Shown: piece after piece, positions 1 to 48,230 of the stretch
Position numbering within the stretch: position 1 is the first letter of the stretch
How the letters are laid out: every line of letters begins with the position of its first letter
Origin: a virus
Direction: 5' to 3' (one strand)
DNA: 48,230 nt
IMG/VR virus record: IMGVR_UViG_3300022602_000140
Coordinates: 1 to 48,230 of that record
Notes under the pieces: generated by a model
What the model saw: only the letters and a program-made list of their open reading frames with translations
Database searches by the model: none
Told to the model about the DNA's origin: nothing
Position numbers and translations under genes: made by a program

Positions 1-2
1 AC

Positions 3-191
3 CATCAGCGCTATCACGAATCGCTCCAAAATCTAACTCCTGCAGATGTTTACTTTGGACGTGGTGAGCTTATTTTACAAGAACGGGAACGAATAAAACA
101 ACAATCACTTAAAAACAGAAAACTTGCGTATGAAAAAATAAAATCACAGATCACTTGCACCCCAAAAATGGAAAACTTAGCTTTACTTTAA
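3..191 (+). mobile_element. IS3-type transposase, C-terminal fragment (cut by window start)
   Basis: The frame open from base 3 gives about 62 residues beginning HQRYHESLQNLTPADVYFGR and ending at a TAA at 189-191. The RYHESL...TPADVYFGR stretch is the usual end of the integrase-core (DDE) transposases of the IS3 group. The catalytic residues lie off the window, so only the tail is seen. The charged tail after it (ERERIKQQSLKNRKLAYEK) is also typical. It runs convergently towards the phage late genes, so it marks host or mobile DNA next to the phage. The right terminus of the element was not identified; a CA at 238-239 is one possibility only. Confidence 0.75.
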
Positions 192-322
192 ACCGAAACA
201 CTACACAAGCCTTGGTTCACTTTAGTTTGACGACGTACATGCGTGAATTAGAAAAAACATTTCCTAATTATGACGAAACTAAACGAATAAAAATGACTTC
301 ATTTGAATGGACTGATGATTAA
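134..322 (+). pseudogene. C-terminal end of an unidentified plus-strand reading frame
   Basis: A second frame is open from 134 to a TAA at 320-322 and overlaps the transposase end. Its last part (ALVHFSLTTYMRELEKTF, then FPNYDETKRIKMTSFEWTDD) has a protein-like composition with balanced charged and aromatic residues. No start codon fits a whole gene: the first ATG in frame is at 239. It may be the remnant of a gene interrupted by the insertion sequence, or a recoded extension of the transposase. I do not recognise the family. Confidence 0.35.
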
Positions 323-352
323 CAAAAAAGCTCCGACAAACATCGGGGCTTA
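323..352 (-). terminator. Rho-independent terminator after the phage late operon
   Basis: Read on the minus strand, bases 349-343 and 336-330 form a 7-bp G/C-rich stem (GCCCCGA / TCGGAGC, one G-T pair) with a 6-base loop, followed by six T at 329-324. It lies 16 bases past the stop of the secreted nuclease, the last gene of the minus-strand late cluster. It also marks the likely edge of the phage transcription unit. Confidence 0.8.
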
Positions 353-368
353 ATTTATTACGAAGAAA

Positions 369-998
369 TTAAAGATGCAAGCCAGTCTGGCTATCCAGCA
401 CTTGTTTTGTTACCTGCCATTTAGCTATCGGATGCCCATGGCTATCGTTTGAATTTGGCATAATCCAACACGTATAAGAGCCATTCATTAATATAACCTT
501 ATATATAAAGGATGGTATATTTTCGCCGCCCTTAAGCGTCCCTAATGAGCCTATACCACCTGCTATTATATGCAGATTATATTTCTTAGCCCATTCTCTT
601 TCCTGAACCTCTAAAACTTTCCAATCACCAGCGTTAAATGGGTGTAATTGAGCATACATATTTGTCATGTAAAAACATTCAATTCTATCGGTTGGGTCGC
701 AAGCTGCATCATCGTAGCTAAATAAATGACCCTTATCATAGTGCGTATTTGCAAAATCATCAGGTGTCGGACTTTTTGGTATTGATTTATCCTGCGCAAA
801 CTTATCGATGCGTTTAGGTGGCGTACATGATACCATACTCGCATTTAAATTCCATGCTACACTATCTGGACAGTGTAGTTTAGGATTGTAATATGTGGTG
901 TAAGAGTGATGCTTTACCACCACTTGTTGCGCCTTAACAGCACATACCCATCCTGCTATCCACAGGATTGTAAAGAAGATTAGTTTTAGTGTTTTCAT
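369..998 (-). CDS. Secreted DNA/RNA non-specific endonuclease
   Basis: 209 residues. It starts with an export signal (MKTLKLIFFTILWIAGWVCA, with VKAQQ as the likely cleavage region). The nuclease core shows HYDKGHL at about residues 86-92, matching the DRGH catalytic motif of the NucA/Serratia family, with Lys in place of Arg. It also has FYMTNMYAQ...FNAGDWKVLE, matching the family's metal-binding Asn stretch (SNxxPQ...N...W..LE). The family cuts DNA and RNA with a metal ion, without sequence preference. It is the last gene of the lysis cluster, so it probably acts in the periplasm or outside the cell, for example by degrading host nucleic acid released at lysis. The family call is firm; the role is inferred. 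Confidence 0.85.
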   Translation of the reverse strand: MKTLKLIFFTILWIAGWVCAVKAQQVVVKHHSYTTYYNPKLHCPDSVAWNLNASMVSCTPPKRIDKFAQDKSIPKSPTPDDFANTHYDKGHLFSYDDAACDPTDRIECFYMTNMYAQLHPFNAGDWKVLEVQEREWAKKYNLHIIAGGIGSLGTLKGGENIPSFIYKVILMNGSYTCWIMPNSNDSHGHPIAKWQVTKQVLDSQTGLHL

Positions 999-1024
999 AG
1001 TTTAGTTAAAATTAAAGCCGCCAC

Positions 1025-1084
1025 TCATAGTAATGCCACAAACGAAACTATAAGGGCTATTAAGAGGGGCAAAGGGTTTTTCAT
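1025..1084 (-). CDS. 19-residue membrane peptide
   Basis: MKNPLPLLIALIVSFVALL: one Lys and then an uninterrupted hydrophobic stretch long enough to span a membrane. Its ATG overlaps the stop of the upstream peptide as ATGA at 1081-1084. It is the third of three coupled tiny membrane peptides directly upstream of the secreted nuclease. Function unknown; it could assist lysis. Confidence 0.45.
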   Translation of the reverse strand: MKNPLPLLIALIVSFVALL

Positions 1085-1176
1085 ATCCAATTAATTATCA
1101 TCACAAAAAGCACAAACCCTAATATTGCTATTACGGTTGGCCAATAGTATTCAGGTCTGTGTCGGCAACGGTTCAT
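1081..1176 (-). CDS. 31-residue membrane peptide
   Basis: It starts MNRCRHRPEYYWPTVIAILG and continues with a hydrophobic segment (FVLFVMIINWI). A basic N-terminus followed by one transmembrane segment predicts the N-terminus inside the cell. The start overlaps the previous stop (ATGA, 1173-1176) and the stop overlaps the next start (ATGA, 1081-1084). Both overlaps support translation. Function not recognised. Confidence 0.5.
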   Translation of the reverse strand: MNRCRHRPEYYWPTVIAILGFVLFVMIINWI

Positions 1177-1280
1177 AATATCAAGTACCAAATACAGCAA
1201 CCAATAAGCGCAACCATGATAGCTACTATCAAAACTTCTGCGCCGTTATCTATTCGAGTGTTTGTTTTGGTGAATATCAT
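1173..1280 (-). CDS. 35-residue membrane peptide
   Basis: It begins MIFTKTNTRIDNGAE and has one transmembrane segment (VLIVAIMVALIGCCIWYLIL) at the C-terminus. It is first in a chain of three tiny genes joined by ATGA overlaps. It lies 74 bases downstream of the coiled-coil peptide gene at 1355-1483. Tail-anchored topology is likely. Function unknown. Confidence 0.5.
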   Translation of the reverse strand: MIFTKTNTRIDNGAEVLIVAIMVALIGCCIWYLIL

Positions 1281-1354
1281 TTTTCACAAAATATTTAAGT
1301 ACCGTTTCTATTATACTAATTCCAATTATCTAATATAACCTATTCTTAACCGTT

Positions 1355-1483
1355 TTAACGATTGTCAATCAATGCCCGTAACCGTTTTTTTAATAGTTCA
1401 ACTTTTTCTTCCTGTTCTTTTAACCTGCGCATTAATTCGTTAATTTCGGCTTGCTTAATTGTCGGTTTTGGTTGCCCTCGCAT
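1355..1483 (-). CDS. 42-residue coiled-coil peptide
   Basis: It starts MRGQPKPTIKQAEINELMRR and then has a Lys/Glu/Leu-rich helix (LKEQEEKVELLKKRLRALID) with heptad spacing of Leu, so a coiled coil is likely. The ATG lies inside the last codons of the phosphoesterase gene (29-base overlap), in another frame. The AAATTTT leader is poor in purine-rich binding sites, as is common in Bacteroidota. Function unknown. Confidence 0.5.
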   Translation of the reverse strand: MRGQPKPTIKQAEINELMRRLKEQEEKVELLKKRLRALIDNR

Positions 1484-2357
1484 AAATTTTATAGTAGTCT
1501 CGGCCTTTTGATTTGTCGGTGTCCCTCACTGGTTCTAACTGCAACCAGCACCCGCCCAAAGGTTTAGGCGGCGCACCACGTTCGATGTGAAAACCACCAT
1601 TGCCATCATCATATTCGTTTTTATAGCTTGGGGTCTGTATGTGCAATACATCCTTTTGTTCGGTATGATATTGACTGTTTAATTTTTCGATGGTAACACG
1701 CATAATCCATTGGTCGTGTATGTGTCCCATCCAAATACAATCAGCGTTTTCAATAAACGAGTCAAGCCTTTGATGGTTAATAGCACCTTTGGTTACAATA
1801 CCACCGCCGCCGCTGCCATGAAAGTATTTAATTTTGTATTCCTTAGCTTTCGATTTGTTAATCTTAAAATTAAACACTACCCAACCGCCATAACCACCTG
1901 TTTGCACATTGCTTTTTGCTTTGTAGTTCAGTAAATCAACCGCACGTTGCATAGGGTCGGTTTCCAATCGTTTAATAACGCTTGTTTCGTGGTTACCGTA
2001 ACCTATCACGGCAATATTCTGTGCGTATGGCACAAAATAGTCAGAAAAATGTTCAATTACTAAATCCAGATAATTGCCTTTATTATGCTCAGGTCTTACA
2101 TCTTTTTTGGTACCTCTCGGGTCAAACCTGCCCTGCATCAAACACATAGCGTCCCCGTTTATCAGAATGATGGCATTACGTACCAACGCTTCATCCAAAT
2201 GCTTTTTTAATAGTTCCCGGTCGCATTTCGGGTTATCCCAATGCAGGTCGCTTATCAATAATACTTCCCGCTTGCCTTCAACCCAAATAACGTGTACATT
2301 TCGCTGTGTTCTTTCCAACTTAAACAATAACCCATCATTAAGTTCAGATTTTTTCAT
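1455..2357 (-). CDS. Calcineurin-like metallophosphoesterase
   Basis: 300 residues. The five metal-binding motifs of the family are present in order: SDLHWDN (about residue 37), NGDAM (about 67), GYGNHE (about 119), FHGSG (about 179) and WMGHIHD (about 210). Such enzymes hydrolyse phosphomono- or diesters with two metal ions. The substrate cannot be told from the sequence. There is no signal peptide, so it acts in the cytoplasm. Its ATG overlaps the stop of an upstream 27-residue membrane peptide (ATGA at 2354-2357). A place among the lysis genes is unusual; DNA, RNA or nucleotide substrates are all possible. Confidence 0.9.
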   Translation of the reverse strand: MKKSELNDGLLFKLERTQRNVHVIWVEGKREVLLISDLHWDNPKCDRELLKKHLDEALVRNAIILINGDAMCLMQGRFDPRGTKKDVRPEHNKGNYLDLVIEHFSDYFVPYAQNIAVIGYGNHETSVIKRLETDPMQRAVDLLNYKAKSNVQTGGYGGWVVFNFKINKSKAKEYKIKYFHGSGGGGIVTKGAINHQRLDSFIENADCIWMGHIHDQWIMRVTIEKLNSQYHTEQKDVLHIQTPSYKNEYDDGNGGFHIERGAPPKPLGGCWLQLEPVRDTDKSKGRDYYKIYARATKTDN

Positions 2358-2437
2358 TTCTTTTTTCTAAATATCAAATAAAAGCTCCCAAAGTAGCCTA
2401 TTACTAATACCAAAAACCAAATCACTCCGGATTTCAT
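2354..2437 (-). CDS. 27-residue membrane peptide
   Basis: It starts MKSGVIWFLVLVIGYFGSFY and ends LIFRKKK: one transmembrane helix followed by a basic tail, which predicts a cytoplasmic C-terminus. It is coupled on both sides by ATGA overlaps: 2434-2437 with the 39-residue peptide upstream, and 2354-2357 with the phosphoesterase downstream. Function unknown. Confidence 0.55.
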   Translation of the reverse strand: MKSGVIWFLVLVIGYFGSFYLIFRKKK

Positions 2438-2553
2438 TTCATCAATGCTTTAATCATGAATACAATAAACACCACAAATACAAAAGCCAAAACAACATTC
2501 ATAGCAACAATTTGTTTCCCTTTCGGTTCGATGTTGTATGGTAATTGGCTCAT
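2434..2553 (-). CDS. 39-residue membrane peptide
   Basis: It begins MSQLPYNIEPKGKQIVAMNV and continues with a hydrophobic helix (VLAFVFVVFIVFMI) and a short KALMK tail. The start overlaps the stop of the spanin candidate (ATGA at 2550-2553) and the stop overlaps the next start. A longer open frame over the same bases is a shadow of this gene and its neighbour. It may be a small holin or antiholin; function not shown. Confidence 0.55.
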   Translation of the reverse strand: MSQLPYNIEPKGKQIVAMNVVLAFVFVVFIVFMIKALMK

Positions 2554-3110
2554 GCTTTAGGTAATTTAGGTAAATAACTTTTAAGATACCACCACCCAGC
2601 CAATGCCAACAACAAAACCACTCCAAAAATAACATAGGTATAGCTATTATTAGCTTTTGAAACGGTGATATGATTTGATTTAACAAATACTGCGCTATCA
2701 GATGAACCGATTACTCCAGTATTGGACATATCAACTAAATGCCCCTTTGATAAATTGTCGTTTTTTTCTAAACTTTCCTTTTTATCGGCATCCAAAACAT
2801 TAGCCCATCGTTTAGTAGTTTTAACATCACTGAATTGGCCGCTAATTGAGCCATCTGGTTTTATAGTTGTTGTTGTACCGGATACAGGTTTAACGTCCGT
2901 TGTAACGCTATCAGATGACGTATAATGAACGATATTGCTTGTGTTGGTACTTGTTACCGTATTAGCTTTTGACGTGTCTACAGTATGCGTAATTACCTGT
3001 GTGGTGTTAATTGTTTTATGAACCGAAACACTATCCTTTTTTATAGTACTGGTCTGCCGTGCTTTACACCCTACCAAAAGTATACATAGGATTAGGATGG
3101 TGCGTTTCAT
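2550..3110 (-). CDS. Candidate unimolecular spanin (outer-membrane lipoprotein with C-terminal membrane anchor)
   Basis: 186 residues. The N-terminus MKRTILILCILLVGCKA is a lipoprotein signal with lipobox LVGC (Cys15). The middle is Thr/Ser/Lys-rich with no hydrophobic segment. Near the C-terminus is one transmembrane helix (YVIFGVVLLLALAGWWYL) followed by KSYLPKLPKA. A lipidated N-terminus plus a C-terminal inner-membrane anchor is the architecture of u-spanins such as T1 gp11, which join the outer and inner membranes in the last step of lysis. It lies downstream of the endolysin and holin candidates in one operon. The topology is read from sequence; the role follows from topology and context. 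Confidence 0.7.
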   Translation of the reverse strand: MKRTILILCILLVGCKARQTSTIKKDSVSVHKTINTTQVITHTVDTSKANTVTSTNTSNIVHYTSSDSVTTDVKPVSGTTTTIKPDGSISGQFSDVKTTKRWANVLDADKKESLEKNDNLSKGHLVDMSNTGVIGSSDSAVFVKSNHITVSKANNSYTYVIFGVVLLLALAGWWYLKSYLPKLPKA

Positions 3111-3460
3111 GCTGCTACAGGTTGCGTAGGTGCTGGTGGCAACGGTGGAAGTGGTGCTATTGGAGCGGCAGGGGCAGGAACACTTTGCGCCAAAGCCTTA
3201 ATAGCATCCCCTATAATGGTATGCGCCTCCGTCAGTGCTGAATTATTGCTATTTGCTGTAAGCTGTTCGGCAACCGCTAAAACGTCTTTACCAATAGGTG
3301 TATTAACAATTTTGTTAATAGCATCAATACCAACTATAGCAGCAAAAATAGCTATCAATATAGCATCCGTACTTACTGTACCTGTTTTGCTTAACTGCGC
3401 AATAATAAGACCCGCCGAAGTTCCGAATGAGCCAATTACTTTAATCCATGATGTGTTCAT
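3107..3460 (-). CDS. Membrane protein with Pro-rich tail (lysis cluster)
   Basis: 117 residues. Two hydrophobic segments lie near the N-terminus (SFGTSAGLIIAQL and AILIAIFAAIVGIDAI). A soluble Ala/Asn-rich part follows, then a Pro/Ala-rich tail (PAPAAPIAPLPPLPPAPTQP). The stop overlaps the spanin start (ATGA, 3107-3110). Position between the endolysin and the spanin, together with the two hydrophobic segments, suggests a holin or holin-like protein. No family was recognised. Confidence 0.6.
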   Translation of the reverse strand: MNTSWIKVIGSFGTSAGLIIAQLSKTGTVSTDAILIAIFAAIVGIDAINKIVNTPIGKDVLAVAEQLTANSNNSALTEAHTIIGDAIKALAQSVPAPAAPIAPLPPLPPAPTQPVAA

Positions 3461-3471
3461 ATTTTCTTTGT

Positions 3472-3750
3472 TTAAGTTGTTACGTTTGGGTTGGCGTTAA
3501 CAGTTGTATTATCAGCAGCGTTAACGATATTGTCAGCCTTTTTGGAGGTAGTACCACCAAAATAAACGCCGAAAATACCGCCAAGTATAGTGCCTCCAAT
3601 CAATCCGATAATAAGGGTTAAAATTTCTTTTTGGTCGCCCCATTTTATCAGGATATACGCAAGCATGGCTATTGCGCCAATACTCCACACATAGGCTAAA
3701 TTTGCCCGTGTTTTTACGTCTGTATCGTTTGTCGTTTGGATGTCTGCCAT
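3472..3750 (-). CDS. Two-helix membrane protein, holin candidate
   Basis: 92 residues. Two transmembrane segments (LAYVWSIGAIAMLAYILIKW and ILTLIIGLIGGTILGGIFGV) are separated by a short charged turn (GDQKE), with hydrophilic ends. Size, two-helix hairpin and position directly after the endolysin fit a class II-like holin. Holins are too diverse in sequence for a family call. A Gly-rich second helix would allow close packing. Confidence 0.6.
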   Translation of the reverse strand: MADIQTTNDTDVKTRANLAYVWSIGAIAMLAYILIKWGDQKEILTLIIGLIGGTILGGIFGVYFGGTTSKKADNIVNAADNTTVNANPNVTT

Positions 3751-3784
3751 TTTTGTTTAAAGTTATAAACTATTATCCACAATG

Positions 3785-4324
3785 TCAAACGTAATTCGTT
3801 AATCTCGAATACCATGAATTTTTAAACTGCGCCTGTGATGGGTCTTTTGCGATAATTTCATCATAGTAATTTCTGCGCAACGATAAAAAGTCGTAATAAA
3901 ATATCTTCGCATCCATAGCATTGATAGCCGATATAGTTTGATTGCCGATTAGCCTGTCAACATTTACTGCCGCTGCGTGTTGCATAAATTCAGCCGCCCG
4001 ACCTGTACCCATGTTTACCGCTGTATCATAACACTGGTTTGCGCACTGCTGGTCGTTTATTAAATCACCTTTTATAACGTCCCAAAAGTTAGGCTTATAG
4101 AACGATTTAATAGCATCAATCATTGTCGGGTCTGTCAATAATGAATTTATATTAGTCAACCCATGTTGCGCCTTGTAATCGTCTATAATTGCCCATCCTG
4201 CCCATTTAGGCCAGTTGTTACAAGAAATTCCGGCAAAAGTTTCGCCCCCAGTATCATGTGGATTGTTTACGTAACCGCCCTCAAATTTGGCGGTAATTTT
4301 TTGTGCGATGTCGAATGATGCCAT
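3785..4324 (-). CDS. GH108-family endolysin (N-acetylmuramidase type)
   Basis: 179 residues, the usual length of the family. The N-terminus KITAKFEGGYVNNPHDTGGE contains the E-G-G-Y motif whose Glu (about residue 15) is the catalytic acid of glycosyl hydrolase 108 lysozymes such as ZliS. A second conserved block reads FYKPNFWDVI (about 95-104). The C-terminal half (NMGTGRAAEFMQ...LIGNQTISAIN) matches the peptidoglycan-binding part of these enzymes. No signal peptide is present, so export through a holin is expected. Two tandem terminators lie upstream, so it probably starts its own lysis transcript; TAACTTTA at 4336-4329 is a weak -7 candidate. Confidence 0.88.
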   Translation of the reverse strand: MASFDIAQKITAKFEGGYVNNPHDTGGETFAGISCNNWPKWAGWAIIDDYKAQHGLTNINSLLTDPTMIDAIKSFYKPNFWDVIKGDLINDQQCANQCYDTAVNMGTGRAAEFMQHAAAVNVDRLIGNQTISAINAMDAKIFYYDFLSLRRNYYDEIIAKDPSQAQFKNSWYSRLTNYV

Positions 4325-4352
4325 GATGTAAAGTTAGCTAATGTTTCCCAAC

Positions 4353-4376
4353 AAAAAAAGCGACAAACTACTCGCT
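4353..4376 (-). terminator. Terminator upstream of the endolysin gene
   Basis: On the minus strand, AGCGA (4376-4372), an 8-base loop, TCGCT (4363-4359) and then a run of T (4359-4353). The stem is only 5 bp but is followed at once by the T run. It would stop transcripts arriving from the gene at 4510-4848. Confidence 0.5.
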
Positions 4377-4433
4377 GATTATGCCGCTTTAACAGTCTCC
4401 GAGGGTAAAGGTAGGGAATTTTGGTATGTAAAC

Positions 4434-4468
4434 AAAAAAAGAGTCTCCGCTCGCCGTCAACTCTTTTT
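4434..4468 (-). terminator. Terminator after the small membrane protein gene
   Basis: AAAAAGAGT (4468-4460) pairs with ACTCTTTTT (4444-4436) across a G/C-rich loop, with a T run on the minus-strand 3' side to 4434. It lies 42 bases past the stop of the gene at 4510-4848. The A/T stem flanks make it potentially bidirectional. Together with the hairpin at 4353-4376 it separates the tail/appendage transcript from the lysis transcript. Confidence 0.6.
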
Positions 4469-4509
4469 AACCAATCTATCGTATGTGTGCAGAACGCACG
4501 GGTGAAGCT

Positions 4510-4848
4510 TTAGTTTGTAGTACGTGGAAAAGTAATGTGCTTGTTTTTATTGTAATGCTCATTAACCAAATCGGGATGTTTATTCAAGTCCTTAATCTGG
4601 TATGACGTAGAAATATTGTATCTATCCTGCCTGTTTTGCATAGTATCAACTTTGTCCGATACGTGGTCAAGTTTTACCTCTACCTTACTAAGCCTAACAC
4701 CGTAGCTTTCAAGCGTATCAATAGCACGTGTTCCTAAAATAGCAAGGCCGCCCATACCACCAATAACGGGTATAAGGATAGCCCCACAAAACGTCCATAT
4801 CATATTCCACGATACTAACTTATGGCTGTTGTTTCCTACGGTATTCAT
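4510..4848 (-). CDS. Membrane protein with coiled coil
   Basis: 112 residues. One transmembrane segment (WNMIWTFCGAILIPVIGGMG, about residues 14-33) is followed by a predicted coiled coil (VRLSKVEVKLDHVSDKVDTM). This one-helix-plus-coil layout resembles the XhlA-like and other lysis or tail-associated membrane proteins of phages, though no signature motif is clear. It overlaps the upstream 70-residue gene by 29 bases. Confidence 0.6.
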   Translation of the reverse strand: MNTVGNNSHKLVSWNMIWTFCGAILIPVIGGMGGLAILGTRAIDTLESYGVRLSKVEVKLDHVSDKVDTMQNRQDRYNISTSYQIKDLNKHPDLVNEHYNKNKHITFPRTTN

Positions 4849-5032
4849 CTACTGTCTTTTGTAATTGTTCTATAATTTTTTTATTTAACTCAAGTAATTG
4901 TTTTTGCTTTTCAATAATTGCCTCATAGTCTTTTTCCCGCTTTGTTTTCCTAAAAAACTTGTCGATGTTAACTATGCTTATAACGGTTATAAACGCTACC
5001 CATAAATAATAGAGTGTGTTTTTGGATTGCAT
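4820..5032 (-). CDS. Small membrane-anchored coiled-coil protein
   Basis: 70 residues. An N-terminal transmembrane segment (TLYYLWVAFITVISIVNI) precedes a long Lys/Glu/Gln-rich helix (YEAIIEKQKQLLELNKKIIE). This is the shape of an inner-membrane spanin (Rz-like) but is also common in unrelated small proteins. FRKTKREK just after the helix would place the coil in the cytoplasm by the positive-inside rule, which argues against a spanin. Confidence 0.6.
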   Translation of the reverse strand: MQSKNTLYYLWVAFITVISIVNIDKFFRKTKREKDYEAIIEKQKQLLELNKKIIEQLQKTVDEYRRKQQP

Positions 5033-5389
5033 TTATTCATTTTTAAAAAATCCGTATCTGTATGCGCTAACCATTGCGCCAACCATTACAACAAAAATAC
5101 AATAATCAAACCAAAACATAACCGCATAAACTCCATTTATTACCTGATGGTAATTCAGTATTATTATGAGTATGGTTGTAATGATAACAGCCTTGCAAAC
5201 GTTTATAAACTGTATTTCTACAAGTTTCATTAAATACCGTTCACGTATAAACGTAAACAATAGCAACCCGCCAATAGTGTAATAATTCCATAACCTTTGC
5301 GTACTTTCGGGCATAGGTATTGTAGCCATACAGTACAAATACAGGTTATAGCTTATACAATATAGGGCAAGTGCTATGCCTGTTTTCAT
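5033..5389 (-). CDS. Polytopic membrane protein
   Basis: 118 residues with about four hydrophobic segments: GIALALYCISYNLYLYCM, LWNYYTIGGLLLFTFI, VCKAVIITTILIIILNY and VYAVMFWFDYCIFVVMVGAM. The ATG overlaps the stop of a 22-residue gene (ATGA at 5386-5389). The position upstream of the lysis genes allows a holin or superinfection-exclusion role; nothing in the sequence decides. Confidence 0.6.
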   Translation of the reverse strand: MKTGIALALYCISYNLYLYCMATIPMPESTQRLWNYYTIGGLLLFTFIRERYLMKLVEIQFINVCKAVIITTILIIILNYHQVINGVYAVMFWFDYCIFVVMVGAMVSAYRYGFFKNE

Positions 5390-5454
5390 TCGCCAATATC
5401 ATCAAACCATACCCATTCACTGTCTACGCCTCCTAATATAAATGGTATCATCAT
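5386..5454 (-). CDS. 22-residue peptide
   Basis: It starts MMIPFILGGVDSEWVWFDDI and ends GE. It is coupled to the next gene by ATGA. Two ATG codons lie in tandem (5454 and 5451). The AGGAGG-like bases inside the gene (TTAGGAGGCG) are coding, not a ribosome site for it. Short and without a recognised family, it is supported mainly by the exact overlap. Confidence 0.4.
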   Translation of the reverse strand: MMIPFILGGVDSEWVWFDDIGE

Positions 5455-5488
5455 AGTTATTGTTTATTATAAATATATACTAAAAATA

Positions 5489-5923
5489 TTAAACTAAAAT
5501 TAAATTTAATTGAGCTGCTCCCCAAACATAAGCTGCTGTATTGATATCAGGATTTACACTCCAAGAAGCATAATCAGCTCCTGAAATAGACAAATTACCG
5601 TCTGCTAATTTATTGTAAGTATTTTCTACTGGTGTAATAGGTTCTGTAGAACCAGACACGGGCAGTGGTGGGACAATAGGTTCTGTAGAACCAGACACGG
5701 GCAGTGGTGGGACAATAGGTTCTGTAGAACCAGACACGGGCAGTGGTGGGACAATAGGTTCTGTAGAACCAGACACGGGCAGTGGTGGGACAATAGTCTC
5801 ATTTAAAGTGTAATAGAAAGTAGCTATATCGATAAGATTATCGTTGATGCTAATCATATTAAATGCTGTTGCTTGTTTTTGGGTTCCATTTACCCAAAGA
5901 GAAATTGGTTGAATTATTTTCAT
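5489..5923 (-). CDS. Appendage protein with four 13-residue Pro-rich repeats
   Basis: 144 residues. The N-terminal part (MKIIQPISLWVNGTQKQATA) resembles small phage decoration or tail-tip proteins but was not matched. Residues about 44-95 hold four copies of PIVPPLPVSGSTE. The C-terminal part ends SGADYASWSVNPDINTAAYV followed by WGAAQLNLILV. No signal peptide or membrane helix is present. Strong promoter-like bases lie upstream (5948-5979). It sits between the long fibre gene and the lysis cluster, so a virion surface role is likely. Confidence 0.65.
   Translation of the reverse strand: MKIIQPISLWVNGTQKQATAFNMISINDNLIDIATFYYTLNETIVPPLPVSGSTEPIVPPLPVSGSTEPIVPPLPVSGSTEPIVPPLPVSGSTEPITPVENTYNKLADGNLSISGADYASWSVNPDINTAAYVWGAAQLNLILV
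5640..5795 (-). repeat. Four tandem 39-bp repeats inside a coding region
   Basis: Four head-to-tail copies of a 39-base unit, in frame (13 codons), near identical at DNA level. The last unit changes at its edges where it joins unique sequence. Near-perfect identity suggests recent expansion or active homogenisation by slippage. The encoded Pro-rich linker would lengthen or shorten with copy number. Confidence 0.9.
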
Positions 5924-5947
5924 TTTTTTTATTTTTTATTTATTAAT

Positions 5948-5979
5948 ATAATATACGAATTATTTTTAATATTTACAAA
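5948..5979 (-). promoter_or_regulatory. Candidate promoter for the 5489-5923 gene and lysis genes
   Basis: Minus strand: TTTG (5979-5976), a 20-base spacer and TATATTAT (5955-5948), close to the Bacteroidota -33/-7 pattern TTTG and TAnnTTTG. The leader after it is almost pure A/T and ends in eight A before the ATG, typical of highly translated Bacteroidota genes. The -7 box is one base short of the consensus T run, so this is a moderate call. Confidence 0.5.
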
Positions 5980-5989
5980 TTTATTTTTT

Positions 5990-8878
5990 TTAATATCCTT
6001 CTATCTTTATAAATCCAGAAGTTGTAGTTCCTGTTACTGTTACGGATGTATTTGTTGCTGCAACTCCTCCTGCTCCTATATATGTAACTGCTGGTTGGGT
6101 TCCTCCAGTAAATGCTGTAGGATACGTATACGTTGCTGTTCCGTTTAAGGCAGACATATAAATCATTACCATTTTGTATGATAATCCTTGGAAGGGTTGA
6201 CTTGCTGTAATGTTTCCGCTTACAGAGCCATTTACTACTGTTTGAGCTGCTGATGAATTTATTCCTCCTGCAAAAGTAGAACTACCACTTACTTGTAGTT
6301 TATTACCGTTATCTGTTGTTGTACCTATTAATAAGTTTCCTGTAAGAGTTCCTCCTGATAGAGGTAAATAAGCAGTTGATGTATACGCATTACTGCCTAA
6401 TTGGTCAGCAAATACAAGATATTGCCAACTACTCCAAGTAGTACCTCCATCAAAAGATGTCCTTCTGCCCATTCTATTGCCCCCATAAGTACCGTCACCG
6501 TACTGGACTACTATGTCATTACTGCCTTCATTTCTTAAACTTCTTATAAATGTCCAATACCCCGGTCCATTTATACTATTGGTAACTTGAGCCCCTGCAC
6601 TTAGTTTATCAGCTACTAAAAAAGTGTTAGCATTAATAGTTGTACCATTGTAATTATCTACAATATTTTGATAAGCTTTGCTACCTAATCCTAAAGTTGA
6701 TTGAATATTAGCTACAGTTGAATAACCCCAATTTGGAGTACCCGTTGTAGTCATAAAATAAAGTGGAGAAGTATAATTTGTTCCAGTATTTATATTTTGT
6801 CCATTCCATTGAGTAGAATTACCAACTGTTAATGAACTAGCAGTACCTGTTAACCCTGTTCCTGCACCTGAGAATGAATTTGCTGTTACTGTGCTTGAAA
6901 AAGTAGCACTTGAACCTGTTAATGCGCCCGTTAATGTTCCTCCGCTTAATGGGAGATATGTAGATGCTGCATTTGCCGTAGTTAATGCCCCCAACGTATT
7001 TGCACTGACTTCTATACCACTAACGCTACCATCCCATGTTGTTCCAGATGCCGTACCAGTATTGCTATTATCAAATGTTATTAAATTAGTAGTAGCGGCT
7101 TTAATGGTAATATTTGCACTTCCATTAAACGATATACCATTTATTGTCCTTGCAGTTGTCAATGTTGCAGCACTTCCGGTTGTATTTTGGTTTAATGTAG
7201 GAAATGTATTTGTACCAGATGTTAAGTCTTTATTTGTTATTGTTGCAGTATTAGTAGATAATAAAACCGTTCCGCTTGCATCAGGTAAATTCCACGTCCT
7301 CGCTGCGGTTAATGTTGTTGGGGCAAGTGTGCTTGTATAAGAGCCTGAATTAGTTATATAGTTAAGATTATATTGTGATAAACTTACACCATTACTTCCT
7401 GAATTTAATTGAGTTCCTATTGATGTCGGGCCAATAATAGATGTGGCAGAACTTCCTGTTAGTGTTATAGAATGGTTGCCTGCCGAAACATCTGAAGTCC
7501 ATGAACTGTATGGAACGTATGTGCTTGCTGCCGAAGATGTTGATAAACCACCCAATCCTGATAATGTATAAGTCGGCACGTTTAAAACGCCTGATACTAC
7601 ACCAGCAGACCCGCTACTTCCAGTTGTTGTTAATGAGGTTATAAAAGCCGATGCCGGAGTCGGTATATTTAGCACATTGCCACTTAATGTAGCTGCACCA
7701 GTTCCGCTGGTTGTCAATGTGGTTAAAGTTCCATTGCCACCCGTTAAATTACCACCAGTACCCCCGCTCGTTGTAAAAGCACTTGCAGTAATACTACCAG
7801 GATATGTTGTTTTACCATTTGTTCCGTTATAATCAAAAACAGGAACGGCACAAGTAGCGCAGTATATTCCAAAATGCCCAACGGATGGATTTACATTACC
7901 TATCCAATACTGATATCCGCCAGATTGAGTATCAGTAAATACCATCGGGGCTGAGGTTGTATTGTTATTTGAAATTATCAATTGCCCCGTTAATGTTCCT
8001 CCGCTTAATGGGAGATATGTAGATGCTGCGCTTGTTGTTGATAGCTTGCTGTTTAACTGTGTTTGTATACTGCTTGTTGGGTCATAATAGCTTTTTGTTA
8101 TTCCATTAACTTGTGCTACTGTTGCTGAAACACTACCTGTTCCGCTTGCTGTAACATCTCCTGTTAATGCAGTTATACCACTTGCTGCCTGCCACGTCCC
8201 ATTACCACTTGCGTCTGTAGTCAATACATATCCCGATGTTGCCGAAGTACCTAATCTAAATCCTGTCAACCATGCAGGATAATACCCGCCGTTCAAGGTA
8301 GCGTTGTCAATGATAGTACCACCCCCCCCGGGTAAACTAAAATACCAATGATTGTTACCCGTTGTACTTACTGGTGCCAATCCTTGTATCGTGTAAATGT
8401 TATTTTCGCCAGTAGATGAATTTGTTGCCTGTAGGTCAAGTATGTTATCGACTGTTCCTGATGGGGCGTATGTATTGGCTAATAAGGCTGAACCAGAACC
8501 GCCGCCAGTCTTTTTTATTAATGTTGTTGAACTGCCTGCAACTGTTATGCCATTAAACGTCAATATTCCACTAACCAAACTATAAACTAATTGCCATCCT
8601 GAATTAGCTAAATCAGTACGCATCATTATATATTTTGATGGCATTAACGTACTGCCTATATAATTTACCGTAACGGTCATCCCTAATTTTCTACGTGCGG
8701 ATGGTATCGCATTTCTGACAATGGTGTCATGAACTGTCATGTTGCTTTGGCCCAGTGTATCAATAAAAACAGGATAGGTATCCAACGACCCTATTGTTGT
8801 TATATATCCAGTTAATGGGACTTGCGCAAAACCTGCAAAACCTATTAGCAATAATAATGGTAAAAGTAATTTTTTCAT
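5990..8878 (-). CDS. Long tail-fibre-like protein with export signal and pyocin-knob-like region
   Basis: 962 residues. It starts with an export leader (MKKLLLPLLLLIGFAGFAQV). The rest is Gly/Ser/Thr-rich with repeated fibre motifs: STYLPLSGGTLTG occurs about residues 287 and 640 and a variant YLPLSGGTLTG about 835. AAST(Y), TGTASSLTVGNS and ARTWNLPDASGTVLL motifs also occur. Residues about 765-820 (SLRNEGSNDIVVQYGDGTYG, then TSFDGGTTWSSWQYLVF) match the knob region of pyocin-type fibres. The motif set is that of trimeric phage fibres and receptor-binding proteins. Oddly for a virion protein, it has a Sec-type signal, as does the next gene upstream. The end is short of any obvious chaperone domain. 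The stop of the upstream gene overlaps the start (ATGA). Confidence 0.8.
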   Translation of the reverse strand: MKKLLLPLLLLIGFAGFAQVPLTGYITTIGSLDTYPVFIDTLGQSNMTVHDTIVRNAIPSARRKLGMTVTVNYIGSTLMPSKYIMMRTDLANSGWQLVYSLVSGILTFNGITVAGSSTTLIKKTGGGSGSALLANTYAPSGTVDNILDLQATNSSTGENNIYTIQGLAPVSTTGNNHWYFSLPGGGGTIIDNATLNGGYYPAWLTGFRLGTSATSGYVLTTDASGNGTWQAASGITALTGDVTASGTGSVSATVAQVNGITKSYYDPTSSIQTQLNSKLSTTSAASTYLPLSGGTLTGQLIISNNNTTSAPMVFTDTQSGGYQYWIGNVNPSVGHFGIYCATCAVPVFDYNGTNGKTTYPGSITASAFTTSGGTGGNLTGGNGTLTTLTTSGTGAATLSGNVLNIPTPASAFITSLTTTGSSGSAGVVSGVLNVPTYTLSGLGGLSTSSAASTYVPYSSWTSDVSAGNHSITLTGSSATSIIGPTSIGTQLNSGSNGVSLSQYNLNYITNSGSYTSTLAPTTLTAARTWNLPDASGTVLLSTNTATITNKDLTSGTNTFPTLNQNTTGSAATLTTARTINGISFNGSANITIKAATTNLITFDNSNTGTASGTTWDGSVSGIEVSANTLGALTTANAASTYLPLSGGTLTGALTGSSATFSSTVTANSFSGAGTGLTGTASSLTVGNSTQWNGQNINTGTNYTSPLYFMTTTGTPNWGYSTVANIQSTLGLGSKAYQNIVDNYNGTTINANTFLVADKLSAGAQVTNSINGPGYWTFIRSLRNEGSNDIVVQYGDGTYGGNRMGRRTSFDGGTTWSSWQYLVFADQLGSNAYTSTAYLPLSGGTLTGNLLIGTTTDNGNKLQVSGSSTFAGGINSSAAQTVVNGSVSGNITASQPFQGLSYKMVMIYMSALNGTATYTYPTAFTGGTQPAVTYIGAGGVAATNTSVTVTGTTTSGFIKIEGY
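6927..6970 (-). repeat. 44-bp exact direct repeat within the fibre gene (second copy 7986-8029)
   Basis: The 44 bases at 6927-6970 recur exactly at 7986-8029, same strand, in the same codon phase, coding the AASTYLPLSGGTLTG block. Exact identity over both silent and non-silent positions, 1.06 kb apart, suggests recent duplication or gene conversion. Recombination between the copies would delete about one third of the fibre in frame. Confidence 0.85.
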
Positions 8879-9756
8879 TGTGCTACTGCGTTTGTTACCG
8901 TTCCTGAAAATGTATTATTTGATGTGTAAACGTTATAATTTTGAACGTAGCTTGATGCGTTCGTTACGCTTACTACCGTTAAAGTAAACGTTGGTAAACT
9001 TTCAAGTCCGCCTATTTTAAGCGATGTTAATAAGCCAAAGTTTGACGGATAGGCATAGTATATGTAATTGCTACCCGACGCAAATACATTGAACGTTTGC
9101 GACCTGTTTGATGTTAAATTATTATAACCCCCAGCCACGGAAATTATCGTTGCGCTTGACGGGGTTGTTGTTGCTGTCCTACCCCAATAAGAATTTGGGT
9201 AAAACGCATCGGTGGTGCTATAAGATGCTGTTTTGCTATCAGTGGTATTAATGGTAATTGTATAAGTTGTATTCGTGTTTACAGGTGTTGTAACCGATAA
9301 TACGCCTGTGTTTGTACTTCCTTGATCCGGGCTTGACGTAAATACATTGTGCGTACCAGGATTAATAATTACAGGACTTGCAATCGGATTGGTGTTTAAG
9401 TTTGTCCTACCATAACCATAAGCCAAATTATGAGTTACGTTACTTGTTGTTAATTCATAATTTCCTCCGCCACTTAATGAGCCTGTAGGATTACTTGTTT
9501 GGCTAAATAATCTAATAAAATCACCTAAACTCGCATACGTTTGGCCTATGATCGGTGAACTTGTAATTGTGCCTGAAAAAGAGAAAAATTGTGTTCTAAC
9601 ATATCTTCGGCTTGCAACGGTGTCATTCAAATTATTTATTTGCTCAATGCTATCATCAAGTGTTACTCTTTTTGTAAAACGATACGGCTGCGTTATTATC
9701 ACCTGCGCTTGCGTAAAAAACGGCAATAACAATAATAAAAATAATAGTTTTTTCAT
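8875..9756 (-). CDS. Fibre-associated protein with export signal
   Basis: 293 residues. The N-terminus (MKKLLFLLLLLPFFTQAQVI) is a clear signal peptide with a TQAQ cleavage site. The rest is Thr/Asn/Ser-rich and beta-strand-like (TNTTYTITINTTDSKTASYS). No catalytic motif is seen. It is coupled to the long fibre gene by ATGA at 8875-8878. The shared leader type and tight spacing suggest both products leave the cytoplasm or that the leader is kept as a hydrophobic assembly tip. Family not recognised. Confidence 0.65.
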   Translation of the reverse strand: MKKLLFLLLLLPFFTQAQVIITQPYRFTKRVTLDDSIEQINNLNDTVASRRYVRTQFFSFSGTITSSPIIGQTYASLGDFIRLFSQTSNPTGSLSGGGNYELTTSNVTHNLAYGYGRTNLNTNPIASPVIINPGTHNVFTSSPDQGSTNTGVLSVTTPVNTNTTYTITINTTDSKTASYSTTDAFYPNSYWGRTATTTPSSATIISVAGGYNNLTSNRSQTFNVFASGSNYIYYAYPSNFGLLTSLKIGGLESLPTFTLTVVSVTNASSYVQNYNVYTSNNTFSGTVTNAVAQ

Positions 9757-9758
9757 GG

Positions 9759-10736
9759 CTATGTATGTCTGTAAATAAAGTAAGCTGTCATATACGGGTC
9801 TTGTACTGATATAGGCGTATTTGGTGAGCCACCATTAACAGGTTCTGTTGACAATGTGCCTGCCGAATTTGTAAAAGCCACCGCTGATGTACTGCCGGAA
9901 GTTGCACCAAATATGCTTCCTGTTGCTAATACAGGTACGTTATTGGCCGTAATCGTTGTTGTTGCACTACCGCCAGTAGTATTATAAGCAAAGCCGCTAC
10001 CAATACCAACAAAACATCTACCTGTCATGTCAGGGTATCCATCTTGCCCATTTAATATATGCCATCCAACCCACGGAAATACTGTACCCTCACCAGTTCC
10101 ACTAAAGTTTGCCAAAAATGCCGTATTTTGTCCAGATGATAGGGCTATAAATGTTTTAACATCACCCACTGTTGACGGCTGAAAATTAGCGGCTATTTGA
10201 GTGCGGGTATATGTTTGGTCGGCTGTTAATACTTGCCCCGTACCTGTTCCAAGTGTTGCATAAGCCGCCGAACCTAACCCCGTTGTTAGTGCTTGCAATG
10301 CCTGAACCGCCGCTTGTGTGTATTTTAAACTTATGCGATATGAGTTCATATTACCCAAAAATTGAGGGGTATTACCTAAAGCGGTGTTTGAAGATATAGC
10401 ATAATTTATAGTGTAAATATTTCTGAATGTAGTATCTGAAAATTCCACGCTTTCGGTATCTGTTGGATTTGGTTGTAAGTAAGATAATTCGTTTAATGTA
10501 TTAGCCGAATAATAAAAAACACCATTAAAATAAATGATGCCTGCGGTGTATGTATTGGTTATACCTGGAGTATAAATCAACCCTGAAATAATGGCAAAAT
10601 CACTTGAACCAAGCCCTGTTATCGCTGCGATAGCATCCAATACCCATTGATTAGCCAATATAATATCGCTATAAAATACAGGATTGTTAATACCGCCGTA
10701 TCCTTTTCGTGTGCCAGGAAATTGTAAAATGCTCAT
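9759..10736 (-). CDS. Tail-collar-like fibre protein
   Basis: 325 residues, no export signal. The N-terminal part (MSILQFPGTRKGYGGINNPV) looks like a baseplate-attachment region. Around residues 228-252, WHILNGQDGYPDMTGRCFVG resembles the collar-domain pattern in which a short loop (NGQ..PDM.GR...G.G) precedes the fibre tip. A C-terminal block ends SVQDPYMTAYFIYRHT, as in collar-type fibres. It probably links the baseplate to the distal fibres coded downstream. Confidence 0.75.
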   Translation of the reverse strand: MSILQFPGTRKGYGGINNPVFYSDIILANQWVLDAIAAITGLGSSDFAIISGLIYTPGITNTYTAGIIYFNGVFYYSANTLNELSYLQPNPTDTESVEFSDTTFRNIYTINYAISSNTALGNTPQFLGNMNSYRISLKYTQAAVQALQALTTGLGSAAYATLGTGTGQVLTADQTYTRTQIAANFQPSTVGDVKTFIALSSGQNTAFLANFSGTGEGTVFPWVGWHILNGQDGYPDMTGRCFVGIGSGFAYNTTGGSATTTITANNVPVLATGSIFGATSGSTSAVAFTNSAGTLSTEPVNGGSPNTPISVQDPYMTAYFIYRHT

Positions 10737-10737
10737 C

Positions 10738-11235
10738 TTAACTTATGTTTGTGTCTACCTCTATCAAATAAACTATGCCGTGTAATTTTATCTGTTCAAT
10801 TGTTGCTGTTATTTGCGTTACGTTTACATGGGTTGGTATATGTATTACCGTTGGTTGTACGCCGCCCCTATCATTAAATTCTCTTAGCTGAACAGGATTT
10901 GTGCCAAAACTACCCGTATTAATAATTGCTAAAGTTCCAAAAGAGGTTGCGCTTACGGGGTTGGCATATTCCTGTGTAATATATATGCCGTAAAATTTGG
11001 GGTCATACAAATAATTTAACACGTTTGTAAGTTGCCCTATTTGCCAATAGCACCCCGCAATCAAAGCGTTTTGTATGCGCTGAACATTGAAGGTATTGAA
11101 TGGCTGTATTAAAGGCTGTACCAAACAGGCGCAATATTGATAGAAACGGTTTATCTTTCCTTGTTTATTCAAAGAATAGTACGACCTTAATGTTTCGTAC
11201 AATAATTTACCGTAATCTATCAGTCTAAAACGCAT
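10738..11235 (-). CDS. Baseplate protein, gpI-like position
   Basis: 165 residues. It lies directly after the J-like baseplate gene, with an 11-base overlap, where P2 and Mu-type phages place gpI or the equivalent. The C-terminal half (TVIHIPTHVNVTQITATIEQ, then IKLHGIVYLIEVD) has the His-rich turn and the closing strand common in such proteins. The N-terminal half is helical with many Tyr. The call rests mostly on order and ending. Confidence 0.5.
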   Translation of the reverse strand: MRFRLIDYGKLLYETLRSYYSLNKQGKINRFYQYCACLVQPLIQPFNTFNVQRIQNALIAGCYWQIGQLTNVLNYLYDPKFYGIYITQEYANPVSATSFGTLAIINTGSFGTNPVQLREFNDRGGVQPTVIHIPTHVNVTQITATIEQIKLHGIVYLIEVDTNIS

Positions 11236-12031
11236 TATATGTGATATTGCTTAAAATGGTACTAATATAATTAAAATATCCTGAACTTAAACTTTGCGAA
11301 CCCGAAAACGGAGTGTTATCTAAGGTTGTATTATTAATATAAAAATCCCTTGTACCGGCTACATTTGTTTTGATATAAGTTTCCAAGTCGCCGCTAAAAA
11401 GCTCGCCGTTAAAAGCAAAGCTTTCGGCAAAAGATGTTAATGCAGCCGATAAATTAGTTTGATAGGTCGTCAAATCAAATGTGCTGTAATAAGTAGCCAC
11501 CGCATTAAAGTTCAAAATATTTGCTGCCTGATTGATGATAACAATGCCTAATCCCGGTATTTGAAAATTTAAAAAATAACTTGTAAACGCCGCCAATTCT
11601 GCTGTGGCTAATGGAACTAATAAACCCGATGCGGCATCTACTTTGGCAATCTTTAAATAAAGCTGAACGCTATTTGATGATTGTAACTCCTGAAATGCAG
11701 CTTGTTTTACGATTTGTTTTGTTGTATCTATTGTAGTATAAATCAGGTTTAAATACGGTGCATTCGTAACTGGATTAATAGCAGTGTTTACAACCAAATT
11801 ATCACCATATTGAAATGCCAATGCAGCCGCTGTGTAATATTCAGGTTTACCCAACCCGTTTTGACTAATCAGCAAGTCCGTTATAATGATTTCAGAGTTT
11901 GATATTTCAGTTATGGTGCTATCAATAACCAATCCAACCGACTGCGCAATTTTACCATATATAGAGGTAGCCGAGGTGTTTGAAAACCCCAAAGCCTGTA
12001 AATTTGCAAATATGGTATCTACTGCGCTCAT
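11225..12031 (-). CDS. Baseplate J-like protein
   Basis: 268 residues. It has the length and composition of small J/gp47-type wedge proteins and an N-terminal helix rich in small residues (TIFANLQALGFSNTSATSIY). A beta-rich, Asn/Ile-rich C-terminal half follows. It lies between the LysM/gp25-like genes and a gpI-like gene, the classic wedge position. I found no decisive motif, so this is a context-led call. Confidence 0.55.
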   Translation of the reverse strand: MSAVDTIFANLQALGFSNTSATSIYGKIAQSVGLVIDSTITEISNSEIIITDLLISQNGLGKPEYYTAAALAFQYGDNLVVNTAINPVTNAPYLNLIYTTIDTTKQIVKQAAFQELQSSNSVQLYLKIAKVDAASGLLVPLATAELAAFTSYFLNFQIPGLGIVIINQAANILNFNAVATYYSTFDLTTYQTNLSAALTSFAESFAFNGELFSGDLETYIKTNVAGTRDFYINNTTLDNTPFSGSQSLSSGYFNYISTILSNITYNAF

Positions 12032-12032
12032 G

Positions 12033-12407
12033 TTAGTTGTAATTACTGATTATATCTATTCTTGTATTAACCGAACCAGAACCCGTTATTGTAAAATACA
12101 ATATGGCCGCTGTAGGTAAATACATTTGCAAAACTATTGGCGGTTGACCTAAACTTATTAATGTCGGTGGTAAAATATCGCCTGCCCCAGCCGTTGTGCC
12201 AATACTTAATATCGGCGTTCCGCTTATTAAAAAAAACGTTATTTGCTGAATTAAAATATTAGCCCCGATATTCTGCGTAAAACTTGCACTTTGCGCCACG
12301 ATTTTTATAGGCGGTGTTATGCTTCCGTATAATTCGGTAAACATGGCATTTAATGCGTTTCGTACATTAATACCTTGTTCGCTATTGTTTATCGTTTGCT
12401 GTGCCAT
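12033..12407 (-). CDS. Small baseplate or tail protein
   Basis: 124 residues. The start INNSEQGINVRNALNAMFTE is a short helical stretch also seen at the head of many phage fibre or needle proteins. The remainder is beta-rich and hydrophobic with several Gly/Pro turns. It is packed between the LysM-like and J-like genes with 1-3 base gaps, so it belongs to the baseplate operon. Confidence 0.5.
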   Translation of the reverse strand: MAQQTINNSEQGINVRNALNAMFTELYGSITPPIKIVAQSASFTQNIGANILIQQITFFLISGTPILSIGTTAGAGDILPPTLISLGQPPIVLQMYLPTAAILYFTITGSGSVNTRIDIISNYN

Positions 12408-12410
12408 GTT

Positions 12411-13064
12411 TTAATCTATCCAATAAGCTAAATCTCGCCAATAACCGTTGTCATTCCAGTAACCATTTGCCAATATCCAATCATTCGGAATCATGTTACC
12501 AAAAATAACGTTTATTTGATTATAAATGTCATTTGTAATGTGATTATTTACAGGGTATTCAGTAAGCGCACGTAATGCGTTAACATCATTTGTTACCGTT
12601 GCTGGAATAAGTACTTTTTGACCTGCATATAAGGCGGGTGTCCAGTTAGTTTCATTGTTAGCATTAAGTATACCATCCCAATTATCAATGTTTCCTGTGG
12701 CGTTTAAAACAACGTCCCCGAATGATTGAAATGGTTGTACTGTATAGTAAATATTGGTATCGGTTGAAGTAGAAACAAATGATGGAGTATACCCCGACAT
12801 TGCACCAGCAAGTATCCCAAATATGCTATCGATTTGGTGATATACATCATGTGAAACATCGTTACAAAGGGGGTATGTTTGCAATTGGGATAAAACCGAA
12901 TTGTTTACAGTCCCCGCCGTTGTTAAAATTTCGCCAGCCGTTAATGTTGGTGTCCATGTATTGAAGTTATTTGCGCTAAGTATTGCATCCCAATTTGAAA
13001 TGTCGCCGGTGCTGTTCATTACAACATCGATAATACTTTGGCGCAAAGAAACTATATATCCCAT
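12411..13064 (-). CDS. LysM-like baseplate protein with two copies of a 50-residue module
   Basis: 217 residues. Two related modules are visible. The first has STGDISNWDAILSANNFNTW and TPTLTAGEILT (residues about 17-47). The second has ATGNIDNWDGILNANNETNW and TPALYAGQKVLIP (about 121-153). The pattern (W..I...N....TP.L..G..L.IP) is that of LysM-type repeats found in phage baseplate hub adaptors. A C-terminal WxxxNGYWxDxxYW repeat follows. It overlaps the gp25-like gene by one base. Confidence 0.65.
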   Translation of the reverse strand: MGYIVSLRQSIIDVVMNSTGDISNWDAILSANNFNTWTPTLTAGEILTTAGTVNNSVLSQLQTYPLCNDVSHDVYHQIDSIFGILAGAMSGYTPSFVSTSTDTNIYYTVQPFQSFGDVVLNATGNIDNWDGILNANNETNWTPALYAGQKVLIPATVTNDVNALRALTEYPVNNHITNDIYNQINVIFGNMIPNDWILANGYWNDNGYWRDLAYWID

Positions 13065-13369
13065 TATAGATAATTTTGAGACGTTGTAAAGTTAAAATCA
13101 TTGCCGCTCGGTGTGCTTGTCCAATCACCACGACCGCCGTCTTGTGTTACCTGTAATTTCCATCTGTCCATTTGGGCGGCTGCCTGCGCTAAATTACCGC
13201 CTAATATTTGAGCGTTTAACCCGATTCCGAAAATAGGCAAAATTACATTCATACCACGTCCCTCAAGTAATATGCCGCCATTTTGAACAGATGGGTTATT
13301 CGTCGTTGCAAAATCATTGTTTAAAAAAACAATATCTCCGTTTACAACATCATATTCTATATCTTCCAT
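13064..13369 (-). CDS. Baseplate wedge protein, gp25-like position
   Basis: 101 residues. A small acidic protein with a Gly-rich central segment (GILLEGRGMNVILPIFGIGL), followed by a helix (NLAQAAAQMDRWKLQVTQDG). Size and place just after the spike gene and before the J-like gene fit a gp25/gpW-type baseplate protein. The EPR motif of T4 gp25 is not evident, so the family call is uncertain. Confidence 0.5.
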   Translation of the reverse strand: MEDIEYDVVNGDIVFLNNDFATTNNPSVQNGGILLEGRGMNVILPIFGIGLNAQILGGNLAQAAAQMDRWKLQVTQDGGRGDWTSTPSGNDFNFTTSQNYL

Positions 13370-13881
13370 TATTGCGTAATTAAAGGGTTTTGAATTTCAT
13401 TTGCTGTGGTTTCTGTTACTTGCGTTGTTGGCACTAAGCTAACTCCAGTTCCGGTTTGTACGCCTGAATGAACGTGTTTATTAAAGGCATTTTCTAATAG
13501 GTTTAATCTTGTTACCAAGTCGTTTACCAATACCATCCCGCCATTATTACCGCCATTATATTCAACTTTGCTATCGCAATTTATTTTCAGCGTATCAATT
13601 TGGTGAACTTGTATAATTTGTGCCTGTTGTATGTTGCCATCCTTAAATGTTATCAAACATGGGGTATTTAACACTGGTATCGGATAAAAACTCGCCTGAC
13701 TGCCTACCAACACACAAAGAGGAACGGATGAAAAATTAGTTTGCCCAACTACAACATCGCAAGTGTTATCGTTATTTATGGCCACAATAATCCCATCCAA
13801 TGTAAGATATCCCCTCACATGGTTTGCTATTAATTGTGAAAGTGCTTCACCTAATTCGCCTTCGTTTGTTTGTGCGCTCAT
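13369..13881 (-). CDS. Tail spike (gpV-like puncturing) protein candidate
   Basis: 170 residues. An N-terminal helix is followed by an OB-like beta region (GYLTLDGIIVAINNDNTCDV...). Near the C-terminus, FNKHVHSGVQTGTGVSLVP contains an H-x-H pair, the metal-binding feature at the apex of gpV and gp5.4 spikes. Its position after the hub gene (4-base ATGA overlap at 13878-13881) supports a membrane-piercing tip. Metal binding is inferred from the pattern alone. Confidence 0.65.
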   Translation of the reverse strand: MSAQTNEGELGEALSQLIANHVRGYLTLDGIIVAINNDNTCDVVVGQTNFSSVPLCVLVGSQASFYPIPVLNTPCLITFKDGNIQQAQIIQVHQIDTLKINCDSKVEYNGGNNGGMVLVNDLVTRLNLLENAFNKHVHSGVQTGTGVSLVPTTQVTETTANEIQNPLITQ

Positions 13882-14966
13882 GATAAATCACTTAAAAAAG
13901 CCAGCTTTAATTTACGCCTATACCCCTGTGCGTTAATTTCAATATCCGAACCTATAACTACATAATTTGCCGACTTTGACGGGTATCGCAAATCAGTATA
14001 TGATGCTTTCCAATAATTATCACATTCTGGATAAAGCAAAGTTTCTATTGTTCCGTTAAATTTATTTTGTCGGTATTTTGCCAATGCTTGTAAAGCCAAC
14101 TGCTCGTAATTGTCGGCATTCCTTACTACCTTATAAAAAAACACGTCTTTTACTGTTCCGCTTTCATCCCCAACTTCAAAACTATCCTTTGTGCCGTCCG
14201 ACCTGATAAACCATGCTTTTACACGTAATCTCTGAAATGCCGCATCCTGCTTTTGCAAACTCGATTTGATAACGTTCCTCCCCGTGTTTAATGTAACTGT
14301 ATTGATGGTATTACTCGCCACATTAACGTATAGCTGCGACCCCGACATGCTAATATTAAAACCTAATTCCTTTTTTAACCACTCCAATATCCCAGCAGGC
14401 GACATATCAATAAATGTAAGGTTAACCAATGTCATATCTAAAATTGGCAATATCATGGTAACGTGTGGTGTTCCCGGTGCTGAATTATCTATCGTTTCAT
14501 TAACAAATGCTAATAAATTTGTCAATAAATCTTTTAAGGTAATTGATTTATAATTTACACCTGTGCCTGTAGATGTTATTTTTCCGCTTTTGTTTTGCGT
14601 AAATACACGGTTGCTTCCAAAAACACCCAAGTTAAAAAAATAAACATAGTCCAAGCATTTAATAGTTAACGGCATACCCTCAATAAAATCATAAACAAAA
14701 CCCTCAAAAACAGATACTTTATCCAAGCCGTCATACCATGCAGTAATACTAACAGGGTCGCCCGATTTAAACAGACTATTTGTACGGATTAGCGTATTTA
14801 AAAACGTTGCTGAATTTGGCGGCATCCATTGAATGTTTTGATTTAACGGCACGACAATATCGCAAAAAGCCCCAATATGCTGACAATCGTTGCTCGCTTT
14901 CACCGATACAATATTTTGTATGTTTTGACCGGCTATCGTTACGTTTATATGTGCGTTAAAATACAT
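13878..14966 (-). CDS. Tail hub protein, gpD-like
   Basis: 362 residues. It has the length of late-control gpD-like hubs. Order is typical: a beta-rich N-terminal domain with GDPVSITAWYDG (about residue 90), a domain with helices (SPAGILEWLKKELGFNIS, about 188-205), and a C-terminal beta domain ending YRRKLKLAFLSDLS. Hubs of this type trimerise and cap the tail tube above the spike. It is coupled to the spike gene by ATGA. Confidence 0.65.
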   Translation of the reverse strand: MYFNAHINVTIAGQNIQNIVSVKASNDCQHIGAFCDIVVPLNQNIQWMPPNSATFLNTLIRTNSLFKSGDPVSITAWYDGLDKVSVFEGFVYDFIEGMPLTIKCLDYVYFFNLGVFGSNRVFTQNKSGKITSTGTGVNYKSITLKDLLTNLLAFVNETIDNSAPGTPHVTMILPILDMTLVNLTFIDMSPAGILEWLKKELGFNISMSGSQLYVNVASNTINTVTLNTGRNVIKSSLQKQDAAFQRLRVKAWFIRSDGTKDSFEVGDESGTVKDVFFYKVVRNADNYEQLALQALAKYRQNKFNGTIETLLYPECDNYWKASYTDLRYPSKSANYVVIGSDIEINAQGYRRKLKLAFLSDLS

Positions 14967-15562
14967 TACATTATTATCGATTGTCCAACAACATTTTCAT
15001 AGCACTTTATTTTTATACTTACATTTTTACTACCCAAAACAGGACTTACATTAATCGTTTCCACAATTAACTGCGATATTTGCACCCCATTTAGCAGTGT
15101 GTTTGTAACCGTTAAAACAGAATTTGGCAGCCATATATTAGCCCACACATTATTTATTTGTTGCTGCGGGAACGATTGCGGCCCTGATAAAAACTGTAAA
15201 GTTAAAACCCCGTTTTCACGAATAACAATTATAAATTCTATTTCAGTCGGCTTTCTTAAAATATGCTCAAATACCGATACCCCATCTAAAATATCGCTTT
15301 GTGACAATACTTTTTTACCGTTAAACAATATCAAAGTATCGGGAGGTAAACCTATGCCACCAATAGTTATTGCTGATGGATTGTTTGTTGGGTCTGTCGC
15401 AACAGGCACATATTGAACTTTATCTGCGGGTAATGTTTTACCTGCATAATTAACATTTGGGTCAATAGGAACGGGCAAAATCGGTACTTTATCCTGTGGC
15501 AATAATTTACCATCATAAGGCACTTCAATATTAGGTAATGGTATGTTGTTAATTAATATCAT
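14966..15562 (-). CDS. Tail protein between tape measure and hub, with two N-terminal repeats
   Basis: 198 residues. The first 60 residues contain two imperfect copies of a 24-residue unit: PYDGKLLPQDKVPILPVPID, and YAGKTLPADKVQYVPVATDP. The C-terminal two thirds is beta-rich (EFIIVIRENGVLTLQFLSGP). The gene abuts the tape measure stop and overlaps the hub start by one base. In Bacteroidota phages this position holds a conserved tail protein of unknown function; it may be the adaptor that contacts both tape measure and hub. Confidence 0.6.
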   Translation of the reverse strand: MILINNIPLPNIEVPYDGKLLPQDKVPILPVPIDPNVNYAGKTLPADKVQYVPVATDPTNNPSAITIGGIGLPPDTLILFNGKKVLSQSDILDGVSVFEHILRKPTEIEFIIVIRENGVLTLQFLSGPQSFPQQQINNVWANIWLPNSVLTVTNTLLNGVQISQLIVETINVSPVLGSKNVSIKIKCYENVVGQSIIM

Positions 15563-17349
15563 TACATTGTTTGCGACATCCCGTATGCCAAATTATTAAC
15601 CATTCTTATTATTTGCTCAACCGACTGGTCGGCTTTATCTTTACTTTCGTTTACACCGATATTTTTTTGCACCGTATCGATATGTATGTGTATTTGTTTA
15701 GCCTCGCCCAATCCACCCTTTGCCCCTGATAATTGCGATGTATTATATGCGCCTTTTTGAACGCCATCTGCTCCATCGTAGGTTATCGGCTTAATTTTAT
15801 CGGATGCTAATTTCTTTTGAAAGTCTTTAACAGTAGAAAAATCACTACCCAATCCAGATAATTTTTTATTCATTTCCTCGGATGCTTGACGGGTTTTATA
15901 AAGTTCAACGGTTTCTTTTGATGAACCACCTCTTGATAGGTTTCCAAAGACATCAAATATATTCCCGTCTGTGGCTTTCTTTGTTGCGCCACTTGCTAAA
16001 TGGGTAGTCTGTTGATTAACCAACGGTATCTTTTCCCTTGCGCTTTTTAGATATTGTTGCACATCGGTAGCTAATTCCTTTTTGGCGCTTTCGGGCAACT
16101 GATTATAAATACCCATGCGCTCCTTTATGCTTTCGGCTTTTTCTGATAAACCTTTAAATGTATCATTGCTTTCAGAGAGTTTGAATTTCTTATCAATGGT
16201 TTCATCTAACTCGCTATTCATGCTTATTAAATGCTCCACTAAAAGCCCAATGCCAACAACTAAAGCACCTATACCCGTACTTGCAATAGCTGTGCTAAAA
16301 CCCTCCATTGCAATAGTACTGCCATCTGTCATTACAGTTAATGAACCCATACTTGCGGTTAATACGCCATTTTCAACGGCAAAAAGTCCCGTTAAAGCGG
16401 CGTTTGCTGCCATGACAGCTTTATATCCTAACCATATAGGCAATAGCTTTAAAGTAACCGATACGAGGTCTTTAATATGCTCAATAAAAAATTGTACAAC
16501 ACCTGAATTAAAAGCGTCTTTTATAACGTTTACTATCTTTGTAAACGATGGTATCAAACTAACTTCAACTCTCGATATAATTTCACCAATCTTAAATTGC
16601 AACTCTTCCCATTGTTTAGAGGCAACCTGAATTTTACCTGCATCTGTCAAAGCAAATGCTTGCGCCTGTCCGCCAAATTCTTTACGCAATTCTGCTAAAA
16701 TAACTTCTTGCGCACCTAATAAATTACCCTGCTCCTGATAGTTTTTAATTTGTTGCTTTTGTTCATTGGTAAACATTACACCCTGCCTTTGCAATCTTGA
16801 CATTCCCTTTTCGGGGTCGTTTACTGCTTTGCCTATTTGCAAAGCAGCATCTGTCATACTTTCTTTGTAGAATGTAGCAAAATCGGCTACCGATTTAGTG
16901 GTTTCCTCGAATTTGGGGCCACGAATTGCTGTAAAGGATAACAGCATCCCCTGTGCATCTAATATCTCGTCGCGCTTATTGGTGATACTCCGTGAAAGTT
17001 CTTTTGCCTGTTCTTGTATATCTTCACTCGAGAATCCGGCACTAAACTTTGTAGATTTTAAAACAGTGTCAACACGTACAACTGCCTTTTCTAACCCCTC
17101 AAATGCTTCCTTACTATTTTTAATGAATTCCCATCCCTCAAACAAAGCAGTAATACCCAGCCCCGACAAAAACAGCCCTTTTAAGTTTTTGAAAACGCCT
17201 TCCATTTTCTCGCCCATAAGCGTAAAACTTTCGGCAGCCTCTGCACTTTCGGCTTTAGCAGTCGCACCAAAGCCAGCAAGTGAGGCTTCGATTTCTTTCA
17301 TCTTACCACTTACAAGGTCATCTACGTCAAGAACAAAGCCATACTTCAT
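15562..17349 (-). CDS. Tail tape measure protein
   Basis: 595 residues. The helical N-terminus has DLVSGKMKEIEASLAGFGAT, followed by hydrophobic segments (SGLGITALFEGWEFI; later a pair about residues 340-372 including IASTGIGALVVGIGLLVEHL). The region DAQGMLLSFTAIRGPKFEET is typical of tape measures. It is the longest tail gene other than the fibre, and it follows the overlapping chaperone genes as expected. At about 600 residues and 0.15 nm per residue, the family rule predicts a tail near 90 nm. Confidence 0.85.
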   Translation of the reverse strand: MKYGFVLDVDDLVSGKMKEIEASLAGFGATAKAESAEAAESFTLMGEKMEGVFKNLKGLFLSGLGITALFEGWEFIKNSKEAFEGLEKAVVRVDTVLKSTKFSAGFSSEDIQEQAKELSRSITNKRDEILDAQGMLLSFTAIRGPKFEETTKSVADFATFYKESMTDAALQIGKAVNDPEKGMSRLQRQGVMFTNEQKQQIKNYQEQGNLLGAQEVILAELRKEFGGQAQAFALTDAGKIQVASKQWEELQFKIGEIISRVEVSLIPSFTKIVNVIKDAFNSGVVQFFIEHIKDLVSVTLKLLPIWLGYKAVMAANAALTGLFAVENGVLTASMGSLTVMTDGSTIAMEGFSTAIASTGIGALVVGIGLLVEHLISMNSELDETIDKKFKLSESNDTFKGLSEKAESIKERMGIYNQLPESAKKELATDVQQYLKSAREKIPLVNQQTTHLASGATKKATDGNIFDVFGNLSRGGSSKETVELYKTRQASEEMNKKLSGLGSDFSTVKDFQKKLASDKIKPITYDGADGVQKGAYNTSQLSGAKGGLGEAKQIHIHIDTVQKNIGVNESKDKADQSVEQIIRMVNNLAYGMSQTM

Positions 17350-17609
17350 TATTCTGTTTTGTTATAAGGTGCGTGTAATATGAGCAAGTATCTACGGAAA
17401 ATTATTTTATAATCGGTAAATTCCTGAAAACTCATATTATCAATTTCGTCTTTCTCTAAATGCAAAAAAGCCCTAAATAATGCTTTTTGGTAAAAGGCAG
17501 GATTTCGGGCTATTAATTCTTGTTCTGCCAAATCGGGCAGTTCGTTAACTTTGTTTAATCCGTCATTAATTTGGCAAAAAAAGGGGTTAATTTCTCCTTC
17601 AATAACCAC
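17349..17609 (-). CDS. Tail assembly chaperone, downstream (T-like) part
   Basis: 86 residues if started at a GTG (17609-17607), but more probably made as a -1 frameshift extension of the gene at 17555-17935. The frame is open through the overlap and the T7 slip site. Content is helical and acidic (DLAEQELIARNPAFYQKALF; FLHLEKDEIDNMSFQEFTDY). It ends on the base where the tape measure starts. Tail phages commonly make such a G-T fusion to coat the tape measure during tube assembly. No good start site exists apart from the weak GTG. Confidence 0.7.
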   Translation of the reverse strand: MVIEGEINPFFCQINDGLNKVNELPDLAEQELIARNPAFYQKALFRAFLHLEKDEIDNMSFQEFTDYKIIFRRYLLILHAPYNKTE

Positions 17610-17935
17610 AAAGCAAAGTTTATTAAACAGATGCTATTGCTTAAAAATATAACTTTATCCTGCTCGGTAAATTCTACTGTAGGCATTAAAAGGATATTAA
17701 TACAATCCTCGGTTATTTCTTTCAGCTTTACAGGGTCGCCCATCAATTCATTATTAACAGCACCTTGAACAAAAAACGGGGCTAACTTAAAATGTATGCC
17801 ATGCTGCTCTTTATCACTTTCGTTTAATTCCTTAAACGTAGCTGTTTTTTTAACTTTAAGCGTCTCGTGCTTTTCAGTTATTGTATTAAAAACGACCGTT
17901 GGTAATGTTATTTCGTGTGTGAATATACCTTCCAT
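17555..17935 (-). CDS. Tail assembly chaperone, upstream (G-like) part
   Basis: 126 residues. A beta-rich start (GIFTHEITLPTVVFNTITEK) is followed by helices (DPVKLKEITEDCINILLMP; QDKVIFLSNSICLINFALWL). It lies between the tube and tape measure genes, as G-type chaperones do. It overlaps the downstream frame by 55 bases and carries the T7 slip site near its end. Both products should act in the cytoplasm and be absent from the virion. Confidence 0.75.
   Translation of the reverse strand: MEGIFTHEITLPTVVFNTITEKHETLKVKKTATFKELNESDKEQHGIHFKLAPFFVQGAVNNELMGDPVKLKEITEDCINILLMPTVEFTEQDKVIFLSNSICLINFALWLLKEKLTPFFAKLMTD
17576..17582 (-). promoter_or_regulatory. Candidate -1 ribosomal frameshift site (T TTT TTT)
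   Basis: In the zero frame of the 126-residue chaperone, the codons read CCT TTT TTT GCC. The seven T (plus-strand A7) form a T TTT TTT slippery heptamer, in phase for a -1 slip. After the slip, the next codons (TGC CAA ATT) continue in the frame of the downstream chaperone. A fusion of about 195 residues (120 + 75) results. The site is 21 bases before the zero-frame stop. The pattern is that of lambda G/GT-type recoding. Confidence 0.75.
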
Positions 17936-17936
17936 A

Positions 17937-18362
17937 TTATCCTAAGCCGATAGCGTTAAAGTCAAGTGATGTCAATGTTTCTTTATCTTTTGCCTTTACA
18001 GAACTACCGTCATTGTTGATGTTCACCGATTTGTAAACTTTTGAATACCCACCTGTTAAAGCGGCAATGGCTAATGTAGCTCCCCTAACACGTATACCCG
18101 AATTGAATCCCGCCAATGCTAAAACAGCGTTCCATTCACCCACTTGTAGTGTTAATTTACCAGCGTATTTATTGGCGTTTGATTTATTACCGATTGGGTC
18201 TTCATTTCCGATAGCATAAATATCTTCTCCCTCGCTGGTATCCGTAAAGTCAAGTGATGCAACCGTTAACAATGGAAACGACATAGGAACGGTCGCTGTA
18301 GGAACTATAAGCATAATGCTATACAGTTGCGATGATATAATTAACTGGTTTAAATTTGGCAT
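17937..18362 (-). CDS. Tail tube protein
   Basis: 141 residues. Size, beta-rich content and position between sheath and chaperones are those of the inner tube subunit of contractile tails. Recognisable strands include KYAGKLTLQVGEWNAVLALA and NSGIRVRGATLAIAALTGGY. A Gly-rich segment SKVYKSVNINNDGSSVKAKD would be the hexamer-contact loop. No unique signature was spotted, so the call rests on gene order and size. Confidence 0.7.
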   Translation of the reverse strand: MPNLNQLIISSQLYSIMLIVPTATVPMSFPLLTVASLDFTDTSEGEDIYAIGNEDPIGNKSNANKYAGKLTLQVGEWNAVLALAGFNSGIRVRGATLAIAALTGGYSKVYKSVNINNDGSSVKAKDKETLTSLDFNAIGLG

Positions 18363-18365
18363 GAC

Positions 18366-19745
18366 TTATAATGTTGCTGAAAATTGAATTATACCTACTA
18401 CGTTGCCTAATATTGTTGTCCTTACTATTGTTAAAGTAAAGTTCAATTGTGCTGTATTGTTGAAGTTTACACCCGTTACCAAAATAGATGCGCCGCTTAT
18501 ATCGCCGTTGTTAACCAAAGGCACAATATATTCTTCGCTGAATTGGCTTTGTTTTGCACTTGTATAAACAGATGCTAAGTTTCCTGTGGCAACATCTACC
18601 GGCAAATTTTTACCTTTTTCAAGTGTGAAAAACGCCAAAGCGTCTGCGCTTAATGCGTTAGCTACCCTGTTATATTCCTGACTTGATAAGTATAAATTCG
18701 TTAACGTACACGTTGCGCCATCGTTCCAAAAATAGCCCGATTGTCCAAACTGTGTCGTTAAAAACATATATTGTTTGTTACCCAACTGTGTAATATCTGA
18801 CGGGGCTAATGTGCCTACTGGTGTGCCGCCTGTTACAACATAACCACCTGCCGAAGTTGTAAACGATGTTTGACCCGATAAACAGGTAAACGATTGTCCA
18901 GGTTGGTAGGTAACGCCATTATATAAAACAGGTGCGGTTATAACGGTATAAACCAAACCTACCTGCATAACGCCACCTATACCTGATATAACATTTTCTC
19001 CTACGGTAATTCCATTTGTTAAATAAGCTGTAGGGGTTGTTACTGCCCCATCGGATACTTCACCAAAACCATGACCTACCGATATACGGGCAAACCTGCC
19101 TAATGCTAAACCAACGCCGCTGACACCGTTAGGCTGTGTACCTGTAATACACAAAGACACGCTTTGAGCGGCCTTGTTTGTCATGGTTTGGATAGAAGTA
19201 GGGGTTGCGGTAGAACTCATGTTATAACCGTCTAAAATAGCGCTCCATTGATAGCCCTGATTAAACATAGCTAATTGAGTAGCCTGTATAACTGGTATCG
19301 CTGCCAAAACATCTGCCGGAAAATCGCCTGCGCTTTGCGTGGTTTGCGGTACTTGATAACAAAAACCAATCATCTTAGCCCTGTTGTCTGGATTGGCTTG
19401 CGCTGTATACCTTACACAATTCTGGAATGTTGAACCGGCTACATAAGTAGCGTAATTGTTTGCAACGGCTGTAAATACTACCCAAAGCAATGCGCCATCG
19501 TTTAATCCGCCATCGTAAAACTCGTTTATCTGTTGGAACATGGCTACACTATTCGCTTCGTCAAAAGCTGCGCTCAAACCCAATGCAACACCGTCCGCAA
19601 ATTTAGAAAGTAAATAAGGGGTATCGAGTGCTAATGTATTCCCGATAGCGTACCCCTTAATGAACATCATCATAACACCGTCTGAACTCGCTGGTGTACC
19701 CGATGGGGTGTTATTGACCGTGATATTAATGTTATGTGATGCCAT
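18366..19745 (-). CDS. Tail sheath protein (DUF2586-like)
   Basis: 459 residues. The N-terminal part ITVNNTPSGTPASSDGVMMM, the central GLALGRFARISVGHGFGEVS (about residues 214-233) and the block LGNKQYMFLTTQFGQSGYFW (about 322-341) resemble the Mu-type/DUF2586 sheath proteins of Bacteroidota phages. The ending shows alternating beta strands (LNFTLTIVRTTILGNVVGII) typical of the inter-subunit C-terminal arm. It precedes the tube gene by 3 bases. It identifies the virus as a myovirus. Confidence 0.75.
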   Translation of the reverse strand: MASHNINITVNNTPSGTPASSDGVMMMFIKGYAIGNTLALDTPYLLSKFADGVALGLSAAFDEANSVAMFQQINEFYDGGLNDGALLWVVFTAVANNYATYVAGSTFQNCVRYTAQANPDNRAKMIGFCYQVPQTTQSAGDFPADVLAAIPVIQATQLAMFNQGYQWSAILDGYNMSSTATPTSIQTMTNKAAQSVSLCITGTQPNGVSGVGLALGRFARISVGHGFGEVSDGAVTTPTAYLTNGITVGENVISGIGGVMQVGLVYTVITAPVLYNGVTYQPGQSFTCLSGQTSFTTSAGGYVVTGGTPVGTLAPSDITQLGNKQYMFLTTQFGQSGYFWNDGATCTLTNLYLSSQEYNRVANALSADALAFFTLEKGKNLPVDVATGNLASVYTSAKQSQFSEEYIVPLVNNGDISGASILVTGVNFNNTAQLNFTLTIVRTTILGNVVGIIQFSATL

Positions 19746-19747
19746 CG

Positions 19748-19945
19748 TTATTTTTTCTTCTTTTTATTGTACTTTGTGTAATCAACATCGGCCTCTGGCT
19801 CGGTATAATCTGTTGTGATAATTTCAGATTCTATATTTGTTGTAAAATCTCTTTTACTTAACAGTTCCTGATTTTTAGCATTTTGGATTAACCTGTTAAC
19901 CTCACTTTGCGGTCTCGGCCTTTGGTTTTCTTGCGTATTTCTCAT
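19748..19945 (-). CDS. Small charged head/tail gene product
   Basis: 65 residues. Rich in Arg, Asn and Glu at the start (NTQENQRPRPQSEVNRLIQN), with an acidic middle and a Lys-only end (YTKYNKKKKK). It overlaps the 141-residue gene by 44 bases in another frame and lies 2 bases before the sheath gene. The basic tail could contact DNA or the capsid lining. Not recognised. Confidence 0.5.
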   Translation of the reverse strand: MRNTQENQRPRPQSEVNRLIQNAKNQELLSKRDFTTNIESEIITTDYTEPEADVDYTKYNKKKKK

Positions 19946-20327
19946 AACTAACTTCCCCTACAGGCTCAACAACATCGCTACGATAATCTTCATTGCTTAC
20001 TGCAATGTTTTTCACTTTTGAGTTCTGAACCTTAACACTACGATTTTGCTGCTCTTCTTGCACTTTGGCCTCGGTTAACATCCTATCCAATTCAGCCTTG
20101 TTTTTAGGCATATTTGAACGGTTTATCTTAACCCGGTAGCCTTTTTCCTCTGAACCCCTGTTAAAACTTTTAGCGTGTATTTCGCTATGGTCTTGTTCGG
20201 TTGGGTTTTTAGGGTCATACTTAAATACAGGGAACATATCCCCATCGCCGTGTACCCATATTTCGCCAAAGGCTTTTACGCAGTCGCTTATTTGCTGCAA
20301 GTTGTTTTCGTGTGTTCTAAATAGCAT
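19902..20327 (-). CDS. Conserved-looking protein between capsid and sheath genes
   Basis: 141 residues. A compact N-terminal region (DCVKAFGEIWVHGDGDMFPV, FKYDPKNP) has a mixed strand/helix look. The C-terminal third is charged and disordered-looking (KVQNSKVKNIAVSNEDYRSD). Directly downstream of the capsid fusion gene with a 19-base gap. It could be a head-tail joining or capsid decoration protein. Not recognised. Confidence 0.55.
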   Translation of the reverse strand: MLFRTHENNLQQISDCVKAFGEIWVHGDGDMFPVFKYDPKNPTEQDHSEIHAKSFNRGSEEKGYRVKINRSNMPKNKAELDRMLTEAKVQEEQQNRSVKVQNSKVKNIAVSNEDYRSDVVEPVGEVSYEKYARKPKAETAK

Positions 20328-20346
20328 ATCGTTTTGTTGTTAATTG

Positions 20347-22896
20347 TTACGAAATTATTTCTGGGCCATAAGCCAATAGAGTCAAACCGTTACCGTTTGC
20401 ACGTAAAGGTGTAATACCCATACGAACGTCTGCTGACATTTTGTAACCGTAAGAACCTGGAGCCTGCACCATAAACACGTCCAAGTTACCGATACCGATA
20501 CCCACTTGTGATGGTATAAAGCCTAAGTTTGCACTTGTAGCTGTCGATGGTATGATACCAAACGGTGATTTAACTTGTGCTGTGGTTGGGTCAAATGCTA
20601 CAACCCTGCTACGTTGGTTAAACCTTGTGTGTTTAAAGCCTAATTGGTCTCTGCCGTTATCTTCAGTCCAACGGGTCAACAATGATTGACTTTGTGCAGT
20701 TTGCGATATTAACGCATCTGTAGTTGAGTCAATAACCATCACCGCTTTCTCGTTTTCGAGTTCGTAGTTTTGTTTATTGTAAACCAACTCAGTAGTGATA
20801 ATGTCATTCAACGTAGGGTTGTTAAATGAACCTTGAGCCAAAGCATTGTAATAAAATGCGTATGGGTTGTCAGCGTTACCGTTTAAAGTAAATTGCTGCG
20901 GTGCAGTGCTACCACCATTAGGGTTCGGAGATATACCAGATGTATACACAATAGAACCGTGTGGTACGGCTGAACCTAAAGTGTATAACAAAAAGTCATC
21001 AATGTAAGTACCCATTACGGCAAATGCTTGCGCCCAACCTGTAGACATTTGGTCATATCTTAATTGTGCCATTGTAAGCGGTTGCCATAACATCGGGTTC
21101 ATCCAGAACGGTGTTAAGTTTAACGCAACGGCGGTATCGTTGTAAGTATAATCAGTTGGGTTAACAGGTGCAGTACCCATATATATTGGTGGGTTAGCTG
21201 CAATGTTTGCCCATATCAGGCCAGTATTGTTTTCAGTAGTTTCTGCGCCGAAAATTGGAATTTCATCTTTCCACGAGGTTGTCGGGAATAATTTGAAAAT
21301 AGCCAAATCCAAAAAGTCCATCGCTAATAAATCCGGCGATGCCAAAAAGTTATCAGTTGCGGTCAGCGTGGTGGCTTCCTGCATCCTGTTATCTTTGGTT
21401 AACCAGTTTACACGGTTGCCTGCTAAACGGCTGATGATTTCATCAACTGCATAACCGGGGTTGCTGCGTGAACTTTGACGGTAGTTTTGCAAATTACCTT
21501 CCGCATTCAATATGATGCGGGTCTTGTCGAAAACGCCTTTGTATTTAGGGTCGTTACGCTGTGCGTTCATGTAAGCGGCGTACTCGGCTGGCTCTGTGCC
21601 TTCAACCTTATTTTGTACACGGTTAATTAAGCGTTTACCGCCCTCGTCGGCTTTTAACTGCGACATTGTTTTTGGCAATCTGTCAATCATGGCTATGGAT
21701 GTTTGGAAGTGTGGTTTTGCCGCTAACTTAACTTTGTCGGCTTTTAATTGGTCAACTGTTTTAACTTTAATGCGGTTAGCTGATAAACCGTCTTTTTCCT
21801 TTTTGCCTTTCATGTCATCGGCATCTTCATCATCCGCCTCCATTTCAGAACACATTTCAACGGCTTCTTCGGCTTTTTTCTTTTTAGCCTCAAACTCGTC
21901 TTTATCTTCTTCAGTAGCGTCAGGTTTTTCAGCTTTTTCTTTGGCTTCGAGAGCGTCTGCCATTAAAGTAGATGCCCTTAATTTAGCTGCGGAAAGTTTT
22001 TCTTCTTTCTCTTTTTTCTTAGCTTCTTCTTCGGCTTTTTCTTTATCCTCGTCTTTTGCTTTCATTGTACCAACCTTTTCCATAAGTTTTTCAAACAAAC
22101 GGTCTTCGGCAGTTTTGCTACCTTCAACATCGTAAAGGTCTTTAAGGGTTGGTGCTGCCAAAATATTTTGCTTTGGCGGTGCAATGGTATCGTTACCAAA
22201 TAAATAATCAAACAAAGCAGAAAGTCCAGCTTTCTTTTTTGCTGTTTCGGCCTCTACTGCGCCCTTAATTGGTTCAGGTAAATCTGCCGCTGTTCTACCA
22301 CTTGCAAGAGTTGTAGGGGTTTTTTCAGTAGCTTTATCTACTACTTCATCATTTTCTTTTGGTTCGGTTGCCATGATATTACTACTTAGTGTTGTTATTT
22401 GATTATAAATTTCATTTAGATTAACTTCTTCAAAACAATGGGCTGCTAATGCTGTTTCTTTGCCCACCGCATCCATATTTGATGGGATGCTCACCATGCT
22501 AACTTCGTAAAGGTCAAAAGATGTGCAAATGCCTAATCCATCTTTGTCTAAAAACGGCTCATCAACCATGTCGCCGCTTGCGTTCCTTACTTTTTTACCT
22601 GTAGTTTTCAGTTCTTTAAACCCGCCTATTGAGCAGGCTGTTAAAAAACCTTTATCCCACATTTCGCCGTATTCCTGACTTTCTTTCGTTATCTTATGAA
22701 ATACGGGTACTCCAGTCCACTGTCCATTGTCGTATTGTATATCGCTCATTTTGCCTAATGGCGGGGCGTTCCAATCATGCTGACAAAGGATAACAGGATT
22801 TTTTAAATACCTGTCGAACTTTATTACTTCGTTAGGTATTTTAAACCCCTGGTCATTTGGGGTTGCAGTGCTAAATATGATGCGCTTTCCTAACAT
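20347..22896 (-). CDS. Fused prohead protease, scaffold and major capsid protein
   Basis: 849 residues in one frame. Residues 1-170 are an HK97-type prohead (U35-like) protease: CQHDWNAPPLG (His about 39), FLTACSIGGFKELK (Ser about 89) and YEVSMVSIPSNMDA (about 130). Residues about 175-390 are charged and helical, with a Lys/Glu-rich coil (DKEKAEEEAKKKEKEEKLSA) and an Asp/Glu cluster (MEADDEDADDMKGKKEKDG), as in scaffold (delta) domains. From about residue 400 the rest is capsid-like, with ATDNFLASPDLLAMDFLDLA, PTTSWKDEIPIFGAE and a C-terminal beta-rich end. Two AUG-led internal starts exist (ATG near residue 174, MATEPKENDE), so a separate scaffold-capsid product is possible. Normally these are two or three genes. 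Confidence 0.8.
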   Translation of the reverse strand: MLGKRIIFSTATPNDQGFKIPNEVIKFDRYLKNPVILCQHDWNAPPLGKMSDIQYDNGQWTGVPVFHKITKESQEYGEMWDKGFLTACSIGGFKELKTTGKKVRNASGDMVDEPFLDKDGLGICTSFDLYEVSMVSIPSNMDAVGKETALAAHCFEEVNLNEIYNQITTLSSNIMATEPKENDEVVDKATEKTPTTLASGRTAADLPEPIKGAVEAETAKKKAGLSALFDYLFGNDTIAPPKQNILAAPTLKDLYDVEGSKTAEDRLFEKLMEKVGTMKAKDEDKEKAEEEAKKKEKEEKLSAAKLRASTLMADALEAKEKAEKPDATEEDKDEFEAKKKKAEEAVEMCSEMEADDEDADDMKGKKEKDGLSANRIKVKTVDQLKADKVKLAAKPHFQTSIAMIDRLPKTMSQLKADEGGKRLINRVQNKVEGTEPAEYAAYMNAQRNDPKYKGVFDKTRIILNAEGNLQNYRQSSRSNPGYAVDEIISRLAGNRVNWLTKDNRMQEATTLTATDNFLASPDLLAMDFLDLAIFKLFPTTSWKDEIPIFGAETTENNTGLIWANIAANPPIYMGTAPVNPTDYTYNDTAVALNLTPFWMNPMLWQPLTMAQLRYDQMSTGWAQAFAVMGTYIDDFLLYTLGSAVPHGSIVYTSGISPNPNGGSTAPQQFTLNGNADNPYAFYYNALAQGSFNNPTLNDIITTELVYNKQNYELENEKAVMVIDSTTDALISQTAQSQSLLTRWTEDNGRDQLGFKHTRFNQRSRVVAFDPTTAQVKSPFGIIPSTATSANLGFIPSQVGIGIGNLDVFMVQAPGSYGYKMSADVRMGITPLRANGNGLTLLAYGPEIIS

Positions 22897-22988
22897 TTGA
22901 TACCAAAATTAAATTTTAATCTTTGTACTTGCTATTATAAAAAAATGCGTAATATTGTATTATTATTGAAATTTGTAATTAATTCAGC

Positions 22989-23207
22989 ATGGATGAACAC
23001 GATGTGTTAGCCGATTTAAGGTCGTACGTAAAACCATATACGTACATAAAAATGTCTCAAAGCCATTTTAGTAACACAATTACAAGGCACGAGGCTGGTC
23101 TTTTAAAACCAAAAACATTTGCAAAGTTTTTAGAACGCTTTGGCTACTTTAAGGAAAATGGGGTTTTTGTTAAGAGGATTGAGGTTTGTAAAGTTAAAAA
23201 ACATTGA
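22989..23207 (+). CDS. Small basic protein on the plus-strand island
   Basis: 72 residues, basic, helical (MSQSHFSNTITRHEAGLLKP; KTFAKFLERFGYFKENGVFV). It runs opposite to the surrounding head genes, starting 92 bases from the capsid fusion start. No strong promoter was found in the A/T-rich gap. Size and charge would suit a small nucleic-acid-binding regulator, but no HTH pattern is convincing. Its stop overlaps the next start. Confidence 0.55.
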   Translation: MDEHDVLADLRSYVKPYTYIKMSQSHFSNTITRHEAGLLKPKTFAKFLERFGYFKENGVFVKRIEVCKVKKH

Positions 23208-23392
23208 TAATCCAACTCAACCCACAAATAGAAGTAACAACACCTTTAGGTAAAGGGTGGGCGTTTTTTATCATCGATTACGACCTAAATACAAATACAA
23301 TTTGGATAGTAAGATTAGATGATGGTATTGTAAAACACTTTGACAGTAACGATATTAAGATAACACCTAATTTTATGTTAGGGCAACGATAG
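23204..23392 (+). CDS. Small SH3-like beta protein typical of Bacteroidota phages
   Basis: 62 residues starting at a TTG (23204-23206) that overlaps the previous TGA. The pattern IQLNPQIEVTTPLGKGWAFF, then IDYDLNTNTIWIVRLDDG, resembles short all-beta proteins often found in Bacteroidota phages (PxIxVxTPxGxGxA...W.V.LDD.G). Function unknown. Its last codons form the 5' strand of the outer stem of the tRNA-like RNA at 23387-23469. Confidence 0.65.
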   Translation: MIIQLNPQIEVTTPLGKGWAFFIIDYDLNTNTIWIVRLDDGIVKHFDSNDIKITPNFMLGQR

Positions 23393-23469
23393 GGGGATAG
23401 TATGCATGTTCGACCCATGCTTTAGAAATAAATCGTCTAATGGTAGGACGCTATCGCAAACCCCAATCG
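23387..23469 (+). ncRNA. tRNA-like cloverleaf RNA with permuted ends
   Basis: The sequence folds into a four-arm cloverleaf with tRNA rules, but its ends lie in the anticodon arm. In order: anticodon-stem 3' strand GATAG (23396-23400); 3-base variable region; T arm (5-bp stem 23404-23408/23416-23420, loop TTCGACC); 4-bp hairpin TTTA/TAAA capped by GAAA (23421-23432) in place of the acceptor stem; T33 and C34 as positions 8-9; 4-bp D stem (35-38/46-49) with loop AATGGTA; G50 as position 26; anticodon-stem 5' strand CTATC (51-55). Spacing matches tRNA at every junction. An outer helix of GGGG/CCCC and CGAT/ATCG (23387-23395 with 23461-23469, one A-A mismatch) extends it. The tertiary partners T8-A14, A15-T48, G18G19-T55C56 are all present. 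No CCA end exists, so it cannot be a normal tRNA. Function unknown; I recognise no published family. Confidence 0.55.
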
Positions 23470-23474
23470 ATAAA

Positions 23475-23576
23475 ATATGTTAGGGCAAAAGTGAAAATGA
23501 CAACCCCTGCTCTATAATCCATCGGGGATAGTATTCATGGTTGTAAAAAGTATAAATCCTATCTTTGGCGATAGGT
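23475..23576 (+). other. Partial duplicate of the tRNA-like region plus a hairpin
   Basis: TATGTTAGGGCAA (about 23476-23488) repeats the bases at 23374-23386, just before the RNA, and GGGGATAGTATTCATGG (23524-23540) repeats GGGGATAGTATGCATG at 23393-23408 with one or two changes. A 38-base insertion separates them here. A 6-bp hairpin CCTATC/GATAGG follows (23558-23563/23570-23575) without a T run. The T and D arms are missing, so this looks like a decayed or different member of the same element. Confidence 0.35.
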
Positions 23577-23585
23577 TGCGTATCA

Positions 23586-23639
23586 ATGAAGAAAGCAGAA
23601 AAGTCCATGCTGTTTAGCCATGGCAGGCCTGCCAATTAA
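23586..23639 (+). CDS. Possible 17-residue peptide
   Basis: MKKAEKSMLFSHGRPAN, ending 3 bases into the convergent gene at 23636. Its last half contains a 14-bp perfect palindrome TGGCAGGCCTGCCA (23621-23634), which could instead be a regulatory or terminating structure. Coding support is weak: only a start, a basic beginning and a clean stop. Confidence 0.2.
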   Translation: MKKAEKSMLFSHGRPAN

Positions 23640-24190
23640 CTCACCGGGGGCATAGGATTAAAGGGTGGATTACCTACCTGTTCAATATATTCTAAAACAT
23701 CGCTACTTTCAACTATCAATTGCGTGCTACTATCAAATGCAGTAGTATAAAACCCAATTTTATAGCCCATAATTAAACCATCATGGTTTAACGCATCAGC
23801 TGTAGTAACGCCTGATAATGTGAATTGCAAGCCGTATGTATTATACGCTGATAACATTTTAGATGTATTCCATTGCGCCAATGTGAAATGTTGCCTTATT
23901 GTATCAATCGGAGTATCTAACAAATCGGTCGAATAACCTGTTTCATCATCACCATAAGCATCTGGTTCGTAATTATAAGAATTAAAAGCAAAATCCCATT
24001 CCATTTGAGTTAATCCCCCAGGATATACTTTGCTATCTGGCCCGTCTAACAAATCGAGCAAAACAAGAGGCATCGTATAATCTAACAACTTTGTATTTTT
24101 AAAGTCTGTTTTGAGTATAACAGTCCCACCATTGCCAATAAACAATGATTTTACTTCCGTTAATACCGCATCGATTATTTCGCCTACCAT
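23636..24190 (-). CDS. Head-completion or tail-terminator-type protein
   Basis: 184 residues from the ATG at 24190 (MVGEIIDAVLTEVKSLFIGN). An upstream ATG in frame at 24223 is less likely because the preceding gene ends at 24184 and overlaps only the inner start. An N-terminal helix is followed by beta strands (GGTVILKTDFKNTKLLDYTM; LVLLDLLDGPD). The layout of one helix plus strands, and its position between gpG-like genes and the capsid, suit a tail-terminator or stopper protein. Family not recognised. Confidence 0.55.
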   Translation of the reverse strand: MVGEIIDAVLTEVKSLFIGNGGTVILKTDFKNTKLLDYTMPLVLLDLLDGPDSKVYPGGLTQMEWDFAFNSYNYEPDAYGDDETGYSTDLLDTPIDTIRQHFTLAQWNTSKMLSAYNTYGLQFTLSGVTTADALNHDGLIMGYKIGFYTTAFDSSTQLIVESSDVLEYIEQVGNPPFNPMPPVS

Positions 24191-24285
24191 GATATATTTT
24201 TTACAAGTTCGATTATCATACAACCAATTTTAAAGGCAAAAACGCCGCCGAGTAGGATTGCAAAAAATGTGTTTAAGGATTTCAT
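24184..24285 (-). CDS. 33-residue membrane peptide
   Basis: It starts MKSLNTFFAILLGGVFAFKI and continues GCMIIELVKNISW. One hydrophobic helix. ATGA overlap with the upstream stop (24282-24285), and a 7-base overlap (ATGGTAG) with the downstream start, which fixes the start of the next gene. Unusual among head genes. Function unknown. Confidence 0.5.
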   Translation of the reverse strand: MKSLNTFFAILLGGVFAFKIGCMIIELVKNISW

Positions 24286-24473
24286 GATAAATCTACTTTT
24301 TCTAATTGCCTTAAAAGTGGTTCTTTTAAATTACCTTCCAATTCAAAATGCCTTTTTAAAAGTGCGCTTTTAACTTCTAAAAATGTTTCTCTTTTCAAAT
24401 AAGGTTGTAACTCATTTAAATAATCAGATGCTTTTAAAACATCTTCTGCGTCCATTTCTACACTTATGCTCAT
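24282..24473 (-). CDS. Small helical head-region protein
   Basis: 63 residues, acidic and helical (SVEMDAEDVLKASDYLNELQ; PYLKRETFLEVKSALLKRHF). It lies between two coupled small genes by ATGA overlaps (24470-24473 and 24282-24285). No family recognised; possibly a small head chaperone. Confidence 0.55.
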   Translation of the reverse strand: MSISVEMDAEDVLKASDYLNELQPYLKRETFLEVKSALLKRHFELEGNLKEPLLRQLEKVDLS

Positions 24474-24649
24474 AATAACGTTTTGTGTTTATCGTTTAAT
24501 GATAGTTCCAATATCCCCTGCAATTTTTTAACAGCATTCCATATCATACCTTCTTTGTATAATTTTGCTATTTTTTTACTATCTGATTTAGATACCGCTT
24601 TCGGATATTCGCCAGATTGTAGGATTTGGATGTATTCGGCTGCTGTCAT
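24470..24649 (-). CDS. 59-residue helical protein
   Basis: It starts MTAAEYIQILQSGEYPKAVS and has a helical, Lys-rich remainder (DSKKIAKLYKEGMIWNAVKK; LQGILELSLNDKHKTLL). It begins 13 bases after the gpG-like gene and its stop overlaps the next start (ATGA). Two adjoining small helical genes are likely to act together. Function unknown. Confidence 0.55.
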   Translation of the reverse strand: MTAAEYIQILQSGEYPKAVSKSDSKKIAKLYKEGMIWNAVKKLQGILELSLNDKHKTLL

Positions 24650-24661
24650 TACTCAAAGATA

Positions 24662-25171
24662 TTACATTTTAAATTTTTTTAACGCTTTTTTTCGCTCAAA
24701 TTCTATTTTGTTGCTGACTAACTTTATAATTTTGCCATTAATGCCTTGATTAGGTGTTGGCATATATTGACGCTGTGGTATTCCACGTCCACCCTCGTTA
24801 TGTATTTTAGCGTATGGCACTAATGTACTATCAACGCCTAAAAACACGGCACGGGCTATTGCTGCATACTTTACGGAATTGTATAAATTCATGGTTTGCT
24901 CCAATAATGGTTTTGATGCTGAAAAAACAGACCCTTTATATCGACCTTGTTTGCCCTTAACCCGACCGCTTGAATAGGATTTGTTTGTAGCCGCTGCTCT
25001 TTGTGGCCATTTATCTACTCCACCGCCGCTATCGTATCCCTGTAGTTTAAAGTTTTCCTTTATGATTTTTACGCCGGTTACACCAACAATGCGTGGCGCA
25101 TTTTTAGCGACTTGCTCCATTGCCGCCCGTGCCTGCCTAAAGTCATTTAATAAATCAGTTAGCGACCTCAT
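24662..25171 (-). CDS. Phage virion morphogenesis protein, Mu gpG-like
   Basis: 169 residues. It resembles the phage virion morphogenesis family (Mu gpG, tail completion): a helical start (DLLNDFRQARAAMEQVAKNA), a central GGGVDKWPQRAAATNKSYSS, and a late block PYAKIHNEGGRGIPQRQYMP in which YAxxHNEGG...P.R.F/Y is the signature. The protein probably caps the head or tail end. Basic throughout. Coupled to the Mu F-like gene by ATGA at 25168-25171. Confidence 0.85.
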   Translation of the reverse strand: MRSLTDLLNDFRQARAAMEQVAKNAPRIVGVTGVKIIKENFKLQGYDSGGGVDKWPQRAAATNKSYSSGRVKGKQGRYKGSVFSASKPLLEQTMNLYNSVKYAAIARAVFLGVDSTLVPYAKIHNEGGRGIPQRQYMPTPNQGINGKIIKLVSNKIEFERKKALKKFKM

Positions 25172-26277
25172 ACAATTACACCTTTTCTAAACCTGTTAAC
25201 ATTATCAACCAAATAAGCATCGGTAACTACACCGTCTTTAGTGAACACCAAATAATTGTCTTTAATATAAGTTCTCAATGTTTCACGCTGTTTATCATCA
25301 CCCCAACTGCTCCAAATTTCTTGGGGCTTGGTAATTGTTGCTGCTAATTCACTAAATCCTGCGCCATGTTTTTGTATGGTATGAAAACTATTGTTGGTAA
25401 ATTTAACGTTCGTTAATGTGGCTTTGTTTTGAAAAATAATGTTACCCAATTTGTCGGTATGATATTTTTGTTTCCATCCATGCCAAACATTCAGCATATA
25501 ATGCAATCCTTTTGCCGCCAATTGAGTTGGTCGCCCTGAATTACCTTCTATGCCAAACATTTTACCGTCTCCATCATTGGCTGACTTCATTACCTCAAAA
25601 TAACTATGGCTTTCTTTTGGCAATATTCCTTGGTCTGCTGGGTTAAACCTAAATTGTGGGTCTACGTCTTTTAGGCTTTCTTTGCCGTCTGATATCGGTC
25701 TACCATCCAGCTCATCATCGCCAATTTGCTCACTCCCGCATCCACAATTAAAACCGTTTGGAGGGAATACCATATCGCCTTCTGGGTCGCCGATTTTATA
25801 AACATTACCAACTAACTCCAAATGTTCTTCTCGTGGATGGTCAGATACAGTTTCGAGATATACCCAATAAGGATATAAATCAGCGTCTGCCCTCATGCTT
25901 GTAAACAATTCAGCATTAACAGCCTGCTTAGATGCAGTATCGTATTCTGTGCGTAACCACGTTTCCTGAAATATATCTGTTACTTCTTGAGCATCCTTTT
26001 TAAATACGCCATAATCTTTTTTTACACTGTCATCTTTAAAAACCAATTGCTGTAACATTTGCGCTTCGGCTCTTGACTTTGCAGCCGAAAATTGACAGGC
26101 ATTTAGCATATATCGCTCAAATATACTGGTGTCATGAAATAACTCGTAATTTGTTTTGATAGACGTTTCTTCAATAATGGTATCGAAAAATAGCTTTGAG
26201 TAAGCCTTATAAACAGGCGTAAAAATAATGCGACCACTTGGATTTTCCCAAATAAATTTATGCTCATCGGCTGCCAA
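25168..26277 (-). CDS. Mu F-like minor head protein with C-terminal nuclease-like domain
   Basis: 369 residues if begun at a TTG (26277). Residues about 60-200 match Mu F/SPP1 gp7 head morphogenesis proteins: YWVYLETVSDHPREEHLELV, with D-x-x-x-R-x-x-H, followed by PPNGFNCGCG (the Cys-x-Cys block). The C-terminal part (SFHTIQKHGAGFSELAATIT; RTYIKDNYLVFTKDGVVTDA) resembles the barnase-EndoU-colicin-RelE-like nucleases fused to phage head proteins. The frame is open upstream of the TTG with no ATG through the portal end, so a start by -1 frameshift at the A10 run (26343-26352) is possible. Next in-frame Met (about residue 57) is too late. Confidence 0.8.
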   Translation of the reverse strand: MAADEHKFIWENPSGRIIFTPVYKAYSKLFFDTIIEETSIKTNYELFHDTSIFERYMLNACQFSAAKSRAEAQMLQQLVFKDDSVKKDYGVFKKDAQEVTDIFQETWLRTEYDTASKQAVNAELFTSMRADADLYPYWVYLETVSDHPREEHLELVGNVYKIGDPEGDMVFPPNGFNCGCGSEQIGDDELDGRPISDGKESLKDVDPQFRFNPADQGILPKESHSYFEVMKSANDGDGKMFGIEGNSGRPTQLAAKGLHYMLNVWHGWKQKYHTDKLGNIIFQNKATLTNVKFTNNSFHTIQKHGAGFSELAATITKPQEIWSSWGDDKQRETLRTYIKDNYLVFTKDGVVTDAYLVDNVNRFRKGVIV

Positions 26278-26333
26278 TGATTTGATAAGTGCCTTTTTTT
26301 TACTATGTGGCTTTATCTTATCGTATTCGCTAC

Positions 26334-27743
26334 CTAAAAGAATTTTTTTTTTAATCCCGACATTTGCAGGGATGGGTTGCTTGGTGGTGGTTTCTCTACA
26401 TTTGGCGCAGGGGGTGCAGGTGCATTTTCAAAAAAGTCTTGAGAGTATCCATTTTCTGTAAAGAATTTATCAGTAAGTTGTTTGCCGTTAGATGTGATAA
26501 CAGTTGAAAATGCAACCATATCGGCAAATGTCATTTGCTTGGATGCGTTATAATTGAAATCAAAATCAAAGGGGATATTGTCGTAAAACTTCCTGATTTT
26601 GTCTTTGTATTCATAATTAAGCACACTATTTATAAATGGCAACAATCCTGCAATGGTATCATCTAATGCTCGCTCCTCAACCTCTCCCAATGCCCTGTTG
26701 CCACCCTTTCCGCTTGATTGTGTTAACGACCGTCCGAATATCATTTCTTGAATTTCGCCTTTTGCATCGGCGTTAAATTCTTGAAATATTTTATGCATAT
26801 TTGCGGCAGTTCCGGGTTTCTCAAATTCAATGATAACTGACTTTACAATGTTTCCGTCCCTATCAATAGTATAGGGATAAATTTGCGCTTGTGTTGGGTC
26901 TAAATTAGTTGCGATATTTAACGCATCAATTTTATAATCATTTACAGGATTACCATTGCTATCTACACTTCCATCATTTTCAGGATAACCAACTGTCATA
27001 ACTGGAAACGCCAATCTTCTGCTTGCCGCAATCCAGTTATCGCTACTGGTAACCATTTGTACAAACATAGCCGTTATAGGTTGCATCCATCCTAAAAAAC
27101 TCTCATAACTTGTTGATGGTTGCACAAAAAGCAAATTGTCATTATCGGCAAAGTTTTCGCCATCATAAAAAGCAAATGTGCCAGCCTTTAATAATCTGTT
27201 TATCGGGTCAATCTGTTGTTGAGGATATTTGTAGATTTGGCCAGCTACAGGGTCAAAGTTCAATCCTGTAAAACCCCAAAAATAACTGAACATTATTTCT
27301 TTGCGCAATTGTATTTGCCACGGCTTATTGCAAAGCTCCTCAGTTAAATCGGGTAATTCATTACCTTTTTTGTCGGTAATAAAAAATGGTACCCTATCCA
27401 AAGCCATTCCCAATTTATTGAATAGCGATTGGATAAATGGCGACCGCTCATAAGCCCATGTTGTTAACGTGGCATACGCTTGGGTGTAACCCATCTTTAT
27501 AGCTTGGTCGCAAGCTAAACGCCAACTGGTAATATCCCATGTTACAAAGTATTGTGATGGGTATATGTTTGACGTGGTGGTTAAACCACCAGGCTTAGGT
27601 ATAATAAACGGGTTTGATGTTGGGGCTGTACCTGTAGCCGCTTTTGACCCTTTATTTGAGTTTCCGTAGCCGCCCGCACCCTTTTGAGTATTACCCCTTG
27701 CGTTACTATATAAATTACCGCCCAATGTTGTTTTTTTGGTCAT
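26334..27743 (-). CDS. Portal protein, Mu gp29-like (DUF935-type)
   Basis: 469 residues. The disordered Gly/Asn/Lys-rich N-terminus is followed by a portal core: DRVPFFITDKKGNELPD, FSYFWGFTGLNFDPVAG (about residues 153-169), and the late block GRSLTQSSGKGGNRALGEVE (about 344-363) that matches the DUF935 signature (G.(S)...Ala-Leu-Gly...E/H). A Pro-rich end (PAPPAPNVEKPPPSNPS) precedes SGLKKKFF. It lies between the gp36-like and Mu F-like genes, the usual order. The start overlaps the previous stop as TAATG. Confidence 0.85.
   Translation of the reverse strand: MTKKTTLGGNLYSNARGNTQKGAGGYGNSNKGSKAATGTAPTSNPFIIPKPGGLTTTSNIYPSQYFVTWDITSWRLACDQAIKMGYTQAYATLTTWAYERSPFIQSLFNKLGMALDRVPFFITDKKGNELPDLTEELCNKPWQIQLRKEIMFSYFWGFTGLNFDPVAGQIYKYPQQQIDPINRLLKAGTFAFYDGENFADNDNLLFVQPSTSYESFLGWMQPITAMFVQMVTSSDNWIAASRRLAFPVMTVGYPENDGSVDSNGNPVNDYKIDALNIATNLDPTQAQIYPYTIDRDGNIVKSVIIEFEKPGTAANMHKIFQEFNADAKGEIQEMIFGRSLTQSSGKGGNRALGEVEERALDDTIAGLLPFINSVLNYEYKDKIRKFYDNIPFDFDFNYNASKQMTFADMVAFSTVITSNGKQLTDKFFTENGYSQDFFENAPAPPAPNVEKPPPSNPSLQMSGLKKKFF
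26343..26352 (-). promoter_or_regulatory. A10 run at the portal end, candidate -1 frameshift site
   Basis: Portal codons read TTA AAA AAA AAA TTC TTT TAG. The ten A give an A AAA AAA slippery site in phase for a -1 slip; the slipped frame (ATT CTT TTA GGT AGC GAA) is that of the Mu F-like gene and stays open into it. This would make a portal-Mu F fusion. The stop is two codons past the run. The downstream gene has no ATG in its proper position, which makes the hypothesis attractive. Ribosomal and transcriptional slippage cannot be told apart here. Confidence 0.45.
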
Positions 27744-28183
27744 TACCCTATTGTACTAAAATTCTGTTTAACCAAAAATGATGATGCCCTAACACAAATT
27801 GAGGCGGCCGGTAATATTAAGTTCATTTGTCCCTGCCTAATATCCATTAACGTTTGTTCAGCCCATTTAAAATCATCTTTCATCTTATCGCTGATATTTT
27901 GAAAGTTACCTAAAATGTTACGAACAGCTAATATAGCCAATATTTTTACAAGCAATATTTCCCGTGTTCCTGAAACTTTGTTTAACTCGTCTACAATATC
28001 GTATCGATTTATCAGGTTACTAATTACCTCGCTATATGCTTGGGTGCAACCATTTTGCAAACTACCGCTCGATACTTCGTATTGTTTTATAAGCAATTGG
28101 AAAGCGCACCATTGGGTCAAATCATTGCCGACTAAATAGCCAAACTGCATTGCGTTTAATTGGTCGTTGGTTAGTGTTGCCAT
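27743..28183 (-). CDS. Head-tail connector, Mu gp36-like position
   Basis: 146 residues, mostly helical (QWCAFQLLIKQYEVSSGSLQ; YDIVDELNKVSGTREILLVK). The arrangement of helices and the (S)DKMKDDFKWAEQTLMDIRQG block fit the DUF1320 (gp36-like) connector family. Start and stop are coupled by TAATG overlaps on both sides. Placed just before the portal gene in translation order. Confidence 0.65.
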   Translation of the reverse strand: MATLTNDQLNAMQFGYLVGNDLTQWCAFQLLIKQYEVSSGSLQNGCTQAYSEVISNLINRYDIVDELNKVSGTREILLVKILAILAVRNILGNFQNISDKMKDDFKWAEQTLMDIRQGQMNLILPAASICVRASSFLVKQNFSTIG

Positions 28184-28332
28184 TAATTTGCGTTTATTTG
28201 ACTATTGTATTGATAATAAGGAACTCGTAACATCGGGATACTATTGTAAAAAAGGCCGCATTTCATAAACCTAATAGGAACAACATCGGTATGAATCAAT
28301 TTTGTAGCCGTTAAGATTATGGTGTATTGCAT
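28183..28332 (-). CDS. 49-residue protein opening the head operon
   Basis: It starts MQYTIILTATKLIHTDVVPI and continues RFMKCGLFYNSIPMLRVPYY. The stop TAA overlaps the next start as TAATG. It is the first gene after the terminase terminator, 25 bases from the hairpin. Two Tyr/Phe-rich strands suggest a small beta fold. Not recognised. Confidence 0.55.
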   Translation of the reverse strand: MQYTIILTATKLIHTDVVPIRFMKCGLFYNSIPMLRVPYYQYNSQINAN

Positions 28333-28336
28333 TTAT

Positions 28337-28344
28337 CAAAAGTA
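28337..28344 (-). promoter_or_regulatory. Candidate -7 promoter element for the head operon
   Basis: Minus strand TACTTTTG (28344-28337) exactly matches TAnnTTTG. The nearest TTTG (28360-28357) is only 12 bases upstream instead of 19-20 and belongs to the T run of the preceding terminator, so the -33 part is doubtful. A start site is needed here because the terminator at 28357-28390 ends the terminase transcript. The short 5' leader (about 5 bases to the ATG) also weakens the call. Confidence 0.3.
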
Positions 28345-28356
28345 TAAAATAAAAAT

Positions 28357-28390
28357 CAAAAAAAGCTAACATCTTTTTACGGATGTTAGC
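28357..28390 (-). terminator. Strong terminator after the large terminase gene
   Basis: Minus strand GCTAACATC (28390-28382), an 8-base loop, GATGTTAGC (28373-28365) and seven T (28364-28358). A perfect 9-bp stem with a T tract is the clearest terminator in the window. It separates the terminase/glycosyltransferase unit from the head operon. The 78 bases between it and the terminase stop hold nothing else I can see. Confidence 0.9.
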
Positions 28391-28468
28391 CCACCCAAAA
28401 ACGAACAACTATCAACGCCCAAATATAGTTATTTTATTAATAAAAAATTTAATCATCTTGGATTCTCC

Positions 28469-29944
28469 CTACGGTGTAATTTTACTTGCCCTTGGTGCGG
28501 TTGCCGTACCCCCTGCCCTCGGTACACCGTTTCGCCGGGTTAGGTATTGCTTATATTGTTGCTCTAAAATGGCGGTGGTAAAATAGCGTAAATTGTCCGT
28601 GTAATGGCCATATTTCTCATAACTTACACCAGTTGCTTTATCCATTACCCGTTTTTTTAACATACTTCCATCAAAGTCTTCTTTAGTCATGTTATAATCC
28701 TCGATTGATTTTCGGCATCCTTTATCAATCAATATCATCCAACCCATATAATTATGTTCAAATATTTCATTGACAAAAGACCCTGACTGACTTACAGATG
28801 GCGCAGACCGTCCGACACGGTTAACAACATCATATTTTTTACTTCGAATAGTACCGATAAATTTATCAAAGAAACTGCGCCCCTCGTCATCTGTAGTGCT
28901 TCGTGCGTTTGCGGACGGGTCGCCATAAACATAAACAACATCGTTATAATTTCGCCGCTCCAGCCAATCACATAAGCGCAAAGCTGCTTTTGTTGCGGTA
29001 TTATATGGGTGTTCGCATGGCAGTTCAGCGACTTGCAACAATGCTTTACCATAAACATCGACCTGCCATATAGCTAAAGATACGTATGGTGTTACGTTAT
29101 TATCGGCAACAATATGATAGGTAGATGGCAATTCAGCTAAATCTAAAGTATGTTTACTTTCATCAAAGCATTTTAAAAATTCAGCCCCTGATTTTTTATA
29201 ACCCCAAAGACCTAAAGTGTAGGTTTGATACCAATAGGCGTTGTTCTTTGAGTTTTTAAAACTTTCATATAAAGCGATACGCTCATCGCTGCAATAAGGG
29301 TTTTGTAAATAGGTAGCATGGGTTGCCCGTATTGATATTGTCCTTTGCCCGTTTAGGGTTTCAATGTTTCGTATTAATGTAAATGACAATTCAATAGTAT
29401 GTGCAAAATATTCCTGCCATAACCAATAATCAGTATATGTCATTTCGCATTCAGGGTTAAAGCTAAACCATATTTTAACTTTGCCTGTGTTTGTACGGAG
29501 TGATGTTTGAATGATAATAAAATCATCATGGGTTATTTGGTTGCCCTCTTCAATCCAGCAGACTGATGGGTTACTAAACGATTTTATTTTTCCGGCATCA
29601 TCTAATCCCTTGCCAAAAAAACCATTCCCATTAATAGTACACATTATTTCTAATCGTGTTCCGTTAAATCGAAACAAATGCCCCAAGCCCCACTCTTCGA
29701 TAACGTCTTTGATGGTTTGATATTGACTACCCCTAACAGTATCGAGTACCTTTTTTATCATCAAACACCTAAAGTACGGCATCTGTAAACAATCAATAAC
29801 CAATTGCTGTGCTATGTGCCGAGATTTACCGCTATCCCTACCACCGTACAAAAAGTCAATATCGTATACCGTTTTGTCAAGTACTAATGGCAGATAAACA
29901 GGCAGAAATTTTTCTTTTGAAATGTTTATTGTAATTTCGGGCAT
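28469..29944 (-). CDS. terL: Terminase large subunit
   Basis: 491 residues, usual length. Residues about 32-41 (LYGGRDSGKSRHIAQ) form the Walker A motif of the packaging ATPase; PSVCWIEEGNQI (about 126) is the Walker B with catalytic Glu. The nuclease half carries Asp residues in HIVADNNVTPYVSL (about 273-280), VYVYGDPSAN (about 338-345) and YGHYTDNLRYF (about 454-460), the RNase H-like metal site. A basic Arg/Ala-rich tail ends the protein. It cuts and packages phage DNA through the portal. It is unusual in lying several kb from the small subunit. Confidence 0.95.
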   Translation of the reverse strand: MPEITINISKEKFLPVYLPLVLDKTVYDIDFLYGGRDSGKSRHIAQQLVIDCLQMPYFRCLMIKKVLDTVRGSQYQTIKDVIEEWGLGHLFRFNGTRLEIMCTINGNGFFGKGLDDAGKIKSFSNPSVCWIEEGNQITHDDFIIIQTSLRTNTGKVKIWFSFNPECEMTYTDYWLWQEYFAHTIELSFTLIRNIETLNGQRTISIRATHATYLQNPYCSDERIALYESFKNSKNNAYWYQTYTLGLWGYKKSGAEFLKCFDESKHTLDLAELPSTYHIVADNNVTPYVSLAIWQVDVYGKALLQVAELPCEHPYNTATKAALRLCDWLERRNYNDVVYVYGDPSANARSTTDDEGRSFFDKFIGTIRSKKYDVVNRVGRSAPSVSQSGSFVNEIFEHNYMGWMILIDKGCRKSIEDYNMTKEDFDGSMLKKRVMDKATGVSYEKYGHYTDNLRYFTTAILEQQYKQYLTRRNGVPRAGGTATAPRASKITP

Positions 29945-29988
29945 TTAATTATACAATTTACGTTTTTTGTGCTTACATTTAATCGTAC

Positions 29989-30543
29989 ATGGCTGAACAA
30001 CCATTAATCAACATACTTATCCGTACAAATGGCAACCGACCCGAACAGTTCAAACGGTGCTTAAAGTCGATTGTTACCCAAAGTTACGAAAATATCCGCA
30101 TAATTATTTCTGTTGATAGGGATTGCAACTATATACCAAACGGTTTTGAAGTTATAAAAGTTTGGGCTGATAAATCATTGCCCTTTTATTACGATTGCTA
30201 TTGTAACGACCTAAAGGAATTGGTAGATGATGGTTGGTTTTTGTTTTTAGATGATGATGATATTCTTGCACCAAACTGTTTATCAAAATTAGTATTGGAT
30301 AATTCTGCTATAATAGTTAAACTAAACCGTGCAGGTAACATCGTTCCTAAATCATTAAACTTTCAGCGGGGCCAAATTGGTATGCCTTGTTTGATATTAT
30401 ACCATTCGCTTAAGAACATCGCCAATATACCAGGTACTGGTCAGGGCGATTATTTTTGGATAAAACGTGTAACTGAATTGGTTGAAGTAACGTATCAGGA
30501 TTTAGTTGTTGTTGAAAGTTTCGGCAGGGGATTGGGTAAGTAG
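29989..30543 (+). CDS. GT2-like glycosyltransferase on the opposite strand
   Basis: 184 residues. The start INILIRTNGNRPEQFKRCLK, then SIVTQSYENIRIIISVD, is the nucleotide-sugar fold of family 2 glycosyltransferases. The acid motif DGWFLFLDDDDILAPN (about residues 80-95) is the DxD metal site. It is short (family usually 220-300), so the acceptor domain is reduced. It runs against its neighbours: divergent from terminase (44-base gap) and exactly convergent with the next gene (stops adjacent at 30543/30544). This arrangement suggests a later insertion. Confidence 0.8.
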   Translation: MAEQPLINILIRTNGNRPEQFKRCLKSIVTQSYENIRIIISVDRDCNYIPNGFEVIKVWADKSLPFYYDCYCNDLKELVDDGWFLFLDDDDILAPNCLSKLVLDNSAIIVKLNRAGNIVPKSLNFQRGQIGMPCLILYHSLKNIANIPGTGQGDYFWIKRVTELVEVTYQDLVVVESFGRGLGK

Positions 30544-31200
30544 TTATAAAGCGTTGTTGTAAGGGGTATTTATCATTCCGTCATTTTTTATTATTTCCCA
30601 TTCAATTTTATCCTGTGCGATAACATCTTGAAATTCTTTTAATCTTTGAACGGTTTGGCTGCCCCCGTGAAAATGCTCTGCATTTAAGTTTTTCTTAACA
30701 ACTGTTTTATAACCGAAATTTCTTAATTTTCCGTAAATCCAATCATCACCATACCATATTTTTAGTTGGTGGGGTATAGGATCAACTAAATTAGCTGTCG
30801 TTTTGTTTAAATGTATAAAAACCCCTTGCGTACCTTCATTAACAATCTTGTCTTCTTCTGCCCCATTAGACGGTATACAAATATTATCATCAAGTGCCAA
30901 ACTCCATCCATCTGCCATTATCAAATCAGAATTCATAATAATTAAGGTATCGTAATCGCTAACAGAAAACCATTTCATCGCCAAATTCCATGCCGGATTA
31001 ACGTAAATATTTTGTTCCAAAACAGATACACTAACTTTCTTTGGAAATTCATCCTTAATAATTTCGATAGCGTGTTTTACGTCATCATCTGACCCGTTAT
31101 CAATAATTAACAAATCGGCTTCTTTTACTACAGAACGAAACGAACGCAAACACGTTGAACCGTTATAAAGGACAGGTATTGCTACGAGAATTTTATTCAT
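30544..31200 (-). CDS. GT2-like glycosyltransferase
   Basis: 218 residues. It starts with ILVAIPVLYNGSTCLRSFRS and DLLIIDNGSDDD, then NIYVNPAWNLAMKW and DYDTLIIMNSDLIMADGWS, in the order of GT-A family 2 enzymes. The usual DxD is replaced by NSD (about residue 91), seen also in rhamnosyltransferase-like members. The end is short and hydrophilic. It overlaps the methyltransferase gene by 4 bases. Confidence 0.75.
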   Translation of the reverse strand: MNKILVAIPVLYNGSTCLRSFRSVVKEADLLIIDNGSDDDVKHAIEIIKDEFPKKVSVSVLEQNIYVNPAWNLAMKWFSVSDYDTLIIMNSDLIMADGWSLALDDNICIPSNGAEEDKIVNEGTQGVFIHLNKTTANLVDPIPHQLKIWYGDDWIYGKLRNFGYKTVVKKNLNAEHFHGGSQTVQRLKEFQDVIAQDKIEWEIIKNDGMINTPYNNAL

Positions 31201-31730
31201 ACCTTGCTAATTATCATTAACCCATTACAATTACTAACTTCATAATCAATATGCCATTCGGGGTGTTCTGCTAAAAATTCTATGATAGCTGGATAAATAC
31301 CATTATTGCAATTCATGTGGTCAGCTAAGCCGGGATACCAATCTTCTCCAATGTACTTATATCTTTCCGTATCGTGAAATCCTATGTACTTATTTACTTT
31401 GCCTGCATGAAGTCTCAACTCGTTTTTTAGTTGAGTGTACGTATGATATGTGTCAATGAATAAAAAATCCGTTTGTTCAATTTCAACTTCTAATACGTTT
31501 GCTTGTATGAAAGTAAAACATTGGTCTTTTATATCATCAACTTCGGGGTATTTTCCAATATCGTAACTAACTAATTTTTTAGGTTTCACAGCTAAAAAAG
31601 CATAAGTACTTGTTGGACGGCGAACGCCAAACTCAGTGATGTGCTGGCACTTACAAGCATATTCGTACAACGTTTGTAGGTGTTCGTTTATATCTGACGA
31701 AGTATTAATTAATTCCTGTAGTTTAGTCAT
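31197..31730 (-). CDS. Class I SAM methyltransferase-like protein (cephalosporin hydroxylase/CmcI type)
   Basis: 177 residues. HITEFGVRRPTSTYAFLAVK (about residues 30-49) holds the SAM-binding loop region. EQTDFLFIDTYHTYTQLKNE (about 83-103) is the ID(T/G)xHxY pattern seen in sugar O-methyltransferases of this type, and NKYIGFHDTERY (about 111) continues it. It probably methylates a sugar made or attached by the neighbouring enzymes. ATGA overlap with the next gene. Confidence 0.7.
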   Translation of the reverse strand: MTKLQELINTSSDINEHLQTLYEYACKCQHITEFGVRRPTSTYAFLAVKPKKLVSYDIGKYPEVDDIKDQCFTFIQANVLEVEIEQTDFLFIDTYHTYTQLKNELRLHAGKVNKYIGFHDTERYKYIGEDWYPGLADHMNCNNGIYPAIIEFLAEHPEWHIDYEVSNCNGLMIISKV

Positions 31731-32262
31731 ACTGGTGTTTTATCAATTCGCATTGCTCTTTACTCAAATATTTATCAATAGCGTGAAATCCAACCGCCCC
31801 TAAACCAAACTCCGTTTCTACGCTGAACTTTTGCGCTATTTCTTTGGTTGGCAATTTACCGTTTAATTTTCGTAAACCGTCAATAAAATATAAATCTTCA
31901 TTTTGCCCAGTATGTGGTATGTGGTTTATGACTTTCAACATTGCTTTACTATCCCTTAATGACAGGCCGCCGTTCATATATCCATCCATCCATTTTATAG
32001 GAGCACCGATAAAATCCCATTCAGTAAATTGTTCTAACCCATCTCTTAATAACATACTATCGTGCTGAAATATCAAAACTTTATCAGGTAGGTTGCGCCA
32101 CAATCTTTTTGAAGTTAGTAGCCTATTATATGCCTGTATTGTGCTTGTATCTTCATCTTTAACCCATAACACCGGCCAATCTTTAGGGATAAACTTTTCA
32201 TGTTGGGCTATTATTGGCTCAATCTCTGGTCGGTTGTCGATGATTAGGGCGCAATGGGTCAT
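31723..32262 (-). CDS. DUF5672-like glycosyltransferase-related protein
   Basis: 179 residues. The order CALIIDNRPEIEPIIAQHEK, KVLIFQHDSMLLRDGLEQFT, EWDFIGAPI and NGGLSLRD matches the DUF5672 family of putative glycosyltransferases, in which QHD/FGAP and GGLSLR are the hallmarks. The catalytic details are not established. It overlaps the methyltransferase gene by 8 bases. Confidence 0.7.
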   Translation of the reverse strand: MTHCALIIDNRPEIEPIIAQHEKFIPKDWPVLWVKDEDTSTIQAYNRLLTSKRLWRNLPDKVLIFQHDSMLLRDGLEQFTEWDFIGAPIKWMDGYMNGGLSLRDSKAMLKVINHIPHTGQNEDLYFIDGLRKLNGKLPTKEIAQKFSVETEFGLGAVGFHAIDKYLSKEQCELIKHQYD

Positions 32263-32424
32263 TTACCATTCTCCATTAAACCCCCAATAAACTACCCTAC
32301 CGAAAAAATCCATTATATCAGTGTTACCTGTAATAATCCAATACAATGCAGATAACGGTAATGTCGCAACACTTAAAAATATTCCTAAAATACCGCAAAT
32401 TATCCTTGATATTATTTTTATCAT
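32263..32424 (-). CDS. 53-residue membrane protein
   Basis: It starts MIKIISRIICGILGIFLSVA and has a second hydrophobic part (TLPLSALYWIITG) followed by a soluble tail ending in NGEW. Coupled by ATGA (32421-32424) to the gene upstream and by TAAATG to the next. One or two membrane segments in a glycosyltransferase cassette hint at membrane anchoring of the enzymes or a lipid-linked donor. Unknown. Confidence 0.55.
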   Translation of the reverse strand: MIKIISRIICGILGIFLSVATLPLSALYWIITGNTDIMDFFGRVVYWGFNGEW

Positions 32425-33152
32425 ATTTCCTCCTTATTATAATTATGATGCGCCTTTAAAATATCAGGCAATGTACTTTTATCAAATTCAGTTGCGTTCC
32501 AAAGCCCGTTTGCAACCAAATGCAAATTACCAAAGTTATTATCGGGTTTCCAAGCCTGATAAACATTCCTTAACCAATTTGGTCTAATTTCAGCTTTATG
32601 TCCATGCACCAATAATTTGTATTCCATTATCGGCATCCTTTGAGCGCAACCAAAATGATAAACAGGTATATGGAAATTTTCCTGCCCGTCTTTGTTACGC
32701 AAATTGTAATATCTTATTGGGGCAAACCCATCATAACAAGCGTGGTTAAACGATTTCCAAAAGTTAATATAGCCGGTAAAACCAATATTACGCGCTTTAC
32801 TTTCGTGGCACTTTTTCAACCAATCTGTTAAATCGCCAAATATTTCATCGGCATCAAATGTTAATACACCGTCATAGTTGCCTTGTTCGGCTATTTTGAA
32901 AATATAGCCCCTATGTGCGCTTTCTTGTGATACTGTAATATTTACCCATTCTACTTTTTTTGATGCGCTAAAAGCGATATTTTTAAGTTCTTCTTCGCTT
33001 TCAGGGCAACCTACGCCTGCATGGTAACCGTATGACGGTTTCGATGTGTATAGCATGATGATACGGTCAACATAAGTCTCAACCGATTTGATGGCTTCGT
33101 TTAAGTACTCACCCCCGTAATGGATAGGACAGCTTGCGATTAGTTTAGGCAT
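32421..33152 (-). CDS. GT2-like glycosyltransferase with DxD motif
   Basis: 243 residues. The start (LIASCPIHYGGEYLNEAIKS; VETYVDRIIMLYTSKPSYGY) is an A-type glycosyltransferase fold, and YDGVLTFDADEIFGDLTDWL (about residues 94-113) carries the DxD (DAD) metal site. His-rich C-terminal half (YHFGCAQR, VHGHKAEIRP) may bind acceptor. It overlaps the next gene (33145) by 8 bases. Confidence 0.75.
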   Translation of the reverse strand: MPKLIASCPIHYGGEYLNEAIKSVETYVDRIIMLYTSKPSYGYHAGVGCPESEEELKNIAFSASKKVEWVNITVSQESAHRGYIFKIAEQGNYDGVLTFDADEIFGDLTDWLKKCHESKARNIGFTGYINFWKSFNHACYDGFAPIRYYNLRNKDGQENFHIPVYHFGCAQRMPIMEYKLLVHGHKAEIRPNWLRNVYQAWKPDNNFGNLHLVANGLWNATEFDKSTLPDILKAHHNYNKEEI

Positions 33153-34056
33153 TATATTTTTTATAAAGTTCGTGAATATTTTGTCCCATGTGGTAAAATG
33201 TGTGGTTGTTTAGGGCGATTTGATGACCATTTTTTGCAAAATACAATCGTCTATCGTCTTCTAAACAATAATTTATAGCTAAAATTAAATCATGAAAATT
33301 ATCCCACTTATATAACACGGGTGGGTAATTAGGAAAATCTTGTTCTATTCCATTAAAATTATGACTTAACACACAAACCCCAGCCCCTAACATCCTAAAC
33401 ATCCTATCACTGGTATACCGTTCATAATCAAAATGGCTCAAATTAATCCCAATTTTAGAACGCCGATAAATATCAGCCTCTTTGTTTTGTTCGTTTATTT
33501 GCCCGTCTGGATTTCCGTTGCCATACGCTTTAAATCTATCGCCGTAAACCTTTTTTAGTTCCCGAACCATATCTTTGCGCATACCAGACAGTGGAAAATG
33601 ACTAAAATTGTTACCCATAAATACAATGTCAATATCTTTTTCACAATTAGATGGGTAATAAATTTCAGGGTCATAACCTATTTGCAAGAACTCGATATCA
33701 TACCCTAATGATACCATCCTGTTAACGTCAACCATATTGCTAAAACAGGTTAAATCTACGCCAAAGTTGGCATAATCAAAGTAAAAATATGGCGTGTCTT
33801 TTCGGGCATCACCGCACCAATTTAATATCCACGCTCCGATTGACTTTAGATGCTTGATAGATTGTTCTGTTATTCCAGTAGATTGTATTTGTATAAAAAC
33901 TAAATCAACTTTAGATACCGCCTGTATGCGTTCGTTTAAATCAGGGGCCGATGTCGGTATATCAGTATATTCCCACCCTATACTTTCAAAGTATTGCTTT
34001 AACCCTTTGGCGTGTCCGTTTGGTAGTGTTGATAGGCCGATGTGGAGAAAGTTCAT
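33145..34056 (-). CDS. GT4-like glycosyltransferase (CgeB-type)
   Basis: 303 residues. It has the layout of CgeB/spore-maturation-like GT-B enzymes: a first domain with IGLSTLPNGHAKGLKQYFES and WILNWCGDARKD, a second with KDIDIVFMGNNFSHFPLSGM, then SKIGINLSHFD and the donor-site ending DRMFRMLGAGVCVLSHNFNG (about residues 222-241). This is a different fold from its neighbours, so the cassette can add more than one kind of linkage. Confidence 0.75.
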   Translation of the reverse strand: MNFLHIGLSTLPNGHAKGLKQYFESIGWEYTDIPTSAPDLNERIQAVSKVDLVFIQIQSTGITEQSIKHLKSIGAWILNWCGDARKDTPYFYFDYANFGVDLTCFSNMVDVNRMVSLGYDIEFLQIGYDPEIYYPSNCEKDIDIVFMGNNFSHFPLSGMRKDMVRELKKVYGDRFKAYGNGNPDGQINEQNKEADIYRRSKIGINLSHFDYERYTSDRMFRMLGAGVCVLSHNFNGIEQDFPNYPPVLYKWDNFHDLILAINYCLEDDRRLYFAKNGHQIALNNHTFYHMGQNIHELYKKYNA

Positions 34057-34637
34057 AGTGCTATGGGGTGTAAATAATGATACGGTTTATTAATTTTTAC
34101 ACTACCATCATAGCTTTTTTCTCCAGCATGTAAATGATATGTTTTTATAGTCAATGACGGATTACTTATTTCGTATCCTACATTTAATATTTCCCAGTTC
34201 AGGCGGTTGTCGCATCCAGGAATTCCTAAAAAAAAATCAGCATATTTTATTGGCTTTATTTTACCTTTAAAAATCCACGTGTCAGTGCAATCCTTGCGAT
34301 TAACAAACACACCATTATTTTCATATCTCGTCAAAGCAAAACATTGATTTTCGTTTGGATATATTGTCAACTCATTAAAGTAAATATCGCTGTTTGCAAT
34401 AACGTTAATGTCGTCATGTTCAGTTATATGATTAACAGCATTAAAAAACGTCCTGAATGTTGGGCGCATATTTACCGGCAATACATGAACTTTGCTACTT
34501 TCCATCCTGTCCATATCCTCGGACAACACAAATATATTATCAAAAACATCGCAATTACGCATTAAGCATTCTTGCAATTCATGCGCCCTTTTAGTATTTT
34601 TTTCAGGGTATAGGGATATGTAAAGGTTTTTAGTCAT
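34053..34637 (-). CDS. Putative glycosyltransferase of unknown family
   Basis: 194 residues. It starts MTKNLYISLYPEKNTKRAHE, continues VFDNIFVLSEDMDR, and has NVIANSDIYFNELTIYPNEN (about residues 75-94), a DxD-like acid loop (NSDIYF) of the type seen in GT-A enzymes. A C-terminal His-rich end (KTYHLHAGEKSY, YHYLHP) may be catalytic. No family was matched with confidence, but context and motifs suit sugar transfer. Coupled to the gene upstream by ATGA. Confidence 0.6.
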   Translation of the reverse strand: MTKNLYISLYPEKNTKRAHELQECLMRNCDVFDNIFVLSEDMDRMESSKVHVLPVNMRPTFRTFFNAVNHITEHDDINVIANSDIYFNELTIYPNENQCFALTRYENNGVFVNRKDCTDTWIFKGKIKPIKYADFFLGIPGCDNRLNWEILNVGYEISNPSLTIKTYHLHAGEKSYDGSVKINKPYHYLHPIAL

Positions 34638-34756
34638 CTTAACTGCACTTCATTGTCTAAATCATCAACAACGGTTACCTCATCTCCCTCAAAATCTGTT
34701 ACGGTAGCATCCCCGTTGCAAGACTGTAAAATTTCTATAAGTTCTTCGACTGTCAT
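34634..34756 (-). CDS. 40-residue acidic peptide
   Basis: It starts MTVEELIEILQSCNGDATVT and ends EVTVVDDLDNEVQLR. Strongly acidic. Both ends overlap neighbours by ATGA (34753-34756 with the small terminase, 34634-34637 with the next gene). The pattern EELIEILQ...GDA.V resembles short phage proteins of unknown role. Confidence 0.55.
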   Translation of the reverse strand: MTVEELIEILQSCNGDATVTDFEGDEVTVVDDLDNEVQLR

Positions 34757-35115
34757 GTGATGTTAATGGTTATAATTGATTTATTATCGATGTCAATTTG
34801 CTGCTGTGGCAATCCGTATGCGGAGTCCATTATAGCTTTGTAGGCGTTTGTTTCTTTATTAGCCAAAACAGCCTGCTGCATTGTGATATATTCTTCAATG
34901 GTTACCTGTTGCGCTACATCTGGGAAATTAACTAACATTTCCTCATATTTTTCATCGGGTATACGAATTAACATATCCAAAACTTTACGGGCAATTGTAG
35001 AACGGTTTTTACTGCCTACAGGTCTACCATTATTTTCTGGTTGATTTTCAGACGAAAATTTAACACCTGGATGATTTTCGGTCTTAAAATTAGGGTTTCC
35101 TACTTCACCTGCCAT
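34753..35115 (-). CDS. terS: Terminase small subunit
   Basis: 120 residues. The Asn/Gly-rich start has QPENNGRPVGSKNRSTIARK (about residues 25-44), the hallmark of the DUF5681-like small terminases common in Bacteroidota phages. Helices follow (EKYEEMLVNFPDVAQQVTIE), then an Ile-rich beta end (IDNKSIITINIT). It should recognise phage DNA for packaging. It is the first gene of the operon that carries the glycosylation cassette and, across 4.8 kb, ends in the large terminase. A canonical promoter precedes it. Confidence 0.7.
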   Translation of the reverse strand: MAGEVGNPNFKTENHPGVKFSSENQPENNGRPVGSKNRSTIARKVLDMLIRIPDEKYEEMLVNFPDVAQQVTIEEYITMQQAVLANKETNAYKAIMDSAYGLPQQQIDIDNKSIITINIT

Positions 35116-35140
35116 AATCGTTTAATAATCGTTTTTATAT

Positions 35141-35171
35141 CAAAGTTACGCACAACAATCGACAAAACAAA
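35141..35171 (-). promoter_or_regulatory. Promoter for the small terminase operon
   Basis: Minus strand TTTG (35171-35168), 19-base spacer, and TAACTTTG (35148-35141), an exact match to the Bacteroidota TTTG / TAnnTTTG consensus. The start site should fall near 35135, leaving about 20 bases of A/T-rich leader before the ATG. This is the best promoter in the window. Confidence 0.75.
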
Positions 35172-35174
35172 ATG

Positions 35175-35350
35175 TTATTTGAGATGGGGGTTTCGATTAA
35201 TGGTGTCTCGAAAAAAAGTCCCCATACTACCGTCATAATTCATAAACCCCAAATACTCATCTCCATCATAAAAGTTCCATCCCTGTCTTAACGCTTTTAC
35301 CCTAAACCTCGGCTTGTTGGTTGCTGTTGTTCTAATGTTAGTTTATTCAT
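35175..35350 (-). pseudogene. Possible frameshifted small gene
   Basis: An ATG at 35350 opens a frame of 17 residues (MNKLTLEQQQPTSRGLG). The -1 frame stays open from the same region and reads VKALRQGWNFYDGDEYLGFM, then NYDGSMGTFFRDTINRNPHL, ending at 35175. The second part is plainly protein-like (Trp, Phe, Tyr, Asp-rich) but has no start of its own. Either one base was lost, or the sequence has an error, or there is a -1 shift without an obvious slippery heptamer. Overall a short gene of about 55 residues. Confidence 0.35.
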
Positions 35351-35366
35351 TTTAAAGCGATTTAAG

Positions 35367-35510
35367 CTATGTTAAATTATTGGTTGATAAGTAGTGGCAC
35401 ACAAAGGTAGATAATGGCGGGGCGGGGCTAAAAATCACCAACAGGGGCAATAACACACATCCAATAAACACCAAGCAAGCAATATCATTACACCTATCGG
35501 AAATATCCAT
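35367..35510 (-). CDS. 47-residue membrane protein
   Basis: It starts MDISDRCNDIACLVFIGCVL, continues LPLLVIFSPAPPLST and ends NNLT. One hydrophobic segment with a Cys-rich front half. The ATG follows the upstream TAA directly (TAAATG at 35508-35513). Function unknown. Confidence 0.45.
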   Translation of the reverse strand: MDISDRCNDIACLVFIGCVLLPLLVIFSPAPPLSTFVCHYLSTNNLT

Positions 35511-35801
35511 TTACTTTCCATCTTCTAAAAGTTTTTTAAGGTCTTGTAAAACATCATCTATCAATAAAAACTGTTTTCGCTGTTGAGTGTCTTTGTACTT
35601 CTCCACCAACATCTCGATAAGAAAGGTCGGGGTAACGGGGATTTGTATGTACAAATCTTCCAAATCATAGGCATATCCAATTTGGCAAAACAATCCAACG
35701 GACTCAAATCCATTTACAGTTCTTTCGTAGCAATCCTGATTTGTGTTGGTGATAACTCCGCCCTGCTTGAGGTAGTCGGCTATTGTGATGTATGTTGTCA
35801 T
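35511..35801 (-). CDS. Small hypothetical protein
   Basis: 96 residues. The start TTYITIADYLKQGGVITNTN, and the middle FCQIGYAYDLEDLYIQIPVT, suggest a mixed alpha/beta fold; the end is a charged helix (QFLLIDDVLQDLKKLLEDGK). It is the second gene of a short early unit with a promoter at 36024-36054. Function not recognised. Confidence 0.6.
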   Translation of the reverse strand: MTTYITIADYLKQGGVITNTNQDCYERTVNGFESVGLFCQIGYAYDLEDLYIQIPVTPTFLIEMLVEKYKDTQQRKQFLLIDDVLQDLKKLLEDGK

Positions 35802-35810
35802 GGCTGTTAG

Positions 35811-36002
35811 TTAAAGTTTAACAACGTTTTCGGCAAGTCCGGCAATAACCAACTTTTTAACAGTTGACTTATATTCGGCTACAAATTTTTCGTCGGTTGC
35901 ATCATCTAAGCTAAATCGTTTACTGTTAATAATTGTGTTTACGCTGTCGATAATGTGTTTGGCATCCCTTTTTGTTGTTTCGATAAATTGGTCGTTTTTC
36001 AT
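35811..36002 (-). CDS. Small helical protein, first of an early unit
   Basis: 63 residues, charged, helical (ETTKRDAKHIIDSVNTIINS; KFVAEYKSTVKKLVIAGLAE). A clear promoter lies just upstream. No family recognised. Confidence 0.6.
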   Translation of the reverse strand: MKNDQFIETTKRDAKHIIDSVNTIINSKRFSLDDATDEKFVAEYKSTVKKLVIAGLAENVVKL

Positions 36003-36023
36003 TGTTGTTTCGTTTTGTTGATG

Positions 36024-36054
36024 TAAAGATAGTCATTCCTGTGATACTACCAAA
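36024..36054 (-). promoter_or_regulatory. Promoter for 36002, 35801 and 35510 genes
   Basis: Minus strand TTTG (36054-36051), 19-base spacer, TATCTTTA (36031-36024), differing from TAnnTTTG only in the last base. The A-rich leader (CAACAAAACGAAACAACA) is typical. It overlaps the end of the HTH-like gene upstream by a few bases. Confidence 0.7.
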
Positions 36055-36056
36055 CT

Positions 36057-36239
36057 TTATTTAAACTTTTTTTCAAATAATTTACGAATAGCCTCAATAT
36101 CGCTGAATTGAAGTTTATTTGGCTTAGCTGGGTTCATCTTATGGGCAAGTAATGTTGGGGATAGTCCACACTCTCTTGCTACCTGAGCTAAATTTATCAG
36201 CCCGCTCTCCAAAATTCGCTTCGTTTGTTCGTTGGTCAT
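36057..36239 (-). CDS. Small HTH-like DNA-binding protein
   Basis: 60 residues. LINLAQVARECGLSPTLLAH (residues about 15-34) has the spacing of a helix-turn-helix (Ala-Arg-x-Cys-Gly-Leu-x-x-x-x-Leu), followed by a basic end (RKLFEKKFK). The sequence could also be a small Cro-like repressor. Its ATG overlaps the preceding stop (ATGA at 36236-36239). Probably an early regulator. Confidence 0.6.
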   Translation of the reverse strand: MTNEQTKRILESGLINLAQVARECGLSPTLLAHKMNPAKPNKLQFSDIEAIRKLFEKKFK

Positions 36240-36403
36240 AAGGTGGCCTCCTTTACTGGATAAACAATACGGGTCTCAAATCCGAGCGATTCATACCACC
36301 TCACTTCGCCGAAGTGGACATTCACCCATCCTTGCTTATCGTTTCCTTTGACCTGGTATTGCTTTGTCAATCGTTCGTTTGTCAGTTGTTTCTCTTTTGT
36401 CAT
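36236..36403 (-). CDS. 55-residue basic protein
   Basis: It starts MTKEKQLTNERLTKQYQVKG and has VNVHFGEVRWYESLGFETRI, ending VYPVKEATL. A beta-strand-rich middle with a basic N-terminus. It is coupled to the HTH-like gene by ATGA; the two may form a regulatory pair. Not recognised. Confidence 0.5.
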   Translation of the reverse strand: MTKEKQLTNERLTKQYQVKGNDKQGWVNVHFGEVRWYESLGFETRIVYPVKEATL

Positions 36404-36600
36404 GGGGTTGGTGGTTAATTAAAAGTTAATTTATTTATAAAGCCGACTTTTTAGTCGTTTTCCTATATTCAGTTCTATAATTTTTTTTTATATATATTTT
36501 ACTTGTTTTCTCACGTATAAGATATAAAAATAGTATAAAAGTGGGATTTTGCGCATAACTTACTGATTATCAATAGCTACATAAACCGACTTTTAAAAAA
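36404..36600. promoter_or_regulatory. A/T-rich gap with two copies of A(A/G)CCGACTTTT
   Basis: This 197-base gap separates the primase end from the small regulator genes. It is very A/T-rich, includes a T9 run, and has two copies of an 11-base word, AGCCGACTTTT (36441-36451) and AACCGACTTTT (36584-36594), same orientation, 143 bases apart. The first copy sits in a 5-bp inverted repeat CGACT/AGTCG (36445-36449, 36453-36456 region). It could be a regulator site or part of an origin. No perfect promoter was found. Confidence 0.3.
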
Positions 36601-39144
36601 TCAAAATGGTATTTCCTCGTCAAAGTCGGCTTTGTTATCATAGTCGTCGGGTATTTTGCCAGTTTCAGTCCCACTTTTTGCTTCCAAACCCACTTTTTCA
36701 TTTCCGTTAAAAACAAAAGTGGGCTTAAAATTTACCACCCTATAGCATGGTTCACGCCTCGCCCCACGCCTGTACGATGGGTCAATTTCAACATTTCTAA
36801 AGCTACTCCAAAGCTTTATCCATTGCGAAAGTTTAGTAGTCGTAAGGTTTTTGTAACGGGACTTTTGTATCATTTTATCCAAAAGTTCGTCCTTCGTCAT
36901 GGTTAAATAATCGTCCTGTTTTGGGTTATCGCAAAGCACCTTTGTGTAATTTACAGCACCAGTAACATATAATTCATTCAACATCCCTGTAAGTTCTTTG
37001 ATGTGAAGTGGTGCAAAATCAAAGAAATTTATCTTCAATTGGTCATCCATATACTCAATAAATTCACGGTTTGTATTCGATATTAACGAGCGTTCTTTGG
37101 TTTTATCAGTAGAATTACCCATGTCTTTTTTGTCAGAGGCGAGGTATAATCGGCAACTATCGGCTATGTAATTATCAAATTTTACCCATTCATCATTATC
37201 CCAATCATCAAAAAATTTACGATTAAAGGTTTGGATAGGCTCTAAATCCAGTCCGAAATGTTTAACGACCGAAAACTCATATTTGCGCCTGACGGACGAT
37301 ATATCGTTGGAGCCGACACTATAATTAGAGGTAATAAATATTTTAGGAGATGTTTTAAAAGGTAACATCATCTGCTTAACACCCTTTTTGTTAATGGCTA
37401 ATGAACCTGTTAATATACTGTATAGCGATGTAAATTTAAAGTGTTTGTCGAGGTCGTCAATGAATAAAATATTGGTATCGGGGTCTACGTTTTGGAATAA
37501 AAAGGCATCCGTTAATTTAAAGTTTTTGCCGTCAAAATCACATACTTTACGGAACTCTTTTATAAAGCTAAATAATAATCCCTTGCCACTGCCGCCCTGG
37601 CTTTCACCCTCTGTTTCCGGGTCAATGTCCTCGGTGAGTATAACCGCCTTTGGATTTATAGGGTCTTTGTACCTGCTAATTGAGTACCCCAATAACTTGC
37701 GCAAATTGTCGTATTTATCTCCGCCTAATATCTTAGTAAATCGCTCCGCATCACAGTAGGCGAAGTCAGCATTATAAAAGCTACGGTTAATAATAGAACC
37801 ATCCCAAATATATCCGTTAACCTCTTTGTACTGGAGCGGTAAAATATCAGTGTCGGTTATCTTAATAGCGTAATTTTTAAAGAATAGCCAAATCGTATCT
37901 TTGTCGTCGTTGATGAAGTTGTCTTCGAGTTCTGACATCATGGCCATTATGCCACCGGTATCGTTAAAAATAGAACCAACCAAACCATAAAAATAGTCTG
38001 TCATTTCATACTCAATCTCATTAAGAAATGCAGCTTTTAGTTTTTTTTCATCGAGTATAGTAACGATGTTATCAGTAACCTTTACTATTTGTCCTTTGTA
38101 TAGCCGGTAGCCAACTTTAAAAAGCCAATCGGTTATTTCCGTATATTTTATGGCTATCTTTTTTTTGTCCCGTTTCCAAAATTTACCCTCTTCAAAAATA
38201 TTTGTGCCAATGCCATCAGATGCCAATTTCCTACAGGCGGCACCGATGTTGCCATCGTGGTAAAAATGAGTGTAAATGCTAAACGGGCTATAGCCTTTTT
38301 CAGGGATAAATTCAGATGATGATGTGAAGGCATATAATATGTTACTGTCTTTCCAAAGGTATGCTGAGTGTTGCATTGATTTACCTGGGCGTTTCAAAAC
38401 TACTTTATCAGGTAAATCCATTAACGATTGCCATCCACGATCTAAAAGTTCATCTAAAATATATTTCCAATCGTTTTTGCTGTTAAAGACAGTCCACGGG
38501 CTATCTTCACGTTCGGCATCAATCTTAGTAACCTCGGCAACAAATAGCTTATTAAAGGATGCACAAAGCGAACAAAGCCATGTGCGTTCCTCGGCATCGA
38601 GCATCGGTAACTCTATTGGGTTGCCTTGTATAAACTCGTATCCGATAGACGGGCAGCACTTAATGTAATTTTTGTTGCTTTCATTTAGTCTTTCAATGAT
38701 GGTTAATGGGTGCGGACTTGCATTAACCCGTGCCAGTGAAACATCCCCGCCAATAATTTCAGAGCGGTATAAAATATGTAGGCCACCTGATGGCGTTTTG
38801 CTTATTACCAGTTTATCGTAAAGTTCCTGCCATCCATGTCGGAGCGCAAATAAAAACTCTTCAGTTAACCCTGCTTTGTTTTTGGTGTCAATGTCCAGCA
38901 CTTCCATATTTTTATTCATCATAATGCCTATTTCGACATTATCACGATTAAAATAGAAGTCTACATTTTTTAAGTTTATTGGTTTTTGACGTACTTTACT
39001 AATGTCTTTTATTGTATCCGATGGTTTTTTTTCACCTTTTGTAAGTGGGATAACTTGCAACCCGTTTTCAATTAACGATGTTGCGGCCATTAAAAATGGC
39101 GTTTCTAAAACTTCGGTAGGGCTATAGTAGTCGTAAAAATTCAT
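36601..39144 (-). CDS. Primase-polymerase and superfamily 3 helicase fusion
   Basis: 847 residues. The N-terminal 200 residues form a bifunctional primase-polymerase domain: MEVLDIDTK (about residues 88-95) gives the DxD catalytic acids and SKTPSGGLHILYRS (about 114-127) the sxH motif. The C-terminal half is an SF3-type helicase: GESQGGSGKGLLFSFI (Walker A, about residue 515) and DPDTNILFIDDLDKHF (Walker B, about 555), followed by MLPFKTSPKIFITSN (motif C with Asn). Together they start and unwind phage DNA. A long acidic and charged tail ends the protein. ATGA overlap with the Pif1-like gene. Confidence 0.9.
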   Translation of the reverse strand: MNFYDYYSPTEVLETPFLMAATSLIENGLQVIPLTKGEKKPSDTIKDISKVRQKPINLKNVDFYFNRDNVEIGIMMNKNMEVLDIDTKNKAGLTEEFLFALRHGWQELYDKLVISKTPSGGLHILYRSEIIGGDVSLARVNASPHPLTIIERLNESNKNYIKCCPSIGYEFIQGNPIELPMLDAEERTWLCSLCASFNKLFVAEVTKIDAEREDSPWTVFNSKNDWKYILDELLDRGWQSLMDLPDKVVLKRPGKSMQHSAYLWKDSNILYAFTSSSEFIPEKGYSPFSIYTHFYHDGNIGAACRKLASDGIGTNIFEEGKFWKRDKKKIAIKYTEITDWLFKVGYRLYKGQIVKVTDNIVTILDEKKLKAAFLNEIEYEMTDYFYGLVGSIFNDTGGIMAMMSELEDNFINDDKDTIWLFFKNYAIKITDTDILPLQYKEVNGYIWDGSIINRSFYNADFAYCDAERFTKILGGDKYDNLRKLLGYSISRYKDPINPKAVILTEDIDPETEGESQGGSGKGLLFSFIKEFRKVCDFDGKNFKLTDAFLFQNVDPDTNILFIDDLDKHFKFTSLYSILTGSLAINKKGVKQMMLPFKTSPKIFITSNYSVGSNDISSVRRKYEFSVVKHFGLDLEPIQTFNRKFFDDWDNDEWVKFDNYIADSCRLYLASDKKDMGNSTDKTKERSLISNTNREFIEYMDDQLKINFFDFAPLHIKELTGMLNELYVTGAVNYTKVLCDNPKQDDYLTMTKDELLDKMIQKSRYKNLTTTKLSQWIKLWSSFRNVEIDPSYRRGARREPCYRVVNFKPTFVFNGNEKVGLEAKSGTETGKIPDDYDNKADFDEEIPF

Positions 39145-40325
39145 CGTGTTATAATAGTTAGCCCTTGCGGTGTTTTTACCCTACTCAATGCAGTGTACAT
39201 TTGACCCGGTGAAAAGCATGGTAATGTTAAATCTAATGTAATCTCATCAAACGTTAAACCCTGGCTTTTATGGATAGTCAGGGCATAGGCTAATTTTATT
39301 GGATATTGCGTTATTGTTCCCAATTCCTTTAACTCCAGTTTTCGCTCATCTTTATCTAAAACATATTCAACTTTTGTAAACGTCATTAATTCTATGGGAT
39401 GCCAAACGTTTTTAACATCGATAAAGTAGTTTCCATTGCTTACGACGAAATTACCGAGAGTGCCATTAACAAGACCATTATCATCTTTAGAGTTTGCAAG
39501 GTACATTATTTTACACCCATTTTTTACCTTGACTACACTTTCTAAATTAAAATCATCCGCTTTAACATTACCCTCAATAACTGCCTCAAAAACATATTCT
39601 TTGCCTTGTAATAAATTAAGGCCGTCATGGTTATATTGTGCTACGGTTGCGTTATGGGGGGCTAAAACAATGCCTTTTTGTTCTTTGCCAACAAATGACC
39701 TAAAATACTCTGATTTACCACCCTCTCTTATAATATTAAGGGCATGAATAAAATCTTCGTCTGATTGCCTTAATATTTCGTCAAGTTCTATAATCTCAAA
39801 ATTCATGTTATTATAAACTTTGGCATGATAAAACTCAACTCCACAATATGTCTGCATTAATACCGATAAAGCATTATCATTTATCGGTGCTGGCAACTGC
39901 TTTAGGTCGCCGATTAAAATTATCTGAATGTTGTGGATTGATTTGCACCCATTTTTTATTAAAGTCCAATTTATAGCATCGAATAAGTCGGGCCGCAACA
40001 TTGATACCTCATCTATAAAAATAACATCAATTTTATCCATTAAACGCCGCTTCTCTTTTTTCAAAAAGTTGCAACAATCATAATCCAATATGCCATAGGG
40101 TCGCAATGAAAACATCGAGTGCAATGTTGCACCGCCAATATTATTAGCCGCCACACCGGTCGGTGCAAGGGCAACAACGTTTTTGCCACGATTTTTTAAA
40201 TCTTCAATCGCTTTTTTTACGATAAAAGATTTGCCTGTTCCAGCTTTTCCAGTCAGAAAAACGTTATGCCCGTCATTAATTTTTTGTAGAAATAAATGCT
40301 GATTAGCGGATAGTGTTATGTCCAT
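39141..40325 (-). CDS. Pif1/RecD2-like superfamily 1 helicase
   Basis: 394 residues, compact. GHNVFLTGKAGTGKSFIVK (about residues 19-37) is Walker A; KIDVIFIDEVSML (about 96-108) is Walker B with DEVS; ILIGDLKQLPAPI (about 135-147) is motif III; YALTIHKSQGLTFDEITLDL (about 347-366) and MYTALSRVKTPQGLTI (about 376-391) are motifs V and VI. These define a Pif1/RecD2-like 5'-3' DNA helicase. It lacks any additional domain. A 27-residue leader gene is joined to its start by TAATAATG. Confidence 0.9.
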   Translation of the reverse strand: MDITLSANQHLFLQKINDGHNVFLTGKAGTGKSFIVKKAIEDLKNRGKNVVALAPTGVAANNIGGATLHSMFSLRPYGILDYDCCNFLKKEKRRLMDKIDVIFIDEVSMLRPDLFDAINWTLIKNGCKSIHNIQIILIGDLKQLPAPINDNALSVLMQTYCGVEFYHAKVYNNMNFEIIELDEILRQSDEDFIHALNIIREGGKSEYFRSFVGKEQKGIVLAPHNATVAQYNHDGLNLLQGKEYVFEAVIEGNVKADDFNLESVVKVKNGCKIMYLANSKDDNGLVNGTLGNFVVSNGNYFIDVKNVWHPIELMTFTKVEYVLDKDERKLELKELGTITQYPIKLAYALTIHKSQGLTFDEITLDLTLPCFSPGQMYTALSRVKTPQGLTIITR

Positions 40326-40327
40326 TA

Positions 40328-40411
40328 TTAAAATAGGGTTATTGCACTATAGATAGTGTGCGTTTTTTCTGATTTATTTCTCCACTCATCTGTTATTAAT
40401 TTTAATAGCAT
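40328..40411 (-). CDS. Possible 27-residue leader peptide
   Basis: It starts MLLKLITDEWRNKSEKTHTI and ends YSAITLF, with its stop TAA immediately before TAATG of the helicase start. It contains a perfect 6-bp inverted repeat CACTAT/ATAGTG (40345-40350, 40353-40358) that could act as a hairpin in the transcript or as an operator. The coding case rests on coupling alone. Confidence 0.4.
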   Translation of the reverse strand: MLLKLITDEWRNKSEKTHTIYSAITLF

Positions 40412-40449
40412 TTTGTGTTATTTTAAATACGCTATATAGACTAAAAAAA

Positions 40450-40623
40450 CTAAGCAGGTATCATTTTAAGAAACTCTTTTAATTCCCGCTCTTTATCCTC
40501 TGGTATCATGCGCTCACCACGCAAAGCCATACTCAACTGATTTTTATGAACACCTATTTTTTCAGCAAGATATTTTATCTTAAATCCAGATGCCCTGACT
40601 AATTCTATTGTCGATTTATTCAT
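40450..40623 (-). CDS. Cro/cI-type HTH regulator
   Basis: 57 residues. FKIKYLAEKIGVHKNQLSMA (about residues 14-33) is a classic helix-turn-helix (Leu-Ala-x-x-x-Gly-Val-x-x-x-x-Leu-Ser), followed by LRGERMIPEDKERELKEFLK, as in small Cro-like proteins (LxGxxxxP at the end of the second helix is usual). It has its own promoter (40628-40658). Probably controls the replication or regulator operon. Confidence 0.75.
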   Translation of the reverse strand: MNKSTIELVRASGFKIKYLAEKIGVHKNQLSMALRGERMIPEDKERELKEFLKMIPA

Positions 40624-40627
40624 TGCC

Positions 40628-40658
40628 TAAATATACGAATGATTTTTTAAAACACAAA
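40628..40658 (-). promoter_or_regulatory. Promoter for the HTH regulator
   Basis: Minus strand TTTG (40658-40655), 19-base spacer and TATATTTA (40635-40628), one base off TAnnTTTG. The start site is within a few bases of the ATG (about 5 bases from the -7 box to the start codon), so the message may be nearly leaderless. The architecture matches promoters at 35141 and 36024. Confidence 0.65.
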
Positions 40659-40683
40659 CTTTGTTCAAAACTATTTTACCATC

Positions 40684-40718
40684 CCCCAAAAAAACACCAA
40701 AGCCCCGATTAAGAGGCT
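40684..40718 (-). terminator. Terminator after the RHH gene
   Basis: Minus strand AGCCTC (40718-40713), loop TTAATC, GGGGCT (40706-40701), giving a 6-bp stem with one G-T pair, then a T-rich stretch ending in seven T (40694-40688). It lies 8 bases past the stop of the RHH gene (40726) and before the promoter of the HTH regulator. Confidence 0.6.
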
Positions 40719-40725
40719 AAGATGT

Positions 40726-40881
40726 TCAACGTTTATGGTGTTGGGCTTCATGATCACAAAATCTATTAAGCCAATCTTCGATAATAAACCGGACCATGTT
40801 ACGGCGCGAGCGCTTTTCTTTTTTGGCTATATCGTCTAACTTTTTGGCTTTATCGGGTGATATTTCGGTGTCAACTCTCAT
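40726..40881 (-). CDS. Ribbon-helix-helix (Arc/CopG-type) regulator
   Basis: 51 residues. It starts MRVDTEISPDKAKKLDDIAK and continues KEKRSRRNMVRFIIEDWLNR, a short beta strand (MRVDTEI) then two helices, typical of RHH proteins (RxxxRxxxVR.II.DWL). The end has a His-rich tail (DHEAQHHKR). Its ATG overlaps the stop of the repeat protein (ATGA at 40878-40881), so it is cotranslated with it and may act on that operon. Confidence 0.7.
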   Translation of the reverse strand: MRVDTEISPDKAKKLDDIAKKEKRSRRNMVRFIIEDWLNRFCDHEAQHHKR

Positions 40882-41765
40882 ATTTGGCTAAGTATTTCTT
40901 TGATAATTTGACCGTTGTATTCGGTTTTGGTTAAGTTCAAAAACTCAAAAGTGGTCATTTTATCATCCAATGATATACCATGTGATTTAACAAACATCAT
41001 ACGCCCACTTTCACAGCTACCCGTTAAATGATGATGCCAGTCGAAAAATGATTTGTTAGGGTATTTAACATCCTTTTTAAATAGCTTTATAAATTCTGCC
41101 TTGCGCTCACCAAAAGATAGGCTTGCAAAATATTTATCATTCACCGATTGTAAGGCACCCTCTTTGGTTTCACCGTGCGCAAATAAATTACCCGATTTCG
41201 CGACATACAATTTTTCAGTTGTGTAATCATCTCGTATGACCGAAACTTTAGCTATGTTACCGACTATTGATAAAAAAATACAAGGTATTTCGTCAATGTA
41301 ATAAACCGGTTTGCCATCAAACGATTTAAAAGAAGCTATTTTTTTTGTTAAAAACCCCTTCCGATAATCAGTCATAGTAATTACGCCATATCCATCGACA
41401 TCACCATCGGCATCGGCATCGCAACCCCCATCACCATCGCCATAGCCATAGCCATTGCAAGAGCCAGAGCCATAGCAAAAGCCATCGCCATTGCCAGAGC
41501 CATCACCATAGCCATAGCCATAGCCATCGGCATCGCCATCGCCAGATCCATAGCCATAGCCATCACCATAGCCATCGGCATAGCCATAGCCATCGGCATA
41601 GCCATCGCCAGAGCCAGAGCCATTGCCAGAGCCAGATCCATAGCCATAGCCATCGGCATCGCCATCGCCAGATCCATAGCCATCGGCATAGCCAGAGCCA
41701 GAGCCAGAGCCATTGCCAGAGCTTGGCGATCCAATCGATAAGAATTGTTTAATTAAAGCTTCCAT
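40878..41765 (-). CDS. Gly/Tyr/Asp-repeat protein with shared C-terminal domain
   Basis: 295 residues. After a short start (MEALIKQFLSIGSPSSG), residues about 14-127 are a low-complexity array of GYGYGSG, GDGDADG and GNGSGSG units. From about residue 130 a folded domain follows: YRKGFLTKKIASFKSFDGKP, then SGNLFAHGETKEGA (about 192) and LTGSCESGRMMF (about 247) and SHGISLDDKMTTFEF. The same motif order (GN..AHG.T, TG.CE.G, GI..D) ends the repeat protein at 47159-48230, which has an unrelated repeat array. The domain is conserved in phages as far as I recall, but the function is not known. The repeat may be a spacer or adhesive segment. Confidence 0.6.
   Translation of the reverse strand: MEALIKQFLSIGSPSSGNGSGSGSGYADGYGSGDGDADGYGYGSGSGNGSGSGDGYADGYGYADGYGDGYGYGSGDGDADGYGYGYGDGSGNGDGFCYGSGSCNGYGYGDGDGGCDADADGDVDGYGVITMTDYRKGFLTKKIASFKSFDGKPVYYIDEIPCIFLSIVGNIAKVSVIRDDYTTEKLYVAKSGNLFAHGETKEGALQSVNDKYFASLSFGERKAEFIKLFKKDVKYPNKSFFDWHHHLTGSCESGRMMFVKSHGISLDDKMTTFEFLNLTKTEYNGQIIKEILSQI
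41383..41726 (-). repeat. Gly-rich coding repeat, mostly hexanucleotide units
   Basis: A stretch of about 344 bases built from GCCATA, GCCATC, GCCAGA, GCCATT-type 6-base units on the plus strand, coding alternate Gly and Tyr/Asp/Ser/Asn/Ala. The unit order is irregular, so it evolved by slippage plus point change. On the same strand a second frame is also open (Met/Ala-rich), a by-product of the 6-base periodicity. Insertion or deletion of 6 bases would keep the frame. Confidence 0.85.
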
Positions 41766-42106
41766 ACTTTTACCGAATTAATACTGTCAACGGCTTTTTG
41801 TGTACATGGAATTACCTCAACTACTTGTGGCAGGTAAACGCCCTCATCATCGGTAACTGTCATTGTGAATTTACAGCCATTTGGATTGGTTGTACCTTCA
41901 ACGGCTAATTGAGTTAAAGATGCTGCACCAGACCATGACCATAAGCGGCGGCAATTAGTAACTGTCAGTACAGGTAAATGACCCTTTAAGTTTTCATCAT
42001 TGTAAAATACTTCTGCCTTAATCCAATTTTTGTTTCCAAAGAATACGCCTGCAGAATAGGTCCGGAATATGTAGAATTTTTCTGTTGTTTCTGTTGTTGT
42101 TTTCAT
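41753..42106 (-). CDS. DUF6948-like protein
   Basis: 117 residues. YIFRTYSAGVFFGNKNWIKA (about residues 12-31), LTVTNCRRLWSWSGAASLTQ (about 47-66) and KFTMTVTDDEGVYLPQVVEV match what I recall of DUF6948, a family in Bacteroidota and their phages. Function unknown. It overlaps the Gly-repeat gene by 13 bases and probably shares its promoter at 42125-42156. The two are likely partners. Confidence 0.6.
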   Translation of the reverse strand: MKTTTETTEKFYIFRTYSAGVFFGNKNWIKAEVFYNDENLKGHLPVLTVTNCRRLWSWSGAASLTQLAVEGTTNPNGCKFTMTVTDDEGVYLPQVVEVIPCTQKAVDSINSVKVWKL

Positions 42107-42118
42107 GTTTTTAATTAT

Positions 42119-42156
42119 TTACTGTAAAGTAACGTAAAAATACAGTAACATGCAAA
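42119..42156 (-). promoter_or_regulatory. Promoter with overlapping inverted repeat (operator candidate)
   Basis: Minus strand TTTG (42156-42153), 20-base spacer, TTACTTTA (42132-42125), near the consensus. The inverted repeat TTACTGT (42119-42125) / ACAGTAA (42142-42148) brackets the spacer and touches the -7 box. A dimeric repressor, such as the RHH or HTH protein encoded nearby, could bind here. The start site would fall close to the ATG at 42106. Confidence 0.5.
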
Positions 42157-42178
42157 TTAAATCGTAATTATTTTTAGA

Positions 42179-42928
42179 TTATTCCATAAACTCCAAATGC
42201 TTATGACTTTCAGGGTACTTATAAACCCGTTGCCGCATGTTACGGCCCTCAAGATATTGAATTACTATCATTTTGGCTATCTCAAAATCATTACAGAAAT
42301 AAACCACCCTGCACTGTTTCCATAAAGCAACATGGCAATGATACTGATGGGCATATTGCGGTTTAATAGTTTCGTTATCGGCCATTAACCATTTTTCGCC
42401 AGGTTTCTTAAATTCAATATACAGTCCTGCATATTTATCAGTTGCATAAGTGGTTTCCCAATCTGGCATTGAGCCAGCCGTATTTAAGACTTGCGTTTGG
42501 TTCTGCGCAAAGTGTCCCCGTTGGCGTTCGCGCTCGTGGTGTATAAACTTTACATGCGGATAATATTTTTTCATCCAGTTGCAAAATTCAGCCTGTAAAG
42601 ACATTTCTTCGTACTTTCGCTTCGTATCATCTTCGCTTACAATCTTAGCGGCACGTTTAGATTTCATACCGACTAATCCCATCTGCAATTGTTGCTCCTT
42701 CGTTACCTTTTTCGGCTGCAAATCATCCAACGACATATTTGCAATTTCCTGTAAAGTAAAACTTTCGCCGGTATATGATGGCGGTTCGGGTGTCCAGTCG
42801 AAACTATCCCGATCTTTACGGTAATTAGTAATGAACTCGCTTTCTACGTATGGCTTTGGTTTTGATTTGTATGTCGACTTTGCGCCTATTATTAGCCCAG
42901 ACGATGAATTGATTTTCTTTGGTGGCAT
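42179..42928 (-). CDS. VRR-NUC-type nuclease
   Basis: 249 residues. The N-terminal 100 residues are Lys/Ser/Pro-rich and look unstructured. The C-terminal half has the VRR-NUC core: SLQAEFCNWMKKYYP (about residues 111-125), then AGSMPDWETTYAT (Asp) about 153, AGLYIEFKKPGEK (E-x-K) about 169 and QYHCHVALWKQCRVVYFCND. These are the PD-(D/E)xK residues. The family includes Holliday junction resolvase-like and flap-type nucleases. It is coupled to the methyltransferase gene by one base. Confidence 0.8.
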   Translation of the reverse strand: MPPKKINSSSGLIIGAKSTYKSKPKPYVESEFITNYRKDRDSFDWTPEPPSYTGESFTLQEIANMSLDDLQPKKVTKEQQLQMGLVGMKSKRAAKIVSEDDTKRKYEEMSLQAEFCNWMKKYYPHVKFIHHERERQRGHFAQNQTQVLNTAGSMPDWETTYATDKYAGLYIEFKKPGEKWLMADNETIKPQYAHQYHCHVALWKQCRVVYFCNDFEIAKMIVIQYLEGRNMRQRVYKYPESHKHLEFME

Positions 42929-43905
42929 CAGAATAAAAATATCTGTTTAGGTTTATAAACAGTAGGTTCAGGTGCAAATATGCGCCCCTGCGATTGAAAA
43001 TGAGTTATACTTTCGTTGGCAATGGCTAAATATTTGATACTCATTTCGCTACCAATAAAGTTACGGTCATGCTTTAAAGCCATTAACGCCGTTGTTCCAC
43101 TACCCATAAACGGGTCATATATAATACCACCAACGGGGCATCCCGCCAATACGGGTTTTTTTAATAATTGGTCATTATATTGGGCGTAATGTTGCTTTTT
43201 AGACGGCTTAGTATTTATATCCCAAAAATCAGAAACATCGCCTGGATTTTTGGTTTCATAGTTGTTCGTTTTTAGTCCGCCCATTTTGGACCGTCCCGGC
43301 GTGTTGTTAAGCTTACTAACATCCCTATTGCGTTTCGAAAAGTCAAATGTCTTTGTTTTATCTTTAACAGCATCCAAATCAAAGTAATAATTTTCAGACT
43401 TTGTCATAAAGAAAAAGTATTCATGCTTTTTACTAAACCTATCCTGTACGCTTTCGCTCATGCCATTTCTTTTGGCCCATACAATGTCGTTTTTAATTAT
43501 CCATCCCCCGTCAATACAACCTATGGCGAAACGATGGGGTAGGAGCAAGAGGCATTTATGTAATGATTTTGGTTGCGCTATTGGTTTTTCATAAGCACCG
43601 TATTTACTTTCCTTGCTTTCAAAGTTATCTTGCGCCATTCGCATACCACCGCTTTGTGTGCCATAGGTATCCCCCAAATTTATCCAACAGGTGCCGCTCG
43701 GTTTAAGTGCCTTGTAAATACCATCCATCATTTCCCATAAATGTTCAAGATACTCCTGAAATGTCGGCTCTAATCCACATTGGCCCTCATAGCCATAATT
43801 TCGCAACTGCCAGTAAGGGGGACTTGTTATCACGCAATCAATAGAGTTCGGCTGAAAACGTTTAATGGTTTCCAAGCACGGTTCGTTGTATATTTTGTTT
43901 ATCAT
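42928..43905 (-). CDS. DNA methyltransferase (N4-cytosine or N6-adenine)
   Basis: 325 residues. The motif order is that of class beta methyltransferases: catalytic motif IV SPPYWQLRNYG (about residues 28-38) comes before the SAM-binding motif I DPFMGSGTTALMAL (about 265-278). The family transfers methyl groups to exocyclic amines. With no restriction partner in sight, it probably protects phage DNA or marks it for regulation. It lies directly upstream of the VRR-NUC gene in the same unit. Confidence 0.9.
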   Translation of the reverse strand: MINKIYNEPCLETIKRFQPNSIDCVITSPPYWQLRNYGYEGQCGLEPTFQEYLEHLWEMMDGIYKALKPSGTCWINLGDTYGTQSGGMRMAQDNFESKESKYGAYEKPIAQPKSLHKCLLLLPHRFAIGCIDGGWIIKNDIVWAKRNGMSESVQDRFSKKHEYFFFMTKSENYYFDLDAVKDKTKTFDFSKRNRDVSKLNNTPGRSKMGGLKTNNYETKNPGDVSDFWDINTKPSKKQHYAQYNDQLLKKPVLAGCPVGGIIYDPFMGSGTTALMALKHDRNFIGSEMSIKYLAIANESITHFQSQGRIFAPEPTVYKPKQIFLF

Positions 43906-43912
43906 ATCATTC

Positions 43913-44092
43913 TCAATCTATCCCGCCCCTCTCCACCCCAATATACCAATAAAGTTTAAACGGCTGCAAACCCTCATCACGTACGTAGTGATAGCAATCT
44001 GGCATTTTCATGTTCACTTTGGCATCTTTCACCGCCTCCATAATCCTTTTGCGGCCTGTTATTTCGTGGAGTAGTTGTTGGTCGGTTTTCAT
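43913..44092 (-). CDS. 59-residue protein
   Basis: It starts MKTDQQLLHEITGRKRIMEA and has VKDAKVNMKMPDCYHYVRDE, ending in GLQPFKLYWYIGVERGGID. A helix is followed by two strands. Overlaps the next upstream gene as ATGA (44089-44092) and lies 8 bases before the methyltransferase start. Not recognised. Confidence 0.55.
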   Translation of the reverse strand: MKTDQQLLHEITGRKRIMEAVKDAKVNMKMPDCYHYVRDEGLQPFKLYWYIGVERGGID

Positions 44093-44466
44093 AATTTACT
44101 TTGCAATTTCTTATAATAATTCCTTTTATACGGCTCATACAAATTCAGATTAATCTTCATTATCTTAGCGAGTCGCCATCGATAATTATAAACCGCTAAC
44201 TTGGAACGTCCTTTTATTTTAGGAATAACGTTAAAGTCTCTGGTTATCATTGCCAGCTCCTCGTATGTCCATTTTCGGATTTTTACCCTTGTTTTCTTTT
44301 GTTTTTTGATACGTTTTACTTTTGGCTCGTAAACTATTACACGATGTTTTAATCCCATCATTTTGCAATATGTGCAATCTTCATAAGTGCATTCGTAGTC
44401 GTATGTTCCGTAGCCTTGTAGGTGGGTGTCGATGGGTATTTTTTCGTAGGTTAGGGGGTGTATCAT
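44089..44466 (-). CDS. Basic protein of unknown function
   Basis: 125 residues, strongly basic. A Cys cluster CTYEDCTYCKMMGLKHRVIV (about residues 26-45) gives three Cys and a His that may bind zinc. A Lys/Arg-rich stretch follows (KVKRIKKQKKTRVKIRKWTY), then helices (NYRWRLAKIMKINLNLYEPY). It could be a small DNA-binding or homing-endonuclease-like protein; no catalytic motif is visible. Confidence 0.55.
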   Translation of the reverse strand: MIHPLTYEKIPIDTHLQGYGTYDYECTYEDCTYCKMMGLKHRVIVYEPKVKRIKKQKKTRVKIRKWTYEELAMITRDFNVIPKIKGRSKLAVYNYRWRLAKIMKINLNLYEPYKRNYYKKLQSKL

Positions 44467-44720
44467 CTTTTCTTATCCAAATATTCAAGCTGCAATTTTT
44501 CAGCCTGTGTTAGTTTAGTGGGTAGTTTGGTTTGCTGTTTGATAGGCGCAACATCGCTCGGCTTCGTTTCGGAAATCTCATTCACCCTCACCGAAAACCT
44601 TTCCCCACGTACATCCTCAACAATAACAGCAGGCAGAGAGTAGCATATTACCGTTACAAAGTCGCCTATATTTCCGTAGACTTCTCCCTTTCCGCTTAAT
44701 TTTGTTTGGGTGAGGTACAT
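44463..44720 (-). CDS. Small beta-rich protein
   Basis: 85 residues from the ATG at 44720 (MYLTQTKLSGKGEVYGNIGD), chosen over a TTG three codons upstream because the ATG makes a TAATG overlap with the previous stop. Beta strands (FVTVICYSLPAVIVEDVRGE) are followed by a basic helix (LTQAEKLQLEYLDKKR). It couples to the gene at 44466 by ATGA. Function unknown. Confidence 0.55.
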   Translation of the reverse strand: MYLTQTKLSGKGEVYGNIGDFVTVICYSLPAVIVEDVRGERFSVRVNEISETKPSDVAPIKQQTKLPTKLTQAEKLQLEYLDKKR

Positions 44721-45076
44721 TACATCCAATCAGGTGTAGCAGCCGGTGTAGACGCTGATTTATCTTTAACCTCGCTGACGCTACCCCAATAAATAGCGTT
44801 TCCCAAAATTGGTTGCGCCTTGCGTTCATCTTCGGTCATGGCAGAATATTTATCTTTTGGTATAACTTGTTTTACCAAATGAGTATCTTTACTGTCGGCA
44901 CGTGGGTTTGTCAGTTCAATAGCAGTCATGTCCAGGTATAGCCCTTTTGTACCCTCGTAAAGCATAGCCATTTCAATTGGGATAGCTACACACTTTGTTT
45001 TGTTTTTACCAAGTTCCATTACTGTTGCGCCTGCAAGTTTTAGCAAGTCGATTTTTACTGTGATGTTGTTTGCCAT
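44720..45076 (-). CDS. Recombination-module protein of unknown function (possible single-strand-binding role)
   Basis: 118 residues. The start TVKIDLLKLAGATVMELGKN and the block KCVAIPIEMAMLYEGTKGLY look like a beta barrel. The end is acidic-aromatic (TPAATPDWM), like the C-terminal tip of single-strand DNA-binding proteins. Placed beside the exonuclease and annealing protein it may be an SSB-like or accessory protein, but no family match is made. Confidence 0.5.
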   Translation of the reverse strand: MANNITVKIDLLKLAGATVMELGKNKTKCVAIPIEMAMLYEGTKGLYLDMTAIELTNPRADSKDTHLVKQVIPKDKYSAMTEDERKAQPILGNAIYWGSVSEVKDKSASTPAATPDWM

Positions 45077-45080
45077 GATT

Positions 45081-45935
45081 TTAAGATTGTTTTAAAAGTG
45101 TTAAGATATAAGAGCGGCACATTTTTACCCGCTCAATGATAAAATTAATTTTATTAGCATCTTTTGTTATAGGGAACGATTTAACCCTTTTATTAGCTGG
45201 TATTTCTACGAAGTAATCCAATGTGCTGTCCGCAAAAAAAGCAGATTTAGCAATTTCAAATTGTTCTGTTGTATAAATCAAATTAATAGCACGTTTATAT
45301 TTTTCATCTGCACTATCAATCCATTTAAGTTCACGTTCTACTAACTCCATTGGAGCATCGATTAATGTGTAAACCACGAAGCCTTTTTCAACGCCCCTAA
45401 GTTGGCAATAAACATTTACTTGCCATTCGTATTTAGGGTCAGGCAATTCAGTTTCAAACATCGGAAATGTATCAAGAGACCACGATGATTTATTGTCGTA
45501 AACGATGCCGTTTTTAAACAAATCATCAGTTCCACACATATAGTCATTCGAATGAAATTCAGTATTTTTTTTAACCATACCTAAGTTTAATTCCAAACAA
45601 GCAAGGGTGAAACCGTCCTCTTCGGTCAAGTTACCTTTATCAATGTACCTCGACTTTAATTCAGGTCGCCTTTTGTAAATATACTCTTTTAACCATTTTT
45701 TACAATATGTTTTTGCACCGTCTGGTAGTTCAGGGTTATCCCTTTTTTCAATAAGTTGCAAACGCTCATTAAGCATATTTTCTGTAAGTGGTTTTCCAGT
45801 GCCGTTAAATCGCAAGTCATAAGCCGATAGCGTTTCTTTTTGTTTATCGGTTAACCCAATCTGACCTGCGCAAATTTCAATCGCCGCCGAAGCCCTGATT
45901 TTAAAGCTATCTGCTATTTGTTGAATGTTTTCCAT
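45081..45935 (-). CDS. PD-(D/E)xK exonuclease of the recombination pair
   Basis: 284 residues. The core NDYMCGTDDL (about residues 134-143), with Asp, followed by IVYDNKSSWSL (D-x-K, about 148-158) and EWQVNVYCQLRGVEKGFVVY, is the nuclease site (D...D-x-K...Q-x-x-x-Y) of the lambda exonuclease/RecE/YqaJ type. N-terminal helices precede it. It overlaps the annealing protein gene by 22 bases, which suggests coordinated production of a two-component recombinase. Confidence 0.75.
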   Translation of the reverse strand: MENIQQIADSFKIRASAAIEICAGQIGLTDKQKETLSAYDLRFNGTGKPLTENMLNERLQLIEKRDNPELPDGAKTYCKKWLKEYIYKRRPELKSRYIDKGNLTEEDGFTLACLELNLGMVKKNTEFHSNDYMCGTDDLFKNGIVYDNKSSWSLDTFPMFETELPDPKYEWQVNVYCQLRGVEKGFVVYTLIDAPMELVERELKWIDSADEKYKRAINLIYTTEQFEIAKSAFFADSTLDYFVEIPANKRVKSFPITKDANKINFIIERVKMCRSYILTLLKQS

Positions 45936-46585
45936 TTTTCATCAAATATTGGCGTTAATTCATCGGTTAAATATTCTCTTAAACTATCGAGTTCATGTTG
46001 ATTTTTAGCTTTATCAATTAGTTTAACCATGCGTTTATGTTCATGGCTATTAGCAGCATTTAATAGGTTCATATCAGGCGTGTAAGGCAGTGTATCTTTA
46101 CGGTTTAAGTTAGCCCCAAAGATAACACCTATATGGTCGCAAGCGTCTTTTATCGCTATACTTTTTGCAATGCCCAAAGCCATAGGAACAGCCCCCTTAT
46201 TGATGTTGCTGGCATCTAATTTTAATATACCCGTGTCTTTTGCGGTCTGCAATTCGCAACCGCCAACGCCATCGTGGTAATTCATTTGCGATGTGAGCGG
46301 GTTTTGATAGCCTACACGTACATGAATGGTTATGGCATTAAGTATTTGCTTATACTCTTTTACTTCGATGCTATACACCTTAAAAAAGCGTTTAAGCATG
46401 AACTCGACTTTTTCAATAGGCAAAAATAAATGTCCCTTAATAAATGGATGTTCTTTTACCCAATCCGCTGGTGGTGGTTGGTTTAAAAATACTAATAACT
46501 CGTCCTGTTCTACAGCCCTATCGGGGTTGATAAATAGTTCTTGAATAGTAACTGGCTGTTGTTTTGTTGTTAGTCCTGTTGACAT
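45914..46585 (-). CDS. Single-strand annealing protein (Rad52-like Sak type)
   Basis: 223 residues. HPFIKGHLFLPIEKVEFMLK (about residues 45-64) and AITIHVRVGYQNPLTSQMNY (about 84-103), then GVGGCELQTAKDTGI, have the Rad52-like pattern of phage recombinases. It probably anneals the strand produced by the exonuclease downstream. The C-terminal part is helical and Lys-rich. Confidence 0.7.
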   Translation of the reverse strand: MSTGLTTKQQPVTIQELFINPDRAVEQDELLVFLNQPPPADWVKEHPFIKGHLFLPIEKVEFMLKRFFKVYSIEVKEYKQILNAITIHVRVGYQNPLTSQMNYHDGVGGCELQTAKDTGILKLDASNINKGAVPMALGIAKSIAIKDACDHIGVIFGANLNRKDTLPYTPDMNLLNAANSHEHKRMVKLIDKAKNQHELDSLREYLTDELTPIFDEKWKTFNK

Positions 46586-46626
46586 GTTTTTCCTTAATTA
46601 AATGTACTGATTTTTTGGGTTGGTTC

Positions 46627-46884
46627 TTAACCTATCACATGATGATAAACTCTTTGAATAGCATACCTCATGCCGATATGTTTAGTCTTCGAGGTGCGCA
46701 AGTCAATTTTTGGCAGCCATACGTTGCGCTTTGTAACCTCGGATGCATCCCGGCCTATGATGGCTGTTATTGGGTGTTCGGCTTCTGTCGGTTCGGTCTG
46801 GGCAATAGGTTCTTTGCCCTCTTTAAATTTGTTCTCAACTACCGTTAATATCGGCGTTAAATAGTGCCTTGTTGGTTCTGTCAT
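46627..46884 (-). CDS. Small hypothetical protein
   Basis: 85 residues. A charged start (TEPTRHYLTPILTVVENKFK) is followed by PITAIIGRDASEVTKRNVWL and a basic end (KHIGMRYAIQRVYHHVIG). The start overlaps the preceding stop (ATGA at 46881-46884). Not recognised. Confidence 0.5.
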   Translation of the reverse strand: MTEPTRHYLTPILTVVENKFKEGKEPIAQTEPTEAEHPITAIIGRDASEVTKRNVWLPKIDLRTSKTKHIGMRYAIQRVYHHVIG

Positions 46885-47114
46885 GGGGTGGTTATTGAGT
46901 TAAGATATTCAAGCTGTTCAGGTGTGGGCTTCATTGAGTCGATGATTGAAACAATTTTAGCCGATGCTTTTTGAAATGCATATATGTCATACTCCATATT
47001 AAGGTTATCAAATGCATTTTGCATCATATATAAGAATTTGTCAAAAAGCTTTTCGGCACTTTTATTGTCGATGCTTACTAAGTTTATCCGGTCTTTATCG
47101 GTGATTTTTTTCAT
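46881..47114 (-). CDS. Small helical protein
   Basis: 77 residues, helical and charged (KKITDKDRINLVSIDNKSAE; KLFDKFLYMMQNAFDNLNME). The ATG overlaps the stop of a 14-residue leader (ATGA at 47111-47114). No family recognised. Confidence 0.5.
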   Translation of the reverse strand: MKKITDKDRINLVSIDNKSAEKLFDKFLYMMQNAFDNLNMEYDIYAFQKASAKIVSIIDSMKPTPEQLEYLNSITTP

Positions 47115-47155
47115 TTTTTGTTCTTTTTAATTATCAATTTGGTGTCTTTTTTCAT
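47111..47155 (-). CDS. Possible 14-residue Lys-rich leader peptide
   Basis: MKKDTKLIIKKNKK, joined by ATGA to the next gene. Eight of 14 residues are Lys or Asp, which is typical of A-rich bases in a leader region, so it may be merely the consequence of base composition. The overlap fits too neatly to ignore. Confidence 0.25.
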   Translation of the reverse strand: MKKDTKLIIKKNKK

Positions 47156-47158
47156 GGG

Positions 47159-48230
47159 TTAAAATGTTACAAGCTCTTTAAATCGCTCAAAACCATAAGC
47201 AGTTGTTTTTTTAAGTAATGGCAATAATTCTGATGCCTTTATTTTATCTTTTGTAATGCCGTTTTGCTGTAACCAGTTTTTAACACCCATTTCACAAGCA
47301 CCGGTAACAGCGCGGTAATGCCCGATAGTTACAACGGTATCAGCGTTTATCGGTTGTTTTTTAAGGCTTTCAGAAATAACCTTATATTTCAAATCTTCCT
47401 TTGCCTTTTTAAGTGTATCGCCGTGTGCATAATTGCCGTTCCCATCCGATACCAAATAAAAGTTTTTAGCGATGTTTAGTTTTTTAACATGCCAAACATT
47501 CCCTTTGTGCATTAAAACTTCGGTAAATATACCGTCAACCATAATATATTTACCATTGTGCCAAATCAATGGTTTAGTAATATAAGGTTTAGTTTTTGCC
47601 GTTAATCCGCTTCCTAAGTCTAAATAGCCGCCCACAGTCGGGTTGAACAAATCAGGGATACTTTTCAGGCCGCTTAGGTTTAAAGAGCCTCCAACAGTCG
47701 GGTTGAACAAATCAGGGATACTTTTCAGGCCGCTTAGGTCTAAATAGCCGCCCACAGTCGGGTTGAACAAATCAGGGATACTTTTCAAGCCGCTTAGGTA
47801 TAAAGAGCCTCCAACAGTCGGGTTGAACAAATCAGGGATACTTTTCAGGCCGCTTAGGTTTAAAGAGCCTCCAACAGTCGGGTTGAACAAATCAGGGATA
47901 CTTTTCAGGCCGCTTAGGTATAAAGAGCCTCCAACAGTCGGTTTGAACAAATCAGGGATACTTTTCAGGCCGCTTAGGTTTAAATAGCCGCCCACAGTCG
48001 GGTTGAACAAATCAGGGATACTTTTCAAGCCGCTTAGGTATAAAGAGCCTCCAACAGTCGGTTTGAACAAATCAGGGATACTTTTCAGGCCGCTTAGGTT
48101 TAAAGAGCCTCCAACAGTCGGGTTGAACAAATCAGGGATACTTTTCAGGCCGCTTAGGTCTAAATAGCCGCCCACAGTCGGGTTGAACAAATCAGGGATA
48201 CTTTTCAAGCCGCTTAGGTATAAAGAGCCT
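47159..48230 (-). CDS. 20-residue-repeat protein with shared C-terminal domain (5' end off the window)
   Basis: At least 357 residues; the gene continues past 48230, because the frame is open to the window end (a TTG at 48208 is not the true start). The N-terminal part is at least ten copies of LSGLKSIPDLFNPTVGGSLN with small changes, a regular strand-turn repeat (L.L.GL..IPDLF.PTVGG) that should form a beta solenoid or leucine-rich-like coil. The C-terminal 150 residues (PLIWHNGKYIMVDGIFTEVL; NGNYAHGDTLKKA; YRAVTGACEMGVKNW; QNGITKDKIKA) match the end of the Gly-repeat protein at 40878-41765 in motif order. Role unknown; the repeat suggests binding or a molecular ruler. Confidence 0.7.
   Translation of the reverse strand, partial: GSLYLSGLKSIPDLFNPTVGGYLDLSGLKSIPDLFNPTVGGSLNLSGLKSIPDLFKPTVGGSLYLSGLKSIPDLFNPTVGGYLNLSGLKSIPDLFKPTVGGSLYLSGLKSIPDLFNPTVGGSLNLSGLKSIPDLFNPTVGGSLYLSGLKSIPDLFNPTVGGYLDLSGLKSIPDLFNPTVGGSLNLSGLKSIPDLFNPTVGGYLDLGSGLTAKTKPYITKPLIWHNGKYIMVDGIFTEVLMHKGNVWHVKKLNIAKNFYLVSDGNGNYAHGDTLKKAKEDLKYKVISESLKKQPINADTVVTIGHYRAVTGACEMGVKNWLQQNGITKDKIKASELLPLLKKTTAYGFERFKELVTF
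47611..48230 (-). repeat. Tandem 60-bp coding repeats
   Basis: Ten consecutive 60-base units (the last cut by the window end) are almost identical; each codes one 20-residue repeat. They differ at a few linked sites: CCCACAG or CCAACAG; TAAATAGCCG or TAAAGAGCCT; GGTTTA, GGTCTA or GGTATA; CAGGCC or CAAGCC; and N or K (GGTTGAAC or GTTTGAAC). The two left-hand variants are always paired, the others combine freely, as expected from unequal exchange between units. Confidence 0.95.

Follow-up and report, generated by a model that had tools for sequence, protein, structure and literature searches.

A candidate phage small RNA of the bacterial Y RNA shape class in a record without a detected Ro60 gene

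The window analyzed here is a stretch of 48,230 nucleotides from the virus record IMGVR_UViG_3300022602_000140, which is 51.9 kb long, classed as linear and possibly incomplete. Two small plus-strand open reading frames (ORFs), at 22989-23207 and 23204-23392, lie upstream of a segment at 23387-23469, plus strand, that is predicted to encode an RNA of 83 nt. The ORF directly upstream (23204-23392, plus strand) codes for 62 aa and is conserved, with 10 relatives in viral contigs at 35-70% identity, and its stop codon TAG (23390-23392) falls within the 5' helix of the RNA. The neighbours at 20347-22896 and 23636-24223, both on the minus strand, carry no capsid assignment in PHROGs or Pfam, which leaves the original prediction's placement of the element beside a capsid gene, and with it the suggestion of a packaging or capsid RNA, unsupported. 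Relatives of the large terminase subunit in Bacteroidia genomes are 25-39% identical, which fits, without proving, that the host of the phage is probably a member of the Bacteroidota. Elsewhere in the window, tandem repeats occur at 5636-5800, 41439-41660 and 47618-48150, in or near minus-strand ORFs, with spacings of 39 bp, a multiple of 6 bp and 60 bp.

Read base by base on the plus strand, the predicted RNA consists of an outer-helix 5' strand (23387-23395; CGAT, A, GGGG), an anticodon-stem strand GATAG (23396-23400), a variable region TAT of 3 nt (23401-23403), a T arm GCATG-TTCGACC-CATGC (23404-23420) whose loop reads as T54 T55 C56 R57 A58 N59 Y60, a closed acceptor hairpin TTTA-GAAA-TAAA (23421-23432), T8 and C9 (23433-23434), a D arm GTCT-AATGGTA-GGAC (23435-23449), G26 (23450), the second anticodon-stem strand CTATC (23451-23455), and the outer-helix 3' strand (23461-23469; CCCC, A, ATCG). 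This reading agrees with the earlier description of a cloverleaf whose ends lie in the anticodon arm, including its junction lengths of 0, 2 and 1 nt, and the bases for the elbow contacts that it listed (T8-A14, A15-T48, G18 G19 and T55 C56) are all present. The outer helix that extends the anticodon arm is likewise there, as 8 bp formed by CGAT (23387-23390) with ATCG (23466-23469) and GGGG (23392-23395) with CCCC (23461-23464), interrupted by an A.A mismatch and with a 5-nt GCAAA bulge before the CCCC strand. Compared with tRNA, the acceptor stem has four A-U pairs instead of seven, and the variable region has 3 nt. The T and D arms together with the closed acceptor support the proposal of a tRNA-elbow mimic lacking a CCA end; because its ends lie at the anticodon site and its acceptor is capped by a tetraloop, such an RNA should be unable to be charged or to read codons.

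This structural pattern is real. A strict descriptor that includes the tRNA invariants matched once in the window versus 0 times in 3,687 dinucleotide shuffles (356 strand-Mb), across which a looser descriptor matched 23 times. When folded on its own, the 85-nt segment 23387-23471 reached -22.4 kcal/mol (z -2.0; 4 of 200 shuffles were equally good), and the minimum-energy fold contains the outer, anticodon, T and D helices and misses the weak 4-bp A-U acceptor hairpin. With flanks the folding energy was unremarkable (z +0.55), and minimum-energy folding was therefore discarded as proof, so that the case rests on the pattern and on the covariance model described below. Annotation tools were silent: ARAGORN predicted zero tRNAs or tmRNAs in the window, an Rfam scan of the window returned nothing relevant, and the Rfam model of YrlA (RF02553) gave no match even at E 10, either in the whole record or in 23380-23480, although this last test is weak, as the Ro60-linked elements introduced next also score no more than 28-47 bits, below the gathering score of 69.

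DNA patterns consisting of a T loop with a D arm close behind were scanned over IMG/VR and GTDB genomes. Many matches were junctions of tandem tRNA genes; in a second group, the T and D arms are separated by a short segment that is self-complementary, and the flanks pair. The scans yielded dozens of elements arranged in the permuted order of the window element, from phages as well as bacteria. A TROVE (Ro60) gene was present in 17 of 40 phage contigs with elements versus 0 of 36 control contigs with tandem tRNAs drawn from the first scan (Fisher p 2.5e-6); the 40 contigs had been chosen by eye from printed sequences before the TROVE result, and the few doubtful members should only dilute the effect. 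The TROVE gene usually adjoins the element, in most cases at a distance of up to about 1.5 kb and with both on one strand, the element lying just upstream in L011, L015, L038, L126, L191, L193, L198, L206, L212, L218, L219, L220, L222 and L223. In bacteria, the element lies roughly 0.8-2.5 kb downstream of the TROVE gene in L155, L175 and L190 and roughly 0.5-0.9 kb upstream of it in L173 and L180. When the Rfam YrlA model was applied permissively, each of the eight Ro60-linked loci tested gave a match, which fell on the same element in six (L126, L191, L193, L198, L173 and L175) and on neighbouring elements in L155 and L190. Based on the TROVE association and these matches, we take the permuted elements, at least the Ro60-linked part of the group, to be bacterial Y RNAs. 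Because all eight loci score below the gathering score, standard Rfam annotation misses their Y RNAs. Previous work suggested Y RNAs beside a Ro60-like protein in Listeria phage CKA15 (PMC12282133) and noted that TROVE proteins can occur in jumbo phages (PMC7824862). Tandem arrays were also seen, with at least three Y-RNA-like elements in a Spirochaetes bacterium (L161, 3135-4131) and up to four model matches beside Ro60 in Flavobacterium sp. 9AF (L238, 992-1948). In Cytophagales-type genomes (L166, L167 and L186), a conserved element runs from a T arm through a D arm to a second T arm and is apparently closed by GGTTGA/TCAACC.

From an alignment (A1) of 19 cores of Ro60-linked loci, with the window excluded from training, we built a covariance model (R1). 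Of these cores 17 are strictly Ro60-linked, the exceptions being L161, whose TROVE match is weak and below the curated cut-off, and L178, in whose genome TROVE was not found. G53-C61, TTC and A58 are invariant in A1, and the T, acceptor and D helices contain many two-sided changes, which indicate consistency rather than independent proof since the members were selected by pattern and closure. The helix at the anticodon position is poorly shared in register (44% paired) because its offset varies. R1 matched the tRNA-like core of the window element end to end (23393-23459, plus strand; 42.0 bits, E 1.6e-14), and it had no other match in the window or elsewhere in the 51.9-kb record. Junctions of real adjacent tRNA genes score 33-46 bits with R1, so the score alone is not specific, and the case also depends on the window having no tRNA genes and on the acceptor being a closed segment of 12 nt. 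The descriptor and R1 together recover the T arm, closed acceptor, D arm and paired ends of the permuted Y RNA module, and the features of an ordinary tRNA gene are missing, as there is neither an ARAGORN call nor an anticodon loop, and the acceptor lacks free ends.

As judged from sequence, the element has the topology seen in the tRNA-like module of bacterial Y RNAs (YrlA), a point that the original prediction missed. This assignment follows from the detection of the element by R1 and from the superposition of the bacterial Y RNA 6CU1 on tRNA by circular permutation (PMC11472068); the tRNA-like module of YrlA has likewise been described as a circularly permuted tRNA (PMC8394870). YrlA (RF02553; PDB 6CU1) and the window element share the permuted tRNA plan, the T, D and acceptor arms, and a closing stem formed by the ends. 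It is thus very probable that the element encodes a phage small RNA belonging to the same shape class as the bacterial Y RNAs (YrlA). Elbow mimicry, the missing CCA end and the location of the ends in the anticodon arm survive from the earlier interpretation; packaging or capsid function lacks support, and a permuted tRNA precursor is disfavoured because a tetraloop closes the acceptor stem, as in the Y RNA relatives.

The closest anatomy is found among Y RNAs of Flavobacteriales. Those of L155 (Chryseobacterium formosense), L176, L178 and L190 (Flavobacterium sp. 9AF) have an acceptor hairpin of 4 bp and 4 nt, the same size as in the window, and those of L155, L176 and L190 share its D arm, GTCTAATGGTAGGAC. 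In a BLAST search over 299 Flavobacteriaceae genomes, the best match was a Y RNA linked to Ro60 in Flavobacterium sp. 9AF (L190), identical at 20 of 20 nt over a stretch that covers T8, C9 and the D arm (23433-23449); the remaining matches carry no such element and were set aside. Unlike the window element, the Flavobacteriales Y RNAs occur in several copies, with 5' strands of the AGAAATACTTCG type and an additional outer helix, and those of L155 and L190 lie within about 1-2.5 kb of Ro60, whereas the window RNA has none beside it. Close nucleotide relatives were not found among phages, nor were close relatives of the flanking proteins, and so the window copy offers neither an empty site nor covariation. 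The relatives of the ORF at 23204-23392 showed no such RNA downstream, and the R1 matches in their records correspond to tRNA genes or junctions.

The element differs from YrlA in what is associated with Ro60. No TROVE gene was detected in the 51.9-kb record, which may be incomplete. A UACUUC-type box, sought within 42 nt upstream of the core and used here as a proxy for the Ro60-binding stem rather than as a demonstrated contact, is present in 25 of 28 Ro60-linked elements (background 8%) and absent from the window. In constrained folds, the Ro60-linked elements have longer, interrupted outer stems, whereas the window RNA has one compact, short outer helix, and it also escapes the Rfam model. 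The window element therefore looks like a retained tRNA-like half without the features that accompany Ro60. Other phage contigs in which TROVE was undetected also have the core (L144, L195, L216, L070 and L052, the last of 379 kb), although these contigs are possibly incomplete, and the same combination of a permuted core and no Ro60 found holds for L140, L029, L049 and L071. Such TROVE-less phage elements differ from the window in their outer stems (AGGATAC...GTATCCT in L140, L144 and L216) and often lie in tRNA-rich regions. Permuted elements with AGGATAC/GTATCCT-like outer strands and no TROVE, several of them paired, occur in L140, L144, L195 and L216, as well as in L197 and L205, and might possibly constitute a distinct Ro60-free family.

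Taken together, the element is likely to be a minimal, Ro60-free tRNA mimic of the Y RNA type that is predicted to bind elbow-recognizing proteins, which we regard as the best explanation overall. An alternative is a full Y RNA that works with a Ro60 coming from the host, or from phage sequence missing from the record, and tethers it to an effector such as PNPase. The Y RNA type of the core found by R1, the side-by-side Ro60 and several Y RNAs of Flavobacterium sp. 9AF, and the possible incompleteness of the record are compatible with this scenario; but the missing box, the outer stem of only 8 bp and the lack of TROVE in the record make it unlikely. Far less probable is an accidental permutation in which the T arm of one decayed tRNA gene is followed by the D arm of the next. 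R1 does match tandem tRNA junctions, and the D arm sequence is found in real phage tRNAs, but the window has no tRNA gene, the flanking strands GATAG and CTATC pair perfectly and continue into the outer helix, the self-complementary acceptor segment of 12 nt is too short for two 7-nt acceptor strands, and the strict descriptor is absent from shuffles. Equally hard to credit is that the segment is coding, or its likeness to tRNA accidental, with a small peptide (ATG at 23406, MFDPCFRNKSSNGRTLSQTPIDKIC) preceded by GGGGATAG: the frame stays open for 25 codons and a similar GGGGATAGTATNCATG box at 23524-23539 runs into a further short ORF, but no homologue was found, the one tblastn match (E 3) being antisense to an annotated gene, and this reading would leave unexplained why the tRNA junctions are exact and why R1 matches. 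Least probable of all is the precursor of a permuted tRNA gene, later matured to a real tRNA, for although the 3' half comes before the 5' half, as it also does in circularly permuted tmRNA and permuted tRNA genes, acceptor processing in those cases yields free CCA ends, whereas here GAAA directly joins the strands of a 4-bp acceptor with no leader, trailer or CCA, the ends run on as an outer helix with no anticodon loop, and the relatives that share this closed hairpin are Y RNAs.

The minimal Y-RNA-type element is flanked by a 13-bp exact direct repeat, TATGTTAGGGCAA, whose left copy (23374-23386, plus strand) abuts the RNA inside the 3' end of the ORF at 23204-23392 and whose right copy (23476-23488, plus strand) lies 6 nt past the RNA. 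Tandem-repeat regions aside, this is the only pair of direct repeats of at least 13 bp at a spacing of at most 150 bp in the window. The left copy forms the 3' end of the ORF, and an identical MLGQ ending could be read from the right copy. As a single case, the pair fits insertion into the end of the ORF with target duplication; alternatively, it looks like a restored gene end. A phage attachment site was considered and rejected, as the record has no tyrosine integrase. Flanking direct repeats were not found in other members as a general trait of the family, in which other long flanking repeats mostly reflect the units of tandem arrays of Y RNAs or tRNAs. Separately, the window segments 23393-23408 (GGGGATAGTATGCATG) and 23524-23539 (GGGGATAGTATTCATG) are alike at 15 of 16 positions, and the latter ends in the ATG of a 26-codon ORF (MVVKSINPIFGDRLRINEESRKVHAV).

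How such an RNA might act can be outlined from the known Y RNAs. Both TruB and DusA use YrlA as a substrate, and PNPase is bound by the tRNA-like domain of this RNA (PMC8394870); Hughes et al. raised the possibility that YrlA acts as a competitive inhibitor of an anticodon nuclease (PMC7790460). The predicted RNA would correspond to the tRNA-like effector module of a Y RNA plus a short closing helix, with the T and D arms forming the tRNA elbow, the tetraloop capping the acceptor side and the ends located at the anticodon position. It may be released from a plus-strand transcript of the two upstream ORFs (22989-23207 and 23204-23392) and then bind host proteins that grip the tRNA elbow, as PNPase, TruB and Dus do in known Y RNAs. 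With no Ro60 of its own, it would be a free competitor or adaptor rather than a Ro60 tether, for example by shielding tRNAs from a host tRNA nuclease or by redirecting an exonuclease. We put this competitor or adaptor mechanism forward tentatively; the decoy role raised in the original prediction comes close to it and is possible. It would be more speculative still, and we think it improbable, that phages in general use the tRNA-like module of Y RNAs alone, with no Ro60 and several unrelated outer stems, to occupy host elbow-binding proteins such as tRNA-cleaving defence nucleases, with the window RNA ranking among the smallest forms and the flanking 13-bp repeat suggesting mobility by insertion.

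The role described for bacterial Y RNAs is that of a Ro60 tether. At its own cut-off, Rfam's model of YrlA fails to detect much of the class. A phage RNA that has the tRNA-mimicking half alone, together with the other phage contigs that have the core and in which Ro60 was not found, would uncouple the two halves from each other, and this separation would make it testable what the tRNA-like module does on its own.
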